From Synergistaceae bacterium (GTDB lineage Bacteria > Synergistota > Synergistia > Synergistales > Aminobacteriaceae): a stretch of 64,000 bases of DNA. Both the position numbers and the translations under genes were made by a program. Below are positions 1 through 64,000 of the stretch, piece after piece; position 1 is the stretch's first letter; each line of letters begins with the position of its first letter. A model generated the notes under the pieces. It worked only from the letters and a program-made list of their open reading frames with translations, searched no databases and was not told the origin of the DNA. The stretch spans positions 124,001 to 188,000 of the forward strand of contig JAHDLC010000022.1 in assembly GCA_018436595.1 (NCBI GenBank), read 5' to 3'.

Positions 1-596
1 ACGGCATGACCTCGGGGAACCACATCTGGGACAAACCCGAAGGGGTTGCCGTCCTGGAGGAGGACCACCGGATCATCCGCCCGGCGAACTACCCGGACGA
101 ATGCCCCGGACAGGGAATGGCGGTGCTGGAGAAAAACGGCATGCGTCTCGCCATTGCCAATCTCCAGGGAAGGGTTTTCATGCCCCCCATCGACTGTCCC
201 TTCAGGAAGGCGGACGCCCTTCTCGCCGCAGCGGGGCAGGTTCCCTTTCTTCTCGATTTCCACGCCGAAGCCACATCGGAAAAAAAGGCGCTGGCCCATT
301 ATCTCGACGGCCGGGCCGCTGTGGTGATCGGAACCCACACCCATGTTCAGACCGCCGACGAGGACATTCTTCCCGGAGGCACGGCCTGCATTACCGACGC
401 AGGAATGACGGGAGGGCACAGAAGTTCCATCGGAATGAAAATGGAAGGCGTGCTCCCGAAGTTTCTCACCGGCATGCCGTCACGGTTTGAAGTCTCCGGA
501 GAGGGGCTGGCCCTGAACGGGGTGGCCGTCACCCTGGATGACGAGACGGGCCGGGCCGTGGACATTCTCAGAATCAACGAAAAACTGTCTCACTGA
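1..596 (+). CDS. ymdB: YmdB/TIGR00282-type metallophosphoesterase, 5'-truncated by the window edge
   Basis: The reading frame is open to the left edge, so the N-terminal part with the first metal-binding motifs lies outside the window. The visible ~197 residues carry TSGNHIWDK near the start, the DFHAEATSEK stretch in the middle and the GTHTHVQTADE block followed by TDAGMTGG, all hallmarks of the YmdB family of calcineurin-like phosphoesterases. Characterised members hydrolyse 2',3'-cyclic nucleotides or cAMP and are often found next to rny (RNase Y), which would lie to the left. The family has about 260 residues, so roughly a quarter is missing. A strong hairpin terminator follows the stop codon. 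Confidence 0.88.
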   Translation, partial: GMTSGNHIWDKPEGVAVLEEDHRIIRPANYPDECPGQGMAVLEKNGMRLAIANLQGRVFMPPIDCPFRKADALLAAAGQVPFLLDFHAEATSEKKALAHYLDGRAAVVIGTHTHVQTADEDILPGGTACITDAGMTGGHRSSIGMKMEGVLPKFLTGMPSRFEVSGEGLALNGVAVTLDDETGRAVDILRINEKLSH

Positions 597-598
597 AA

Positions 599-637
599 AT
601 GAGCGGGGGAGGCCTCAAGGCTCCCCCGCTCATTTTT
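599..637. terminator. Bidirectional rho-independent terminator
   Basis: A 13-bp perfect stem (599-611 with 621-633) with a short GC loop is followed by a T-run on the plus strand and a shorter one on the minus strand. It separates the convergent ymdB and hypE genes. Confidence 0.85.
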
Positions 638-642
638 GTCTT

Positions 643-1641
643 TCAGCAGATCCTGGGAAGAATCTCCCCCCAGGGCATATCCACCAGCCGCTCTCCTCCA
701 ATGGAGGTCCTCATGGAAACCATTCCCTTCGGTTCCGCGGAGGAGACGCGGCCGATGACGGCCGCGTCTCCGCAGAGAGGCGACTGTCTGAGGATGCGCA
801 GAGTTTCTTCGGTGTCTGAAGGGGCCACCGCAAGGGCGGCGCATCCCTCGCAGGCCATGTAGAGGGGATCGAAGCCGAGAACGTCGCAGAGGGACTTCAC
901 CTGGAAGCTTACCGGTATGGAGTCCTCATCGAGGGAGAAGTGGAGTTCCGAGGCTTCCGCCCATTCGCAGAGCACCGTTCCCAGCCCGCCCCTGGTGCAG
1001 TCCCTCATGCACCGCAGCCCTTCGAGGTGAAGAAGGGGGCTCAGGGCCGGCCACAGGGGTGCGCAGTCGCTCAGCAGTCCTTCCACGGGAAGGTTGAACC
1101 GGGCGGACGCGATGGCTGCTCCGTGCCTTCCCACGGACGTGGTGACGAGAAGAGCGTCACCCTCCCGTATGGAGCTCATGGAGAGCGTCCGGGGCGTCCT
1201 GATCTGCCCGAAGGCGCAGCCCGTGATGATCATTCCCTCCACCGCTCCAGAGGGCACGACCTTGGTGTCCCCGGCGGCGAGGGTCATGCCGAGTTCGGCG
1301 CAGGTCGAGGCGGCGCTCTCCATGTAGGAGGAGACCTCTTCCGGCGAAATTCCCTCCTCGAGGACGAGACTTATGCCGAGGAAATCAGGGCTCGCTCCCC
1401 GGACGGCCAGATCGTTTGCGCAGCCGCAGACGCACAGGTGACCGATGTCGCCGCCGGGAAATCTCCGGGGCGAGACGGTAAAGCCGTCCATCGTCATGGC
1501 GTAGCCTCCCGGAAGGAGGGCCGCGTCCTCCATCTCGGGGCCGATGCCCCGCTTCCCGAAGGATTCGAGGAGGTGCGATACGAGATCGGCGCTCTGCCGC
1601 CCGCCGCTTCCGTGTCCCAGGGTGATTGCTGTGTCCTTCAT
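643..1641 (-). CDS. hypE: Carbamoyl dehydratase HypE, NiFe-hydrogenase maturation
   Basis: HypE dehydrates the carbamoyl group that HypF places on its C-terminal cysteine. This gives a thiocyanate whose cyanide is passed to the HypC-HypD complex for the NiFe(CN)2CO site. The 332-aa product has the N-terminal LGHGSGG motif (residues 8-14), the AIR-synthase fold and a C-terminal PRIC, whose last residue is the carbamoylated Cys. The start codon overlaps the hypD stop by 4 nt (ATGA), so the two are translationally coupled. hypA, hypB, hypF and hydrogenase structural genes are not in the window. Confidence 0.96.
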   Translation of the reverse strand: MKDTAITLGHGSGGRQSADLVSHLLESFGKRGIGPEMEDAALLPGGYAMTMDGFTVSPRRFPGGDIGHLCVCGCANDLAVRGASPDFLGISLVLEEGISPEEVSSYMESAASTCAELGMTLAAGDTKVVPSGAVEGMIITGCAFGQIRTPRTLSMSSIREGDALLVTTSVGRHGAAIASARFNLPVEGLLSDCAPLWPALSPLLHLEGLRCMRDCTRGGLGTVLCEWAEASELHFSLDEDSIPVSFQVKSLCDVLGFDPLYMACEGCAALAVAPSDTEETLRILRQSPLCGDAAVIGRVSSAEPKGMVSMRTSIGGERLVDMPWGEILPRIC

Positions 1642-2705
1642 GACCTGTCTCCTTTATAAAAACGGAAGTACGCCCCGCAGGTTCCCTCCCCGGACACCAT
1701 GCAGGGGCCCACGGGAGACAGGGGGGTGCATGCCGAGCGGAACAGGGGGCATTCCGGAGGGATGATCTTTCCCGTCAGCACTTCGCCGCACCGGCATCCG
1801 GCAGGTGGGGCGCCCGGGAGCAGGGAGAGGCTGAACCGCTTTTCCGCGTCAAAGGATTCATACGCCTTTCTCAGGCCCAGCCCCGAGTCCGGAATGGTCC
1901 CGATACCCCTCCACGGGGCGTCCCGGTGCCGGAAGACCTCTTCAAGCAGTCCGAGGGCCTTGGTATTGCCTTCCTTTTTCACCGCTGTGCCATAGACCGA
2001 ACGGAGGGCAGGGGCCCCCTGCTCGTGCTGTCTGACGATTTCCGCGAGGCCCAGCAGAATCTGGTCCGGCTCAAATCCGGCAATCACGCCGGGAAGGCCG
2101 TACTTCTCGGGAAGAAAACGAAAGGGGGCGTGGCCGAGGATGACGCACACATGGCCGGGAAGAAGAAATCCCGAAAGCCGGAGATCCGGGTCCGCGGCGA
2201 GAAGCTCCACCGCCGGCGGCGTTCGTTTGTGGAACGAAAGTACCGAGAGGTTGGGGACGCCTCTCCGGGCAGCCTCGGACACCAGGGCCGCCGTAGCCGG
2301 GGCGGTGGTCTCGAACCCTACGCCGAGAAAGACCACCTCCCGATCGGGATTCTCCACGGCGATGGACAGAACCTCCATGGCGCTTGTGACCACCCTGGCG
2401 TCCAGTCCCCCGGACCGCTTTGACGCAAGGGATCCTCCCTTGCAGGGGACCTTGAACATATCCCCGTAGGCGGCGACGACGGCCCCCCGGTCGAGAAGGG
2501 AAATGGCGGCTTCGATCTCTCCCTGGTCGGTGACGCACACCGGGCACCCCGGTCCGGAGACCAGCCGCAGTGTCGGCGGAAGAATGGACCTGATCCCGGA
2601 GCGGAAGACGGAAACGGTGTGGGTTCCGCAGACTTCCATCACCGAGAGGGGTGTCCTGGAGATCTTCCCCAGAAGAGCAGCTATGGAAGGGGCGCTAATG
2701 GGCAT
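1638..2705 (-). CDS. hypD: Hydrogenase maturation factor HypD
   Basis: HypD is the FeS scaffold on which Fe(CN)2CO is assembled together with HypC. The 355-aa protein shows the conserved CGTHT (Cys26), the GPGCPVC pair (Cys54/Cys57) and a C-terminal cysteine cluster (CRCGEVLTGK, PPECPLF, CTPLSPVGPC, GTCGAYF) that holds the [4Fe-4S] centre. Length and motif order are normal for the family. It is the middle gene of a tight hypC-hypD-hypE operon, overlapping hypC by 11 nt and hypE by 4 nt. Confidence 0.97.
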   Translation of the reverse strand: MPISAPSIAALLGKISRTPLSVMEVCGTHTVSVFRSGIRSILPPTLRLVSGPGCPVCVTDQGEIEAAISLLDRGAVVAAYGDMFKVPCKGGSLASKRSGGLDARVVTSAMEVLSIAVENPDREVVFLGVGFETTAPATAALVSEAARRGVPNLSVLSFHKRTPPAVELLAADPDLRLSGFLLPGHVCVILGHAPFRFLPEKYGLPGVIAGFEPDQILLGLAEIVRQHEQGAPALRSVYGTAVKKEGNTKALGLLEEVFRHRDAPWRGIGTIPDSGLGLRKAYESFDAEKRFSLSLLPGAPPAGCRCGEVLTGKIIPPECPLFRSACTPLSPVGPCMVSGEGTCGAYFRFYKGDRS

Positions 2706-2934
2706 AGGGATCTCCCGCGAGAGCCCGCAGTTCGTCCCAGAGGGCTTTCAGTTCTTCCGAGTCCTCCGGGGAAAGTTTTTCTATGGCGAATCCCGCGTGG
2801 ACGAGCACCGTATCGCCCGGCTCGACATCATCAACGAGATCGGTGCGGATTTCCGTCCGGACGGCGCCGGCGGCGGCAAGGGCCCGGTGTTCTCCAAGTA
2901 TCGTTTCAATGGTGTGGGGAACGGCAAGACACAT
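2695..2934 (-). CDS. hypC: Hydrogenase maturation chaperone HypC/HupF
   Basis: This 79-aa protein begins MCLAVP. The second-position Cys exposed after Met removal is the iron-cofactor ligand of HypC. It also has the DTVLVHAGFAIEKL segment typical of the family beta-barrel. HypC carries the Fe(CN)2CO unit between HypD and the large hydrogenase subunit. A good ribosome site (AAGGAGG) lies 7 nt upstream. A candidate minus-strand -10 (TACAAT at 2963-2958) sits just upstream of the gene, so hypC is probably the first gene of the hypCDE unit. Confidence 0.95.
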   Translation of the reverse strand: MCLAVPHTIETILGEHRALAAAGAVRTEIRTDLVDDVEPGDTVLVHAGFAIEKLSPEDSEELKALWDELRALAGDPYAH

Positions 2935-3160
2935 GAATACTCCTCCTTTTCCGGGCTATTGTACTCCAGAATGACGGGAGAATGAAGAAAATACACTTTC
3001 ATGGAGTGGAAAGATGGCCGGAGGGTGCTATAATATGCTTCGACTATTCTATATTAAGAAAACAAACGAAATAATGAAAGGCAGGTGACGTTCAGGACAG
3101 ACCGGGATTGGACAGTACTGGCGTGTTCCAGCACCTGATCACAGACAATGAAGGAGGGGT

Positions 3161-4504
3161 ATGGGAAAAATGGCACAGGAAGCCCATCGTGAACATTGGG
3201 GAAGCAGAATCGGATTTATACTGGCGGCAGCGGGATCGGCAGTCGGACTGGGAAATATCTGGCGTTTCCCGTACATTACCGGGAAGTATGGCGGAGCTGC
3301 CTTTGTTCTCGTGTACCTTGCACTGATCTTTATTGTCGGTTTCTCCGTCATGCTTGCCGAAATGGCCATCGGCCGGAAAGCCCAGCTGAACGCGGTCGGT
3401 TCCTTCCAGAAGCTCAGGGGCGGCGCATGGCCCATCGTCGGATGGATGGGAGTGCTCGCCGGATTCATGATCCTGTCTTTCTACGGCGTCATCGGCGGCT
3501 GGACCATCAAGTACTTCATCTGGTCCTTCACCGGCTTGATGGGTGACGCGGCTGCGGGCAAGGCGGGCGACGTTTTCGGCGCCTTCGTCACCAATACCCC
3601 GCAGGTGATCATGTACCAGGCCATCTTCATGCTCATCACCATCTGGGTCGTCTACAAGGGAATCGGCGAGGGCATCGAGAAATACTGCAAGATCCTCATG
3701 CCGGCCCTCTTCGTCATCCTGCTTATCCTCATCGTCCGTTCCGTGACCCTCGAGGGGGCGGGCAAGGGGCTGGAGTTCTACCTCAAGCCTGATTTTTCAA
3801 AGCTCACCGGTGAATCCTTCGCAGCCGCCCTGGGGCAGGCCTTCTTCTCCCTCTCCCTGGGCATGGGGTGCATGATCACCTACGGGAGCTACGTGGACAA
3901 GCAGACCACCCTTCCGGGAGCGGCCATCCAGGTCTGCGTCATCGATACCATGGTGGCCATCCTGGCAGGACTCGCCATCTTCCCGGCAGTCTTCGCCTTC
4001 GGAGTGGATGCGGGAGCCGGTCCCGGACTGACCTTCGTCACCCTTCCCTCCGTCTTCGCCAAGATGGCGGGATCTTCCATCTGGTCGGCCCTGTTCTTCC
4101 TGCTTCTCTTCATCGCCGCCCTGACATCGGCCATCTCTCTTCTCGAAGTGGTGGCGGCCTACGTCATCGACAAGGGATGGGCACGGCCCAAGGCCGCAGT
4201 CATCATGGGACTCCTGATCTTCGCCCTTGGCGTGCCTTCCGCCATGTCCCTCACCGGAGCGCCGAAGATCGCGGGGAAAGACTTCCTCGACGCCATGGAC
4301 TTCCTGTCATCCAACGTCCTTCTGCCCCTGGGCGGCGTGTTCATCGCCCTCTTTGTGGGCTGGTTCTGGACGGCGGATGCAAGGAGAGAGGTCACCAACG
4401 AGGGTACCCACTCCTTCGGCATGATGGAGCCGTGGATCTGGGTCTGCAGGGTCATCGCTCCTCTCGGAATACTGTACATCTTCATCACCGGCCTCAAGTG
4501 GTGA
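3161..4504 (+). CDS. Sodium-dependent transporter, NSS/SNF family
   Basis: The 447-aa polytopic membrane protein opens with the diagnostic NSS segment (GFILAAAGSAVGLGNIWRFPY, residues ~19-39), which forms the unwound TM1 region that binds Na+ and substrate. About 11-12 hydrophobic segments follow. NSS members of bacteria import amino acids with Na+ (LeuT, MhsT and relatives). The start was chosen for AAGGAGG 5-6 nt upstream. A TATAAT at 3029-3034 is a possible -10. Its position just before the glycine-riboswitch/glycine-reductase operon suggests a role in amino-acid uptake, possibly glycine; the substrate cannot be read from the sequence. Confidence 0.93.
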   Translation: MGKMAQEAHREHWGSRIGFILAAAGSAVGLGNIWRFPYITGKYGGAAFVLVYLALIFIVGFSVMLAEMAIGRKAQLNAVGSFQKLRGGAWPIVGWMGVLAGFMILSFYGVIGGWTIKYFIWSFTGLMGDAAAGKAGDVFGAFVTNTPQVIMYQAIFMLITIWVVYKGIGEGIEKYCKILMPALFVILLILIVRSVTLEGAGKGLEFYLKPDFSKLTGESFAAALGQAFFSLSLGMGCMITYGSYVDKQTTLPGAAIQVCVIDTMVAILAGLAIFPAVFAFGVDAGAGPGLTFVTLPSVFAKMAGSSIWSALFFLLLFIAALTSAISLLEVVAAYVIDKGWARPKAAVIMGLLIFALGVPSAMSLTGAPKIAGKDFLDAMDFLSSNVLLPLGGVFIALFVGWFWTADARREVTNEGTHSFGMMEPWIWVCRVIAPLGILYIFITGLKW

Positions 4505-4520
4505 CGGCACCAGCTTTTTT

Positions 4521-4550
4521 GAGGGCCCCTTCGGGGGCCCTCTTTTTATT
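4521..4550 (+). terminator. Rho-independent terminator after the NSS transporter
   Basis: A 9-bp stem GAGGGCCCC/GGGGCCCTC closed by a TTCG tetraloop is followed by TTTTTATT. It isolates the transporter from the downstream riboswitch leader. Confidence 0.93.
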
Positions 4551-4645
4551 CCCGGGCCGGCCCCGAAAATCATTTTGTTGTTCCGTTCACAAAAAGGCTT
4601 GACTCCTTTTTTTCATTGTGTAAAATAAACATGATCTCCGGATGA

Positions 4646-4760
4646 ACGCCGCAAGAGAGACTTTCCAGCACACAGGAGAGCGCCGAAGGGGCAAGGCCCG
4701 CCGTACAGGGCGGGCGGAAACTCTCAGGCGAAAGGATTGCGGCCGGACGGATCTCTGAAA
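4646..4760 (+). promoter_or_regulatory. Glycine riboswitch (one full aptamer)
   Basis: The leader has the ordered glycine-aptamer signatures: AGAGAGAC (4654-4661), a small hairpin (TTTCC/GGAGA), GCGCCGAAGGGGCAAG (4680-4695), a GC hairpin (GCCCGCC...GGGCGGGC), ACTCTCAGGCGAAAGGA (4720-4736) and the closing GGACGGATCTCTGA. Only one aptamer is evident, not the tandem arrangement. The 3' closing strand CTCTG can alternatively pair with CAGAG near 4808-4814, ahead of the grdX ribosome site (GGGAGG at ~4835), a possible ON-switch without an obvious terminator. It precedes the glycine reductase operon, so glycine probably induces its own catabolism. Confidence 0.9.
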
Positions 4761-4846
4761 TGAATAGCTCCCCCGATGCGGTTTCTCTCCTCTCCGGGGC
4801 TATGCGACAGAGAGTGTCTTACCTATAGGTATAGGGAGGCAGTTGA

Positions 4847-5287
4847 ATGTCCTGTCGCAGGCTTCTTGTAACCAACAATCCCCTTTTGCGGAACGCTGTC
4901 CCGTCCTGCGATTTCATCGACGGAAACCCTCTTGCTGTTCTTCTGCGGTCAAGGGACTATGTCCATCTCGGATGGATACTGCTGTCCCACCCCCTCTACG
5001 GGAACCTCCGTCCCCACCAGCATCCGTACCGCTCCATTCTCCTGGAGCGCCCTGACGGTGAACCCCGGCCGGCTCTCGACCTCCAGTCCCTGGAATACGT
5101 CGAAAACGCTCTCGGGGTGTATTCCGCCGAGAAGGAGCGGATTCTCTCAGACAAGGGAATGCCCGAAGGCGTCCGGGACGATTTCGCCGTCATCGACGCC
5201 GAGCTCATGAAGGAAAGCCTTTCCCGGTACGGCCTGTGGCCCCGGGAATCTTTGAAGACAGATCTATTGAAAGGAGGTGAAGGATAA
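4847..5287 (+). CDS. grdX: GrdX family protein, first gene of the glycine reductase operon
   Basis: A 146-aa soluble protein beginning MSCRRLLVTNNPLL. The early TNNP motif, the RDYVHLGWILLSHPLYGN stretch and the position directly before trxA-grdE match GrdX, a short protein of unknown biochemical function found at the head of clostridial glycine reductase operons. It is the first gene after the glycine riboswitch. Its tail contains the strong ribosome site (AAAGGAGGTG) of trxA, and its stop overlaps the trxA start by one base (TAATG). The assignment rests on motif memory plus context, not on an alignment. Confidence 0.75.
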   Translation: MSCRRLLVTNNPLLRNAVPSCDFIDGNPLAVLLRSRDYVHLGWILLSHPLYGNLRPHQHPYRSILLERPDGEPRPALDLQSLEYVENALGVYSAEKERILSDKGMPEGVRDDFAVIDAELMKESLSRYGLWPRESLKTDLLKGGEG

Positions 5288-5607
5288 TGGTTGAATTGAC
5301 GAAAGAGAATTTTGACGCCGAGGTCAAGGAGAGCGCGCTCCCCGTGCTTGTTGACTTCTGGGGCCCCAAGTGCGGCCCCTGCATGGCGCTGCTCCCCAAT
5401 GTCCACAAGATGGCGGAGGAGTACGAAGGCAAGGTGAAGTTCTGTTCCGTGGATGTTTCCGAGAACCGGAGAGTTGCCATCGCGAACAAGGTCATGGGTC
5501 TTCCCACGTTCCTCTTCTGGAAGGACGGAGCGGAAGTCGCCAGGATCAGCGGCGGAGATGTTACCCTGGAGAAGATCAGGGAAAATGTGGAGGCTCTTCT
5601 GAAGTAG
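5287..5607 (+). CDS. trxA: Thioredoxin of the glycine reductase system
   Basis: This 106-aa single-domain thioredoxin has the redox motif WGPKCGPCM (Cys29 and Cys32), the cis-proline segment GLPTFLFWKDG and normal length. In glycine reductase the thioredoxin re-reduces the selenoprotein GrdA after each turnover. Sitting between grdX and grdE with coupled translation, it is very likely dedicated to that job. The lysine before the CxxC (GPKC) recalls the glycine-reductase-associated thioredoxins of clostridia. No thioredoxin reductase gene (trxB) lies in the operon, unlike several clostridial operons. Confidence 0.93.
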   Translation: MVELTKENFDAEVKESALPVLVDFWGPKCGPCMALLPNVHKMAEEYEGKVKFCSVDVSENRRVAIANKVMGLPTFLFWKDGAEVARISGGDVTLEKIRENVEALLK

Positions 5608-5640
5608 CCTTCGCGCCCAAAAGGGGGGAAACAGACAACC

Positions 5641-6927
5641 ATGAGACTCGAGCTGCACAAGGTGAAAATCAACAAGCTGGCCTGGGGAGACACGACCTCC
5701 GTCCGGGCCGGTGTGCTGACGGTGAACAAGGAGGAGCTCCTTTCCGTTCTCGCAGGCGATGAACGGCTTGCAAAGGTGGACGTGGACATTGCCCTTCCAG
5801 GCGAAAGCGTCCGCATCCTTCCCGTGAAGGACGTCGTGGAGCCCCGTTTTAAAATGGAAGGCCCCGGCGGAGTGTTCCCGGGCATGGTGTCCGACGTGGA
5901 ATCCGTCGGCGAGGGCAAGACCCTCGTCCTTTCGGGAGCCGCCGTTGTGACCACTGGAAAGATTGTCCGCTTCCAGGAAGGCATCATTGACATGACCGGT
6001 CCCGGGGCCGACTACACGCCCTATTCCGGGACATGCAATGTCGTGATCATCCTCGAAAACGTCGAGGGAATCGACAAGCACGATTACGAGACCGCCTGCA
6101 GGATGGCGGGGCTGAAAGCTGCAGCCTACCTGGCCGAGAAGTGCCTCGGCACGCCCGCCGACGAGGTTGAGACCTACGAGACCCCCTGCCTCAAGGACGC
6201 CATGGCGGCCCATCCCGGACTGCCGAAGGTCGCCTACCTCTACATGCTCCAGTCCCAGGGACTTCTTCACGACACCTACCTTTACGGAGTGGACGTGAAA
6301 AAAATCCTTCCCACCTTCCTCAATCCCACGGAAGTCATGGACGGAGCCATCGTCTCGGGCAACTGCGTGTCCGCCTGCGACAAGAACAACACCTACTCCC
6401 ACCAGAACAACCCGGTGATCCACCACATGTTCAGGCGCCACGGCAAGGACTTCAACTTCCTCGGCTGCATCGTCACCAACGAAAACGTGACCCTTGCCGA
6501 CAAGAAGAGATGCTCCTCCTATTCCATCAAGCTCGCGAAGACCCTCGGTGTGGACGGTCTTCTCATCTCCGAGGAAGGCTTCGGCAATCCTGACGCCGAC
6601 CTGATCATGAACTGCTGGAAGGCCGAGCGGTCAGGAATCAAGACAACCCTTCTCACCGACGAATACGCCGGCCAGGACGGCGCGAGCCAGTCCCTCGCCG
6701 ACTCCTGCCCCGAGGGAGATGCATGCGTCACCGCCGGAAACGCCAATGAAGTGATTGTTCTTCCTCCCATGAAGAAGGTCATCGGCGTTCCCGAGGAAGC
6801 CAACGTCATCGCCGGAGGCTGGCAGGGATCCCTCGCCGCCGACGGGACCATTACCGTGGAGCTCCAGGCCATCCTCGGAGCCACCAGCGAACTCGGCTTC
6901 ACGAAACTCGGAGCCTACACCATCTGA
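5641..6927 (+). CDS. grdE: Glycine reductase component B, alpha/beta proprotein GrdE
   Basis: GrdE is made as a proprotein of the substrate-specific component B. It self-cleaves before an internal cysteine to give two subunits, the C-terminal one carrying a pyruvoyl-type carbonyl that binds glycine as a Schiff base. The 428-aa product has the cleavage motif [11 protein letters not shown] with the Cys at residue 242, matching the family position. The sequence around it, including [19 protein letters not shown] and [13 protein letters not shown], fits the glycine-specific GrdE rather than the sarcosine or betaine forms. It is followed 37 nt later by grdA. Confidence 0.96.
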
Positions 6928-6964
6928 TCCGACGTACCGCACAACGACAAGGAGGTGTCACAGC

Positions 6965-7441
6965 ATGGCTAAACTGGCAGGCAAGAAAGTGCTGCTGCTC
7001 GGTGAGCGCGACGGCGTTCCCGGCCCCGCCATGGAAGCATGCCTGAAGGACAGCGGCGCCGATATCGTCTTTTCGGTGACCGAATGCTTCGTCTGAACCG
7101 CCGCAGGAGCCATGGATCTGCAGAACCAGCAGCGCATCAAGGATGCCGCTGAGAAGTACGGCCCGGAAAACGTGGTCGTCATTCTGGGTTCCTCCGATGC
7201 CGAAGGCGCAGAAATCTACGCCGAAACGGTAAGCAACGGAGACCCCACCTTTGCAGGTCCCCTGGCCGGAGTCCAGTCTGGACTCGCCGTATACCATGTC
7301 TTTGAACAGGAGATTCGGGACGAATGCGACGCAAACGCCTGGGAAGAGCAGATCAGCATGATGGAAATGGTGCTCGACCCCGAGAAGCTGTCTGAAGCCG
7401 TGAGCGGCATTCGGGCACAGTTCAGCAAGTACGCCCTATAA
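6965..7441 (+). CDS. grdA: Glycine reductase selenoprotein A, UGA read as selenocysteine at codon 44
   Basis: The frame from the ATG at 6965 (ribosome site AAGGAGGTG) is interrupted only by TGA at 7094-7096, inside the conserved GrdA motif [14 protein letters not shown], and then runs to the stop at 7439-7441. That gives 158 residues, the usual GrdA length. GrdA shuttles the carboxymethyl group as Se-carboxymethyl-selenocysteine from component B to component C and is re-reduced by thioredoxin. The TGA is therefore a recoded Sec codon, not a frameshift or pseudogene. Automatic gene callers would report only the fragment from 7112. selA/B/C/D genes are not in the window. Confidence 0.97.
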
Positions 7442-7458
7442 GAGGGGAGGGAGAAATT

Positions 7459-8766
7459 GTGTCATACCGGATCATTCATTATATAAACCAGTTTTACGCC
7501 GGAATCGGAGGCGAAGAGAAGGCTGACGTCACTCCCGAAATCCGGGAGGGAGTCGTCGGGCCGGGAATGGCCCTGAAGGCCGCTCTTGGAACGGATGCCG
7601 AGATAGTTGCCACAGTTGTCTGCGGAGACTCCTATTTCGCTTCCAACATGGAGAAGGCGTCCGCCGAAATACTTGACATGATGAAGAAGTACAAGCCCGA
7701 CGCAGTGGTTGCCGGGCCGGCCTTCAACGCGGGCCGCTACGGCACCGCCTGCGGCGCCGTGTGCGAAGCCGTGGTCAAGCAGCTCGGCATCCCCGCGGTG
7801 TCCGGAATGTACCCCGAAAACCCCGGCGTGGAGATGTACAAGAAGAGCTTCTACATCGTGGAAACCCCGGACAGCGCAGCAGGCATGAAAAAGGCCGTTC
7901 CCGCCATGGCGGCCCTCGTCCTGAAGCTCCTGAAGGGCGAGAAGCTCGGCACTCCCGCCGAGGAAGGCTACATCGAGCGGGGCGTCAGGAAGAACAAGTT
8001 CTACGACAAGCTCGCCGCCGAGCGGGCGGTGGACATGTTCACCGCCAAGCTCAAGGGAGAGCCCTTCGTCACCGAGTATCCCATGCCCGTCTTCGACCGG
8101 GTTGCGCCCAACCCGGCGGTGAAGGACATGAAGAACGCGGTCATCGCCCTGGTCACCTCCGGCGGCATCTGCCCCAAGGGCAACCCTGACCACATAGAGG
8201 CCTCCAGCGCCAGCAAGTTCGGCGAGTACGACATCTCCGGCGTGATGGACCTCACCGCCGACGGCTATTGCACGGCCCACGGCGGCTATGACGCCACCTA
8301 CGCCGACCAGGACGCCGACAGGGTCCTCCCCGTGGACGTGCTTCGCGACATGGAGAAGGAAGGCGTCTTCAAGAAGCTCCACAACAAGTTCTATACCACC
8401 GTGGGCAACGGAACGGCCGTGGCCAGCGCCAAGAAGTTCGGCGCCGAGATCGCCCGGAGGCTCATCGCCGACGGAGTGACCGCCGTCATCCTCACTTCCA
8501 CCTGAGGAACCTGCACTCGTTGCGGCGCAACGATGGTCAAGGAAATCGAGCGTGCAGGCCTTCCCGTAGTTCACGTATGCACCATAGTTCCCATCTCCCT
8601 CACCGTGGGAGCCAACAGGATCGTTCCCGCAATTGCCATTCCCCATCCTCTCGGTGATCCCACGAGGACCATGGAAGAAGAGAAGGAGATCCGGCGCCAT
8701 CTGGTCCAGAAATCCCTGAAGGCGCTTCAGACCGAAATTTCCGATCAGACGGTGTTCGCCGACTGA
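7459..8766 (+). CDS. grdB: Glycine reductase component B, selenoprotein GrdB, UGA read as selenocysteine at codon 349
   Basis: The gene starts with GTG at 7459 (AGGGAGG upstream) and encodes MSYRIIHYINQFYAGIGGEE. TGA at 8503-8505 falls exactly in the GrdB active-site motif LTST-U-GTCTRCGATMVKEI, and the frame continues to 8766, giving about 435 residues, normal for GrdB. The Sec residue attacks the C-N bond of the glycine Schiff base held by GrdE. A perfect 7-bp stem with a GGC loop (8517-8533) begins 12 nt after the TGA, suitably placed for a bacterial SECIS element. Without recoding the gene would appear as two pieces (7459-8505 and 8533-8766). Confidence 0.97.
8517..8533 (+). promoter_or_regulatory. 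Candidate bSECIS hairpin in grdB
   Basis: The perfect stem TCGTTGC/GCAACGA with loop GGC lies 12-28 nt after the grdB UGA. Bacterial SECIS elements sit directly 3' of the UGA with G residues in the apical loop, where SelB binds. The loop identity is inferred from position and shape only. Confidence 0.6.
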
Positions 8767-8780
8767 CGGTTTTTCATGCG

Positions 8781-8805
8781 GGGGCCCGGAGATTTTCCGG
8801 GCCCC
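8781..8805 (+). promoter_or_regulatory. Intercistronic hairpin between grdB and grdC
   Basis: A perfect 10-bp GC-rich stem (8781-8790 with 8796-8805, loop GATTT) has no following T-run, so it is not a typical terminator. It could protect the 3' end of the upstream mRNA, be a processing site, or tune the ratio of component B to component C. Confidence 0.6.
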
Positions 8806-8844
8806 ACAGCCCAAGAGAGAACAGCACAAGGAGGTTGGACCCCC

Positions 8845-10374
8845 ATGGCCACCGCAGGAATCAAAGGATATGCCTACTGCCTGAACCACGCCCCGGAGAC
8901 GGGATTCCACTACGGGAACACGCCGTTCATCGAACGAGAGACGAAGGGTGAGACAGAGTTCCTCCGGGAACTGCCGTCCTTTATGCAGAAATACGAAGAA
9001 GCCCGGGACTATGCCCCCAACCAGGCCTACATCGGCGGCATCGGCCTCGAGGCCCTGGAAAAATCCCCGCAGCCCTGGTATGTCAACAGGATGACCGGTT
9101 CAAACCGCTACGGGGCTTACGGTGAGATCATGCCCGAGGACGAGTTCCTCGGCCTTATGGATATATGCGACGTCTTCGACATCATCTGGCTGGAGACCTC
9201 TTTTGCCGCCTCCGTCAGGGAAAAGCTCGCCGCGAGTCCGGTGATGAACGATAAGCTGCTCGCCCGGCTCGAAGGGGGCCATTCAGCCGACGAGATCGCC
9301 GCCGAGACGGCCCACAAAAAAGCCCTTCCCCTGTATTTCAACGGAGCGGTCGTGGGCTGCGCCCGGAACGGACACGAGGTGGACGACTGCCTCTTCGCCT
9401 ATGTCCTCCTCGAAAACCTTGCCTGCAAGGCCGGAGGAGTGCTCTCCCTCCTTCACCTGCTGAAGAACACGGGCATGGCGCCCGAAGAAGTTGATTTTGT
9501 CATTGAATGCTCCGAGGAAGGCGCAGGAGACATGAACCAGAGGGCCGGCGGCAACTTCGCCAAGGCCGTCGCCGAGATCGCCGGATGTGTCAACGCGAGC
9601 GGCTGCGACGTCCGGGGATTCTGCGCCGGTCCCGTCAACGCCATGATAGCCGGTGCAACCCAGGTGGCCTCCGGCGCACGGAAGAACTGCGTCGTACTGG
9701 CGGGCGGCGCCATACCGAAGCTCTATATGAACGGCCGGGACCACGTCAAGAAAAAGATGCCCGCCCTCGAGGACTGCCTCGGAAACTTCGCCGTCCTGCT
9801 TGTTCCCGACGACGGGACGAACCCCGTTCTGCGGCTCGACGTCCTCGGAAAACATACCGTCGGTGCGGGGTCTTCGCCTCAGGCCGTCACCACCGCGCTC
9901 ATTCTCGACCCCCTTGAGCGGGCCGGACTTTCCTTCATGGACGTGGACAAGTACGCCGCGGAGCTTCATATCAACGAAATCACCCTTCCTGCGGGCGCCG
10001 GCGACGTGCCCCTGGCGAACATCAAGATGACCGCCGCCCTTGCCGTTACGAAGAAGGCAATAGAGAAGGCGGACATGATGACCTTCGTCAAGGAGCGGGG
10101 CGTTCCGGGGTTTGCCCACACCCAGGGGCACATCCCTTCGGGAGTCCCCTTCATCGGCCATGCCTGTGACGCCCTGAAGGACGGCTCCATGAAACGAGCC
10201 ATGATCATCGGCAAGGGAAGCCTCTTCCTCGCCAGGCTCACGAATCTTGCCGACGGAGCCTCCTTCCTTCTCGAGCCCCCCTCCGGCACCGGGGCGGCCG
10301 GAGCGGCGGTCTCCAAGGACGATATCAAGGCTCTTCTCCTGGAGGTTCTCTCTGAACTGTCCGGAAAGCTGTAG
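8845..10374 (+). CDS. grdC: Glycine reductase component C, beta subunit GrdC
   Basis: GrdC and GrdD form component C, which turns the Se-carboxymethyl group into an acetyl thioester and, with phosphate, acetyl phosphate. The 509-aa protein has a thiolase/KAS-III-like layout with a cysteine-containing segment SGCDVRGFCAGPVNAM and family blocks such as TQGHIPSGVPFIGHA. The start at 8845 (MATAGIKGYAYC) was chosen because AAGGAGG lies 9 nt upstream. An earlier in-frame ATG at 8776 would place the start before the intercistronic hairpin and lacks a ribosome site. Confidence 0.95.
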   Translation: MATAGIKGYAYCLNHAPETGFHYGNTPFIERETKGETEFLRELPSFMQKYEEARDYAPNQAYIGGIGLEALEKSPQPWYVNRMTGSNRYGAYGEIMPEDEFLGLMDICDVFDIIWLETSFAASVREKLAASPVMNDKLLARLEGGHSADEIAAETAHKKALPLYFNGAVVGCARNGHEVDDCLFAYVLLENLACKAGGVLSLLHLLKNTGMAPEEVDFVIECSEEGAGDMNQRAGGNFAKAVAEIAGCVNASGCDVRGFCAGPVNAMIAGATQVASGARKNCVVLAGGAIPKLYMNGRDHVKKKMPALEDCLGNFAVLLVPDDGTNPVLRLDVLGKHTVGAGSSPQAVTTALILDPLERAGLSFMDVDKYAAELHINEITLPAGAGDVPLANIKMTAALAVTKKAIEKADMMTFVKERGVPGFAHTQGHIPSGVPFIGHACDALKDGSMKRAMIIGKGSLFLARLTNLADGASFLLEPPSGTGAAGAAVSKDDIKALLLEVLSELSGKL

Positions 10375-10390
10375 AGGGAGGTGAGCGACA

Positions 10391-11539
10391 ATGTCCGAAA
10401 TACGGAAGCTCATTGGTGAAGCCCTGGCCGAGATCGTGTCCGACGCCCGGTCGGGCGGACCGCGGATCTCCGTCGGACTCATGGCCATGGGCAGTGAGCT
10501 CGGGGCGGAAGAACTCGCCAGGGGAGCGCGGATGGCCCGGGAAAATTCCTCCCGGCTCGAAGTGGTCATGATCGGTCCGAAAATTCCCGGCTATGACGAC
10601 CTGGCATGGATCGAAACTCCGGACTGCGAGGAAGACGTTGCGAAAGCCATGGAGAAGGCCCTTTCCGACGGCAGGATCGCCGGAGCGGTCGCCCTTCATT
10701 ATCCCTTCCCTCTCGGCGTCACCACCATCGGCCGGGTCCTGACTCCGGGCAGGGGCAAGCCCATGATTCTTGCCTCGTCCACGGGCACCGCGGCGGTCGG
10801 CAGGGTCGAAGCCATGGTCCGGAACGCCCTGTACGGCATCGCGACCGCAAAAGCCATCGGCCTGGAGAGCCCCACGGTGGGAATCCTCAACGTGGACGGC
10901 GCCCAGCTTGCCTACAAGGCCCTCAATTCCCTGAAGGAAAAGGGATATCCCATTTCTTTCGGTGCCAGCGTCCGGAAGGACGGAGGGGCGGTTCTCCGGG
11001 GGAACGACATTCTCGCCGGAGCGGTGGACGTCTGCGTCACCGACACCCTGACGGGGAATGTCCTGATGAAGATGTTCTCCTCCTTCACCACCGGAGGATC
11101 CTATGAATCCCTGGGATGGGGCTATGGTCCCTCGGCGGGGGAAGGGTGGGGCAAAATCATCTCCATCATCTCCAGGGCCTCCGGAGCGCCGGTCATCGCA
11201 GGTGCCCTGGAGTACACCGCCAGGGCCGCCTCCGGCGGACTGCCTGAAAAGGTGGCGGCGGAGCTCGACTCGGCCCGGAAAGCCGGTCTTGACAACCTGC
11301 TCGAGGGGCTGGCTCCGAAAGCTCCGTGCGCCGACCAGGTAACCGCTCCTCCCGCCGAACCCACCGACGAGGAGATCCACGGTGTCGATGTCCTGTCCAT
11401 TGAGGACGGCGTGAAGGTCCTCTGGAAAGAGGGGATCTATGCGGAGTCCTCCATGGGATGCACCGGCCCCGTGATAAAGGTTCCCGCAAAACACCTCGAC
11501 AGGGCTGAGGAAGTTCTCAGGACCAACGGATATATTTGA
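10391..11539 (+). CDS. grdD: Glycine reductase component C, alpha subunit GrdD
   Basis: The 382-aa partner of GrdC belongs to the PlsX/phosphotransacetylase-like fold. Near the C terminus the SSMGCTGPVIKV motif places a cysteine at residue 357, matching the active-site thiol (Cys359 in the Eubacterium acidaminophilum protein as known for the family) that carries the acetyl group before phosphorolysis to acetyl phosphate. The ribosome site GGGAGGTG is 8 nt upstream. It is the last gene of the operon and is followed by a hairpin terminator. Confidence 0.95.
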   Translation: MSEIRKLIGEALAEIVSDARSGGPRISVGLMAMGSELGAEELARGARMARENSSRLEVVMIGPKIPGYDDLAWIETPDCEEDVAKAMEKALSDGRIAGAVALHYPFPLGVTTIGRVLTPGRGKPMILASSTGTAAVGRVEAMVRNALYGIATAKAIGLESPTVGILNVDGAQLAYKALNSLKEKGYPISFGASVRKDGGAVLRGNDILAGAVDVCVTDTLTGNVLMKMFSSFTTGGSYESLGWGYGPSAGEGWGKIISIISRASGAPVIAGALEYTARAASGGLPEKVAAELDSARKAGLDNLLEGLAPKAPCADQVTAPPAEPTDEEIHGVDVLSIEDGVKVLWKEGIYAESSMGCTGPVIKVPAKHLDRAEEVLRTNGYI

Positions 11540-11548
11540 CATTAGCAG

Positions 11549-11583
11549 GGGGGAAGCTTGATTGAGCTTCCCCTTTCTCTTTC
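11549..11583 (+). terminator. Terminator of the glycine reductase operon
   Basis: GGGGAAGCTT/AGCTTCCCC forms a strong hairpin with a short loop, followed by TTTCTCTTT. It ends the grdX-trxA-grdEABCD unit. Confidence 0.8.
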
Positions 11584-11781
11584 AAAAGAAGTGATCTGTG
11601 CTATACTTTTTCTGAAAGAATGAACCTATTCCGACATTAAAGGGGGTGAAGGCCGAACTTCAATCTGCACCCTGTTTCAGATTCCACCGTTTTTTCTGTT
11701 TTTGAGGCACCCCCATCCCGGGAGAGCCCGGAGGGGAGGAAGTATCCGCGCTGAATAACATGAGAGGGGGAATCGCACGCT

Positions 11782-13176
11782 ATGCAGGAAGTAATGAGAA
11801 TCAACGGGATTGTCAACGGAATCGTATGGGGGCCCTGGATGCTGGCCCTCCTGGTGGGCACCGGAGTCTACCTCACCATCATTCTCGGTGTGCCCCAGCT
11901 TCGCTATTTTTTCCTTATGTTCAAGGAAGTTTTCGGGAACCTCGGTAAGAAGAAGGAAGGGGAAGGGACCATTTCCTCCTTCGCCGCCCTCTCCACCGCC
12001 CTCGCCTCCACGGTGGGAACGGGCAACATCGCGGGTGTCGCAACGGCCCTCCATCTCGGCGGCCCCGGAGCCCTCTTCTGGATGCTCGTTTCCGCCGTGT
12101 TCGGCATGACCACGAAGATGGCGGAAGTCACCCTGGCCGTCAGATACCGTGAGAAAGACGAAACGGGCAGCTGGCGCGGCGGCACCATGTACATACTGGA
12201 CAAGGGCGCAAACCAGAAATGGCTTGCCTGGCTCTTCGCATTCTTCGGGTTCTTCGCCTCCTTCGGCATCGGCTGCGCCGTTCAGGCCAACTCCACCGCT
12301 GAAGGCTTCAGCCTCGGCTTCGGCATTCCCAGCCTGTACACAGGAATCGCGGTCGCAGTGCTTACCGCTCTTGTCATCATCGGCGGCCTGAAGCGAATCT
12401 CTGAAGTCACCACCTACCTTGTGCCCTTCATGGCCATCTTCTACATCGTCGGCGCCGTTCTCGTGGTTGCCACCCACAGCGATCAGATCATACCGGCCTT
12501 CAACAGCGCCGTGAAATACGCCATCAGCGATCCCATGGCCATGCCGGGCGCCATCGCCGGATGGGCGGTCAAGGTCGCCATCACCAAGGGTATCGCCCGG
12601 GGCGTCTTCTCCAACGAAGCCGGTCTCGGCTCTGCACCCATGGTCCATGCCACTGCCGTGGTTGACCATCCTGTCCGCCAGGGCATGTACGGCCTTTTCG
12701 AGGTGTTCACCGACACCATCGTGATCTGCACCCTTACCGCCCTGGCCATCCTGACCAGCGGCGTGCTTACTGCGAAAGCGGATCTTTCCGGAGCCCAGCT
12801 CTCCCTCTCCGCCTTTGAAACCGTCCTCGGCGGCACGGGCACCATGATCCTCTCCGTCGGTCTCGCCCTCTTCGCCTTCTCCACCATCCTCGGCTGGTAC
12901 TGGTACAGTGAGACCTGCGGAACCTACATTTTCGGTCAGTGGATCATCCCGGTCCTGAAGGTTCTCTGGGTTGCCCTGATCGTCGTCGGAGCTGCCGGAG
13001 GAGTCTTCCTCGGAGACGCCGCCGGATTCCTGAGCAACCTGTGGGACCTTTCGGATACGCTGAACGGACTCATGGCGGCTCCAAACCTCGTGGCCCTGCT
13101 GCTTCTTTCCGGCGAGCTGAGACGGCTCGTGAAGGATTTCGACGAGAAGCGCCGGAGCGGCGAACTGAAGGTCTAA
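11782..13176 (+). CDS. Alanine/glycine:cation symporter, AGCS (AlsT/DagA) family
   Basis: This 464-aa membrane protein has about 10-11 hydrophobic segments. It carries AGCS signatures including STVGTGNIAGVATALHLGG (residues ~74-92), FGMTTKMAEVTLAVRYRE and FSNEAGLGSAPMVHA. The family imports alanine or glycine with Na+ or H+. Its place between the glycine reductase operon and alanine racemase supports glycine or alanine uptake. A possible -10 (TATACT at 11602-11607) lies in the 198-nt leader, with only a weak -35. The ribosome site (GAGAGGGGG) is upstream of 11782; a second ATG at 11797 is also possible. Confidence 0.94.
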   Translation: MQEVMRINGIVNGIVWGPWMLALLVGTGVYLTIILGVPQLRYFFLMFKEVFGNLGKKKEGEGTISSFAALSTALASTVGTGNIAGVATALHLGGPGALFWMLVSAVFGMTTKMAEVTLAVRYREKDETGSWRGGTMYILDKGANQKWLAWLFAFFGFFASFGIGCAVQANSTAEGFSLGFGIPSLYTGIAVAVLTALVIIGGLKRISEVTTYLVPFMAIFYIVGAVLVVATHSDQIIPAFNSAVKYAISDPMAMPGAIAGWAVKVAITKGIARGVFSNEAGLGSAPMVHATAVVDHPVRQGMYGLFEVFTDTIVICTLTALAILTSGVLTAKADLSGAQLSLSAFETVLGGTGTMILSVGLALFAFSTILGWYWYSETCGTYIFGQWIIPVLKVLWVALIVVGAAGGVFLGDAAGFLSNLWDLSDTLNGLMAAPNLVALLLLSGELRRLVKDFDEKRRSGELKV

Positions 13177-13203
13177 CGAAAACTCGCTCCAGATTCGGGA
13201 AAA

Positions 13204-13230
13204 GGGGACGGATTTCCGTCCCCTTTTTTT
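13204..13230 (+). terminator. Rho-independent terminator after the AGCS symporter
   Basis: The 9-bp stem GGGGACGGA/TCCGTCCCC has a two-base loop and is followed by seven T residues. Confidence 0.92.
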
Positions 13231-13250
13231 CGGGAAAGAAGGCGATGTGA

Positions 13251-14363
13251 ATGCACCGCGCAACCCGTATGGAAGTGAATCTTGCGAATTTGAAAGCCAA
13301 TTTCCAGGCCATTCGGCGCCATGTGGGGCCGGGCCCGGAAATTTTAGGAGTCATAAAGGCTGACGCCTACGGCCATGGTGTATTTCCGGCATGCAAGGCC
13401 CTTTCTGAGGCGGGATGCCGCCGCTTTGCCGTGGCCATCCCCGACGAAGCCTTTGAACTGCGGGAAGGGGGAGTGACGGCCCCAATCCTCGTACTTGGCC
13501 CCACGCCCGCCCGTTCCGCGGCGGAATATGTCCGGCAGGACATAACGGCGACAGTAACCGACCTTTATTTTGCCCGCAGCCTCAGCGACGAGGCGGTCCG
13601 GCAGGGGAAAAAGGTGCCGGTCCACGTGAAGGTGGACACGGGAATGAGCCGCATCGGGTTCCTCCCCCGGGAAATTCCGGCAGTTCTCGATGAACTGGCA
13701 GCCCTTCCCGGGCTCTCCCTCGAGGGTATGTACACCCACTTCGCCACGGCGGACGAGCGGCGCCTCGATTTTACGGAACACCAGTTTTCCGGGCTGAAGG
13801 AAGCTCTGGAGGCGGCTGAGGCCAGGGGGATCACCATCCCGCTGCGTCATGCCTGCAACAGCGCCGGCATCCTCGCCTGCCCGGAGAAGTACCTAGACGG
13901 CGTCCGTCCGGGAGTCATCCTCTACGGCATGTACCCCTCGTCGGAATGCGTCCGGTCCGTGGAGCTTCTTCCCACCTTCGAGGTGAAAACGGAAGTGGCC
14001 CTCGTGAAGGAGCTTTCCCGCGGAAGCGGCGTCGGCTACGGGCTGAAGTACATGACCCGGGGAACGGAGACCATGGCGGTGCTCCCAGTGGGGTATGCCG
14101 ACGGCTATTCCCGGGCCCTCTCCATGAAGGTGGACGTTCTGGTAGGGGGCAAGCGGGTCCCCCATGCCGGGAACATCTGTATGGACCAGATGATGGTGAA
14201 CGTCACCGGCATGGACGTGAAGGTGGGTGACGAGGTGGTTCTCATCGGGCGTCAGGGGGGCGAGCGCATCTCCCCGGAGGAGATTGCCGCCGCGAGAAAC
14301 ACCATCAACTACGAAGTGCCCATCATGTTCCTCAGGCGGGTTCCGAGGGTCTACATCTCCTGA
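13251..14363 (+). CDS. alr: Alanine racemase
   Basis: A PLP enzyme that interconverts L- and D-alanine for peptidoglycan synthesis and D-alanine metabolism. The 370-aa protein has the PLP-lysine motif GVIKADAYGHG (Lys36), the HVKVDTGMSRIGF block and the second catalytic base in GVGYGLKY (Tyr263). Length is normal. The start at 13251 is close behind the upstream terminator; an internal ATG at 13269 (MEVNLANLK) is an alternative. A GC hairpin terminator follows. Confidence 0.95.
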   Translation: MHRATRMEVNLANLKANFQAIRRHVGPGPEILGVIKADAYGHGVFPACKALSEAGCRRFAVAIPDEAFELREGGVTAPILVLGPTPARSAAEYVRQDITATVTDLYFARSLSDEAVRQGKKVPVHVKVDTGMSRIGFLPREIPAVLDELAALPGLSLEGMYTHFATADERRLDFTEHQFSGLKEALEAAEARGITIPLRHACNSAGILACPEKYLDGVRPGVILYGMYPSSECVRSVELLPTFEVKTEVALVKELSRGSGVGYGLKYMTRGTETMAVLPVGYADGYSRALSMKVDVLVGGKRVPHAGNICMDQMMVNVTGMDVKVGDEVVLIGRQGGERISPEEIAAARNTINYEVPIMFLRRVPRVYIS

Positions 14364-14408
14364 GGGCCGCAGCATTCCCTGCGGGCATCCGCTATGCAAG
14401 GCACCTTC

Positions 14409-14435
14409 GGGCGGTCCGGCGGGACCGCCCTTTTT
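14409..14435 (+). terminator. Rho-independent terminator after alr
   Basis: GGGCGGTCC/GGACCGCCC with a four-base loop is followed by TTTTT. Confidence 0.9.
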
Positions 14436-14436
14436 C

Positions 14437-14465
14437 CTGACTTTTTCTCCCGTCTTGGGTATAAT
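14437..14465 (+). promoter_or_regulatory. Promoter of the transketolase gene
   Basis: CTGACT (14437-14442) and TATAAT (14460-14465) are separated by 17 bp. The -10 is directly preceded by GGG. It lies 35 nt before the transketolase start. Confidence 0.7.
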
Positions 14466-14499
14466 CAGTCCTGTCACAATTCAAGGAGGCGATACGAAA

Positions 14500-16440
14500 A
14501 TGAACCTTCCCGCACTGAGGAATTTTTCCGTCGGCTCCCTCGATGACGCCATGGTCCGCGCCCTTGAGGAAGCCGCCGCACGCTGCAGGCGAAATGCCGT
14601 CACCATGGTCTCCCTGGCGGACAGCGGCCATCCCGCCGGATCCCTCTCGAGCACGGAAATGTACCTGGCCGTCTACGGTGTGGCTGACCTGACGCCAAAG
14701 AACTGCTCCGATGTCGACCGGGACTATGTTTCCATCAGCCACGGCCATACATCGCCGGGAGCCTACGCCGCCCTGGCGGAGTGGGGTTTCTTTTCTTCCA
14801 TGGACGCAGTCGCCCATTTCCGCCAGTGCGGTTCCCCCTTCCAGGGACACGTCGAACGGGATGTGCCGGGTATCGACTGGGGGAGCGGCAACCTTGGCCA
14901 GGGCCTTTCCGCGGGCGTGGGGTTCGCCCTGGCCCAGAAGGCCAGGAAGAACGGCAGGAGGACCTACGTTCTCATGGGGGACGGAGGCCAGACCAAGGGC
15001 CAGAGCGCCGAGGCCCGCCGGATCGCCGTCAAGGAAAACCTGACCAATCTCACAGCTCTCGTGGACTGGAACAACATCCAGATCTCGGGAACCCTCGAGT
15101 CGGTCATGCCCGCGGACATCCCCGCCCTCTGGAGGGCTGACGGGTGGAATGTGCTGGAATGCGACGGCCACTCCTTCCGGGAACTCTACGCGGCTCTCCG
15201 CCTGGGTACGTCCGGCGACCGGCCCACGGTGATCCTGTGCCGGACCGTCATGGGCAGGGGGGTGTCCTTCATGGAGAATACGCCCGAATTCCACGGAAAG
15301 GCTCCCCGGACGGAACTCTATGTCCAGGCCATGAAGGAGCTCGGCGGTGACCCCTCTCTTCTCGAAGAAGCGAGGAAACTCCGCGGGTCGGCACAGATCC
15401 CCGCAGGAAGGCACGTGGCGCCCTCGAAGGCGGACCTCGACCCGGGAGAACCCGTCACCTACGGAACTGACAAGAAGACGGACAACCGTTCCGCCTTCGG
15501 CACGGCCCTCGCCGACATAGGGGAGAAGAATTACGAAAAGGAAGGCAGGACACCCGTTCTCGTCTTCGACTGTGACCTCGCCGGTTCCGTGAAGACGGGG
15601 GATTTCGCGAAAAAGTGCCCCGACTGGTTCATCCAGGCGGGAATCCAGGAACATTCCACCGCCACCGCCGCGGGGGCAGCTTCCACGGCGGGCGTGGTTT
15701 CCCTGTGGGCCGACTTCGGCGTCTTCGGCCTGTCCGAGACGTACAACCAGCAGCGGCTGAACGACATCAACTCCGCCAACCTCAAGACGGTGCTCACCCA
15801 CGTGGGCCTTGACGTGGGCGAGGACGGCAAGACCCACCAGGCCATCGACTACGTGGGGCTGCTCCGGAACACCTTCGGCTGGAAGCTCGTGGTGCCCGGA
15901 GATCCCAACCAGACCGACAGGGCCACCCGCTGGGCCCTCGGCGAGGCGGGGTGCGTCTGCATCGCCATGGGCCGGAGCAAGCTCGGCGTCCTGGCCGATG
16001 AACAGGGAGACCCTCTCTTCGGCGGCGACTATCGCTTCCGCTACGGTGAAGCGGTTCTGGTGCGCCCCGGGAAGGACGGCGCCATCTTCGCCCTCGGCGC
16101 CATGACGGAGCGGGCCGTGAAGGCCCGGGATATCCTCCGGGAGAAACACGGCCTGGAGGTTTCGGTATACTGCGTTTCCAGCCCCCTCGCCCCCGACGAC
16201 GGGGCCCTCCGGGAAGCGGCGGCCACGGGCCGGATACTCACCTGCGAGGACCACTCGGTGAACAGCGGCATGGGGTCCATCCTTGCCGCCCGGATGACTG
16301 AACTGGGGCTCAGCGCATCCTTCAGGGCCGTGGGTGTTCACACCTACGGGGAATCCGGCAGCTCCCCCGATGTCATCGCGGCCATGGGCCTCGACGAGAT
16401 CTCCCTGGCGAAAGCCTTCGAGTCCCTGCCGGTAAAATAG
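14500..16440 (+). CDS. tkt: Transketolase (full-length, one chain)
   Basis: The 646-aa chain holds the TPP pyrophosphate domain first (LADSGHPAGSLSSTEM, then MGDGGQTKGQ...DWNN), then the pyrimidine domain and the C-terminal transketolase domain (TCEDHSVNSGMGSIL). Transketolase moves two-carbon units between sugar phosphates in the non-oxidative pentose phosphate pathway. Several Synergistota and Clostridia split this enzyme in two; here both halves are in one reading frame. The start at 14500 has AAGGAGG 8 nt upstream and follows a clear promoter. Confidence 0.88.
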   Translation: MNLPALRNFSVGSLDDAMVRALEEAAARCRRNAVTMVSLADSGHPAGSLSSTEMYLAVYGVADLTPKNCSDVDRDYVSISHGHTSPGAYAALAEWGFFSSMDAVAHFRQCGSPFQGHVERDVPGIDWGSGNLGQGLSAGVGFALAQKARKNGRRTYVLMGDGGQTKGQSAEARRIAVKENLTNLTALVDWNNIQISGTLESVMPADIPALWRADGWNVLECDGHSFRELYAALRLGTSGDRPTVILCRTVMGRGVSFMENTPEFHGKAPRTELYVQAMKELGGDPSLLEEARKLRGSAQIPAGRHVAPSKADLDPGEPVTYGTDKKTDNRSAFGTALADIGEKNYEKEGRTPVLVFDCDLAGSVKTGDFAKKCPDWFIQAGIQEHSTATAAGAASTAGVVSLWADFGVFGLSETYNQQRLNDINSANLKTVLTHVGLDVGEDGKTHQAIDYVGLLRNTFGWKLVVPGDPNQTDRATRWALGEAGCVCIAMGRSKLGVLADEQGDPLFGGDYRFRYGEAVLVRPGKDGAIFALGAMTERAVKARDILREKHGLEVSVYCVSSPLAPDDGALREAAATGRILTCEDHSVNSGMGSILAARMTELGLSASFRAVGVHTYGESGSSPDVIAAMGLDEISLAKAFESLPVK

Positions 16441-16447
16441 AAGAGCC

Positions 16448-17035
16448 GTGGAACAGCGGCTTCTTCTCCACGCATGCTGTGCTCCGGACGCCACGGTGCC
16501 TCTCGCCGATCTTTCGGCGGAAGGGTATGCCGTGACACTCTACTGGTACGGCGCCAACATCCACCCCGCGGGAGAGGAAGAAAAACGGAGGGAGGCCCTG
16601 GCCTCCCTCTCGGGGGGAAACGTGCCGGTCATCGTGGAGGATGCTTTCACCCCTCCGTGGATGGAAGCGGCCTCGTCCCTTGCGGGGGAGCCCGAGGGGG
16701 GCAGACGGTGCGCTCTCTGCTTCAGGCTCCAGCTCGAGGGAGCGGCGCGGGCGGCTGTCCGGGAAGGGATTTCTTTGCTCTGCACCACCCTGACCATCAG
16801 CCCCCACAAGGATGCGGGCCTCATCAACGCCATCGGGGAGGAAATGGCCCGGACCTTCGGCCTCCGGTGGCTCTTCAGGATTTTCCGGAAGCAAAACGGC
16901 TTTGTCCGCTCCGTCGCCATGTCGAAGGAGCTTGGTCTTTACAGGCAGTCCTACTGCGGCTGCATTTTCAGCCTGCGAAGAGGTGAGGCACATGAATCAG
17001 TCTCCGGTGGGGAAACTTCCCCCGGGTCAGCTTGA
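16448..17035 (+). CDS. QueH-like (DUF208) epoxyqueuosine reductase family protein
   Basis: QueH reduces epoxyqueuosine to queuosine in tRNA and binds an FeS cluster through conserved cysteines. The 195-aa product shows the N-terminal LLLHACCAPD (Cys10-Cys11), GGRRCALCFRLQL in the middle and YCGCIFS near the C terminus, all at the expected places. The first motif is CCAPD instead of the more usual CC-x-PC, so one commonly seen cysteine is replaced. It starts 7 nt after transketolase and overlaps the next gene by 44 nt. Confidence 0.82.
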   Translation: MEQRLLLHACCAPDATVPLADLSAEGYAVTLYWYGANIHPAGEEEKRREALASLSGGNVPVIVEDAFTPPWMEAASSLAGEPEGGRRCALCFRLQLEGAARAAVREGISLLCTTLTISPHKDAGLINAIGEEMARTFGLRWLFRIFRKQNGFVRSVAMSKELGLYRQSYCGCIFSLRRGEAHESVSGGETSPGSA

Positions 17036-17969
17036 AGGAAGCATCTTCCGGTTCTGCGGGGCATCCCGGCCCGAGGTGCTTATCGGTCCCGGCATAGGGG
17101 AGGATGCCGCCCTCATCCGGTGGCCGGAAGGAAAGTATGTGGCCGTGGCCTCCGACCCCATCGTCGGCGCGTCCGCCGGGGCAGGCAAGTTTCTCGTCCA
17201 CATCAACGCCAACGACATCGCCTGCAAGGGAGGAGACCCCTCCTTTTTCGTGGTCACCCTCCTCGTTCCCTCCAGGCAGGGCATTTCCATGGTGGAGGCC
17301 CTCATGAGGGAGATCCACGAGGCCTGCCTCTCCATAGGGGCGGCAGTGGTGGGAGGCCACACGGAACTTACCGACCGCTACGACCAGCCCGTCCTCGTGG
17401 GGACCATGATGGGCCCCACGGAATATGTCCATCGGGCCACGGACATCCGCCCGGGGGACAGGCTGATTCTTACGAAACACGCCGGTCTCGAAGGCATGGC
17501 CATCCTCGCCTCCGACCGTCCTGACCTCCTGGAACCCGTCATCGGACGGGAGGGTGTCCGGGAAGCCGCCGGGTGGCTGGACGGCATCTCGGTCCTCGAG
17601 GAAGCGAAGTGCCTCCGGGACATCGCCCGGTTCCTCCACGACCCCACCGAGGGGGGCATCGGGGGCGGCATAGCGGAGATAATGAGGCTCAGCAGCCTCG
17701 GCGCGGAGCTGGATTACGGAAAAATCCCCCTGTCACCCCTGACGGAGCGGGCGCGGCAGGGCCTGGGGTTCGACCCCTTCCATCTCATCTCCTCCGGGGT
17801 CCTCCTGGCGGTAGTTGCTCCCGAACACGAGGAGGAAGCCCTTGCGAGGCTGGCAAAGAAAGGCATTCCCGCCGCTTCGGCAGGCCGGTTCGTCGAGGGG
17901 CGGGGAAACTGTCCCGACAGCGTGGCCGAAGAATTGTGGGGTTTGCTCGGCCGGCCGAAGGAGGAATGA
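16992..17969 (+). CDS. AIR synthase-related (PurM/HypE-like) protein
   Basis: The 325-aa protein has the AIR-synthase N-terminal (GPGIGEDAALIRW, NANDIACKGGDPSFF, VGGHTELTDRY) and C-terminal (LHDPTEGGIGGGIAEI) domains of the PurM/SelD/HypE/ThiL superfamily. These are ATP-binding enzymes that act on diverse substrates. It is not HypE, because it lacks a C-terminal Cys. It lacks the catalytic N-terminal Sec/Cys-Lys arrangement of SelD as far as can be seen. Archaeal and bacterial relatives are annotated only as AIR synthase-related. The start at ATG 16992 follows GAGGTG. Confidence 0.8.
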   Translation: MNQSPVGKLPPGQLEGSIFRFCGASRPEVLIGPGIGEDAALIRWPEGKYVAVASDPIVGASAGAGKFLVHINANDIACKGGDPSFFVVTLLVPSRQGISMVEALMREIHEACLSIGAAVVGGHTELTDRYDQPVLVGTMMGPTEYVHRATDIRPGDRLILTKHAGLEGMAILASDRPDLLEPVIGREGVREAAGWLDGISVLEEAKCLRDIARFLHDPTEGGIGGGIAEIMRLSSLGAELDYGKIPLSPLTERARQGLGFDPFHLISSGVLLAVVAPEHEEEALARLAKKGIPAASAGRFVEGRGNCPDSVAEELWGLLGRPKEE

Positions 17970-17973
17970 CTCC

Positions 17974-19074
17974 ATGAGTTCCGGGACCATCATGGGGAGG
18001 ATCGCCCGACTGAGGGAACTTCTTTCACGGGAGAGGGCGGACGTGTTTCTCCTCTTCGTGGCGGAGCGGTACAACAGCGAATCCATGACGTACCTGAGCG
18101 GTTTCCGGGGAAGCAGCGGCGCCCTCGTTATCTCCCAGGACAGGCAGTACCTCGTCACGGACGGGCGGTACGCCCTCCAGGCCCAGGCAGAATCTCCCCT
18201 TGACGTTCTCATCCTCGAGGGGGTATCCCTCCAGGGAAAAGCGGCGGAGATCCTGCGGCAGGGCGGGTGGAAAACCGCGGGTTTCGAGGCCGAACGGGTC
18301 CCGGTCTCCTTTTTCCGGGGACTCGAATCTTCGGTGTCGTCGTGGAAAGACTGCTCAGGCCTTCTTCCGGCCCTCCGCCGGAGAAAGGACGAAACCGAAG
18401 CCGCCCTCATCAGGACCGCGGGGGACCTTGCCTATGATTCCTACCTTGAAGTCCTGGGGGCCGTCCGGGAAGGCATGACGGAGAAGGAGTTCAACGCCCT
18501 GCTGGAATATACCCTGAGGAAAAACGGCGCCGAAGGAGGATGGACGAACAACGGCTTCATCGTCGCCTCCGGTGAACGGAGCGCCCTGCCCCACGGAGCG
18601 CCCACCGGACGGGGCTTTCGGAAAGGAGACATGGTCACGGTGGACTTCGGTGCCACCGTGGAAGGGTACATGTCCGACCTGACGAGGAACTTTTCTCTCG
18701 GTCCCCTCTCTCCCCAGGGCAGAGACATCCAGGACACCCTCCTGGAAGCCCACCTGCGGGCCGCGGAAGCCCTCCGTCCCGGTGTGGAAGGCAAGGCCGT
18801 GGACGCCGTCGCCAGGGACGTGGTCACCCGGCGGGGATGGGGGAAGCATTTCCCCCACGGCCTCGGGCATGGTCTCGGGTTGGAGGTTCACGAAGCGCCG
18901 AGGCTCTCTCCCGCTTCCCGGGACGTTCTCGAGGAAGGTGACGTGGTCACGGTGGAGCCCGGCATTTATATCGAGGGCTGGGGCGGCATGAGAATCGAGG
19001 ACGATTACCTCGTCACCGCCGGCGGTGCGGTCTGCCTCTCCGGCGGCAAGGGAAGGGAAGCACCCGCCCTGTGA
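17974..19074 (+). CDS. Xaa-Pro aminopeptidase family (M24B) metallopeptidase
   Basis: A creatinase-like N-terminal domain (residues ~1-130) precedes the pita-bread catalytic domain. All five metal ligands are visible: Asp in TVDFGA, Asp in MSDLTRNF, His in [13 protein letters not shown], Glu in VEPGIYI and Glu in IEDDYLV. The enzyme removes an N-terminal residue preceding proline and suits a peptide- and amino-acid-fermenting organism. With 366 aa it has normal length. The start at 17974 has AAGGAGGAATG just before it and is four bases after the preceding stop. Confidence 0.92.
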
Positions 19075-19192
19075 CCGGCAGGGGAGCGGGATTACGGAGA
19101 ATCTGTTTCTCCGGTTGCCTTTTCTTGCCGGAAATAGATATAATGAGCTTCAGGAAACACAATCACGAAGAACAGCAGAAGGGGGATATCTC

Positions 19193-19354
19193 ATGAAAAA
19201 GTACGTGTGCACCGTGTGCGGCTATGTCTACGACCCCGCCGAGGGCGACCCCGATTCGGGAGTGGCCCCCGGAACAGCTTTTGAAGACATTCCCGATGAC
19301 TGGGTCTGCCCGGTCTGCGCCGTGGGCAAGGATATGTTCGAACCCGAGGAATAA
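19193..19354 (+). CDS. Rubredoxin
   Basis: A 53-aa single-iron electron carrier with both CxxC knuckles: CTVCGY (Cys6, Cys9) and CPVCAVG (Cys39, Cys42). It has the usual [24 protein letters not shown] core. In anaerobes it delivers electrons to oxygen- and superoxide-detoxifying proteins. Ribosome site AAGGGGG precedes the ATG, and a bidirectional hairpin follows the stop. Confidence 0.97.
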
Positions 19355-19372
19355 AAGGAAAGAATAAGCAAA

Positions 19373-19396
19373 GGGAGGCCGGAAGGCCTCCCTTTT
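19373..19396. terminator. Bidirectional terminator between rubredoxin and the convergent hypothetical gene
   Basis: GGGAGGCC/GGCCTCCC with a GGAA loop is followed by TTTT on the plus strand. It lies between convergent genes. Confidence 0.8.
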
Positions 19397-19397
19397 G

Positions 19398-19874
19398 TCA
19401 TTGAGCCTGGATGAGTGCCGCGGCCGCCTGGAGAAGCTCTTCCCGGGACAGGGAGGACGACTCGAGTGTGAGGGTTGCGTCGTCGGCCAGGGCCACCGCC
19501 AGGGCAAGCCCCACCGTAGGGACCTCCTCCAGGAGAGCCCGTTTCCCTTCGACGGTCAGTCCTTCGCATGAAGAGCCGAAGCCCAGGGGCCGGTCATTGG
19601 TCTTCATCCCTTCAGGGGGAGTACGGAGCTCTCCGGCACCGGGGCCGGCCATCAGGGTGCCCTTCAGGGTCCGGCCTCCGCCGGTGCTGTAGACCCGAAC
19701 GAGCCATTCGCCGAAATTCCCTGACGGAGCCTCAAGCAGAGTTCGCTGGACTTCTCCCCCGGTGAAGCCGGGGATGTCGGGGAGACTCCACGCCAGGGCA
19801 GTGCCCGGAAGGGCCAGGATAATCAGGAGAACCGGAAGAACCAGTCCGGAGAAACGAAAACGCTTCACTTTCAA
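19398..19874 (-). CDS. Exported protein of unknown function
   Basis: The 158-aa product starts with a basic end (MKVKRFRF), a hydrophobic stretch and an Ala-x-Ala type cleavage region (PGTALAWS), i.e. a Sec signal peptide of ~28 residues. The mature part contains a central segment with GFGSSCEGLTVEGKRALLEE and no motif I recognise. It is a single gene between convergent rubredoxin and divergent miaB. The function is unknown; a small periplasmic protein is the most that can be said. Confidence 0.7.
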   Translation of the reverse strand: MKVKRFRFSGLVLPVLLIILALPGTALAWSLPDIPGFTGGEVQRTLLEAPSGNFGEWLVRVYSTGGGRTLKGTLMAGPGAGELRTPPEGMKTNDRPLGFGSSCEGLTVEGKRALLEEVPTVGLALAVALADDATLTLESSSLSREELLQAAAALIQAQ

Positions 19875-19922
19875 AACCCCCTCGGCCGTTTTCCTCTATT
19901 CTACTACAGGGGCGAACTAAAT

Positions 19923-19951
19923 TTTTCAATCTCCCCGATAGGGGGTATAAT
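19923..19951 (+). promoter_or_regulatory. Promoter of the miaB-led gene run
   Basis: TTTTCA (19923-19928) and TATAAT (19946-19951) have a 17-bp spacer ending in GGGGG. It lies 52 nt before the miaB start. Confidence 0.65.
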
Positions 19952-20002
19952 GACTCTCTGACCGTGTGTCTACAATTCAAAACCGCCGGGAGGAGTTCTT
20001 CC

Positions 20003-21334
20003 GTGTACCGATATGCACTGAAAGTCTACGGCTGTCAGATGAATGTCTATGACGGCGACAAAATGAAAACAGCGCTCAAAGAACGGGGATGGACCGAGAC
20101 AGTCGAGGAGGAGGCCGACGTGGTCATCCTCAACGGATGCAGCATCCGCGACAAAGCCGAACAGAAAGTCTGGAGCGACCTTGGCAGATTCGCCCCCCGC
20201 TGGGAGAGAGAACGGAAGCCCTTCGTGGCCGTCACGGGCTGCGTGGCCCAGAACGTGGGCCGAAAAATGGCCGCCCGGTTTCCCTGGGTCCGCTTCGTCT
20301 CGGGCCCCAGGCACATAGGCGCCGTGCCTGACGGGCTGGAGAAGCTCATGGCCTCCCCCGGAGAAACCTTCCAGTTCCTCGACGACGACCCCCGGGCTTT
20401 CATCGACCTCCCCGGGGCCCCCGTGGAGCGGGTCAACCCCTGGAAGGCCTTCGTCACCATAGCCCACGGCTGCGACAACTTCTGCTCCTACTGCATCGTA
20501 CCCTACGTCCGGGGCCGCTTCGTCTCCCGTCCTCCCGAGGACATCCTTGAAGAGATGAGAACCCTGGTGGCCGACGGTGTCCTTGAAATCACCCTGCTGG
20601 GCCAGAACGTGAACAGCTACGGAAGCGACTTCTCCGACGACTACACCTTCGCGAACCTCCTGAGGGACGGCGCCCTGAAGACGGGAGTCCGGCTCCTCCG
20701 GTTCGCCACCTCCCACCCCCGGGATTTTACCCCCGATATCGTGGATACAATGGCGGAGCATTCTCCGGTGATCTGCCCCTCCATAAACCTTCCCATCCAG
20801 TCGGGAAGCGACCGCATCCTCGCCCTCATGAACAGGGGATATACGGTGGAACGCTACAGGGAGACCGTTTCCGTCATCCGGAGCCGTCTGCCGGGAGCCG
20901 GCCTCACCACGGACCTCATCGTGGGGCACCCCGGCGAAACGGAAGAGGATTTCCGGGAATCGCTGAAGGTGCTGGAGGAATTCCGGTTTGACCTCGTCCA
21001 TTCCGCCGCCTACTCTCCCCGTGAGGGAACCGCGGCGGCACGCCGGGAAGACCAGGTGCCCCGGGAGGAGAAAATGGCCCGGCTGAATGAACTGAACAGC
21101 CTCCAGTCGGGAATCGCGCTGGAGATCAATGAATCTCTCGTGGGCAGCCTCTTTACCGTGCTGCTGGACGACGCGGCCCCCCGGGGGGAAGGACTCCTGC
21201 AGGGGCGGACCCCATCGGACAAGGTGGTTCTCGTGGAAGCGGGGGAGGAGATGCTCGGCCGGTTCGTCCGTGTCGAGATCACCCGGGCGGACAACTGGTG
21301 CCTGTCGGGAAGAATCGTCGATAACGGGAAATAG
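20003..21334 (+). CDS. miaB: tRNA-i6A37 methylthiotransferase MiaB
   Basis: MiaB is a radical-SAM enzyme that adds a methylthio group to N6-isopentenyladenosine-37 of tRNA. The 443-aa protein has the UPF0004 domain with three cluster cysteines (Cys11, Cys46, Cys80), the radical-SAM motif HGCDNFCSYC (Cys157, Cys161, Cys164) and a C-terminal TRAM domain. The GTG at 20003 was chosen because GGGAGGAG lies 7 nt upstream; an upstream GTG at 19964 lacks such a site. It heads a co-directional run of housekeeping genes. Confidence 0.94.
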   Translation: MYRYALKVYGCQMNVYDGDKMKTALKERGWTETVEEEADVVILNGCSIRDKAEQKVWSDLGRFAPRWERERKPFVAVTGCVAQNVGRKMAARFPWVRFVSGPRHIGAVPDGLEKLMASPGETFQFLDDDPRAFIDLPGAPVERVNPWKAFVTIAHGCDNFCSYCIVPYVRGRFVSRPPEDILEEMRTLVADGVLEITLLGQNVNSYGSDFSDDYTFANLLRDGALKTGVRLLRFATSHPRDFTPDIVDTMAEHSPVICPSINLPIQSGSDRILALMNRGYTVERYRETVSVIRSRLPGAGLTTDLIVGHPGETEEDFRESLKVLEEFRFDLVHSAAYSPREGTAAARREDQVPREEKMARLNELNSLQSGIALEINESLVGSLFTVLLDDAAPRGEGLLQGRTPSDKVVLVEAGEEMLGRFVRVEITRADNWCLSGRIVDNGK

Positions 21335-21347
21335 GGAGGGACGGGCA

Positions 21348-22055
21348 GTGAAGAAGGGCTTTTTCTCCGATCCGAAATTCCAGGGACTTGCCTTCCTCGC
21401 CCTGGGGCTCGGGTGTTTTCTCCTTGCAGGTCTCCTGGTGTTCTTTTTCTCCGGACGTTTTGTGGACCGTCCCTCGGGAGCGACGGCAGGACCCGCCCTC
21501 TCCATAACCGCACCTGTGGACAAACCCTCCGGTCCTCCGGCGGGAGAAGTATCACCCCCCGCCCCCGAGCCTCCGGAGACGAAAGAATGGGTGCTCTACA
21601 TTACCGGCGGCGTGGCCTCGCCGGGGGTCTACTCCCTCCCTCCGGGAAGCAGGGTTCACAACCTCGTGGACGCCGCGGGGGGACTGCTTCCCACCGCTGA
21701 CCCAGTGAAGGTGAACCTGGCCGCTCCGTTGGCGGACGGGGTGCATGTCCATGTGCCCCTGGCAGGGGAGGACGGCGGAAAGAACGATATTCCGGCTCCT
21801 TCTGCCCCGCAGGACAGCGGCTTCCTCCGTCCGCCCGCAATCCCGGGAGGCAGCGGCGGCGGCGCTGTGAGGGTCAACACCGCGTCCCTGGAGGAACTCC
21901 AGCGCCTTCCCGGGGTCGGACCGGCCATCGCCCGGGCGATCCTCGAGTACCGGACGCAGAAAGGCAGGTTCTCCACTCTGCAGGATCTCCTGAAGGTGAA
22001 AGGGATAGGCCCGAAGAAGCTGGAAAGCCTCAGGGACCACGTCGACCTGCGATGA
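21348..22055 (+). CDS. comEA: ComEA-like DNA-binding protein (SLBB plus helix-hairpin-helix)
   Basis: The 235-aa protein has one N-terminal membrane anchor (residues ~10-36), a Pro-rich linker, an SLBB domain (GGVASPGVYSLPPGSRVHNLVDAAGG) and a C-terminal pair of helix-hairpin-helix motifs (VNTASLEELQRLPGVGPAIA, then LLKVKGIGPKKLESL). ComEA binds incoming double-stranded DNA at the membrane during natural transformation. Start GTG follows GGGAGGG. It overlaps comEC by 4 nt (ATGA). Confidence 0.9.
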   Translation: MKKGFFSDPKFQGLAFLALGLGCFLLAGLLVFFFSGRFVDRPSGATAGPALSITAPVDKPSGPPAGEVSPPAPEPPETKEWVLYITGGVASPGVYSLPPGSRVHNLVDAAGGLLPTADPVKVNLAAPLADGVHVHVPLAGEDGGKNDIPAPSAPQDSGFLRPPAIPGGSGGGAVRVNTASLEELQRLPGVGPAIARAILEYRTQKGRFSTLQDLLKVKGIGPKKLESLRDHVDLR

Positions 22056-23509
22056 TCCCCCTTCCGGGATATGACGAGGGCATCGCCAGGGCCCCTCTCC
22101 TTTTCCTCCTCGGAGCGGTCTTCACGGCCCTCGCCCTCGGGGACAGGGAAATGTCCCCTTCCGCGGCGGGAGCCGCAGCATCCCTGATGTGTCTCGGAAT
22201 TCTTCTTCTCTTTTCTGGCCGCCGTCCGGCCCGGTTTCTCTCCTACTGCCTTGCCCTGTTTTTTTTGGCTTTTTTTTGTTCCCTTTTTTCCCTCTGGAGG
22301 GTGCAGAGCTTCTCCGTATCCCGGGGACGGGTCCTTGACGGCGGCGAAGTGATCCTCGAACGCCCGTGGGGATCCTCGAGGGTCGCGGTGGTGGACGGCG
22401 GGTCGGGACGGTACCTTCTTCGGCTCCGGCCCGACCAGTCCGTCATGGAAGGGGAGACCCTCACCTTCGCGGGGGAAGCCGTTCCCTTCAGGGCCAGGGG
22501 GGATTCATCCTTTCGGGAAGACCTGTACTGGAGGGCCAGGGGCGTTACAGCAGAGGTCATTCCCGACGAGCTCCTCTCCCGGCGGGAGGGGCGCTTCAGC
22601 CTGCCCGACATCCGGACGGCCCTTCGCAGGAACATTCTCCTCAATCTTCCTCCCGCCACCAGGGGATACCTTCTCGCCGCCTTTCTCGGCGTGCGGGATC
22701 CCTCCCTCGCCGATGATCACAGGACATGGGGGACAGCCCACCTTCTCGCCGTCTCCGGCTTTCACGTTGGCCTTGCGGCGGCGGCGGCCTGGAAGATTCT
22801 CTCCCTCGGCGCCCTTCGCCGGAGGCTGTCCTTCCGAGGACGGATTCTCGCGGCAAGTGTCCTGCTCTGGGCCTACGCCCTGCTGGCCGGGGGAGCCCCC
22901 AGTGCTCTCCGGGCAGCCCTGATGGTGCAGTCCGTTCTCCTCGGGTATGTCCTTGGGCGGAAGGGGAGCCCTCTGAACGCCGTCTCCCTTGCGGGGCTCC
23001 TTCTCCTTCTCTGGAGACCAGAGTGGTATGCCGACCTCGGATGGAGGCTGTCCGTCACGGCGGCCCTTCTTCTTTCCGCCCTTGCTGAACGGGGAGCGGG
23101 CTGGAGGACGGCCCTCGCGGCGAGTCCCCTCGTCTGGCTGGCCACCTACCCCCAGACCGCCGCAGCCTTCGGCGTGGTTCCCCTGTCCGGTATCGTGGTC
23201 AACATGGTGGCCCTCCCGGTCTTCGCCTTTCTTTATCCTTTCGCCGCCCTGCTTTCGATTCCAGCCCTTGCCGGGCTACCGGGAGGGTATTTCCTCGCAG
23301 GAGCCGCCGAGGGGCTTTTTCTCCTCTGGCAGTGGGCTGCCGACACGCTCACGTCATTCATCCCGTGGTCCCTATCCTGGTCGCCTGCTGCAGCGGCCGC
23401 AGGCAGCGCCGCCTTTCTCGCCTCCCTGGCCTTCGGGCTCTTCCGGCCGGGACTCCGGACCTTCGGGGGAGCCCTGCTCCTTCTTCTCGCCGGGATGATT
23501 CTTTTCTGA
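22052..23509 (+). CDS. comEC: ComEC/Rec2-type DNA uptake channel, short form without the C-terminal hydrolase domain
   Basis: The 485-aa protein has N-terminal membrane helices, a soluble OB-like region and the Competence domain, with the conserved HLLAVSGFHVGLAAA motif followed by repeated hydrophobic helices. It imports single-stranded DNA in transformation. Classical ComEC proteins (~700-800 aa) end in a metallo-beta-lactamase-like domain; here the chain stops after the membrane region and no such motif (HxHxDH) is seen. Coupling to comEA supports a working pair. Confidence 0.88.
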   Translation: MIPLPGYDEGIARAPLLFLLGAVFTALALGDREMSPSAAGAAASLMCLGILLLFSGRRPARFLSYCLALFFLAFFCSLFSLWRVQSFSVSRGRVLDGGEVILERPWGSSRVAVVDGGSGRYLLRLRPDQSVMEGETLTFAGEAVPFRARGDSSFREDLYWRARGVTAEVIPDELLSRREGRFSLPDIRTALRRNILLNLPPATRGYLLAAFLGVRDPSLADDHRTWGTAHLLAVSGFHVGLAAAAAWKILSLGALRRRLSFRGRILAASVLLWAYALLAGGAPSALRAALMVQSVLLGYVLGRKGSPLNAVSLAGLLLLLWRPEWYADLGWRLSVTAALLLSALAERGAGWRTALAASPLVWLATYPQTAAAFGVVPLSGIVVNMVALPVFAFLYPFAALLSIPALAGLPGGYFLAGAAEGLFLLWQWAADTLTSFIPWSLSWSPAAAAAGSAAFLASLAFGLFRPGLRTFGGALLLLLAGMILF

Positions 23510-23626
23510 TGTTCCGCCCTCCGGTACCGGCAATATTCACCCCAATGGGCAAGGGGGACGAAATTTCCCTTCCGACAGGGTATAATATCCTGATGTTGAA
23601 ATCCTTCAAAAGAGGAGGACGGTACC

Positions 23627-24394
23627 ATGTTGCTCGTCCTTGACGTCGGAAACACCACCACGGTCATCGGCATCTACGACGGGGAGACCCTGGTGAAGCA
23701 CTGGCGGCTCATGTCGGAAAGGCACACCTCCGACGAGCTCGGCATTTACCTGCTGAACCTGCTGGATATCTGCGGCATCCCCCGGACGTCCATCGACGGG
23801 GCCATCTACTCGAGCGTCGTTCCCTCCCTCGATATGGCCCTTTCCGAAGGCCTGAGGGAATACCTTTCCGTGGACCCGGTGAAGGTGTCGTCGTCCCTGG
23901 ACCTGGGCATCGACATCGCCTATTCGCCCAGGCATGAAGTGGGAGCCGACCGGCTCGTGAACTCCGTGGCGGGGAAGGCCAGGTACGGCGCCCCCCTCAT
24001 CGTGGTGGACTTCGGCACGGCCATTACGCTCGACATCCTGAACTCCGAGGGCGCCTACCTCGGCGGGACCATCTCCCCCGGCCTGGTGACGGGCATGGAA
24101 GCCCTCTTCGGACGCACGGCGAAGCTGCCCCAGGTCTCCCTGGAACCGCCGAAGAGCGTCATCGGGAACAACACCATCGGCTCCATCCAGGCGGGTATCC
24201 TCTTCGGCAACGCGGGCCTCGTGGATTTTCTCGTCCGGAAGACCTGGGACGAGCTGGGCAGCAGAACGCCCGTGGCCGCCACCGGGGGCCATGCGGCGGC
24301 CATCGCCTCCATCTCGGAAACCATCACCGCCGTGGACCCGTGGCTCACCCTGGAGGGGCTCCGGCTCATCCACGAGAGGAACCGCCCCAGGTGA
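23627..24394 (+). CDS. coaX: Type III pantothenate kinase
   Basis: CoaX phosphorylates pantothenate in the first step of CoA synthesis. The 255-aa protein has the N-terminal DVGNTTTVIGIY phosphate loop, the GADRLVNSVAGKARYG substrate segment, IVVDFGTAITLD and GGTISPGL, all family marks. Ribosome site AGAGGAGG is 7-8 nt upstream and a TATAAT (23581-23586) preceded by GGG lies 40 nt before the start. Its stop overlaps the next start (GTGA). Confidence 0.95.
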   Translation: MLLVLDVGNTTTVIGIYDGETLVKHWRLMSERHTSDELGIYLLNLLDICGIPRTSIDGAIYSSVVPSLDMALSEGLREYLSVDPVKVSSSLDLGIDIAYSPRHEVGADRLVNSVAGKARYGAPLIVVDFGTAITLDILNSEGAYLGGTISPGLVTGMEALFGRTAKLPQVSLEPPKSVIGNNTIGSIQAGILFGNAGLVDFLVRKTWDELGSRTPVAATGGHAAAIASISETITAVDPWLTLEGLRLIHERNRPR

Positions 24395-25420
24395 CCCGTT
24401 TTCCTCCCGTTCTTACGTCACCTTCCGGGCCCGGATGGGAGACTGGGGGGCTGGTTCTCGATTCCCCACTGATGCTCGCCCCTCTCGCAGGGGTCACCAT
24501 CCCCCCCGTGCGGCTTTTTTATTCCCGCCTCGGGGCTTCAGCGACCCATACAGAAATGATCAGCTGCGCAGGGCTGCTCAGGACAAACCGGAAAACAGCG
24601 GCGATGCTGCAGGTGCTTCCCGGAGAGGGACCTGTGATCGTGCAGCTTTTTGCCGGAGACCCGGATACGCTCTCGAAAGGAGCTGAAACGGCGCTGGCGG
24701 AGGGGACACTGTTTCGTGCCGCAGGCATAAACATGGCCTGCCCCATGCCGAAGGTGCTGAAAAAAGGAGCGGGAGCCCGCCTCCTGGAAAACCCTGACAC
24801 CGCTTTTGCCATGGTGAAGGCCCTTACACGCTTCGGTTTCCCTGTATGGCCGAAGATACGCAAATGTCCTCCCGGCTACCCCCTGACTACGGAGGAGTTC
24901 TGCCGGGGGCTTCTGGATGCAGGCGCGTCCCTGGTCTGCCTTCACGGACGGACTCCCGCACAGCGGTATGCCGGGGAAGCGGACAAAGATATGGTCGCAC
25001 GGATTGCTGAAATGTTCCCCGGGAAAATATGCGCAAGCGGTGATATCTATTCTCCCGGGGACATCTCTTTTTACCTGGATGCGGGATGTTCGTCCGTGCT
25101 CCTTGCGAGGGGTGCCGTGGCGGACCCTTTCCTTTTTGCCCGGACCCTGGCGTTTCTGGGCTATGACGTGCATAATATCTACGGAAATCCATCCCCGGAT
25201 TTTCAGATATTGCTGTTGCTCGATTTCGGCGACAGCGTATCTTCCTTGTGCGGGCAAAGGATGGCGGCGCTTTTCGCCAAGCGTATCCTTGCCGGGCTGT
25301 TTCGGGGCATGGCCGGTGTGGGCGGTCTTCGAAGGGCTGCCGCATCAGTGTCCTCATGGACGGATCTCCGGGGAATTATTGAACAAAGCGGCGAGTATTT
25401 TGAAAGGAGAGAAAAATACA

Positions 25421-25437
<17 letters not shown>
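24391..25437 (+). CDS. dus: tRNA-dihydrouridine synthase family protein
   Basis: An FMN TIM-barrel enzyme reducing uridine in tRNA D-loops with NAD(P)H. Seen motifs are MLAPLAGVTIPPVR near the start, HTEMISCAGLL, VQLFAGDP, the catalytic cysteine in NMACPMPKVLKKGAG, LHGRTPAQRYAGEAD and SGDIYSPGD. The GTG at 24391 overlaps the coaX stop by 4 nt; an ATG at 24472 (MLAPLAG) would remove 27 leading residues of low conservation. The sequence looks somewhat AT-richer than its neighbours. It overlaps lysS by 17 nt. Confidence 0.88.
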
Positions 25438-29066
<3,629 letters not shown>

Positions 29067-29121
29067 AGGCCTCTTCAAGAAATACCCCACCGGTCGTTTC
29101 GTCGAACAGGAGGCAAAGCCA

Positions 29122-29433
29122 ATGACGATCAGCGAAAAGGACGTTCGGCACGTGGCCGATCTCGCCAGGCTGCGCGTGGAGGAGAAAGAGATAGAACCTC
29201 TCGTGCGCCATTTTGAAGCCATCCTGGGCCATTTCGCCACCCTTTCCCGGGCCCGGGAAGAAGGTCGGCTGAACCTCGACGGGGTGGACCCCTTTCTCTT
29301 TTCCGAGAGAGAAGCCCCTCCCCTCAGGGAGGACGAGCCCGTCCGGTCCGCCGTCAGGGATGACGTGCTGGCAGCCGCCCCGGAGCGGAAAGACAGCTTC
29401 TTTGTCGTTCCCCGGATTCTTGAGGAGGAATAG
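29122..29433 (+). CDS. gatC: Asp-tRNA(Asn)/Glu-tRNA(Gln) amidotransferase subunit C
   Basis: This 103-aa protein begins MTISEKDVRHVADLARLRVEEKE, the typical GatC start. GatC wraps between GatA and GatB and stabilises the complex that converts Glu-tRNA(Gln) and Asp-tRNA(Asn) to the amide forms. Ribosome site AGGAGG is 8-9 nt upstream. gatA follows after three bases, and the order gatC-gatA-gatB is standard. Confidence 0.95.
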   Translation: MTISEKDVRHVADLARLRVEEKEIEPLVRHFEAILGHFATLSRAREEGRLNLDGVDPFLFSEREAPPLREDEPVRSAVRDDVLAAAPERKDSFFVVPRILEEE

Positions 29434-29436
29434 GCC

Positions 29437-30939
29437 ATGGAGCTTTTTGCCCTCTCCGCCGCGGAGATGGTCCGCGGCATTAAAGCAAAGGATTTCTCGG
29501 CGTCTGAGGTGTTCGCCTCCTGCCTTTCCCGGATAGAAGCCCTTGAGCCGGAACTGTCCGCCCTCCTGGCCCTCACCGCCGGCATGGGACGGGAAGAAGC
29601 CGCCCGGATCGACGGAATGATCGCCCGGGGTACTGACCCCGGCCCTCTCGCCGGCGTGCCCGTGGTACTGAAGGACAACATGTGCCTCCGGGGAGTTCCG
29701 GCGACCTGCGCCAGCAGGATCCTTGAAGGATGGATCCCCCCCTACGACGGGAAAGTCGCGGAACTGCTCGCAGGGGCAGGGGCCGTATTCGCCGGAAAGG
29801 CCAACATGGACGAGTTCGCCATGGGAAGCTCCACGGAGTTCTCCGCCTTTCACCCCACGTCCAACCCCTGGGATACCGGCAGGGTGCCCGGAGGCAGCTC
29901 CGGGGGAAGCGCCGCCGCCGTGGCGGCCGGGTACGCCCCCCTGGCCCTGGGGAGCGACACGGGAGGGTCCATCCGCCAGCCCGCCTCCTATTGCGGCCTC
30001 TACGGCCTCAAACCCACCTACGGCCTCGTGAGCCGGTGGGGCCTCGTGGCCTTTGCGTCGTCCCTCGACCAGATCGGCCCCTTCGCCCGCACCGTGGAGG
30101 ATCTTGCCCTCCTGCTCTCGGTCATCGCCGCTCCCGACGCACGGGACGGAACGTGCAGTCCCAGGGAGCGCCCGGACTACGCGGCCCCTCTCGCAGCGGC
30201 TTCTCTCAGGGGAAAGAGGATCGCCGTGGTGAAGGAACTGGACGCCATGCGGTCCTCCGTGGACCCCGAGGTACTCCGGGTCCTGGAGAACACCTTGAAC
30301 CTCTGCCGGGAAGAGGGGGCGGAAATAGTGGAGGTCTCCCTTCCCGTCTCCCTTGAGTTCGGCCTGCCCTGCTACTACATCCTCGCCCCCGCCGAGGCGA
30401 GCTCGAACCTCGCCCGGTTCGACGGCGTCCGGTACGGCCTGTCCTGCAGAGAGGACTCCCTGCTCGACCTCTACCTGACCACCCGGGGAGCCGGCTTCGG
30501 CGCCGAGGTGAAGCGCAGGATCCTCACGGGAACCTACGTCCTCAGCTCGGGGTACTACGACGCCTACTACCTCACCGCCCAGAAGGTCCGGTCCCTCATG
30601 AAGGCGGAGTTCCGGAAGGCCTTCGGGAGGTGCGACCTCATCGCCCTGCCCACGGCCCCTACGCCTGCCTTCAAAAAGGGCGAGCTGGTGGACGATCCCG
30701 TCCGGATGTACCTGGCCGACGTGTTCACCCTTCCGGTGAACCTCGCCGAACTTCCGGCCCTGTCCCTCAACGGGGGATTCACCGGCGGGAAAAAGCCCCT
30801 TCCCGTGGGCGTCCAGTTCATCGCGCCCCAGTGGGGCGAGCCCGAACTGCTGAACGCGGCGGCGGTCCTGGAACGGCGCCTCGGGAAGGCGCCCATAGCG
30901 CCCCTGGGCGCAGCGACAGAAGGAGGGAACGCCCCATGA
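29437..30939 (+). CDS. gatA: Asp-tRNA(Asn)/Glu-tRNA(Gln) amidotransferase subunit A
   Basis: GatA is the amidase that releases ammonia from glutamine. The 500-aa protein has the amidase signature with the Lys of PVVLKDNMC, the glycine/serine loop GGSSGGSAAAVAAG and the GSDTGGSIRQPA serines that form the Ser-cisSer-Lys triad. Its stop overlaps the gatB start (ATGA). Confidence 0.97.
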   Translation: MELFALSAAEMVRGIKAKDFSASEVFASCLSRIEALEPELSALLALTAGMGREEAARIDGMIARGTDPGPLAGVPVVLKDNMCLRGVPATCASRILEGWIPPYDGKVAELLAGAGAVFAGKANMDEFAMGSSTEFSAFHPTSNPWDTGRVPGGSSGGSAAAVAAGYAPLALGSDTGGSIRQPASYCGLYGLKPTYGLVSRWGLVAFASSLDQIGPFARTVEDLALLLSVIAAPDARDGTCSPRERPDYAAPLAAASLRGKRIAVVKELDAMRSSVDPEVLRVLENTLNLCREEGAEIVEVSLPVSLEFGLPCYYILAPAEASSNLARFDGVRYGLSCREDSLLDLYLTTRGAGFGAEVKRRILTGTYVLSSGYYDAYYLTAQKVRSLMKAEFRKAFGRCDLIALPTAPTPAFKKGELVDDPVRMYLADVFTLPVNLAELPALSLNGGFTGGKKPLPVGVQFIAPQWGEPELLNAAAVLERRLGKAPIAPLGAATEGGNAP

Positions 30940-32426
30940 CTTTCCGGTACATTCCCGTCATCGGCCTGGAAATCCACGTGCAGCTTTCCACGGCCACGAA
31001 AATCTTCTGCCCCTGCTCCACGGACTACATCGGGGCCGAGCCGAACACCAACGTCTGTCCGGTGTGCCTCGGCCTCCCTGGGAGTCTTCCCGTCCTGAAC
31101 AAAAGGGCGGTGGAGCTGGGTGTCAGGGCCGGACTGGCCCTGTCCTGCACCATCAGGAACCACACGGTCTTCCACAGGAAGAACTATTTCTATCCCGACC
31201 TGCCCAAGGCCTACCAGATCAGCCAGTATGACCTCCCCCTCGCCGAGGGCGGAGAGATTTACATACCCGGCGACGACGGCAGGCCGCGGCGGATCCGCAT
31301 CACAAGGCTCCACCTCGAGGAAGACGCCGGAAAGCTGGTCCACTCGGCCGCCGACGGCCGCCTCGAAGGAGCGGCCTTTTCCTTTGTGGATTACAACCGG
31401 GGCGGCGTTCCCCTGGCGGAGATCGTCTCCGAGCCGGACATCACCTCACCCCGGGAGGCCCGTGAGTATGTCGCCCGCATCCGCCAGACGGTGCGCTACC
31501 TCGGCGTCTCCGACGGCGACATGGAGCGGGGGTCCCTCCGGGTGGACGCCAACGTGTCGGTGAAGAAGACCGACGAGACATCAGGAGAGGTCCTGTACTG
31601 GGGCGAGCGGACGGAGATCAAGAACATGAACTCCCTCCGGGCCGTGGAGCGGGCGCTGGAGTATGAAATCATCCGCCAGACCGGGGTCCTCGCCGAAGGG
31701 GGTTCCCTGGAGAGGGAGACCCGGCACTGGAACGACGGCGAAGGGATCACCACCTCCATGAGAAGCAAGGAGGCCGCCAACGACTACCGCTACTTCCCCG
31801 ACCCGGACATCCCCCCCATCGTGGTGACGGAGGAGCTTCTCGAAAGCACGCGGAACGCCCTTCCGGAGCTGCCCTGGGCCAAAGAGCGGCGGTTTGCGGG
31901 GGAGTACGGCCTTCCGGAGGCTGACGCCGCCTTCATGGCGGAGAGCCTTCCCGTTGCCCTGTACTTCGAGGAATGCGTCAAAAACGGTGCTGCCCCTCTG
32001 CGGGCAGCCAACTGGATCCGCACCGAGGTCTTCCGGGTGATGAACGAGAAGGGCCTCTCCATGGACTCTTTCCCGGTGAAACCCTCCGTCCTGGCGGAAC
32101 TCGTCGCCCTGGTGGAGGGCGGAAAGCTCTCCACCACGGTGGCCCGGGAGGTCTTCGCCCATCTTGCGGAAGGGCGGTCCCTCAAGGATGCCCTCCCGGC
32201 GGCAGGGGCCTCTCCCGGAGGCCTGTCCGCCGAAGACGTGGAAAAAATGGTGGACCGGGTCCTTCTGGCCAACGGAGACGTGGTGGAGGAAATCCGCTCC
32301 GGAAGGGACCCCAAGGGGAAGAAAATCAAGTTCCTCACGGGCCTTGTCATGAAAGAGGCCAGGGGGCAGGCCGACGCGGCGGCGGTCTCCGGTATCCTCG
32401 AACGCCGGCTGGGAGAGGGCCGTTAG
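30936..32426 (+). CDS. gatB: Asp-tRNA(Asn)/Glu-tRNA(Gln) amidotransferase subunit B
   Basis: GatB binds the misacylated tRNA and phosphorylates the aminoacyl group before amidation. The 496-aa product has the GLEIHVQL start, the zinc-site region (FCPCSTDY, NVCPVCLG), the kinase core (LPKAYQISQYD...) and a C-terminal YqeY-like helical domain. Ribosome site AAGGAGGG is 7-8 nt upstream. Last gene of gatCAB. Confidence 0.97.
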   Translation: MTFRYIPVIGLEIHVQLSTATKIFCPCSTDYIGAEPNTNVCPVCLGLPGSLPVLNKRAVELGVRAGLALSCTIRNHTVFHRKNYFYPDLPKAYQISQYDLPLAEGGEIYIPGDDGRPRRIRITRLHLEEDAGKLVHSAADGRLEGAAFSFVDYNRGGVPLAEIVSEPDITSPREAREYVARIRQTVRYLGVSDGDMERGSLRVDANVSVKKTDETSGEVLYWGERTEIKNMNSLRAVERALEYEIIRQTGVLAEGGSLERETRHWNDGEGITTSMRSKEAANDYRYFPDPDIPPIVVTEELLESTRNALPELPWAKERRFAGEYGLPEADAAFMAESLPVALYFEECVKNGAAPLRAANWIRTEVFRVMNEKGLSMDSFPVKPSVLAELVALVEGGKLSTTVAREVFAHLAEGRSLKDALPAAGASPGGLSAEDVEKMVDRVLLANGDVVEEIRSGRDPKGKKIKFLTGLVMKEARGQADAAAVSGILERRLGEGR

Positions 32427-32455
32427 ATACCTCTCTTTATTTTCTGCTCCATTTG

Positions 32456-32484
32456 TTGACGAACGGAAACGTTATGCGTAAGAT
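32456..32484 (+). promoter_or_regulatory. Promoter of the EF-G-like gene
   Basis: TTGACG (32456-32461) and TAAGAT (32479-32484) are spaced by 17 bp in the 130-nt gap after gatB. Confidence 0.6.
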
Positions 32485-32556
32485 ATTAAAGTTGCCCTCA
32501 ATGGAAGGAAAAAACAGTCCGGGGCACAGCACGAGACGCCGGAGGAGGTAGTTGGA

Positions 32557-34638
32557 ATGGGAACCCGTCAGCCTGAGAACACACGCAGTATCGCAATTGC
32601 GGCCCATGGAGGGGCAGGAAAGACGTCCCTCGTCGAGGCCATGCTTTTCGATAACGGCATCACGTCCAGACTGGGAAAGGTCGAAGACGGCAACACCGTC
32701 AGCGATTTCAGCCAGGAGGAACAGAAACGGCAAATCTCGATCAATACTTCCCTTATCACCATGGAGCGCAAGGGCAGACAGCTCTTCGTCCTCGACACCC
32801 CCGGATTCGCGGACTTTGTCGGGGAAATGCGGTCCGCCGTCCGAGTTGCCGATTCGCTGCTCATCGCCGTGAGCGGTGTCAGCGGCATTGAAGTCCAGAC
32901 GGACAAGGCCTGGGAGACCGGAAGCGAGTTCGAAATTCCGACAGCCTTCTACATCTCCAAGCTCGACCGTGAAAACGCCGATTTCGGCAAGGTCCTCAAC
33001 GACATCAGGTCCGACTACAGCGACAAGGCCGTGCCGGTTTTCCTGCCCGTGGGCGCCGAGGCCTCCTTCAAGGGAGTGGTGGATCTCCTCGGGAACAAGG
33101 CCTATATGTATGAAACCAACGGCAGCGGCAAGTTCACCGAGGGCGACATTCCCGCAGATCTGGCTGACGAAGCCGCCCAGGCAAGGGAATCCCTCGTGGA
33201 GGCCATCGTCGAGGCGGACGACGAACTCATGATGCGCTACCTCGACGGCGAGACCATCTCCGTGGAGGAGCTTCTTCCCGCTCTCAGGAAGGCCATCGTT
33301 TCCCGCACCGTTCTGCCCGTCTTCCCCGGTTCTTCCACCCTGAACGTGGGCGTGCACCAGATCCTCGACTTCATCGCCGATTTCTTCCCTTCCCCCGTCG
33401 AATCCAGGAAACGCCCCGCCCTGAAGGGACAGGAAAGCGTCGAGATCTCCCCCGATCCGGCAGGACAGTTCTCCGCCATCTGCTTCAAGGTCATGGTTGA
33501 CCCCTACGTGGGCAAACTCTCCTTCATCCGGGTCAATTCCGGGAGCCTCACGTCCGACAACACCATTTTCAACGTGAACAAGGGCGAAGAGGAACGGATC
33601 AGCGCCTTCAAGTTCATGACCGGCAAAGAAGGCAGGGACGTCAAGGAGATAACCGTGGGCGACATCCTCGCCATTCCCAAGCTCCACAGCACCCAGGTGG
33701 GGGACAGTCTTTCCGTGAAGGGGTCCACGGTCACCTTTCCGCCCATCGACTTCCCGAAGCCCGTCTACAGCGTGGCCATCATCGCCAAGAGCCGAGCCGA
33801 CGAAGACAAGCTGGGCAACGCCATCCACAAGACCCTCGAAGAAGACCCCAGCCTCACCTTTGATAAGAACGCCGAGACCAATGACAGCGTGCTCTCCGGA
33901 ATGGGCGACATGCACATCGACATCGTCCTCTCCCGCATCAAGGAGCGGTACGGTGTGGACCTTGAAACAAAGACCCCCCAGGTTCCCTACCGGGAGACCA
34001 TCCGGAAGACCGCCGAAGCCCAGGGCAAGCACAAGAAGCAGACGGGCGGCCATGGCCAGTACGGCGACGTCCATGTCCGCTACACTCCCCTTGAGCGGGG
34101 AGAGGGCTTCGTCTTTGAGGATAAAATTGTCGGCGGCGCCATTCCCAAGGGATTCATTCCCGCCGTCGAGAAGGGCCTCCGGGAAGCCCTCGTCAAGGGA
34201 CCCCTTGCCAGCTTCCCCGTGGTGGATTTCAAGGCCACCCTCTTCTTCGGCTCCTACCACGACGTGGACAGCTCCGAAATGGCCTTCAAGCTTGCCGCGC
34301 GGCTGTCCTTCAAGAAGGGTATTCTCGAGGCGAACCCCGTTCTTCTTGAGCCCATCATGAACGTGGAAGTCACCGTTCCCGAGGAGTACCTCGGCGACGT
34401 CATGGGCGACTTCAACGGACGGAGGGGACGGATCCTCGGCATCGACAGCAAGGGGCACCAGCAGGTGGTCAAGGCACAGTGCCCCCTCGCGGAGATGTTC
34501 CGGTACGCCATCATCCTCCGTTCCATGACCTCCGGCAGGGGAACTTTCACCATGGAATACGACCACTACGAGGAAGTTCCCGCCGAGATCGCGAAGAAGG
34601 TCATCGCGGCCCACAAGCAGGAAGACGAAGAGGAATAG
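32557..34638 (+). CDS. Elongation factor G-like GTPase (FusA2 type)
   Basis: The 693-aa translational GTPase has the five EF-G domains but a divergent G domain. G1 is AHGGAGKTS instead of the canonical AHIDAGKTT, G3 is DTPGFADF, and G4 reads SKLD in place of NKMD. This matches the EF-G-like paralogue group rather than the main fusA, which normally sits with rpsL/rpsG/tuf. Such paralogues have been linked to ribosome recycling or stress, but the role is not settled. It has its own promoter and a following hairpin. Confidence 0.88.
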   Translation: MGTRQPENTRSIAIAAHGGAGKTSLVEAMLFDNGITSRLGKVEDGNTVSDFSQEEQKRQISINTSLITMERKGRQLFVLDTPGFADFVGEMRSAVRVADSLLIAVSGVSGIEVQTDKAWETGSEFEIPTAFYISKLDRENADFGKVLNDIRSDYSDKAVPVFLPVGAEASFKGVVDLLGNKAYMYETNGSGKFTEGDIPADLADEAAQARESLVEAIVEADDELMMRYLDGETISVEELLPALRKAIVSRTVLPVFPGSSTLNVGVHQILDFIADFFPSPVESRKRPALKGQESVEISPDPAGQFSAICFKVMVDPYVGKLSFIRVNSGSLTSDNTIFNVNKGEEERISAFKFMTGKEGRDVKEITVGDILAIPKLHSTQVGDSLSVKGSTVTFPPIDFPKPVYSVAIIAKSRADEDKLGNAIHKTLEEDPSLTFDKNAETNDSVLSGMGDMHIDIVLSRIKERYGVDLETKTPQVPYRETIRKTAEAQGKHKKQTGGHGQYGDVHVRYTPLERGEGFVFEDKIVGGAIPKGFIPAVEKGLREALVKGPLASFPVVDFKATLFFGSYHDVDSSEMAFKLAARLSFKKGILEANPVLLEPIMNVEVTVPEEYLGDVMGDFNGRRGRILGIDSKGHQQVVKAQCPLAEMFRYAIILRSMTSGRGTFTMEYDHYEEVPAEIAKKVIAAHKQEDEEE

Positions 34639-34666
34639 CTCGACGCACTCGAAAAGAACCGTTTTC

Positions 34667-34693
34667 GGAGCCCCGCGCATGCCGCGGGGCTCC
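34667..34693 (+). terminator. Hairpin after the EF-G-like gene
   Basis: GGAGCCCCGCG pairs with CGCGGGGCTCC around a short loop. The T-run is weak (CTTC), so termination may be partial and allow read-through to the flavoprotein gene. Confidence 0.6.
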
Positions 34694-34715
34694 CTTCATA
34701 GGGAGGAGGAGAACC

Positions 34716-36290
34716 ATGAAGAAAAAAATCATCATTGTCGGGTCCGGCGGAGCGGGCCTCACCGCCGCCGTAGCGGCGGCAAAACAGGGGGCGGATGTCC
34801 TGCTGCTCTCGAAGACTGCCTGCGGGGACGCAAACTGCACCGCTTACTCCGGGGGCATGTTTTCCCTCTCCTCCGGAACTGTGACCCCTGACGACCACTT
34901 CCGGCGGATTCTTGAAACCGGGCGGGGCGTGAATGACGAAAAACTCGTCAGGATCCTCGCGGAAGAATCGGAGAAAACCCTGAGAACCCTTGCGGAATGG
35001 GGAATCACTCTGAAGATCAACTCCTCGGGGCAGGCCTCGGTCCGGAAATCTGCCCCTTCCGAGATCATGGGAGGAGCAGGCCTGACCAGGGAACTTGCAG
35101 CCCTGGCAAAGGCGGAAGGAGTCTCCATCCTCGAAAACTGTGTCGCAACGAAAATTCTCGCCGGCGAGAGGGGAGCGGAGGGGCTGGAGTGGGTGAACTG
35201 GAAGACCGGGAAACAGTACCGGGCACCTGCCTCCGCGATCATACTCGCCACCGGCGGTGGCGGCAGAATCTACTCACGGACTGACAATCCCGCGCGGATG
35301 ACCGGCGACGGGTACGCTCTCGCTCTCGAGGCGGGACTGGACCTCGCAGACATGGAGTATGTCCAGTTCTACCCTCTGGGCTGGAAGGATCCCGCATTCC
35401 CCCTGTGGATGGTGGGGCTCACCATCCTGGACTACATTCCCGTTACCGACGACAGCGGCCGGGAATTCCTCCGGGAGGCCATTCTCTCCTGGGGGCTCTC
35501 CTCGGGGAAAGAGGCGAACTACTTCGCACGGGATAAATGCGCTATCTTCCTCTCCCGTCACGAGCTGCAGGGAGGAAAGACGCTGCTTCACCTGGAGAAC
35601 CTGAGGGAAGAGGTGTTGACTATTCCTGATGTACGGGTGTCCCTCATGGTGGACCTTCCGCCGGAGCGGCGGACCGGGCCGGTGGAGCTTTCGCCCATCC
35701 AGCACTATTTCACGGGGGGGATTCCCATCGATACCGGGGGACGAACGGGACTTCCGGGGCTCTACGCCTGCGGCGAGGTGACCGGCGGAGTGGACGGCGC
35801 CAGCCGCATGGGAGGAAATGCCCTGACGAACATCGTCACCTTCGGCCTCCGGGCCGGCAGATTTTCGGCAGAAGAAGCCGCGGAAGGCGGCGTTTGGGAC
35901 GTTAGGGAAATCCGGGCTGATGTGCCCGTTCATCCGGAGGGAGGGAAGATTCGTCCCCGGGAGCCCAGGGAGCGCCTTCGGACAATGGTCCAGGAAGGGC
36001 TCGGGCCCTGCAGGAGCGGAACGGGCCTCCGCCGGTTCCTGGAAGCCCTGGAGGAATGGAAAGCCTCATTCCCGTCCCTGAAGGCGGAAGGTCCCATGGA
36101 CCTTCTCCACGCCCTGGAGATGAAGGGGCTCACCTGTACCGCCGAAGCGGTGGCCCGGGCGGCCCTTCTCCGGGAAGAGAGCCGTGGCGTTCATTTCAGG
36201 GAGGATTTCCCGGAGGAAAGGGAAGAACTGAAGTCGAGGATCCTGGTCTCCTCCGTACACGGAAAGCTCGCTGCCGCGAGGGAAGAGTAA
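34716..36290 (+). CDS. FAD-dependent oxidoreductase of the fumarate reductase/L-aspartate oxidase family
   Basis: The 524-aa protein has the N-terminal FAD-binding motif VGSGGAGLTAA (residues 8-18), the mid-protein LATGGGGRIYSRTDNP...MTGDGYALALEAG block and the C-terminal ACGEVTGGVDGASRMGGNAL block of the succinate dehydrogenase/fumarate reductase flavoprotein family. No FeS or membrane partner subunit lies next to it. It may be a stand-alone soluble reductase or oxidase; the substrate cannot be named. Start at ATG 34716 with GGGAGGAGG upstream; the open frame reaches further up only by overlapping the EF-G-like gene. Confidence 0.87.
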   Translation: MKKKIIIVGSGGAGLTAAVAAAKQGADVLLLSKTACGDANCTAYSGGMFSLSSGTVTPDDHFRRILETGRGVNDEKLVRILAEESEKTLRTLAEWGITLKINSSGQASVRKSAPSEIMGGAGLTRELAALAKAEGVSILENCVATKILAGERGAEGLEWVNWKTGKQYRAPASAIILATGGGGRIYSRTDNPARMTGDGYALALEAGLDLADMEYVQFYPLGWKDPAFPLWMVGLTILDYIPVTDDSGREFLREAILSWGLSSGKEANYFARDKCAIFLSRHELQGGKTLLHLENLREEVLTIPDVRVSLMVDLPPERRTGPVELSPIQHYFTGGIPIDTGGRTGLPGLYACGEVTGGVDGASRMGGNALTNIVTFGLRAGRFSAEEAAEGGVWDVREIRADVPVHPEGGKIRPREPRERLRTMVQEGLGPCRSGTGLRRFLEALEEWKASFPSLKAEGPMDLLHALEMKGLTCTAEAVARAALLREESRGVHFREDFPEEREELKSRILVSSVHGKLAAAREE

Positions 36291-36303
36291 GGGAAAAACA
36301 AAA

Positions 36304-36332
36304 AGGAGGAGCGGGGGATTTCCCGCTCCTCC
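36304..36332 (-). terminator. Terminator of the livK-like gene
   Basis: GGAGGAGCGGG/CCCGCTCCTCC hairpin; on the minus strand it is followed by TTTTTGTTTTT, so it mainly ends the minus-strand gene but also lies after the plus-strand flavoprotein gene. Confidence 0.85.
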
Positions 36333-36352
36333 TGCCCGTTGCGGGCAACGCT

Positions 36353-37519
36353 CTAGAACGTGTCCTGGGGCGCCCACATCTCGAGGAAGTTGAAGCTCCT
36401 GTCCTTCCAGATCATCATAGCCGCAGGTTTGTTCAGGGGGTTGTGGGTCTCTTTGTCCACCGTAAGGGTGAAATGGACGAGACGGAGGTCTTTCGTGTTT
36501 TCCATGGCATCCCTGACCGCCACAGGGTCAGCTTTTCCCGCCTTCTTGATCGCCTCGGCCACCCAGGTTATGAGGTCATAGGCGTTTGCCACGTTCGAAG
36601 GCTCGGCGGCCGGTTTGCCGTATTCCTTCTCGAACCTGGAGAGCAGAAGAACCAGCTGGGGGTTGGTCAGGTCCATGCTGTAGACCCAGTAGCTTCCCTC
36701 CATGGTGTCGCCCGCTATCTCGTGCATGCTGGGGCTGAAGCCGTCTCCGCCGATGAAAATGGGCTTCCAGTCCAGTTCGGCGGCCTGCTTCATGATGAGA
36801 CCCATCTCCTTGTAGAGTATGGGAAGAGCAACGGCTTCCGCTCCCGTCGCCTTCATCTCCGTGAGCTGGGCACGGAAGTCCACGTCGCCGCCCCGGAATC
36901 CCCAGACGCCCTTCAGGTCGCCCTTCAGCTCCGCGAACCGGGCGGTGAAGAACTCCTTCAGCCCTTCGGAGTAGTCGCTGCCCACGTCGGTGATGACCGC
37001 AGCGCTCTTGACTCCCAGTTTGTTGATGAGGTAGTCCGCCATGACCTTTCCCTGGTAGGGATCGGTATAGCTCATGCGGAAGGTGAACGGCCGGACCTGG
37101 CCCGTCTTCGGGTCCACCGTCACGGCGGGGTTGGTGCTCGCCGTGCCGATCTGGGGAACTCCGGCGGCGGTGACCACCGAGGCGGTGGCGATGTTCAGAC
37201 CGCTGTAGTTGGTTCCGCCGATGGCCACTACCTTATCCTCGTGGACAAGCCGCCTGGCCGCCTGGATGGCGTCTTCCTGTCGTCCGCGAACGTCGTAGTA
37301 CACCAGCTCCAGGGGGCGACCGAGCACTCCTCCCGCCTCGTTCAGCTCTTTCACTGCGAGAAGGGCGCCGTCCCGCTCATGCTGACCCCAGGTGGACCCG
37401 TCCCCGGTGAGCGTGGCCAGGTAGCCGATCTTGATGGGTTCGCCCGACGGTGCCGCACAGGCTGCGGCACCCAGGGCGAGGAGTATCGCAACCGCAAAAA
37501 ACAGACCATATCGTTTCAT
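36353..37519 (-). CDS. Branched-chain amino acid-type ABC transporter substrate-binding protein (LivK-like)
   Basis: The 388-aa protein has an N-terminal signal sequence (MKRYGLFFAVAILLALGAAACAAP) with a Cys at residue 21 that could be lipidated, then a type I periplasmic binding fold (IKIGYLATLTGDGSTWGQHERDGA; FTFRMSYTDPYQGKVMADYL). Such proteins bind branched-chain or other amino acids or related compounds. No permease or ATPase gene accompanies it, so it is an orphan binding protein. Start at 37519 is set by GCAAGGAGGCG; an ATG six codons upstream contains the ribosome site. Confidence 0.9.
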   Translation of the reverse strand: MKRYGLFFAVAILLALGAAACAAPSGEPIKIGYLATLTGDGSTWGQHERDGALLAVKELNEAGGVLGRPLELVYYDVRGRQEDAIQAARRLVHEDKVVAIGGTNYSGLNIATASVVTAAGVPQIGTASTNPAVTVDPKTGQVRPFTFRMSYTDPYQGKVMADYLINKLGVKSAAVITDVGSDYSEGLKEFFTARFAELKGDLKGVWGFRGGDVDFRAQLTEMKATGAEAVALPILYKEMGLIMKQAAELDWKPIFIGGDGFSPSMHEIAGDTMEGSYWVYSMDLTNPQLVLLLSRFEKEYGKPAAEPSNVANAYDLITWVAEAIKKAGKADPVAVRDAMENTKDLRLVHFTLTVDKETHNPLNKPAAMMIWKDRSFNFLEMWAPQDTF

Positions 37520-37548
37520 TGTTTCGCCTCCTTGCAAATTTTTCGCTT

Positions 37549-37577
37549 AGTCTAAAGGGGGCTGTCCTTCGTGTCAA
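37549..37577 (-). promoter_or_regulatory. Strong promoter of the livK-like gene
   Basis: On the minus strand, TTGACA (37577-37572) and TAGACT (37554-37549) are separated by exactly 17 bp, a near-consensus sigma-70 promoter. It lies just after the terminator of the upstream oxidoreductase operon. Confidence 0.85.
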
Positions 37578-37597
37578 TAGGCTGACAAAAAATCAAC

Positions 37598-37632
37598 AAA
37601 AATTCAGAGGGCGGCAGAAGCCGCCCTCTGAA
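37598..37632 (-). terminator. Terminator of the transhydrogenase-like operon
   Basis: TTCAGAGGGCGG/CCGCCCTCTGAA forms a 12-bp stem (37603-37614 with 37621-37632) with TTTTTG following on the minus strand. Confidence 0.9.
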
Positions 37633-37658
37633 CATGAGAAATGCTGTTTTCTGCAGTC

Positions 37659-40600
37659 TCAGCGGACTACCGGGTTCGACGGTATTTTTCCTCCGGAGGG
37701 AAGAGCCGCCCTGGCCAGAAGGTCGCAGATGGTCCGTCCCGTCTTCTTCGACAGGGGACCTTTTCGGACCGCAAGTTCCCTGCCCTCCAGGTTCACCGTG
37801 GTGCCTTCCTTTTCAGGCCACGGAAGAAGGGGCAGAAGCACCGACGCTTTCTCCGAGAGAGGCGAGGAATCGGCGGCGAGCACTGCGTACTCGGTGTTCC
37901 GCAGATCCTCTTCCGAGAAGCCCGCTTCCTCCGGTGTGATTCCGATGAAGAGCACCCCCGAGGGCAGGTTCTTCTTCGCCTCTGCGACCGACAGAACTTC
38001 CGGCAGGACAGAGAGCAGACCCGCCGTCCCCGCTCCCCTGAAGAGGAGGAGGTACCGGCCCCCCTGAAGGGTTGCGGCAAGGTCGAAAGAGGCCCCCGCA
38101 GGCATTCCCGCCCCCAGAAGGGTGACGGGGTGCTTCGCGGCCGCAAGAAGGCCGGCGGCCTTTTCGAGGGTTACGGGGCACAGTCCGGCCTCGCCCGCCA
38201 GGGCTGAAAAATCCGCAGAAGTCTTCTCCCTGGCGGCCCGGACGGCAGCGGTGAGGGCCACGATTGCTTGTGTCTCTTTGCCCGCGTCAGGGGCAAGAAT
38301 CACGGCGTCTCCCCTGTCAAGTATGCCCGGCGTGCCGCCGAAGCAAACCACGGCGGCCTTCCGGTGCCGCATGGCCCGCCTCAGCCACGATGTCAGCACC
38401 GGCTGGTCTTCGTCGGTGTTCGCCCCCAGAAGCAGGAAGGCGTCCCCTTCGTTGAAGGAGGCGTAGGAAGCCCGGACGATATCCTTTCTCTTTCCCGCCT
38501 CTGAAAGGAAGGGCAGGAATTCCGCTCCTTCCGCCGCGGAAATGACCGCTTCCGGTGTGCGGAGCGCCGCATAGTCGCGGAGAGCTCTTGCCTCCTGCAG
38601 GGTGAGATCCGCTCCCGCAACGAACACCGCACCGTTCTTTGCCGCAAGGCTGTCGAAGGCGGCCACGGCTTCGTCAAGGGACACGGAGTCGCCGTTCACC
38701 GCAGGGTCGAAGTTCCCGGAGTCCCTCACGTCCCGGAAGCCGTACCGTCCCATGAAGCAGCACGATCCGGCGGTGGGGGCTGTCGGATTGTCCAGGTCGG
38801 TGGTGACCCGGACGATCCGGGAGCGCCTGCGGTCGAGGTTGAGATCGAGTTCGCAGCCCACGGAGCACATCTGGCAGGTGGTCTTGATGATTTCAGGTTC
38901 CTCCAGGTGGGGCCACCGCTCAGCCCGTTTTTCCATGAGGGCCCCCACGGGGCAGACCTGGGTGCAGAGTCCGCAGAACGTGCAGTCGGAGTGTTCCATG
39001 TCGTTGTAGAACTGGGGCGTCAGCACCGATTCGAAGCCCCGCTTCGCGAAATCGATGGCGTGGAAGCCGGCTATTTCATCGCAGGCCCGGACACACTTGG
39101 AGCAGAGAATGCACTTGTCCAGGTTCCGGACATAGTACTGGTTCGCATCCTCGAATTTGGCAACGTGTTCGCCGGCAAGCTTCTCCGGCTGTACCTCGTG
39201 GGTGGTGGCGTATTTCCGGAGCCTGCACTCGAAGACATCGGCGCAGCCGCACTCCATGCACCGCTTTGCGTCCCGGAGAGTCTGTTCCTCCGTCAGGCCT
39301 GCGCTGTACTCCTCGAAGGGCTGTGCGAGCCGTGCTTCTCCGCTCACGTGTGCCACGTGCTCCTGGACGGTTTTCTCCACGTGCCTGAAGTCCTCGGGAC
39401 CGAGGTCCGTCCGGACGATATCGTAGAAGAAAGGCTTCTTCGGCGTCCCATGGGTCAGGTAATGGTCCAGGGAATCGGCGGCCCAGTGGCCGTTGCCGAT
39501 TGCCTCGATGGCGATCTTCGGGCCCGTCTGCTGGTCGCCGCACACGAATACGCCCGGGAGGGGAGTGTCGTAGTCGGGGCCGGCCTTCATCTTCCGGCCG
39601 TCGTGCAGTTCCGAGGGCACTCCCGAGAAGTCGATGGCCTGGCCCACGGCGGCGATGACCGTATCCACTTCGAGGACGAAGGTCTCACCCGTGGGGACGG
39701 GGCTCCGCCGCCCGGATGCGTCCGGTTCCCCGAGCTTCATCCTCTCGCAGACCACCCGTTCCACCCTGCCGTTCCCCTCGATTGATTTCGGGGCCGCGAG
39801 GTAGATGAAGTTCACGCCTTCCCCTGTGGCCTCCTCGATCTCGAGATCGTCTGCGGGCATCTCCTCCCGGCTCCTCCGGTAGAGCACCGACACTTCCTCG
39901 GCGCCGAGGCGGCGGGCAGAACGGCAGGCGTCCATGGCGGTGTTGCCTCCTCCCACCACGGCTACCCTTCTGCCGATTTTCACGTCAGGGTTGGTCTTCA
40001 CGTCGTAGAGGAAGTTGATGCCTCCAAGGACACCGTCCAGGTCCTCCCCGGGCACCCGCATGGGTGAGGACTTCCAGCAGCCCATGGCCAGTATGACGCC
40101 GTCGAAATCCCTGCGGAGTTCGTCGAGGGTGATGTTCTTTCCCAGGGTCATGCCGGTGCGCACCTCCACGCCGTGGGCGAGGAGCCAGTCGATCTCCTTC
40201 TGGAGGACGGCCTGGGGAAGGCGGTAGTCGGGAATGCCGTAGCGCATCATGCCGCCGAGAAGGGCTTCCTTCTCGAAGATGACGGGCCGGTAGCCCTTCA
40301 GGCGCAGGTAGTAGGCCGCGGAGATTCCGGCGGGGCCGCCTCCGACGACAGCGACGGTCTTGCCGTTGTCTTCGGTCTCCGGGATGACGCCGAGATAGTC
40401 GTTCTTCAACGCCCAGTCCCCGACGAACCGCTTGATCTCCCGGATGGACACGGGCGCGTCGTCCACGAAGTTTCTGCGGCACTTCTTCTCGCAGGGGGCG
40501 GGGCAGACCCGGCCGATGCACGCGGGAAGGGTGACGTGGTGGTGGAGCACGTCAAGGGATTCCTGGTATTTCCCCTGGGCGGCCAGGTTGATGTAGGCCT

Positions 40601-40946
40601 GGACGTTTCCGTTGGCGGGGCAGGTGAGGGTGCAGGGGGGGCGGCAGTCGCCCACGTGGTCGGAAAGCAGCAGCTCCAGGGCGGTCCGGCGGGCGCTCAC
40701 GGCCCGCTCCGTCTCGGTCCTGATGACCATACCGTGGGTGATCGTGTTGGCGCACGCCCGGAGCAGTGTTTTGGCCCCTTCCACTTCCACGAGGCAGACG
40801 GAACAGCCGCCGTGGAGGCTCAGGTGGGGATCGTAGCAGAGGGTGGGTATTTCCACGCCGCAGTCGGAGCAGAGATCGAGAATTCTCTGCCCTTCGTATC
40901 CGTAGACTGTTTTTCCGTTGAGGGTGACTTTTATGTTTTTCTTCAT
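37659..40946 (-). CDS. Large subunit of an Stn/Nfn-like NAD(P)H:ferredoxin oxidoreductase: NuoG-type FeS, GltD-type FAD/NADP(H) and molybdopterin-oxidoreductase-like fusion
   Basis: This 1095-aa fusion begins with a [2Fe-2S] ferredoxin domain (Cys37, 48, 51, 65). Cysteine-rich motifs follow (101/105/109; 143/148/152/156), then a GltD/NfnB-like module with FAD motif GGGPAG (202-207) and NADP(H) motif GGGNTAMDACRSA and basic YRRSREEMPA (residues ~332-365). Next come two [4Fe-4S] ferredoxin motifs (612/615/618/622 and 655/658/661/665). A C-terminal ~400 residues begin with a NuoG/FDH-like cysteine set (691/694/698, then 729/730). No H-cluster motifs (TSCCPxW, MPCxxK) are seen, so it is not the HydA hydrogenase. 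Together with the two downstream-named partners it resembles StnA of the Sporomusa-type transhydrogenase; this identity is inferred. Confidence 0.85.
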   Translation of the reverse strand: MKKNIKVTLNGKTVYGYEGQRILDLCSDCGVEIPTLCYDPHLSLHGGCSVCLVEVEGAKTLLRACANTITHGMVIRTETERAVSARRTALELLLSDHVGDCRPPCTLTCPANGNVQAYINLAAQGKYQESLDVLHHHVTLPACIGRVCPAPCEKKCRRNFVDDAPVSIREIKRFVGDWALKNDYLGVIPETEDNGKTVAVVGGGPAGISAAYYLRLKGYRPVIFEKEALLGGMMRYGIPDYRLPQAVLQKEIDWLLAHGVEVRTGMTLGKNITLDELRRDFDGVILAMGCWKSSPMRVPGEDLDGVLGGINFLYDVKTNPDVKIGRRVAVVGGGNTAMDACRSARRLGAEEVSVLYRRSREEMPADDLEIEEATGEGVNFIYLAAPKSIEGNGRVERVVCERMKLGEPDASGRRSPVPTGETFVLEVDTVIAAVGQAIDFSGVPSELHDGRKMKAGPDYDTPLPGVFVCGDQQTGPKIAIEAIGNGHWAADSLDHYLTHGTPKKPFFYDIVRTDLGPEDFRHVEKTVQEHVAHVSGEARLAQPFEEYSAGLTEEQTLRDAKRCMECGCADVFECRLRKYATTHEVQPEKLAGEHVAKFEDANQYYVRNLDKCILCSKCVRACDEIAGFHAIDFAKRGFESVLTPQFYNDMEHSDCTFCGLCTQVCPVGALMEKRAERWPHLEEPEIIKTTCQMCSVGCELDLNLDRRRSRIVRVTTDLDNPTAPTAGSCCFMGRYGFRDVRDSGNFDPAVNGDSVSLDEAVAAFDSLAAKNGAVFVAGADLTLQEARALRDYAALRTPEAVISAAEGAEFLPFLSEAGKRKDIVRASYASFNEGDAFLLLGANTDEDQPVLTSWLRRAMRHRKAAVVCFGGTPGILDRGDAVILAPDAGKETQAIVALTAAVRAAREKTSADFSALAGEAGLCPVTLEKAAGLLAAAKHPVTLLGAGMPAGASFDLAATLQGGRYLLLFRGAGTAGLLSVLPEVLSVAEAKKNLPSGVLFIGITPEEAGFSEEDLRNTEYAVLAADSSPLSEKASVLLPLLPWPEKEGTTVNLEGRELAVRKGPLSKKTGRTICDLLARAALPSGGKIPSNPVVR

Positions 40947-40971
40947 GGCAGCTCGAAATCCTCCCGAAAGG

Positions 40972-42738
40972 TTATTCCACCGAGATGGCGCCCACGGGGC
41001 AGACCTTCTTGCACTGTCCGCAGCGGATGCACTTCTCGTCGTCGATGACGTGGGGTTTCTTCACTTCTCCCGCGATACAGGAGACGGGGCAGTTCCGGGC
41101 GCATTTCGTGCAGCCGATGCAGGCTGCCGGGTCGATGACGTAATGGATGAGGCTGGTGCATACCTTGGCGGGGCACTTTTTGTCCCGGATGTGGGCCTCG
41201 TACTCCTCCCGGAAATATTTCAGCGTGGTCAGAACCGGGTTCGGCGCAGTCTGGCCCAGGCCGCAGAGAGACCCTTCCTTCACCTGGCGGGCCAGGTCAA
41301 GCAGGGTGTCCAGGTCTTCCATGACCCCTTTGCCTTCCGTGATCCGCTCGAGGATCTCCAGCATCCGCTTGGTGCCGATGCGGCAGAAGGGGCACTTGCC
41401 GCAGGATTCCTTCTGGACGAAGGCCAGGAAGAACTTGGCCACGTCCACGATGCAGGTGGTTTCGTCCATGACCACCATGCCGCCGGAGCCCATAATGGCG
41501 CCCGTGGCGTTAATGGATTCATAGTCCACCGGAGTGTCCAGCAGCGATTCGGGGATGCATCCTCCCGAGGGGCCGCCGAGCTGGACGGCCTTGAACTTTT
41601 TGTTCTCGGCGATGCCGCCCGCCACGTTGAAGATGACCTCCCGCAGGGGCATCCCCATGGGAACCTCGGCGAGGCCGCCCTTCTTGATCTTTCCCGCCAG
41701 GGCGAAGACCTTGGTGCCCCGGCTCTTGCCGATGCCGTACTCCGCGAACTTCGCCGCCCCGTTCAGCAGTATCCAGGGGATATTGGCGATGGTCTCCACG
41801 TTGTTGATGTTCGTCGGCTTGCCGAAGACGCCGCTGTTGGCCGGGAAGGGAGGCCGCGGACGGGGCATACCCCGCCGTCCCTCGATGGAGGCGATCATGG
41901 CGGTTTCCTCGCCGCAGACGAAAGCGCCCGCCCCTTCCTTTATATGGATATCGAAGGAGAATCCGGACCCCAGGATATTCTTCCCGAGGAAGCCCTTCTC
42001 CCTTGCCTGGTCCAGGGCTACGTTCAGGTGCTTTATCGCCAGGGGGTACTCAGCCCGGCAATAGATGATGCCCTCGTCGGAGCCGATGGCGTAGGCCCCG
42101 ATGGCCATTCCCTCGATGATGCTGTGGGGGTCGCTCTCGAGGACGGAGCGGTCCATGAAGGCGCCGGGGTCGCCCTCGTCGGCATTGCAGACGAAGTACT
42201 TCTTGTCCCCCTTCGCCCCGTTGGCGAACTTCCACTTCAGGCCCGTGGGGAAGCCTGCTCCGCCCCGGCCGCGGAGTCCGCTGGATAGGACTTCGTCGAT
42301 GACCTGCAGGGGCGTCATGGAGAGGGCTTTTTCAAGGGCCTTGTAGCCCTCGTTGGCAATGTACTCTTCAATTTTTTCGGGATCGATGAGGCCGCTGTTC
42401 CGGAGGACGATGCGGACCTGGCTGTCCATGCGCTCGTTCTCGCAGGCCTTGCTTTCGGGGTCGAGGATGACTCCCCGCTGGACGATCTCCCCCCGGCCAA
42501 CGTGGGATTCGGCTATCTCCCTGGCCATGGCGGTGTCCACCTTGCCGTAGGCGATGGACTTGCCGTCCCGCTCCACTTCAACGATGGGTTCCATGTAGCA
42601 GAGGCCGATGCAGCCGACCTTCTTGATTTCAACGTCCTTCTGCCCGGCTAGGGCTTCAGTGAGGGTCTCATAGATGGGCACGGCGCCGGCGGCAACTCCG
42701 CAGCTTGCCAGGCCCACCTTCACGACAGTCTTGGGCAT
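40972..42738 (-). CDS. NuoF/HydB-like flavoprotein subunit (FMN, NADH and FeS)
   Basis: The 588-aa protein has an N-terminal thioredoxin-like [2Fe-2S] domain (Cys13, 43, 47), a NuoF core with glycine-rich nucleotide motif GRGGAGFPTG (159-168) and NADEGDPGAFMDR for FMN/NADH, the NuoF [4Fe-4S] motif ESCGKCPFC, and a C-terminal two-cluster ferredoxin tail (CIGCTKCARNC, CIRCGQCKKVC). This HydB-type layout, longer than plain NuoF, is the subunit in which the bifurcating FMN resides in HydABC and Stn complexes. ATG 42738 is used because GGAGGTG lies 7 nt upstream; an upstream GTG would overlap that site. Confidence 0.92.
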   Translation of the reverse strand: MPKTVVKVGLASCGVAAGAVPIYETLTEALAGQKDVEIKKVGCIGLCYMEPIVEVERDGKSIAYGKVDTAMAREIAESHVGRGEIVQRGVILDPESKACENERMDSQVRIVLRNSGLIDPEKIEEYIANEGYKALEKALSMTPLQVIDEVLSSGLRGRGGAGFPTGLKWKFANGAKGDKKYFVCNADEGDPGAFMDRSVLESDPHSIIEGMAIGAYAIGSDEGIIYCRAEYPLAIKHLNVALDQAREKGFLGKNILGSGFSFDIHIKEGAGAFVCGEETAMIASIEGRRGMPRPRPPFPANSGVFGKPTNINNVETIANIPWILLNGAAKFAEYGIGKSRGTKVFALAGKIKKGGLAEVPMGMPLREVIFNVAGGIAENKKFKAVQLGGPSGGCIPESLLDTPVDYESINATGAIMGSGGMVVMDETTCIVDVAKFFLAFVQKESCGKCPFCRIGTKRMLEILERITEGKGVMEDLDTLLDLARQVKEGSLCGLGQTAPNPVLTTLKYFREEYEAHIRDKKCPAKVCTSLIHYVIDPAACIGCTKCARNCPVSCIAGEVKKPHVIDDEKCIRCGQCKKVCPVGAISVE

Positions 42739-42756
42739 TATGGGCACCTCCAGGGT

Positions 42757-43257
42757 CTATTCCGGCTGGGAAGCCCGGACGGCTTCAAGCACATCCACGG
42801 CTTTTTCCGGCGTCAGTCTTCCATGGACCTCTTCTCCCACCATCATGACGGGCGCAAGGCTGCAGCAGCCAAGGCAGGCCACGTACTGCAGGGTGAACAG
42901 GCCGTCTTTCGTGGTCTCTCCCTCCTGTACGCCCAGATGGCGCTGAAGCTGCTCACCGATGCGGGCCGAGCCCTGGACGTGACAGGCCGTTCCCCGGCAG
43001 AGCCGGACCACGTACTTGCCCTCCGGCTGGAGCCGGAACATGGCATAGAAGGTGGCGACGCCGAACATCTCCGCAGCCGGGATGTCCAGCTCTTTCGCAA
43101 TGAAGTCCACCGCTTCGGGGTCGATGTAGCCCATTTCCCTCTGCATATCGGCCAGCAGGGGAATCGTAATGCCCTTTCTTCCCCTGTAGCGGTCCGCGAG
43201 AGGGAGGAGACGGGTCTCCAGATCGGAACGCGTAAGGGTTGCCGCAGACATGGTCAT
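42757..43257 (-). CDS. NuoE/HydC-like [2Fe-2S] subunit
   Basis: The 166-aa thioredoxin-fold ferredoxin has ligands Cys87-x4-Cys92 (CRGTAC) and Cys128-x3-Cys132 (CLGCC) and the helical N-terminal half of NuoE. It pairs with the NuoF-like subunit encoded 18 nt downstream and is the first gene of the three-gene minus-strand operon. ATG at 43257 is chosen because AAGGAGGAA is 6 nt upstream; a further ATG at 43275 would include the ribosome site. A TATAAT on the minus strand (43313-43308) is the likely -10. Confidence 0.93.
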   Translation of the reverse strand: MTMSAATLTRSDLETRLLPLADRYRGRKGITIPLLADMQREMGYIDPEAVDFIAKELDIPAAEMFGVATFYAMFRLQPEGKYVVRLCRGTACHVQGSARIGEQLQRHLGVQEGETTKDGLFTLQYVACLGCCSLAPVMMVGEEVHGRLTPEKAVDVLEAVRASQPE

Positions 43258-43307
43258 TCCATTTCCTCCTTGCATATTCTCGGTGAAATACCCCGGACAT
43301 GGTATGC

Positions 43308-43318
43308 ATTATACCCCC
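43308..43318 (-). promoter_or_regulatory. Candidate -10 of the transhydrogenase-like operon
   Basis: TATAAT on the minus strand is directly preceded by GGGGG, ~50 nt upstream of the NuoE-like start. No good -35 is visible at 16-18 bp. Confidence 0.5.
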
Positions 43319-43383
43319 AAGAAGGGAATTTTTCTCTCCCGGTGAAATTCGGTATATAATGAACTTGACCTAAAGGACTTTTT

Positions 43384-43410
43384 AATATATACCCTATATG
43401 GGTATATATT
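43384..43410. promoter_or_regulatory. Perfect palindrome (putative repressor operator) in the glutaredoxin-like gene leader
   Basis: Arm AATATATACCC (43384-43394) is repeated as its exact reverse complement GGGTATATATT (43400-43410) around TATAT. It sits between a TATAAT -10 at 43355-43360 and the ribosome site GAGGAGG at ~43413. The TACCC/GGGTA core recalls operators of CsoR/CstR-family repressors; the regulator itself is not in the window. Confidence 0.6.
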
Positions 43411-43428
43411 TTGAGGAGGTGTCAGATC

Positions 43429-43665
43429 ATGATAAAAGTGTTTTCGACGAAGACCTGTCCCTGGTGCACCAAGGTGAAGGAGTATCTTGACGGCAAGGGA
43501 ACCGCCTACGAGAACGTGGATGTGCAGGCTAACCGGGAAGCGGCAATGGAAATGGTGAAAAAAACGGGCCAGATGGGTGTCCCTGTGACACAGATCGGCG
43601 AGAAGTACATCGTTGGGTACAACCCGGAGGCCATTGACGCGGAGCTGGCGAAGCAGGATAAGTAG
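43429..43665 (+). CDS. Glutaredoxin/NrdH-like redox protein
   Basis: A 78-aa thioredoxin-fold protein with MIKVFSTKTCPWCTKVKEYL, active-site CPWC (Cys10, Cys13), the cis-Pro motif GVPVTQIG and the GYNPEAIDAEL tail typical of small Uxx-type glutaredoxins. It is expected to be reduced by thioredoxin reductase or glutathione-independent donors in this anaerobe. Start at 43429 follows GAGGAGGTG. A perfect palindrome just upstream suggests tight regulation, possibly by sulfide, persulfide or metal stress. Confidence 0.88.
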   Translation: MIKVFSTKTCPWCTKVKEYLDGKGTAYENVDVQANREAAMEMVKKTGQMGVPVTQIGEKYIVGYNPEAIDAELAKQDK

Positions 43666-43688
43666 CCTGAGAGGAAGGGGTTGACGTC

Positions 43689-45104
43689 GTGCCTCGAGGA
43701 TCGGGAACAGGACCGGAACTTCTCACGTTGTCCTATGGGATGGCGGTGAGCGACGGCGAATCCCTCGCGCCCGGCGGCGCGGTGGATATCGAAGCCGTCG
43801 AAGGATACGAGGAAATACTCCGGAGAGGAGACGCCCGCCTTCGGGAAGCTGCTGCCGAAGGGCGGGAAGGTGTGGGCTGGCTCAACCTGCCGGGCAGGGA
43901 TATCGCCGACATTGAGGAGACCGGAAAGTGGATTGCGGGTTTCGACGCTCTTGTCCAGGTGGGCATCGGCGGATCGGCCCTGGGGAACCTCATGCTCCAC
44001 GGGGCGCTGCTGCCCCCGTACTGGAACGAGCTTCCCCGGTCGAAGCGGCAGGGGCCGAGATTCTACATGTCCGACAATGTTGACCCTGCCGACAACCGGG
44101 CGATCTGGAACCTCATCGACCCGGAGCAGACCGTCTTCACCGTCATCAGCAAATCGGGGAGCACCGCCGAGACCATGGCCAACTTCCTCTTCTTCTGGGA
44201 CCGCCTCAAGGTTGATCTCGGCCCGAAAAAAGCGGCGGAGCACGTGGTGGTCATCACCGATGAAGAGAAGGGCGTTCTCCGGCCCTTCGCCGACGAGATA
44301 GGCTGCCGCCGCCTCGTTCTTCCCGCCGACGTGGGAGGCCGCTTTTCCGTGCTCTCTCCTGTGGGGCTTCTTTCCGCCGTGGCCCTGGGCATACCGGCAG
44401 CGAAACTGCTCGACGGAGCGGCAGACATGGACAGGAAACTCGCGGAACGGGACACCGTTCTCGAAAATCCTGCCTGGCTTCTTGCCGCCCTTTCGGTGGC
44501 CCATTACCGACAGGGGAGGAACATGACGGTTCTCATGCCCTACGAGGATGCCCTGGAGCGGTTCTGCGAATGGTTTGCCCAGCTCTGGGGAGAGAGCCTC
44601 GGAAAGAACGGAACGGGTTCAACCCCCGTGAGGGCCCTCGGCGCCATCGACCAGCATTCCCAGATCCAGCTCTACACCGAAGGTCCTGACGACAAACTCT
44701 TTACCGTGATGACCGTGGCCGACCCGTCTGAGGAAATCACCATTCCCGAGACGGAGGAAAAAGCCCTGGTGTCCCTTTCCTACCTCTTCGGCCAGTCCAT
44801 GAATTCCCTCCGGCGGTACGAGGCCCTTTCCACCGCCGCCGCCATAGCGAAATCCGGAAAGCCGGTGGTCTCCATCGAGATACCGAAGCTCGACGAACGC
44901 AGGCTTGGAGCCATGATCCAGTTCTACGAGCATGTGACGGCCCTCGCCGGGTATCTCCTGGACGTGAACCCCTTCGACCAGCCGGGAGTTGAGCAGGGAA
45001 AGAACTACACCTACGGCCTCATGGGGCGCCCCAATTACAGCGCCCAGGCCCTTGAAGTGACAGAACTGGCGGAAAAGCTCTCCCTCAGGGAAGTCTCCCT
45101 CTAG
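43689..45104 (+). CDS. pgi: Glucose-6-phosphate isomerase
   Basis: The 471-aa enzyme interconverts glucose-6-phosphate and fructose-6-phosphate. Visible family motifs are VGIGGSALGN for phosphate binding, SKSGSTAETM, the glutamate of WGESLGKNG and the catalytic histidine in DQHSQIQLYTEG. It is of the shorter bacterial/archaeal type. The GTG at 43689 follows AGGAAGGGG. It is the next gene after the glutaredoxin-like gene, 23 nt apart. Confidence 0.93.
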   Translation: MPRGSGTGPELLTLSYGMAVSDGESLAPGGAVDIEAVEGYEEILRRGDARLREAAAEGREGVGWLNLPGRDIADIEETGKWIAGFDALVQVGIGGSALGNLMLHGALLPPYWNELPRSKRQGPRFYMSDNVDPADNRAIWNLIDPEQTVFTVISKSGSTAETMANFLFFWDRLKVDLGPKKAAEHVVVITDEEKGVLRPFADEIGCRRLVLPADVGGRFSVLSPVGLLSAVALGIPAAKLLDGAADMDRKLAERDTVLENPAWLLAALSVAHYRQGRNMTVLMPYEDALERFCEWFAQLWGESLGKNGTGSTPVRALGAIDQHSQIQLYTEGPDDKLFTVMTVADPSEEITIPETEEKALVSLSYLFGQSMNSLRRYEALSTAAAIAKSGKPVVSIEIPKLDERRLGAMIQFYEHVTALAGYLLDVNPFDQPGVEQGKNYTYGLMGRPNYSAQALEVTELAEKLSLREVSL

Positions 45105-45120
45105 AATCGGCGAAAAAAAG

Positions 45121-45160
45121 CGCCGTCCGCGGGTGAATCATTCCTGCGGACGGCGTCTTT
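45121..45160. terminator. Bidirectional terminator between pgi and the PEP-synthase-like gene
   Basis: CGCCGTCCGC/GCGGACGGCG stem with a 15-base loop; strong T-run on the minus strand (CTTTTTTTC) and TCTTTG on the plus strand. Confidence 0.82.
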
Positions 45161-45179
45161 GTATTTCAAAGGCCGGGTT

Positions 45180-47018
45180 TTAGTCCCACCCGTTCTCCGG
45201 TTCGTCCACCCTGTCAGCTACCACCACGCCGAAATTCCGGTCGCCGTCGGTGTACACCGAGAAGGACCCGGAGTAGATGCGGATTCCGGCATGGGACCCC
45301 AGGGCGTAAGGGGAGGAGTCGAAGAAGCTTTCATCGAAAATGTTGTTCTTCGCCCCTTCGTAGACCGGCATATAGAGGATTCCGTCGATCTCCAGGTCGG
45401 TGAAGAAGTGGGTGCCGAAAGAAAGCTCCGGCATGTATCCCTCCTTGGGGAATCCCACCTCCACGATGCAGGAGCATCTCGTGATCTCGTTGTACTGTAC
45501 CGGCACGCCGAGAAGGGGGTTGCTGGAACCCACCCTCCCGGGCGCCACGAGAATGAACCGGGAGCCCTTCAGGGTGTCGTTCACCGTGCCTATGCCCCGG
45601 GCAACGTCGTGGAAGCGGGTTTCCTGGGCGTACACGTGATGGTCCACGTACACCAGGTAGGGGATGTTTTCCTTCACTCCGTGGGTCACCATTCTGTCCG
45701 CCTTGAGAACCACCTTTCTGTTCTCGAGGTCCGGTATGGTTACGGAGTGGGTCTGCTCGCTCAGCCAGAGCGGTCGGGCCTGGACGATCTCCACCAGGTC
45801 TTCGCTTGGGTGATAAGCGAACTCCACGTCCGCCGGAACCCCCATCTCCCTGTCGAGGAGGGCGAGAAGCTTCTTCATCCTGTCGAAGAAATGCTTCGAC
45901 CGGCAGGCAAACTCCTCGAAGGTAAAGCAGACCTTTTCCCCGGTCTTGATGCTGGAACCGTGACGGGACATGGGCGTGAAGTACCCCCCGTCGTCGTCGG
46001 GGCTGTAGATCTGGGCATAATCGGGGAAACAGCTGTGGTAGGGGAAAATGTCCTTCCAGATGCGCTTTACGTCCACCGTCACAAGGGATTTCTGTTCCCG
46101 GTCTATCACCTGGAAATGCTCCTGGGCGTGGCGCATGATGTTGAAGGGGTTCTGTCCCTCCGGCCGGAGGCACGGCAGGGTCAGGGCGAAGGTCCGGGCG
46201 TATCCCCGCTTCGTGCTTGTAGTGCCCATGCCGAACACAAGGCGGATGATCCCGTCCTCTGACCGGATCCTGGTGGTCCATCTCCTGTAATATCTCGAGA
46301 AACCCACTCCTGCCATGGTGGGGTAGTAATACCTGCCCCGCCATTTGCCCGCGACCCGCATAAGAATGATCCCCATGCGGTCGTTCCCAAGGCCGTGCTT
46401 TGTCCGGTAGGCCACCGCCACGGGAAAGAAGGTCCTGGCGTAAATTTTCTTGATGTCCCGCTCCACCTCGGCCGCCCGCTCTTCCAGAGGGGTTTCTCCG
46501 TCGTTGAACTCGAAGGTGGAGAGGTATTTCCCGGCAAAGGAGTATTTGAGCGAGTCCTCGAGGACGCTGCTGCTCCGCACCACGATGGGGTCGGTGATTT
46601 TTTCGAGGAATTTCAGGACCCCTTCGCTCACCTCGGAGGGGAGTTTTGCCTGGAGGAAGGCGTACTCGATGACCTCCGGCTCTTCCTTCTTCAGCTCCTC
46701 CAGGTCTGGAATCTGGCGGAGCACGTAATCGAAGGAATCGGTGGCGATGAAAAGAGACGGGGGAAAGACCACCCGCTTCAGCGTCTCCTCCGTGCTGTCC
46801 CGGAGTTTGGCCATGGCAAAGAGCAGGGACCGTCCCTTCCCGCCGATGCTGCCCTTCCCGATGATGAGATGGGCAAAATCGGGATCGTCAAGAGGATCCC
46901 ATTGGAAATACCGCTCCGTCACCGTGTCGTCGGTTCCGGGAAACTCGGGCCCTAAGGGAAACGTCCGCGACGCTTCGGAGGGTGTGGGCCCTAAAGACTG
47001 TCCGCCGTTTTTTCCCAT
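45180..47018 (-). CDS. Lone PEP/pyruvate-binding (PPDK N-terminal, ATP-grasp) domain protein
   Basis: The 612-aa protein contains the PEP synthase/pyruvate phosphate dikinase nucleotide-binding region: LIIGKGSIGGKGRSLLFA near residues ~54-71 and DPIVVRSSSVLEDS...SFAGKYLSTF. VEIVQARPLWL lies further down. It lacks the phosphohistidine swivel domain (with TSHAAIVARE) and the C-terminal PEP-binding barrel, so it cannot be a complete PEP synthase. The last ~200 residues match nothing I recognise. ATG 47018 is set by AAGGAGAG; the gene overlaps ttcA by 28 nt. Confidence 0.8.
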   Translation of the reverse strand: MGKNGGQSLGPTPSEASRTFPLGPEFPGTDDTVTERYFQWDPLDDPDFAHLIIGKGSIGGKGRSLLFAMAKLRDSTEETLKRVVFPPSLFIATDSFDYVLRQIPDLEELKKEEPEVIEYAFLQAKLPSEVSEGVLKFLEKITDPIVVRSSSVLEDSLKYSFAGKYLSTFEFNDGETPLEERAAEVERDIKKIYARTFFPVAVAYRTKHGLGNDRMGIILMRVAGKWRGRYYYPTMAGVGFSRYYRRWTTRIRSEDGIIRLVFGMGTTSTKRGYARTFALTLPCLRPEGQNPFNIMRHAQEHFQVIDREQKSLVTVDVKRIWKDIFPYHSCFPDYAQIYSPDDDGGYFTPMSRHGSSIKTGEKVCFTFEEFACRSKHFFDRMKKLLALLDREMGVPADVEFAYHPSEDLVEIVQARPLWLSEQTHSVTIPDLENRKVVLKADRMVTHGVKENIPYLVYVDHHVYAQETRFHDVARGIGTVNDTLKGSRFILVAPGRVGSSNPLLGVPVQYNEITRCSCIVEVGFPKEGYMPELSFGTHFFTDLEIDGILYMPVYEGAKNNIFDESFFDSSPYALGSHAGIRIYSGSFSVYTDGDRNFGVVVADRVDEPENGWD

Positions 47019-47809
47019 GTCATCTCTCCTTGAACCTCGTCCCCGGAGGGCGGTGAAACTTCGTCCTCCCCTCCTTCGGACCATTTGTCCCGTTCGTCCA
47101 GGCACTGAAGGGCATGTAATATATTGTACTTGATTCTCGGATTCCCGGCACTCAGTCCGTCAAGTATACTTTTCGCCTTTACCCGTTCCGTTTCGAGGGA
47201 GAAGGGGCAGACGTAGGGCAGAACGGGCAGGCCGAGCCTGCGGGCTTCCTTCCCGATTTTCCGTTCTTCCGCGAACACCAGTGGCCGTATGACCGTCATG
47301 CCGGTTCTGCTCTGCCGGAATTTCGGCTGAAAAGCCCTGAACCTGCCTGTATGGAACAGGTTCATCAGCGCCGTCTCCACCACGTCGTCCAGGTTGTGTC
47401 CCAGGGCGAGGAGGTTGCACCCATCCTCCTTCGCCGCGGTGTTCAGTATCCCCCGCCGGATGTTGGCGCACAGGCTGCAGGGAGATCGTTCTTCCCGCAC
47501 CTCGATGATCCCGACGATGGGGTGGGGGCGGACGAAAAAGGGAATATCGAGGGAATCGCAGAATTCCCGCAGGGACGAGACCTCCGTTTCCCCGCCGGTA
47601 ATGTCCACGAAGCAGGCGGCGAGGGAAAAAGGAACGGGGCTCCTTCTGCGGAGTCCCGCGAGGGCAAGGGCCAATACGAGGCTGTCCTTTCCGCCCGAGA
47701 GACCGATCATGATCCGGTCTCCGGGGGCGATCATCCGGAAGCGGCCCGCCGCGAGGCCGATTTTTTTTCTGAGGGACAGGGAAAGGACGGGTACGGCGGA
47801 TCGGGTCAA
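46991..47809 (-). CDS. ttcA: TtcA-type tRNA 2-thiocytidine synthase family protein
   Basis: The 272-aa PP-loop ATPase has the SGGKDSLVLALAL motif, the FeS/sulfur cysteines CSLCANIRRG, and GHNLDDVVETALMNL, the pattern of TtcA, which thiolates C32 of some tRNAs. The last ~50 residues (after KYNILHAL) are hydrophilic and variable. It is upstream of, and overlaps, the PEP-synthase-like gene in one minus-strand unit. Confidence 0.86.
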   Translation of the reverse strand: MTRSAVPVLSLSLRKKIGLAAGRFRMIAPGDRIMIGLSGGKDSLVLALALAGLRRRSPVPFSLAACFVDITGGETEVSSLREFCDSLDIPFFVRPHPIVGIIEVREERSPCSLCANIRRGILNTAAKEDGCNLLALGHNLDDVVETALMNLFHTGRFRAFQPKFRQSRTGMTVIRPLVFAEERKIGKEARRLGLPVLPYVCPFSLETERVKAKSILDGLSAGNPRIKYNILHALQCLDERDKWSEGGEDEVSPPSGDEVQGEMTWEKTADSL

Positions 47810-47977
47810 AGGGCGCTCCTCCTCTGAAAATCAGGAAATCTGTGATAGAATAGTTCTTAAGACCTATGCCCATGGCGGAAATTCCTTTACCGTACAAGCA
47901 GGGGCAACGTCTACTATAGCATAATCGCATTCTTAGGAGTTGAGGCCGTTTTCGGCCCACGTGACGGGGGTGGGGAG

Positions 47978-48664
47978 ATGGAATTGATCAGGGTACTCAT
48001 TGCGGATGATCACAAACTCTTTCGCGACGGAGTGAAAAAACTTCTGGAACTGGAATCGGATATCGCCGTCGTCGGGGAAGCGGGCGACGGAGAAGAAGCA
48101 CTCTCCCTCATCAGGGAAAAAGAACCGGACATCCTTCTTTTTGACATCAACATGCCCCGGGTGGACGGCATACAGCTTGTCCGGGAGCTGAACAACATTC
48201 CCCACAAAACACGGTATGTAGCCATAAGCGCCTACGACGACGAAGACTGTCTTTCCGCCCTCTCGGCGGCGGGGGTGCTCGGTTTCGTCCTCAAGGCCTC
48301 GGGGAAGGTGGAACTGCTCTCCGCCATCCGCTCGGCTGCACGGGGACAGGCCTACGTGGATCCCCGGGTCGCCGGGAAGCTCCTTACCTCCTTCTCCAGG
48401 AGAAAAGAGGAGAACGATCAGCTTTACGAGCTGACCCCCAGGGAGAAGGAAATCCTCTACTGGCTCGCCCAGGGACTGAGCAACACGGAAGTTGCCGACA
48501 GGATGGTGCTTTCGGAGAAGACGGTGAAGAACCATGTGAGTCACGTTCTCAAGAAGCTCGACCTCCGGGACCGGACCCAGGCGGCCATTCTGGCCTGGCG
48601 GATCGGCTTCGCCCAGCTCTCTCCGGAAACGCTCAACCACATACTGGAGAGCGTCGAACGGTAG
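47978..48664 (+). CDS. NarL/FixJ-type response regulator
   Basis: The 228-aa protein has a receiver domain with acidic pair Asp10-Asp11, phosphoacceptor Asp56 (LLFDINMP) and Lys106, and a LuxR-type HTH (LTPREKEILYWLAQGLSNTEVADRM, ~148-210). No sensor kinase gene is next to it, so it is an orphan in this window. Start at 47978 follows GGGGGTGGGGAG. A perfect hairpin closes the gene. Its position before fliD makes motility control possible, but nothing in the sequence proves it. Confidence 0.92.
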   Translation: MELIRVLIADDHKLFRDGVKKLLELESDIAVVGEAGDGEEALSLIREKEPDILLFDINMPRVDGIQLVRELNNIPHKTRYVAISAYDDEDCLSALSAAGVLGFVLKASGKVELLSAIRSAARGQAYVDPRVAGKLLTSFSRRKEENDQLYELTPREKEILYWLAQGLSNTEVADRMVLSEKTVKNHVSHVLKKLDLRDRTQAAILAWRIGFAQLSPETLNHILESVER

Positions 48665-48669
48665 AAAGA

Positions 48670-48715
48670 ACAAGCGGCCGGGGGATCCTTTTCAAAGGAT
48701 CCCCCGGCCGCTTGT
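48670..48715. terminator. Long perfect bidirectional terminator
   Basis: A 22-bp perfect stem (from ACAAGCGGCCGGGGGATCC) with a two-base loop lies between the convergent response-regulator and fliD genes. The flanking T-runs are short (TTGTTGT), so termination relies on the very strong stem. Confidence 0.8.
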
Positions 48716-48725
48716 TGTCAATTGA

Positions 48726-50774
48726 TCAGGAGCTTGAACCCGACGAGCCTGAGAGCTGGCTCACCACAGAGGCCAGCCATGACGCCTGCTGCTGCAGCTT
48801 CGCCAGGTTCACCTCCGCCTGGGCGAACTGTTCGTACAGGCCCCGTGCCCGGAGCTCAAGGCGGGCTTCCGATTCGGCGATTCTTTTGTCGATGGTGGCG
48901 ATTTCGGTCTGCCAGGTGGTGATCTGGCTGGCGATCCTGCCTTTGGGTGCCGTGGTGTATCCCACCTCGACCTGGGACGTATCCACCATGTTGCCTATGT
49001 AGTCGTCCATTTTTCCCATGACGGTGTTCATGATGGCCGCCACGCCGTCGGGGTCGTTCCGCAGCGCTTCCATGAACTTGTCCGAATCGAATTCCAGTTT
49101 CCCGCTTTTGCCGTAGTCGGTGCTCTCCGTGGAGATGCCGATCTGGGAGAGAAGGGTGAAGGGCGTTCCGAGGCCCAGGGTGTCCAGAACTCCGTCCGAC
49201 GCCGCCAGGGAGAACTTCCGGTTCGGCGATGCCTCGAGAACGAGCTGGTTGTTCACCACCCTGGCGCTGGTCATGGGTATGGGGTACGTCCGTCCCTGGG
49301 GGTCGTGGGTCATTTCGTAGGAGCTGTTGATCTTGCTTGCGATGGTCTGCAGGGTATCCTCGGGCGCCACTTCGATAGTCGCCGTCCGGACGCCCACCGT
49401 CAGCGTGAAAGAGGTGTTTGCCGTCAGGCCTTCTCCGGCCAAGGTCCCCAGCACGGGACTCCCCGTCTTCGACGTGTAGGCCGCGGTGACGGGATCCGTC
49501 ATGAGCTGCCTGATCTGGGATTTTGTCTGCCAGAGCATGGAGTTTCCATGGAGCAGACCGAACTTTTTGTAGAAGTCGTCGTTCTTGTACTGGTCGTCCT
49601 TCTCGGAACTTGAAGCAGTCGAAGACTCGCTCAGGCGGATATTGATCCAGTCCATGAGGTCGTTGTAGTAGGTGACGTAGTCCTGGATGCCGGTCACTGC
49701 CTGCTCGGCGTCCTGGGTAATGTCCATGACCACCGATCCCGGACCGTTGACGGTAAGCTCCACGCCCTCGATGAGGTCGTTCATCTGGTTTGATGATCTG
49801 GTGATGGAGAGGCCGTCGATCTTGATCTCGGCGTCCTGGGCTGCGAGGTAGTGGTCCGCCGAGTCATCGTCCAGCTTCAGGAGGGAGAGCAGCCCGGCGT
49901 CGCCGTCGATGCTGAAGACGTTGGAGTTCACCGTGTAGGATACCTCGTAGGATGTTCCCGTCGCGGGACCGTGCCCCGCGATCCAGGCAATTTCGTCGCT
50001 TCCCGAGTCCACGGTGAAATCCGTTCCCTCGACATAGGTCACGGCTCCAGCCGTTATGGCCAGCGTTCCGTTCGACGGCGCGTCCTTGGCCACGGTAAAC
50101 CCGAGCTTGTCCCGGGTGCCGCTGCCCCTGGTGAGGGTGCTTGTGTCGGTGGTCTCTCCCAGCCCTGTATTGGCGCTCCTGATGATAAGCCGGTTGTCGA
50201 TCACCGAGGCCGTGATGCCGAGCCCTTCCCCGTAGGCTTCACCGGTGGCGGGATCAATGGTGATGTCTTTTGCGTCGTTGATCTTCTGTGCGATGGTGGT
50301 GATGGAATCGGTGGTGTTGACAAGAATCTCCGCCCTGCGGCCGCCTACGTTGATGTAAAATTTCTGTGAGGCGGCAAGGCCGGCGTCCCCCATGGTGGTT
50401 TCGATTTTGTCGCTGAACCGGCTTTGGGCGACGGCCTTCTGCAGGACCTCGATCTCGTGCCTGCTGACGGCGGCGTCGGCTGACACCGTGGCTTTCACCA
50501 CGCTCTCCGCGTTCACCCCGGAGAGAACCGAGAACTCCGCTGTCTTGGCATTGAAGGTGGATGCCAGCTTGAGGGGAGACAGGGTATTCCTGACGCCTTT
50601 CATGGAGGCGGAAAATTCGTTGAACAGCCCGATCTTCAGTTCCAGGGTATCCTGCTTTTCTATCAGGGGTTCCTGGGACTTCCGGGCGTTTTCGAGCAGC
50701 TTGTCCGCCATGCTCCCCCAGTCGATGCTGGAGGAAATGCCGGGTATTGAAAAAGTGGACTGGTAATCACCCAT
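48726..50774 (-). CDS. fliD: Flagellar hook-associated protein 2 (filament cap) FliD
   Basis: FliD caps the flagellar filament and guides flagellin folding. The 682-aa protein starts STFSIPGISSSIDWGSMADKLLENARK, matches the FliD N-terminal domain (D0/D1), carries flagellin IN-like repeats in the middle (TTIAQKINDAKDI; TIASKINSSYEM) and ends with a coiled-coil C-terminal domain (TTWQTEIATIDKRIAESEARLELRARGLYEQFAQAE region). Longer than E. coli FliD owing to an enlarged variable surface region. It shows the organism is flagellated. Confidence 0.95.
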   Translation of the reverse strand: MGDYQSTFSIPGISSSIDWGSMADKLLENARKSQEPLIEKQDTLELKIGLFNEFSASMKGVRNTLSPLKLASTFNAKTAEFSVLSGVNAESVVKATVSADAAVSRHEIEVLQKAVAQSRFSDKIETTMGDAGLAASQKFYINVGGRRAEILVNTTDSITTIAQKINDAKDITIDPATGEAYGEGLGITASVIDNRLIIRSANTGLGETTDTSTLTRGSGTRDKLGFTVAKDAPSNGTLAITAGAVTYVEGTDFTVDSGSDEIAWIAGHGPATGTSYEVSYTVNSNVFSIDGDAGLLSLLKLDDDSADHYLAAQDAEIKIDGLSITRSSNQMNDLIEGVELTVNGPGSVVMDITQDAEQAVTGIQDYVTYYNDLMDWINIRLSESSTASSSEKDDQYKNDDFYKKFGLLHGNSMLWQTKSQIRQLMTDPVTAAYTSKTGSPVLGTLAGEGLTANTSFTLTVGVRTATIEVAPEDTLQTIASKINSSYEMTHDPQGRTYPIPMTSARVVNNQLVLEASPNRKFSLAASDGVLDTLGLGTPFTLLSQIGISTESTDYGKSGKLEFDSDKFMEALRNDPDGVAAIMNTVMGKMDDYIGNMVDTSQVEVGYTTAPKGRIASQITTWQTEIATIDKRIAESEARLELRARGLYEQFAQAEVNLAKLQQQASWLASVVSQLSGSSGSSS

Positions 50775-50963
50775 GAAACCATCTCCCTGAAAATAAGGGT
50801 ATAGTGCTTCCCTTTCTTATCGGTTGAGAAGGCCGCCGTCTTAAACGTTCCGGTTCGGGCGCCGGTCATGATACAATGGCTTTCCGGGAATACCCCTGCC
50901 TGACGAAGCTTTTTTGTTCTGGGGGCGGGGATGCAAGGCAAACCGACGCAGGGAGGGCTGCAT

Positions 50964-51563
50964 ATGAAAGTATATCTTGACGGCGAAGAGATCGCCTTTC
51001 CGGAAAACAGCCCGTCAAAAGGGGATGTGCTCGCGTCCGTGAAGGAAACCCTCGGCAGGAAAGCCAGTCTCATCCGTTCTATCGAGGTCGACGGGACGGA
51101 AATGGACGAGGAAGGGTTCCTCGCGCTGTCCGGCGGGACGGAAGCCAGGTTTGAGGGCCGGCCGGTCCGTGAATTCCTGGCGGAGACCCTGGCAGACGCA
51201 TCGGAATATCAAAAACGGCTCGCAGCGGGTCTCGCCCGGGCCGCCGACCATCTCGAAGCGGACCGGACCGGCGAGGGACTCGAACTCGTCGGAAAAGCAG
51301 CGGAAGGAATCGGATGGGTCCTTCAGGTGATCCACAACAGCCAGCTCCTTCTCGGGCTGGACGACGGCGAGGTGGGGAGCGGCGGACTCGGTGAAACCAA
51401 GACGGCCCTTCTTTCGGAACTCGAGAATGCTTCCCGTTCGGTGGAAGAGGGCAAACCCCTCGAACTGGCCTATACCCTCCGGTCGGGCATTCTCCCCCGC
51501 ATCGAAAGCCTCGGCGGATATATCGGCGCCCTGAAGGACATCGGGGACAGTACCGTTCAGTAA
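50964..51563 (+). CDS. Conserved-looking hypothetical protein next to fliD
   Basis: A 199-aa soluble protein, MKVYLDGEEIAFPENSPSKGDV..., with an apparent beta-rich ubiquitin-like N-terminal ~70 residues followed by alpha-helical segments rich in Ala, Leu and Glu. I recognise no motif. Divergent from fliD across 189 nt and joined to gmhB by a 1-nt stop/start overlap (TAATG). The ATG at 50964 is preferred because GGGAGGG lies 7-8 nt upstream. Flagellar chaperone or regulator is a guess from position only. Confidence 0.65.
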   Translation: MKVYLDGEEIAFPENSPSKGDVLASVKETLGRKASLIRSIEVDGTEMDEEGFLALSGGTEARFEGRPVREFLAETLADASEYQKRLAAGLARAADHLEADRTGEGLELVGKAAEGIGWVLQVIHNSQLLLGLDDGEVGSGGLGETKTALLSELENASRSVEEGKPLELAYTLRSGILPRIESLGGYIGALKDIGDSTVQ

Positions 51564-52192
51564 TGGCCCGGGCGGTTTTTCTTGACCGCGACGGTACGCT
51601 CATCGAGAATATCCCCTACCTCTCCGACCCCGCGTCGGTGAGGCTGTTGCCGGGCAGCGCCGAAGCTCTCAAAAAGCTGCGTTCCCTGGGATTCCTGATC
51701 GTGGTGGTTACAAACCAGAGCGGCATCGCCAGGGGCTGTTTCCCCGAATCGGCTCTTCCCGGGATCCACGGCCGGATCGGTGAACTGCTCCTCCGCGAAG
51801 GGGCCGGGGTAGACGCCTTTTACTACTGCCCCCATGGCCCCGCCGAGGATGGGTTCCCGGGGTGCCGCTGCCGGAAGCCGGCTCCCGGCATGGGAATCCG
51901 GGCATCGGAAGAGCTGGGCATTGACCTCCGGAACAGCTGGATGATCGGGGACTCCCCATCCGACCTCCGGTTCGCTTCCAACTGCGGATGTCCTTTCGTC
52001 CTCGTCCGGACGGGTTGGGGAAAAAAGACGGAAAGAGAGATTTCCCCCTTCACCGGAATCAGGGAAAACGAAAAATCTGGTACAATGTTTTTCATCGCCG
52101 ACGATCTCCGCGCTGCCGCCGGTATCATTGAACAAGCGGAGACCGGTTTTTCCACCGAAAGAGGAGGCTTTTCCTTCATTGACCCTTCGTAA
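51563..52192 (+). CDS. gmhB: HAD-IIIA phosphatase, GmhB-like (heptose bisphosphate phosphatase)
   Basis: The 209-aa HAD protein has the nucleophile motif FLDRDGTL (Asp8, Asp10), the VVTNQSGIARG motif II, the zinc-binding loop (YCPHGPAEDGFPGCRCRKP) characteristic of GmhB, and GDSPSDLRFASN motif IV. GmhB removes the C7 phosphate of heptose-1,7-bisphosphate for ADP-heptose and LPS core or S-layer glycan synthesis. The C terminus (~40 aa) is longer than usual and runs over the start of the next gene. Confidence 0.85.
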   Translation: MARAVFLDRDGTLIENIPYLSDPASVRLLPGSAEALKKLRSLGFLIVVVTNQSGIARGCFPESALPGIHGRIGELLLREGAGVDAFYYCPHGPAEDGFPGCRCRKPAPGMGIRASEELGIDLRNSWMIGDSPSDLRFASNCGCPFVLVRTGWGKKTEREISPFTGIRENEKSGTMFFIADDLRAAAGIIEQAETGFSTERGGFSFIDPS

Positions 52193-53276
52193 AGGCCTGG
52201 TGCTTTTCCTGCTGCTCTCCTTCGGAGTCAGCGCCGTGGTACTTCTGTCCAGCGTGGACTCCGATACCTGGTCCACTATTTTGCGTGCCGACAAGCGGCT
52301 CCTGTTGCTTGCCCTCGTCTTTGTCCTCTCGGCGTGGGCCTGTGATGCCTCCCGTTTCTGCGCCCTCGCCCGGTCAGCGGGGGAAAAGATCGACTTCAAA
52401 CTCGGAATGGTGCTTACATGGCTCCATTACTTCGGCTGTGCCGTCACTCCCATGCAGAGCGGAGGAGGACCTTTCCAGGTCTACGTTCTCTACAAGCGGA
52501 AGGTTCCCCTCGGGAAAGGCATCGCCATCACCCTCACCCGGACCCTGCTCACCATCCTTATCCTGGGAATCGTGGTTCCCGTGGCGGTTTTCATCGAACC
52601 GGAACTTCTCAGGGGGCGACTTTTCCTCAAGGGAGTCTTTTCTTACGTCCTCGCCTTCATCATTGTCTCCTGGGTCCTGGTGGTGCTCAGCGTGGCGAGA
52701 CCGGCTGTCATCAAACGGTGGGGCAGGGTTCTGACGCTGTGGCTCAAGCGCTTCGGCGTGGTCAAGCCTGAGCGGGTGCTCAAAATTGTCAAGCGGATCA
52801 ACCTCGAGGTGGACAACTATAATCTCAACTTCCAGATGTTCTTTTCCTGCGGTCTGAAATATTTCCTCCTCGCCATCGTTCTTTCCGTATTCCACCTGCT
52901 TTTCATCTTCTCCGTGCTTCCCTGCCTTATCGCGTCGGTAGGCCTTCCCTTCCACTATCTCCAGGCGATTCTCGCCCAGGCCGTCTTCATGTTCCTGCTG
53001 TACTTCGTCCCCACCCCGGGGGCCAGCGGCGTTGCCGAAGGCGGGGGAGCGGCTCTCTTCGGCCTGCTTGTTCCCTGGAACATGGCGGGCGTCATGGCCA
53101 TAGCGTGGCGGTTCTTTACGGAGTACCTGGCCATAGGGATGGGTGTTGTCGTGGCGGTGAAGCTCCTCGGATGGGGCGTCACGAAGGAGCTTTATGACCA
53201 GGAGCCGCCGGTGGAGGAAGAAGTGTCGGAAAACGGATTCTCCGACGATGTCGAAAAAGATGACCGCCGTGAATAA
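52179..53276 (+). CDS. Flippase-like/lysylphosphatidylglycerol synthetase TM-region (UPF0104) protein
   Basis: A polytopic membrane protein of ~365 aa with roughly eight hydrophobic helices, the family motifs TPMQSGGGPFQVY and TPGASGVAEGGGAALF, and a hydrophilic acidic C terminus. UPF0104 members are the membrane part of LPG synthases or sugar/lipid flippases. Start is uncertain: TTG at 52179 has GGAGG 11 nt upstream and overlaps gmhB; TTG at 52128 has none. It follows gmhB and precedes the methyltransferase, suggesting an envelope gene cluster. Confidence 0.82.
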   Translation: MTLRKGLVLFLLLSFGVSAVVLLSSVDSDTWSTILRADKRLLLLALVFVLSAWACDASRFCALARSAGEKIDFKLGMVLTWLHYFGCAVTPMQSGGGPFQVYVLYKRKVPLGKGIAITLTRTLLTILILGIVVPVAVFIEPELLRGRLFLKGVFSYVLAFIIVSWVLVVLSVARPAVIKRWGRVLTLWLKRFGVVKPERVLKIVKRINLEVDNYNLNFQMFFSCGLKYFLLAIVLSVFHLLFIFSVLPCLIASVGLPFHYLQAILAQAVFMFLLYFVPTPGASGVAEGGGAALFGLLVPWNMAGVMAIAWRFFTEYLAIGMGVVVAVKLLGWGVTKELYDQEPPVEEEVSENGFSDDVEKDDRRE

Positions 53277-53826
53277 GATACGGGCGGCCGCGTTCAAACT
53301 GAGGGGCGGCCTCTGGACCGCCCTTTTTCTTGGGGTGTTTTTCCTCGCGGAACCTGTACCGGCCGGGAGCATTACCGCCGGTTTGTTCCTTGTGGCCTTG
53401 GGGCAGGGGGTCCGTTTCTGGGCAGCCGGGTGCATCACCCGCTACCGGGGCGAACATGTGGGGGCCGAGCGCCTTGTCACCTGGGGGCCCTACGCCCTCG
53501 CCCGGAACCCCCTCTACATCGGCAACGGCCTCATCGGAGCCGGATGGGGACTTCTCGCCGGGTGGAAGGCCCTGCTTCTGTTCGCCGCAGCCTTCTTCAT
53601 CATCTACGGACTGCTCATCATTCCATGGGAAGAATCCTTCCTGCGGGGGAAGTTCGGCCGGGATTACGAACTCTACATGGAGCGGACCGGGCGCTATTTT
53701 CCGAAACGCTGGAATCCCGAAGACCTTGACGGACCCTTCGACCTGTCAATTCTCTGGAAGAGCGAGCGGCACTCGGTCTTCGTCACGCTGGCCGGAACGG
53801 TATTGCTGCTCTTCCGGGCGCTGTAG
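53248..53826 (+). CDS. Isoprenylcysteine/phospholipid-type integral membrane methyltransferase
   Basis: The 192-aa membrane protein has about four hydrophobic helices and the ICMT/PEMT-family motif block with GPYALARNPLYIGNG, followed by PWEESFLRGKFGRDYELY. Members use SAM to methylate lipids or isoprenyl groups. The start at 53248 overlaps the previous gene by 29 nt; an ATG at 53260 is also possible. A terminator follows. The substrate is not determined. Confidence 0.82.
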   Translation: MSKKMTAVNKIRAAAFKLRGGLWTALFLGVFFLAEPVPAGSITAGLFLVALGQGVRFWAAGCITRYRGEHVGAERLVTWGPYALARNPLYIGNGLIGAGWGLLAGWKALLLFAAAFFIIYGLLIIPWEESFLRGKFGRDYELYMERTGRYFPKRWNPEDLDGPFDLSILWKSERHSVFVTLAGTVLLLFRAL

Positions 53827-53842
53827 CCTTCCCAAAAAGCAC

Positions 53843-53876
53843 CGGGGCTCCCTCGAGAGGGGGCCCCGGAACTTTT
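53843..53876. terminator. Bidirectional terminator between the methyltransferase and malic enzyme genes
   Basis: CCGGGGCTCCCTCG/AGGGGGCCCCGG stem-loop with TTTTT on the plus side and AAAAAG before it, so both convergent genes can use it. Confidence 0.75.
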
Positions 53877-55120
53877 TACACCCTTTCCATTATGCCGCCG
53901 AAGAGCCTTTGCCACGTCTCCTCGTAGACCTGTTTCGGTGGCAGAGGCCGGGAAGCGAGCCCCTCGGCGATGGCCGTCTGGGCCACGGCCTCCGCCACTC
54001 TCGGAGTGACTTCGTCGGAGAACAGGTCGGGGATGATGCACCGGCGGGAAAGGCGTCTCCGGTCCACCGCCCCCGCAACGGCCCGGGAGGCCGCCATGAG
54101 AATGTTCTCGTTCAGCCCTTTCGCCCGCACATCCAGGAGACCCCGGGCAATCCCCGGGTAGGCGTGGAGGTTCGGCATGGCGTTGGATGTTCCCGTGAGC
54201 CCTTCAGCGAAGACGGAAGCCCCGGCCTCGGCGGCTTCCGCGGCGGATATCTCCGGCTCGGGCATGGAGAGGGCGAGGACGATGCTTCCCTTGTGCATGG
54301 AGCGCACATGAGAGGCGCTGATTTTGCCCCTCGACGAGAGCCCGATGAAGATGTCCGCTCCCTTCATGGCAACATCCAGGGAGGCGCCTCCCCGGGTTTC
54401 GCCGAGCCGCTCCGCAAGCTCTTCCTGGACGAAATTCATGCAGCCGTTGCCGCGGCCGATGATACCGCACTTGTTCAGCACCGTGACCTGCCCCGCTCCG
54501 GCGTGGAGCAGCAGCCGGGCCACGGAGATTCCCGCCGCGCCGGCTCCCATGATGACGGTGGAAGTGTCCGTCAGCTCCTTTTCCACCAGCTTCAGGGCGT
54601 TCTCCAAAGCTGCAAGGACAACCACCGCCGAGCCGTGCTGGTCGTCGCAGAAAACGGGGATGTCCAGCTCTTTCTGGAGACGCTCCACCACGGTAAAGGA
54701 GTTGGGGCTCGACACGTCCTCGATGTTGATTGCCCCGAAGGTGGGAGCCGCCATCTTTGCCATGGCGACGATGTCATCGGCATTCCGCGCCTCGATGCAG
54801 AGCGGGATGGCGTTCACGTCGCCGAAGTTCTTGAAGAGCAGGCATTTGCCCTCCATCACCGGCAGCGCCGCCCGGGGACCGATGTTGCCCATGCCCAGGA
54901 CCGCCGAGCCGTCGCTGATGAGAGCGAGCCTGTTGGCCTTCCCCGAATATTCGAAGATGGCTTCCGGATCCTCCATGATACCTGCGGCGGCGTAGGCGCC
55001 CCCCTGGACGTAGGCCATGCCGAGGTCTTCCTCGTTCCGTATGTTCACCGTGGGGTAGATCCGGATCTTCCCCCGGGCATTCCGGTGCAGCTGGAGGGCC
55101 TTTTCCCTGTCGATGTTCAC
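53876..55120 (-). CDS. NAD(P)-dependent malic enzyme
   Basis: Malic enzyme interconverts malate and pyruvate plus CO2. The 414-aa bacterial-type enzyme shows NIEDVSSPNSF and FCDDQHGSAVV metal-binding motifs, the catalytic Lys-Asp environment and a GAGAAGIS nucleotide-binding motif; the typical second tyrosine region lies near YPTVNIRNEEDLG. Length fits the short bacterial malic enzymes. No C-terminal phosphotransacetylase domain is present. ATG at 55120 follows AGGAGG by 9 nt. Confidence 0.92.
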   Translation of the reverse strand: MNIDREKALQLHRNARGKIRIYPTVNIRNEEDLGMAYVQGGAYAAAGIMEDPEAIFEYSGKANRLALISDGSAVLGMGNIGPRAALPVMEGKCLLFKNFGDVNAIPLCIEARNADDIVAMAKMAAPTFGAINIEDVSSPNSFTVVERLQKELDIPVFCDDQHGSAVVVLAALENALKLVEKELTDTSTVIMGAGAAGISVARLLLHAGAGQVTVLNKCGIIGRGNGCMNFVQEELAERLGETRGGASLDVAMKGADIFIGLSSRGKISASHVRSMHKGSIVLALSMPEPEISAAEAAEAGASVFAEGLTGTSNAMPNLHAYPGIARGLLDVRAKGLNENILMAASRAVAGAVDRRRLSRRCIIPDLFSDEVTPRVAEAVAQTAIAEGLASRPLPPKQVYEETWQRLFGGIMERV

Positions 55121-55167
55121 TGTGTCGTTCTGCCTCCTTCCAGAATTTTTTTTCTTTTTTCAGGACG

Positions 55168-55725
55168 TTATTCCTTGAAGAGGGGGAGAAGCTCCTTGAA
55201 CTCAGGGGTTCCCGACCTGCCCATCAGGTGGTAGATCACCGACTCCACCGGCACCACCATCGCCCCTGCCGACGCCATGGCCGAGAGGGCCCGCTCGGCC
55301 TTCAGGGGATCCCTGCTCCCGCAGGCGTCCGAGGCGAGCACCACCTTCCGGCCCTTTTCCAGCAGATCGAGCACCGTGGCCAAAACACAGATATGGGTCT
55401 CGATGCCGAAGATCACCGGTACAGGCCGTCCCGTTCCCTGAAGGAGCTCTTCAAAGGCGGCCTCGTCGCAGCAGGAAAACGTGTTCTTTTCCATGGAGGT
55501 GACACCATCCGGCAATGCCGTCAGGATTTCCCCGTCGGTGGGGCCGAGCCCCCTGGGGTACTGTTCCGTGTACACGAAGGGAATGGAAAGCACTTTCGCC
55601 GCCGCCGCCAGCTTCACCGTATTCCGGCGGATTTCCTCAGCACCCGAAATGGCCGGAAGAAGCCGCTCCTGGACATCCACCATCACCATGCAGGCGGTCT
55701 CCCGCCGCAGTCTGAAAGGAATCAT
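55168..55725 (-). CDS. Isochorismatase-fold hydrolase
   Basis: The 185-aa cysteine hydrolase has all three catalytic residues of the family: Asp17 (MVDVQERLL), Lys80 (SMEKNTFSC) and Cys113 (GIETHICVLAT). Such proteins hydrolyse amide or enol-ether bonds (nicotinamidase, isochorismatase, YcaC-type), and the substrate here is unknown. A minus-strand -10 TACAAT (55760-55755) preceded by GGGG lies 30-35 nt upstream. It is divergent from tupB. Confidence 0.87.
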   Translation of the reverse strand: MIPFRLRRETACMVMVDVQERLLPAISGAEEIRRNTVKLAAAAKVLSIPFVYTEQYPRGLGPTDGEILTALPDGVTSMEKNTFSCCDEAAFEELLQGTGRPVPVIFGIETHICVLATVLDLLEKGRKVVLASDACGSRDPLKAERALSAMASAGAMVVPVESVIYHLMGRSGTPEFKELLPLFKE

Positions 55726-55781
55726 ATATTCACCTCCGCAGATATTCTCGAATCATTGTACCCCATGAGTCCCCCTTCCGG

Positions 55782-55810
55782 TTGCCTTGGGAAAAAGAGC
55801 AGGGTACAAT
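55782..55810 (+). promoter_or_regulatory. Promoter of the tup operon
   Basis: TTGCCT (55782-55787) and TACAAT (55805-55810) are separated by 17 bp, with GGG directly before the -10. It precedes a ~178-nt leader. Confidence 0.75.
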
Positions 55811-55819
55811 ACCTTGCGG

Positions 55820-55961
55820 ACAGTCCCTCCGAGCCATGAAACCTACAGGCGCCAGCCCACGGATCCATGGCCGACAGGGTGCTCCCGGAAACGGAAGCGC
55901 CTCCCGCACGGCAAGGGGGGAAGGACGCGAAGCGTGCCTTTCCTGCGGTATGGGGAGGGGC
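55820..55961 (+). promoter_or_regulatory. Candidate Moco/tungsten-cofactor riboswitch with terminator attenuator
   Basis: The tupB leader contains, in order, CTCCGAGCC (55827-55835), GGCGCC, GGAAACGG, GCGCCTCCCG and a closing GTCC/GGAC pairing, the conserved elements I recall from the Moco RNA motif. It ends in hairpin GCCTTTCC/GGAGGGGC (55936-55943 with 55954-55961), directly before ATTTTTTTA, a good intrinsic terminator 10 nt upstream of the ribosome site. This fits an OFF switch repressing tungstate uptake when cofactor is abundant. Confidence 0.65.
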
Positions 55962-55988
55962 ATTTTTTTATTGAAAGGGAGGAATTCC

Positions 55989-56684
55989 GTGAGCTACCTT
56001 TCGGAAGGATTCATTCAGGGCCTCGGTCTCATCTTCACCATGAACGAGGAAGTCTGGACGGCAGTGATCACCACCCTCAAGCTTTCGTTCCTGTCCATGG
56101 CCGTCACCCTTGCCCTGGGCATACCTGGGGGCTTTATCCTGGGCTACTTCTCCTTTCCGGGGCGCAGGATCCTCCGGATCATGGTGGACACCCTGCTCTC
56201 AATCCCTACGGTAGTGGTGGGGCTCTTCGTCTATGCCTTCATTTCCAACCGGGGACCCCTCGGCGGCTACAGCCTCCTGTTCAGCATTCCCGGCATGGCT
56301 ATCGGCCAGACCATACTGGCCCTTCCCATCGTGGTCGCCCTCACGGCGTCCGCTGTGGAGAGCGTGGATGACCGGCTCCGGCTCACCCTCCTCACCCTGG
56401 GCGCCCGTGGAAAGCGGCTTGCCCTTTCCACCCTCTGGGAGAGCAGGCACCAGATCCTCCTCGCCGCCGTCACCGCCTACGGAAGGGTCACCGCCGAGGT
56501 GGGGGTCTCCATGATGATCGGCGGCAACATCAAGTGGCACACCCGGACCATCACCACCGCCATCACCCTGGAGACGGGCAAGGGAGAATTCTCCACCGGC
56601 ATCGCCCTCGGCGTCCTGCTCCTCGGTCTCTCCTTCGTTCTCAACTGGTCCCTGGCGGCCCTCCGCAGGAGGACGGCATCATGA
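55989..56684 (+). CDS. tupB: Tungstate ABC transporter permease TupB
   Basis: The 231-aa permease has about five membrane helices and the TupB-type segment around TTVVVGLFVYAFISNRGPLG and GMAIGQTILALPIVVALTASAVE, with the EAA-like loop LLTLGARGKRLALSTLWESR. TupABC imports tungstate with very high affinity for tungsten enzymes. GTG at 55989 follows GGGAGGA; it overlaps tupC by 4 nt (ATGA). No tupA (binding protein) is upstream or downstream. Confidence 0.85.
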   Translation: MSYLSEGFIQGLGLIFTMNEEVWTAVITTLKLSFLSMAVTLALGIPGGFILGYFSFPGRRILRIMVDTLLSIPTVVVGLFVYAFISNRGPLGGYSLLFSIPGMAIGQTILALPIVVALTASAVESVDDRLRLTLLTLGARGKRLALSTLWESRHQILLAAVTAYGRVTAEVGVSMMIGGNIKWHTRTITTAITLETGKGEFSTGIALGVLLLGLSFVLNWSLAALRRRTAS

Positions 56685-57364
56685 TGCGGCAGGCCCAAAA
56701 AAACGGAACTGCCCCTCTCTACGAGATCAGGGACCTCGTCTGCGCCTATGGAGACGAACCGGTACTGCATATCGACCGGCTGGACATTTCCTCCGACGGT
56801 CCCACCGCCTTCGTCGGCCATAACGGCAGCGGCAAGAGCACCCTCCTGAAGGCCCTTGCCTTCCTTCTGAAACCCGCGGCAGGCACCATACGCTTTCTGG
56901 GGGAACCCACGGAAGAGCGGGAAGGGGAACTCCGCAGGGAAGTGACCCTCCTCCTCCAGGAACCCTATCTCCTCCGGCGTTCCGTCTTCGAGAACGTGGC
57001 CTACGGCCTTCGGGCCCGGGGGGCCACGGACCGTCTTGTTGAACGGGTCGCCGAAGCCCTTCAAATGGTCGGTCTCCCCCCGGACTTCGGAAAAAGAGAA
57101 TGGTTCAGGCTCTCCGGGGGGGAATCCCGGAGAGTGGCCCTAGCCTCCCGACTTGCCCTCCGGACGAAGGTCCTTCTCCTCGACGAACCCACCGCCAATG
57201 TGGACGAAGAAAACGCCCTTCTCATGGCCCGGGTGATCGGGGAAGCCCGGGAAAAATGGGGTACAGTCTCCCTCATTGCCTCCCACGATATCCAGTGGCT
57301 CGACGGTGTCTGCGGCAGGCGCATCCTCATGAGGCGGGGAAAAATCGAGAGCATTTCCGCCTGA
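56681..57364 (+). CDS. tupC: Tungstate ABC transporter ATPase TupC
   Basis: The 227-aa ABC ATPase has Walker A GHNGSGKST (46-54), signature LSGGESRRV, Walker B VLLLDEPTANVD and the His-switch ASHDIQWL. It powers the TupB permease. Context and the Moco/W-type riboswitch support tungstate; molybdate remains possible. Start at 56681 has GCAGGAGGAC upstream, inside the end of tupB. Confidence 0.85.
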   Translation: MMRQAQKNGTAPLYEIRDLVCAYGDEPVLHIDRLDISSDGPTAFVGHNGSGKSTLLKALAFLLKPAAGTIRFLGEPTEEREGELRREVTLLLQEPYLLRRSVFENVAYGLRARGATDRLVERVAEALQMVGLPPDFGKREWFRLSGGESRRVALASRLALRTKVLLLDEPTANVDEENALLMARVIGEAREKWGTVSLIASHDIQWLDGVCGRRILMRRGKIESISA

Positions 57365-57453
57365 AAACCGCCCATTTTCTTTCCCTGCTTTTTGTTGTGG
57401 CGGGAACGGGTATATGTTATGCTTCCCCCATAATAGAAGTTCCGGAGGATTCC

Positions 57454-58077
57454 ATGACATTCGAACGCGGAAATGAAGAAAAATGGACGGTAGGGGAGAT
57501 TCTTTCAGCCATGGCGGGAACGGAACACCCACGGTACATCCAGAAAATAGTGACCCAGCTGCAGCAGTGGATGGAGGAATCGCTCACATCCGAGACCGCC
57601 GAACATGACGGCGATCCTCTCTCCGCGCTCTTTGACAGCGTACTCGAGGCCGACGGGGAGAAACTCTTCACCCAGCTCGAGTGGGTGGACGACTGCGCCG
57701 ATCTCCTTCCCAACCTGAAAAAGCCCTCAGGCCACGAGGACGCCGTCGTCCTCAACGTGGGTCCCACCGATTTCGAGGACAGCCTCCGCATGGCCATCGA
57801 CTACGCATCCCTCTTCAACCGGAAGCTCTGCCGCAGGGTGTGGATGATCAGCGACACCTTTATCATCGGCGACGTCTACCGGTACATCTCCCACATCCGG
57901 GCCCTCGGCTCACAGGGCATCGCCTTCCGGTTCCTCCTGGTCACCCCCTGGGGCTGGACGGAAATACCCCTTGCCGCCGACGGCACTCCCGGCAACCGGA
58001 TGATATGGAACAACCGGAAGGGCGGAGCGGCTCCGGGAGAAGACGAAAGAAAACGGGACGACCGTTTGACGAGGTAG
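57454..58077 (+). CDS. Protein of unknown function
   Basis: A 207-aa soluble acidic protein, MTFERGNEEKWTVGEILSAMAGTEHPRYIQKIVTQLQ..., ending in a basic tail. A first half of helices (EILSAMAGTEH, LQQWMEESL) precedes a mixed alpha/beta half with VWMISDTFIIGDVYRYISHI that could be a Rossmann-like strand-helix unit. I recognise no family. ATG chosen for GGAGG 7 nt upstream; the open frame continues further up only as a shadow of tupC. It lies alone between tupC and tRNA-Pro. Confidence 0.6.
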   Translation: MTFERGNEEKWTVGEILSAMAGTEHPRYIQKIVTQLQQWMEESLTSETAEHDGDPLSALFDSVLEADGEKLFTQLEWVDDCADLLPNLKKPSGHEDAVVLNVGPTDFEDSLRMAIDYASLFNRKLCRRVWMISDTFIIGDVYRYISHIRALGSQGIAFRFLLVTPWGWTEIPLAADGTPGNRMIWNNRKGGAAPGEDERKRDDRLTR

Positions 58078-58137
58078 GCCCGGGGGTGTTACAATCTTCG
58101 CCGTTGCCGGAATACCATCTCCGGCAGCGCGGTGTTT

Positions 58138-58215
<78 letters not shown>

Positions 58216-58228
58216 TTTGGGAACTGAG

Positions 58229-58262
58229 GAGAGGTTCCGGCACACGCCGGGACCTCTTTTTT
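58229..58262 (+). terminator. Terminator after tRNA-Pro
   Basis: GAGGTTCCGG/CCGGGACCTC stem (one G-U pair) with a CACACG loop is followed by TTTTTT. Confidence 0.88.
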
Positions 58263-58277
58263 CTCACGAACCGTCGA

Positions 58278-58306
58278 TTGACTAATACTGACTAATTTGC
58301 TAAAAT
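58278..58306 (+). promoter_or_regulatory. Promoter of smpB
   Basis: TTGACT (58278-58283) and TAAAAT (58301-58306) are separated by 17 bp, 18 nt before the start codon; likely drives smpB and ssrA together. Confidence 0.8.
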
Positions 58307-58324
58307 TTTCATCGGAGAGAAAAA

Positions 58325-58789
58325 ATGACTGACCGGACAGTAGCGCAGAATCGAAAAGCCCGACATGACTACTTCATCCTTGAGACCTTTGAATGCGGCA
58401 TCGTCCTCACGGGCACGGAGATCAAATCCGTCCGGGACGGCAAGGTCAACCTCAAGGAAGGCTATGCGCTGATCCGGAACGGCGAGCTCTGGCTCGTGGG
58501 GGTTCACATCTCCCCCTACGAAAAGGGCAGCTACTATAACCACGAACCTCTCCGGGACCGGAAGCTCCTGATGAGGAAGAACGAAATTCTTCGCCTCTTC
58601 TCGAAGGTCCGGGAAAAAGGGCTTACCCTCGTTCCTCTCTCGGTGTACCTCAAGGAGGGAAGGCGGGCCAAGGTGGAACTGGCCCTGGTCAAGGGGAAAC
58701 TGCTCCACGACAAGCGCGACTCCATCGCCGAAAGGGATGCGAAGCGTGACATGGAGCGGGCGGTTCGGCAGAGAAACAGGGACGATTAA
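58325..58789 (+). CDS. smpB: tmRNA-binding protein SmpB
   Basis: SmpB binds tmRNA and brings it to stalled ribosomes for trans-translation. The 154-aa protein has the usual beta-barrel core (NRKARHDYFILETFECGIVLTGTEIKSVR, HISPYEKGSYYNHEP, LLMRKNEI) and a basic C-terminal tail (KRDMERAVRQRNRDD). It lies 12 nt upstream of ssrA, the natural partner. Confidence 0.97.
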   Translation: MTDRTVAQNRKARHDYFILETFECGIVLTGTEIKSVRDGKVNLKEGYALIRNGELWLVGVHISPYEKGSYYNHEPLRDRKLLMRKNEILRLFSKVREKGLTLVPLSVYLKEGRRAKVELALVKGKLLHDKRDSIAERDAKRDMERAVRQRNRDD

Positions 58790-58801
58790 ATTGCCAATCA
58801 T

Positions 58802-59153
58802 GGGGCCGACTGGTCTCGACGGCAAGACGGAGGGTCTGGAAGAGCGGGCCGAGGTCGTCCGAACCTCGTTAAACGCGGACACAAAAACAAACGTCAACAA
58901 CAATAACTACGCACTGGCTGCTTAATGCAGTCACGTCTTACGCGGCAGCAGCCGCCGTTACTGCGTAAGGCGACACAAAATGGCGGATGCTTTTCGGGGA
59001 GTGTCTCCGGTCCCGGAAAAAAGATAAGGGGGCTTGGGCGAGAAAATCCTGTTCCCGGGAGTTTTGAGCCGACACTAAATCGGGAACTACGCCCGTAGCG
59101 CTTCCACGGCTGGCCCTTGTCGGACGGGGGTTCGATTCCCCCCGGCTCCACCA
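58802..59153 (+). ncRNA. ssrA: Transfer-messenger RNA
   Basis: One-piece tmRNA: 5' end GGGGCCGACTGG pairs with the 3' CGGCTCC-A-CCA, and the T-arm GGGTTCGATTCCC is canonical. The tag reading frame ends ...AAC GTC AAC AAC AAT AAC TAC GCA CTG GCT GCT TAA, giving NVNNNNYALAA with the typical YALAA degron. The codon before AAC is ACA rather than the usual GCA resume codon. It also forms the integration site of the downstream element. Confidence 0.95.
59128..59153 (+). other. Probable attachment site (attL) at the tmRNA 3' end
   Basis: The terminal T-arm/acceptor sequence of ssrA is followed 175 nt later by a tyrosine integrase gene. tmRNA 3' ends are classic attB sites. The matching direct repeat on the right side lies outside the window. 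Confidence 0.6.
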
Positions 59154-59185
59154 GACTTAATAATCAGGAATAGTCAGAAGAGAGG

Positions 59186-59213
59186 AAAACCCGGCCAAAT
59201 ACCGGGTTTTTCG
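59186..59213 (+). terminator. Terminator after ssrA
   Basis: AAAACCCGG/CCGGGTTTTT hairpin with a seven-base loop, followed by T residues. It lies inside the integrated element and so may have been brought in by it. Confidence 0.82.
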
Positions 59214-59254
59214 CTTTTCTGGTTTCAACGCGTTTCATGGTTTTTCATCGAAAT

Positions 59255-59283
59255 TTGACATTTTTTCGTCCTAACCGTATAGT
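59255..59283 (+). promoter_or_regulatory. Promoter of the integrase gene
   Basis: TTGACA (59255-59260) and TATAGT (59278-59283), spacer exactly 17 bp. The following leader has an imperfect inverted repeat (CCCGTATAT...ATATACGACGGG), a possible operator. Confidence 0.8.
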
Positions 59284-59328
59284 CCCGTATATAGAACAGG
59301 GTGAAAATATACGACGGGAGGGGAGACA

Positions 59329-60471
59329 ATGCCGCTCACAGAAAAGCAGGTAAAGGCCCTCAAACCCCGAGAGAAGGTATCAGTTTTCTCTGACGGTAAC
59401 GGGCTCATTCTCGAAGTCCACCCCACGGGAAGGAAAACATGGATTGCCCGGCTATGGATTCAGGGGAAAGAGAAAAGGAAAACCCTTGGCCAGTTTCCCG
59501 ATATGCCCCTTCGGACGGCCAGGGTTCAAAACATCCTTTTACGGGAGAAGCCCGAAGAAGCCCGCGAGAAGGAAAAGCTGTTTGGTGAAGTCGCGGAGGA
59601 ATGGCTTTCTGTCCGGGTGGCAAATACGGTAAAAGATAATCACCTTCGGACAATAGAGCTCCGTATATCGAAATATATCGAACCGGCCCTTTTCTCAACT
59701 CCAATCAACGACGTCACCGCGCCCCAGGTTCTTACACTTCTTAGGCTTGTAGAATCCTCCGGCTTCGTCGAAACGGCCCACAGGGTACGAAATATCATCA
59801 GTCAGATTTTCCGCTTTGGCGTCGCGTGCGGTTATTGCTCCGGTGATCCGGCCGCCCTTTTGTCAGCCGCCTTAAAACCGTCGAAGTCAAAACCATTTCC
59901 AGCCGTCACAACCGAGCCCGAGCTGAAAAAACTCGTCAGCGATATTCTGAGCTACCAACAGCCCATGATGAGATATGCCCTTCTCTTTTCCCTTCTCACG
60001 GCTGCCCGCCCTGGTGAAGTCCGAGCGGCCGAGTGGAAGGAAATAGACCTGGAGAAAAAGACCTGGACTATCCCGGCCGAAAAAATGAAAATGGGCCTGG
60101 AACATACGGTTCCCCTGAGCAGTCAGATTGTGGAAGTTCTCGAGGGCTTGCACCTTTTGACGGGGAATACCAAGTTCCTTTTTCCCGGAGCCAGGACGAA
60201 CAGCCGGCCAATGTCCGACGCGGGGGTAAGGGCAGCGCTCCGGTATATGGGATACCGGAAAGAGGATTTTACCCCTCACGGATTCAGGGCCACCTTCTCA
60301 ACCTTCGCCAATGAGTCAGGAATCTTTTCTCCGGACGTGATAGAGGCAGCGCTAGCCCATCAGGATACAAACGCCATCCGAAGGGTTTATAACCGCGCCG
60401 CCTATTGGGAAGAACGGGTGAAATTAGCACAATGGTGGGGTGATTATGTTTTCAGCCTCACGGGGAAATAA
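59329..60471 (+). CDS. int: Tyrosine site-specific integrase (P4 type)
   Basis: The 380-aa recombinase has an N-terminal DUF4102-like arm-binding domain (LTEKQVKALKPREK, GNGLILEVHPTGRKTW), a core-binding domain and the catalytic domain with Arg227 (ARPGEVRAAEW), His317 and Arg320 (HGFRATFST), His344 (ALAHQD) and nucleophile Tyr354 (RVYNRA). It inserts the element at the adjacent ssrA end. Base usage is more AT-rich than the chromosome to its left, consistent with transfer. Ribosome site GGGAGGGG. Confidence 0.94.
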   Translation: MPLTEKQVKALKPREKVSVFSDGNGLILEVHPTGRKTWIARLWIQGKEKRKTLGQFPDMPLRTARVQNILLREKPEEAREKEKLFGEVAEEWLSVRVANTVKDNHLRTIELRISKYIEPALFSTPINDVTAPQVLTLLRLVESSGFVETAHRVRNIISQIFRFGVACGYCSGDPAALLSAALKPSKSKPFPAVTTEPELKKLVSDILSYQQPMMRYALLFSLLTAARPGEVRAAEWKEIDLEKKTWTIPAEKMKMGLEHTVPLSSQIVEVLEGLHLLTGNTKFLFPGARTNSRPMSDAGVRAALRYMGYRKEDFTPHGFRATFSTFANESGIFSPDVIEAALAHQDTNAIRRVYNRAAYWEERVKLAQWWGDYVFSLTGK

Positions 60472-60497
60472 ACGCCCGCGAGAAGGAAAAGAAAAAA

Positions 60498-60526
60498 GGG
60501 AGCCGTGAAAGGCTCCCCTTCTTTTG
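60498..60526. terminator. Bidirectional terminator between integrase and the convergent gene
   Basis: GGGAGCC/GGCTCCC hairpin with loop GTGAAA, followed by CTTCTTTT on plus and CTTTTTTCTTTTCC on minus. Confidence 0.85.
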
Positions 60527-60542
60527 GTTTTGAAAGGCCCTT

Positions 60543-60944
60543 TTAAGCGCTTCGCTTTTCTACCGGTACCGGATGGTTTTCCCTCATTTGCCTTATCCCT
60601 TGCGCAAGGAAACTCCCTGTGATTTTTAGGGCGTCAAGCTGAGTTTCAACCAACGGAAGATATAGTGAGGAATCACAAACCAGGTCATCCCTTTTCTGGA
60701 CAGCTTTCTCATAAGAATACCCTAGCTTAGCGGCCTCGAAAATTCCCTCTGCGTCGCTGGCCAGCTTGCCGATAATAGATAAGACCCGCTCAATGGTACC
60801 TGTCATGAGGTTAAGGGAATCTTCGATGTATATCAGGGAAAATTCTTTGAGGTTGGGCGTTGCTTTGACGTCGATAAGCGAACCGGGTATTCTGTATGTC
60901 TCTTCTTCCACAGTTTTTTCAATGCCTTTTCCTTGTGATATCAT
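60543..60944 (-). CDS. Hypothetical protein of the integrated element
   Basis: A 133-aa mostly helical soluble protein, MISQGKGIEKTVEEETYRIPGSL..., with LNLMTGTIERVLSIIGKLASDAEGIFEAAKLG resembling a four-helix protein. No family recognised. ATG at 60944 is selected because GAAAGGAGC is 7 nt upstream. It follows the excisionase-like gene on the same strand, 78 nt downstream, and may be co-transcribed. Confidence 0.65.
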   Translation of the reverse strand: MISQGKGIEKTVEEETYRIPGSLIDVKATPNLKEFSLIYIEDSLNLMTGTIERVLSIIGKLASDAEGIFEAAKLGYSYEKAVQKRDDLVCDSSLYLPLVETQLDALKITGSFLAQGIRQMRENHPVPVEKRSA

Positions 60945-61022
60945 TGTGGTGCTCCTTTCTTCCCGCATGGGGGATTGTGAGTATAAAGGGGTTTTCGCCT
61001 TGCCTGGGGGATACCCCTTTTT

Positions 61023-61202
61023 TTATTCCTTCCGTGTCCCATCTCTTGCCAGTTCCTCTAATGCACTTTCCGGAATGCGCCATACCCTGCCGAGTTTCAC
61101 CCCCCGTATTTTCCCCTTTCTGAGCCAATCGCCCAAAGTGATAGGGGAGATGGAAAGTATCTTTGCCGCCTCTTCCTTGCTGTAAAGTTTTTCAACGGTC
61201 AA
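61023..61202 (-). CDS. Small excisionase-family/MerR-like HTH protein
   Basis: A 59-aa protein with SKEEAAKILSISPITLGDWLRKGKIRGVKLGRVWRI, the helix-turn-helix plus wing pattern of the excisionase-family DNA-binding domain. The start is TTG at 61202, with GGAGGTG 6-7 nt upstream. It probably acts as the recombination directionality factor for the integrase or as a regulator. Too short for a 60-codon ORF cut-off, so easily missed. Confidence 0.85.
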   Translation of the reverse strand: MTVEKLYSKEEAAKILSISPITLGDWLRKGKIRGVKLGRVWRIPESALEELARDGTRKE

Positions 61203-61222
61203 TATATCACCTCCACGAGAGC

Positions 61223-61251
61223 ATTTTACATTATTTCAAATCAGTTGTAAA
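61223..61251 (-). promoter_or_regulatory. Promoter of the excisionase-like gene
   Basis: On the minus strand TTTACA (61251-61246) and TAAAAT (61228-61223) are separated by 17 bp, about 20 nt before the TTG start. Confidence 0.75.
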
Positions 61252-61408
61252 TATCCCAAGTCAGTTTTTCGTATAGGAGGGTGTTTTTCATTTGGGGGAG
61301 TTGGGGCTTTCGGAAGGGCTCCGTTCTTAGGGCTCTAGCATCAAAGGCCGATAGACTGACGCCCGCGAGGGCGGGGGTGTCCACATTATGGATACCCTCA
61401 CCCCGGGA

Positions 61409-61609
61409 CTATATCGCTTCCACGTTCACGGCGCATTCACGCCCGCGGTCATCCGCCCCGGGTTCAAACTTTACAGTCTGCCCGCCCCGAAGCGTTTTGA
61501 AACCGTCCATTTTGATTTGTTTGAAGTGCACGAAATAATCCTTCTCATCTTCGCCAACGATGAATCCATATCCCTTTGCATCCCGAAACCACTTCACTTT
61601 ACCTTTCAA
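61409..61609 (-). CDS. Cold-shock domain protein (CspA-like) in the integrated element
   Basis: The 66-aa OB-fold protein has RNP1 (KGYGFI) and RNP2 (DYFVHF) and typical CspA spacing: MKGKVKWFRDAKGYGF. It binds single-stranded nucleic acid. Phage and element-borne copies are known. It lies on the minus strand between the terminase-side genes and the excisionase gene, with ribosome site AAAGGG. Confidence 0.9.
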   Translation of the reverse strand: MKGKVKWFRDAKGYGFIVGEDEKDYFVHFKQIKMDGFKTLRGGQTVKFEPGADDRGRECAVNVEAI

Positions 61610-61663
61610 TAAAAGGATCCCCTTTCACTTGCCTGGAATAGTGCCGGGGTATTACGTCCACTC

Positions 61664-61951
61664 TTAGGACACCCCGGCATGAGCTCCGGTACTCAGCGCC
61701 CCGGCCGGCGCAGCGGTCAAAGTGTTGGAGGACCTTCCCCGCCCGGTGGTGTTATTTTGAACATTCAAGCTGGACACCGCCACCTGGTCCAGAAACCCCG
61801 CGGATGGAATGACGCGGGGAATACTTTCATGGTAAGACCCCCCGGAGGGGGGAAGGGGCAAAGGTACGGCCCTCAGCCTAAAACCGCCGCCCTGGACTAG
61901 CCCTTCCGTGCCCGCGCCTTTTGCCCTCGGGGGGTAAAACCCGGGGCTCAT
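61664..61951 (-). CDS. Uncertain small ORF coupled to the small terminase gene
   Basis: A 95-codon frame starts with ATGA overlapping the stop of the small terminase gene, a layout that favours translation coupling. The product (MSPGFYPPRAKGAGTEGLVQ...) is rich in Gly, Ser and Pro with no motif, and several GC hairpins lie in the region, so it may equally be non-coding. The 336 nt between csp and the terminase gene hold nothing else I can support. Confidence 0.35.
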   Translation of the reverse strand: MSPGFYPPRAKGAGTEGLVQGGGFRLRAVPLPLPPSGGSYHESIPRVIPSAGFLDQVAVSSLNVQNNTTGRGRSSNTLTAAPAGALSTGAHAGVS

Positions 61952-62451
61952 TCAATATCAACGTCATCGTCATCAATATCATCGTCCCAGTTGTCGCCGT
62001 CCAGCAGCTTCCGCAGGAAAACCGAGTCTTTATCTGACGGGGGCGGCGGCGGCAAGTCCATCCTTCCCCTCGCGTCGGGGGAGAGCCCAAAGGCTTTTAC
62101 CCACGAGAGAAGGAGCTTTTGCGCCTGGTTGCTTGCGCTCTGGCATGGGTGGGCCTGTAGGCAGCCGTTCGGCGTCAGGACCGTCAACCCCTCTTCCGCT
62201 AACCGTTGCTCAGCCTCGCGCCATTTCGCGTATGTCAGGCAATAGGATTCAAGGGCGCATAAGTCCAGGCCGGTAAGCAGTCCCGCCACGTGGAGTGCCG
62301 GCGCAACCCGTTTCCATTCCTCTTTTGCCCTATCCGGCAGCCATTTTGGACACCTTGGGACTTTTCCCTTCTCAACAACGGGGGTATGTCGGCTTTTTCC
62401 CGGCAATCCTTCAAGCGCCCGTAAATGTGCCGGCTTTTTTCTTTGTGCCAT
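61948..62451 (-). CDS. Phage small terminase subunit, P27 family
   Basis: The 167-aa protein opens with MAQRKKPAHLRALEGLPGK, then has CPKWLPDRAKEEWKRVAPAL...LTGLDLCALESYCLTYAKWREAE and LQAHPCQSASNQAQKLLLSWVKAFGLSPDARGRM, the P27 terS pattern of a DNA-recognition helix region plus oligomerisation part. It ends in a run of aspartates. TerS selects phage DNA for packaging and needs a large terminase, which is not in the window. Start preceded by AAGGGGG 7-8 nt upstream. Confidence 0.9.
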   Translation of the reverse strand: MAQRKKPAHLRALEGLPGKSRHTPVVEKGKVPRCPKWLPDRAKEEWKRVAPALHVAGLLTGLDLCALESYCLTYAKWREAEQRLAEEGLTVLTPNGCLQAHPCQSASNQAQKLLLSWVKAFGLSPDARGRMDLPPPPPSDKDSVFLRKLLDGDNWDDDIDDDDVDIE

Positions 62452-62546
62452 TTATTAACCCCCCTTAATGTTCGAAATGAACTATTTCGCGTCTGCCCCT
62501 CGGGCGTTGGGCGTAGTCACGGGCGGGAGCTATCGCAAGCCCCCCC

Positions 62547-62933
62547 CTACCCCTCGCCAGGCTGGAATAACTCAATCAGCCATTGCTGAAACTTCTGTCG
62601 GTCCTCTTCCTTTATCCGGCCGCGCTTCCGTATTGATTCCCAGGGCAGCCCGTCCAGAAGCCCCCATATATAAGCCTGGGCTTTCAGGTTATCCAAACCC
62701 AAGAAGGCACGCGCTATTTTTACCAACCTGTCGGAACAGCCTTTCAAACAATCATCAATCTCGAGAAGCCGGAGCGCCTGGGGTGTACGTTCCCCACCTT
62801 GAACCCTGTCAGCCGCGAGAGAAGGGGAGATAAGATTCTCCGTTCTTTCACGCGCCTTGAGCAGCCGAATTGCCCGTTTTATGCTTTCCGCTTCCACTCT
62901 GACAATTTCCTCGATAAAGACCATGTAATTCAC
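62547..62933 (-). CDS. Hypothetical phage-type protein between capsid and small terminase
   Basis: A 128-aa helical protein, MNYMVFIEEIVRVEAESIKRA..., ending LLDGLPWESIRKRGRIKEEDRQKFQQWLIELF. The C-terminal part resembles a helix-turn-helix of late-regulator type, but no family can be named with certainty. GTG at 62933 is preferred because GGAGG is 7 nt upstream; the frame opens 15 codons earlier without a site. It occupies the gap between two structural/packaging genes. Confidence 0.6.
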   Translation of the reverse strand: MNYMVFIEEIVRVEAESIKRAIRLLKARERTENLISPSLAADRVQGGERTPQALRLLEIDDCLKGCSDRLVKIARAFLGLDNLKAQAYIWGLLDGLPWESIRKRGRIKEEDRQKFQQWLIELFQPGEG

Positions 62934-62996
62934 AGGCAGCCCTCCAGACGAAAAAGGATAAGGGGCGTCGCGGGACACGGCGCCCCTATGCCATGC

Positions 62997-64000
62997 TTAA
63001 CCGACCGAGGGGATAATCCCCTTCACGATGGAGAACTGATTAGGCCGGGCAATCCCGACATCAGCCCGGAGGTATCCGCGTATGAGCACCTGCATTTTCT
63101 TGAAGGTATCAGCGTCGCCCACCCTGGAAGCCTCGAGGACAACCTGAGTCCTTATTCCAAAGTACAGGTTTTCCCAACCGCCGCAGAAAATGCAGGAAGC
63201 GTTATCGGCCTCACCCTGCACCTGGTCAATGGGAATCTGATTGCTGACCTTGAACTGCATCCCCGAGAGTCCCGGGGGCATCATGATAAACTGTCCTTCA
63301 CCGCTCAGGCTGTTCTCGAGTGCCGCCCATGTCCTGGGGGCGAAAACAAAGCCCGAGGGCGTCCCGTTCCCTTCGAGGACTTTCTGAGCAGCTTCAACGA
63401 ATTTCGAGTACCCCACAAGCGCCGCGCCGTCAGTTCCCATGCTCACGGCCCCCACGTTGGAGGTAAGGAAAATTCCCTTGGGCTCGGTAGTGCCGTTCCC
63501 TACCAGGGCCACCCTGTCGAGCTCAGCACCAAGCGCCCCGCTGATCGCCTTCATGATGAGCTCCCCGGCGTTGGGGGCGTCCTCGATAAGTTCAATGGAC
63601 GTCCTCACCAGGCAGCCGAGGGACTGAGCTTCAAAGCTCATGGCACCAAGCCCCATAGCGTCATCCTCGGTAATGGCGTCATTCTCAGCCCGCCAGTAAA
63701 CCGCCGGGTCTGTGTCAACCTTGGCCATTGTGAGGGTGGAGGTTGTCATGGGTACAGTCATTGCCCCGAGCCCGACACAAACGGACTGGTTCCGGGCCGC
63801 GTCCAGGACAAGCGCCGCCACGGGGGAGGGGATGAGATACCCGCCAGTCGAAGGGGTGCCGGTGCTCATCGCCCGCCGTTCAAAGTCCGCGTCAGCCCAG
63901 TTACCCGTAACGATTCCCCGGATAGCCTTGCCCATGTCGAAGCCTTCGGCAATGTTCCTTTCTTCCTGGGTAAGCGTCAGCCTGTCGGCAATCTTTTCCG
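62997..64000 (-). CDS. HK97-type phage major capsid protein, N-terminus beyond the window
   Basis: The frame is open to the right edge (…EKIADRLTLTQEERNIAEGFDMGK…), so at least 20 more residues are upstream of the Met at 63935. The body has HK97-fold features: STGGYLIPSPVAALVLD, VYWRAENDAITEDDA, RTSIELIEDA, GALGAELDRVALVGNGTTEPKGI and FAPRTWAALENS. Major capsid proteins of this fold assemble icosahedral heads and usually follow portal and protease genes, neither of which is seen here. Confidence 0.9.
   Translation of the reverse strand, partial: EKIADRLTLTQEERNIAEGFDMGKAIRGIVTGNWADADFERRAMSTGTPSTGGYLIPSPVAALVLDAARNQSVCVGLGAMTVPMTTSTLTMAKVDTDPAVYWRAENDAITEDDAMGLGAMSFEAQSLGCLVRTSIELIEDAPNAGELIMKAISGALGAELDRVALVGNGTTEPKGIFLTSNVGAVSMGTDGAALVGYSKFVEAAQKVLEGNGTPSGFVFAPRTWAALENSLSGEGQFIMMPPGLSGMQFKVSNQIPIDQVQGEADNASCIFCGGWENLYFGIRTQVVLEASRVGDADTFKKMQVLIRGYLRADVGIARPNQFSIVKGIIPSVG

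Follow-up and report, generated by a model that had tools for sequence, protein, structure and literature searches.

A P3-less Moco-family RNA, very likely a transcriptional OFF riboswitch and probably sensing the tungsten cofactor, ahead of tupBC in a split tungstate transporter of the Synergistaceae

The closest described relatives of the leader studied here are the RNAs of the Moco RNA motif (RF01055; Regulski et al. 2008, PMC2408646), which share a conserved core with helices P1, P2, P4 and P5 and a GAAA tetraloop, and which stand, with terminator-type platforms, upstream of molybdenum and tungsten target genes, those for transport included. Forms that lack P3 track Tuco metabolism, as a correlation, and Tuco-type RNAs such as those of Syntrophomonas wolfei have no P3, accompany tungsten genes and occur in several copies per genome (PMC2408646). 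Deletion of P3 in E. coli abolished control and did not switch the ligand (PMC2408646). We found an RNA of this kind ahead of tupBC in the window, that is, in the whole 64,000-nucleotide stretch of DNA that was analysed. It shares all of the above features with the Moco motif and differs from it in nothing essential, being of the P3-less subgroup. Like the Tuco-type RNAs it lacks P3, precedes tungsten genes and is one of several copies in its genome, but it is a single aptamer and not a tandem. Two further differences lie in the host, whose genus belongs to the Synergistaceae (the text of PMC2408646 nowhere contains 'Synergist') and whose transporter genes form two transcription units that both carry an aptamer. 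We consider it very likely that a P3-less riboswitch of the Moco family, probably sensing the tungsten cofactor and acting as a transcriptional OFF switch, controls tupBC.

The covariance-model search with RF01055 that the earlier note had called for was positive, and its Moco/tungsten riboswitch candidate was borne out by a match on the plus strand of 64.5 bits, against a cut-off of 36 (E 3.2e-13 when the 64-kb window was compared with all families, and 1.7e-15 for the short stretch only). The match covers positions 55815-55933 of the window, so that the aptamer begins five bases before the start of 55820 assigned previously. The cmscan alignment, in which the P3 positions of RF01055 are deleted, contains CCUA...ACGG in P2, GGAAAC in P4 and CCUCCCG; P1, P2, P4, P5, the GAAA tetraloop and its receptor in P2 are all present. 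The alignment and a fold with P1 forced place the 5' strand of P1 at 55824-55830 and the P4 hairpin with the GAAA tetraloop at 55877-55902, and in the forced fold the 3' strand of P1, which is common to the antiterminator described below, lies at 55915-55921. Related tup leaders show covariation, with changes on both sides of 13 pairs. All four sequence blocks from which the motif was originally recognized are present, and three of them are core elements (CTCCGAGCC at 55827-55835, GGAAACGG at 55887-55894 and GCCTCCC at 55899-55905). The fourth, GGCGCC at 55848-55853, falls outside the motif; it is a chance sequence of the variable P2 loop, reads GGCGGC in two congeners (G001 and G002), and was rejected as a motif element. 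Because P3 is missing, we assign the aptamer, as a predicted member, to the Tuco-type subgroup (Regulski et al. 2008).

The genes behind the aptamer were assigned as proposed in the earlier note. The first, tupB, encodes a tungstate ABC permease with a GTG start (55989-56684, plus strand), and the second, tupC, an ABC ATPase of a short form of 227 aa (56681-57364, plus strand). Their best NCBIfam matches are NF041773 (261 bits, E 7.9e-78) and NF041774 (185 bits), neither of which reaches its curated equivalog cut-off (320 and 400, respectively); the genome has no second TupB-like match of similar strength. The TupC alignment covers positions 2-208 of the 319 of NF041774, so that the C-terminal third of the model has no counterpart; longer TupC proteins are frequent in relatives outside the genus. 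A leader conserved in related species, which the note had expected of a riboswitch, was found: the Moco leader with its terminator and antiterminator sequences is kept before tupBC in three congeners (G001-G003) and before tupBCA in a further member of the family (G021).

The genome contains six Moco RNAs, which precede tupBC, tupA, wtpBCA, a MoCF-domain gene with formate dehydrogenase, the molybdopterin aldehyde oxidoreductase NF045668, and AOR. Among the host genome and 60 relatives, 36 of the 61 have Moco RNAs. The six AOR-family genes of the host suggest a tungsten-rich physiology. The strongest alternative keeps the same riboswitch and changes its ligand to Moco or to either cofactor, so that tungstate import would be shut by the total pterin-metal cofactor. 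P3-less RNAs likewise stand before formate dehydrogenase and before NF045668, an aldehyde oxidoreductase of the molybdenum-hydroxylase kind, for which reason the ligand could also be Moco, and the founding paper never showed direct binding for Moco RNAs (PMC2408646). Against this stand the tungstate-type nature of the transporters (TupA, TupB and WtpABC), the six AOR-family genes, and the association of P3-less forms with Tuco users (PMC2408646). We give this alternative an appreciable chance, short of an even one, and retain the tungsten cofactor as the probable ligand.

Two side observations concern Moco RNAs elsewhere in this group. Two congeners (L053 and L057, from G001 and G002) have a further Moco RNA of 115 nt that is absent among the matches of the host genome and has no reference molybdenum or tungsten protein match within 4 kb downstream. 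At L011 (12533-15280, minus strand), the alpha subunit of formate dehydrogenase behind a Moco RNA reads as two open reading frames split at ...VDHCARV-stop, and this stop is probably a selenocysteine codon.

We then considered how the aptamer could act on tupBC. A sigma-70-like promoter, TTGCCT-17-TACAAT, lies at 55782-55810 on the plus strand (9 of 12 matches; 0.2 expected), both of whose boxes are shared with one other member of the family and with three congeners, and from this promoter-like site transcripts would start just at the aptamer. Downstream of the aptamer is an intrinsic terminator at 55934-55969 (hairpin stem 55934-55963, seven T at 55963-55969), supported by three overlapping terminator-like calls against 0.6 expected; three congeners and a further family member keep it as well. 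The Shine-Dalgarno sequence of tupB, GGGAGG, follows at 55977-55982, in agreement with the earlier description of a hairpin with seven T just ahead of the tupB ribosome site. The minimum free energy fold contains a different hairpin, the antiterminator GGGAAGG-ACGC / GCGU-G-CCUUUCC (55918-55943), whose sequence is kept in congeners and which draws on the 3' strand of P1 and on the left terminator arm (55934-55943).

In ensemble folds of the window leader, which are thermodynamic and were computed without pseudoknots and without ligand, the antiterminator had a probability of 0.99 and the terminator 0.00 when P1 was free, whereas the values became 0.00 and 0.99 when four P1 pairs were enforced as a crude stand-in for the ligand. 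The leader of G002 switched alike (antiterminator/terminator from 0.95/0.05 to 0.00/1.00), and those of G001 and G021 switched in part. The expression platform is best conserved within the genus. Since the two folds exclude each other in dependence on P1, the window leader is best read as an OFF switch that works by termination. At low cofactor levels, P1 would give up its 3' strand to pairing with the left terminator arm, and tupBC would be transcribed; at high levels, the aptamer would close P1, the terminator would form, and tungstate uptake would be turned off.

A mainly translational switch or a default terminator, in which the hairpin attenuates constantly and is not gated by the aptamer, appears unlikely. 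It would suit the G003 leader, where the terminator forms in either state of P1 (0.99), and the G036 leader, from which the T run is absent. In the window, however, both hairpins compete for 55934-55943, the antiterminator takes up the 3' strand of P1, forcing P1 flips the fold fully, and the Shine-Dalgarno sequence lies outside both hairpins.

No tupA adjoins tupBC, as the earlier note had remarked; tupBC is on contig C37 and tupA on contig C13. Of the two explanations then offered, that the binding protein is encoded elsewhere proved correct. The genome search for tupA found a single TupA (C13:160473-161303; NF041772, 320 bits, below the curated equivalog cut-off of 400), which matches the solved TupA 5my5 at 4.7e-96, has tungstate-binding TupA proteins as its nearest solved structures, and carries the TTTS motif (PMC5517513). 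Orthologues of TupB, TupC and TupA are all present in the genome, and the other explanation, a different substrate-binding protein serving TupBC, was rejected as TupA itself is there. Two other PF12849 matches were seen, one on contig C39 adjoining a permease-like gene, which we read as probably of phosphate type, and a weak one inside a LysR-type regulator.

The tupA gene lies 86 bases downstream of its own Moco RNA (71.4 bits), with a terminator-like hairpin also ahead of it. With its own copy of both elements on each part, the split transporter would stay co-regulated. The congeners G001, G002 and G003 likewise keep tupA and tupBC as separate units with a Moco RNA before each. Elsewhere in the order, families usually have one Moco RNA ahead of tupABC, and G021, of the host's own family, has one ahead of tupBCA. 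The simplest history would be an operon split in which the leader was kept on both parts; TupABC function does not depend on gene order. One congener, G003, has two tupA copies (L058 and L059), each with its own Moco RNA. That the leader is a relic, with tupBC out of use since tupA moved away, is most improbable: tupA does not adjoin and TupC is short, but tupB, tupC and tupA are intact and conserved in congeners (identity 86-96% in G001 and 88-94% in G002), where each unit keeps its own conserved leader.

The sixth Moco RNA of the genome, which precedes AOR, is of a divergent type. It lies at C13:57769-57879 (L013 7770-7880, minus strand), scores 35.2 bits, just below the RF01055 cut-off, and belongs to a 111-nt set found in six genomes, always ahead of AOR. 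The common fold of this set has 15 pairs changed on both sides, a number that none of 500 shuffles reached, slid versions giving 2-4. The variant is like the canonical, tupBC-type RNA in overall fold and scores over or near the RF01055 cut-off, which most of its members still pass; a model, R1, sets it apart from the canonical RNAs of the phylum, with scores from about 65 bits upward for the variant and no higher than 57 for the canonical kind. A scan of 84,980 species genomes with one pattern returned 20 exact matches, where we estimate fewer than one by chance, in records labelled Synergistaceae, Chloroflexota, Coprothermobacterota, Clostridiales, Actinomycetes and Oleimmundimicrobium. Across 39 variants, P5 is invariably G-C/C-G instead of the canonical C-G/C-G, its outer pair being reversed (CCUGCC..UUYGCAAAG), the P4 loop is always AGYRAU in place of GGAAAC, and the tetraloop receptor (CCUA/UAUGG) is missing; the first P2 pair is C-G instead of G-C in 37 of 38 distinct sequences. 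With classes set by simple patterns and relatedness uncorrected, AOR was downstream of 39 of 44 variant leaders versus 2 of 119 canonical ones (Fisher p 1e-29), and four of the five variants without AOR precede formate-dehydrogenase-like genes. Because intermediates between the two types exist (L203, L209 and L239), we rank the AOR-linked variant as a sub-class. Only one of the six AORs of the host has a variant leader. Relatives of the variant (L045-L049, L122-L145 and L152-L171) come from Synergistota, Chloroflexota and other lineages. A literature search, with most subscription papers outside its reach, found no description of an AOR-linked Moco variant.

Other features of the window lie at a distance from tupBC. 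A glycine riboswitch (60.8 bits) is followed by a set of open reading frames that reads as a glycine reductase operon (4642-8543), and one frame of it, which ends just before a SECIS_4 element (8506-8543), is for that reason likely to encode a selenoprotein. Directly after a tmRNA gene comes a tyrosine-type phage integrase (59329-60471), and a phage terminase small subunit lies farther along (61948-62451, minus strand). These indicate, at 58802-62451, a probable prophage that has the tmRNA gene as its integration site.

The tupBC leader is a good new example of an already known gene control. What makes it valuable is that a split transporter has its control in duplicate and that one cell holds both aptamer types. 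What appeared to be an orphan permease and ATPase is explained as part of a split transporter with the same riboswitch on each part, and the leader offers a clean terminator platform that is open to assay. We tentatively propose that one cell may use two Moco-family aptamers, the divergent kind serving mainly tungsten AOR-type enzymes in several phyla and sensing the cofactor in another form, such as nucleotide-free tungsten-bis-pyranopterin. With ordinary P3-less and divergent AOR-linked aptamers in one organism that has several tungsten genes, the host provides a natural test of the ligand of Moco RNAs.
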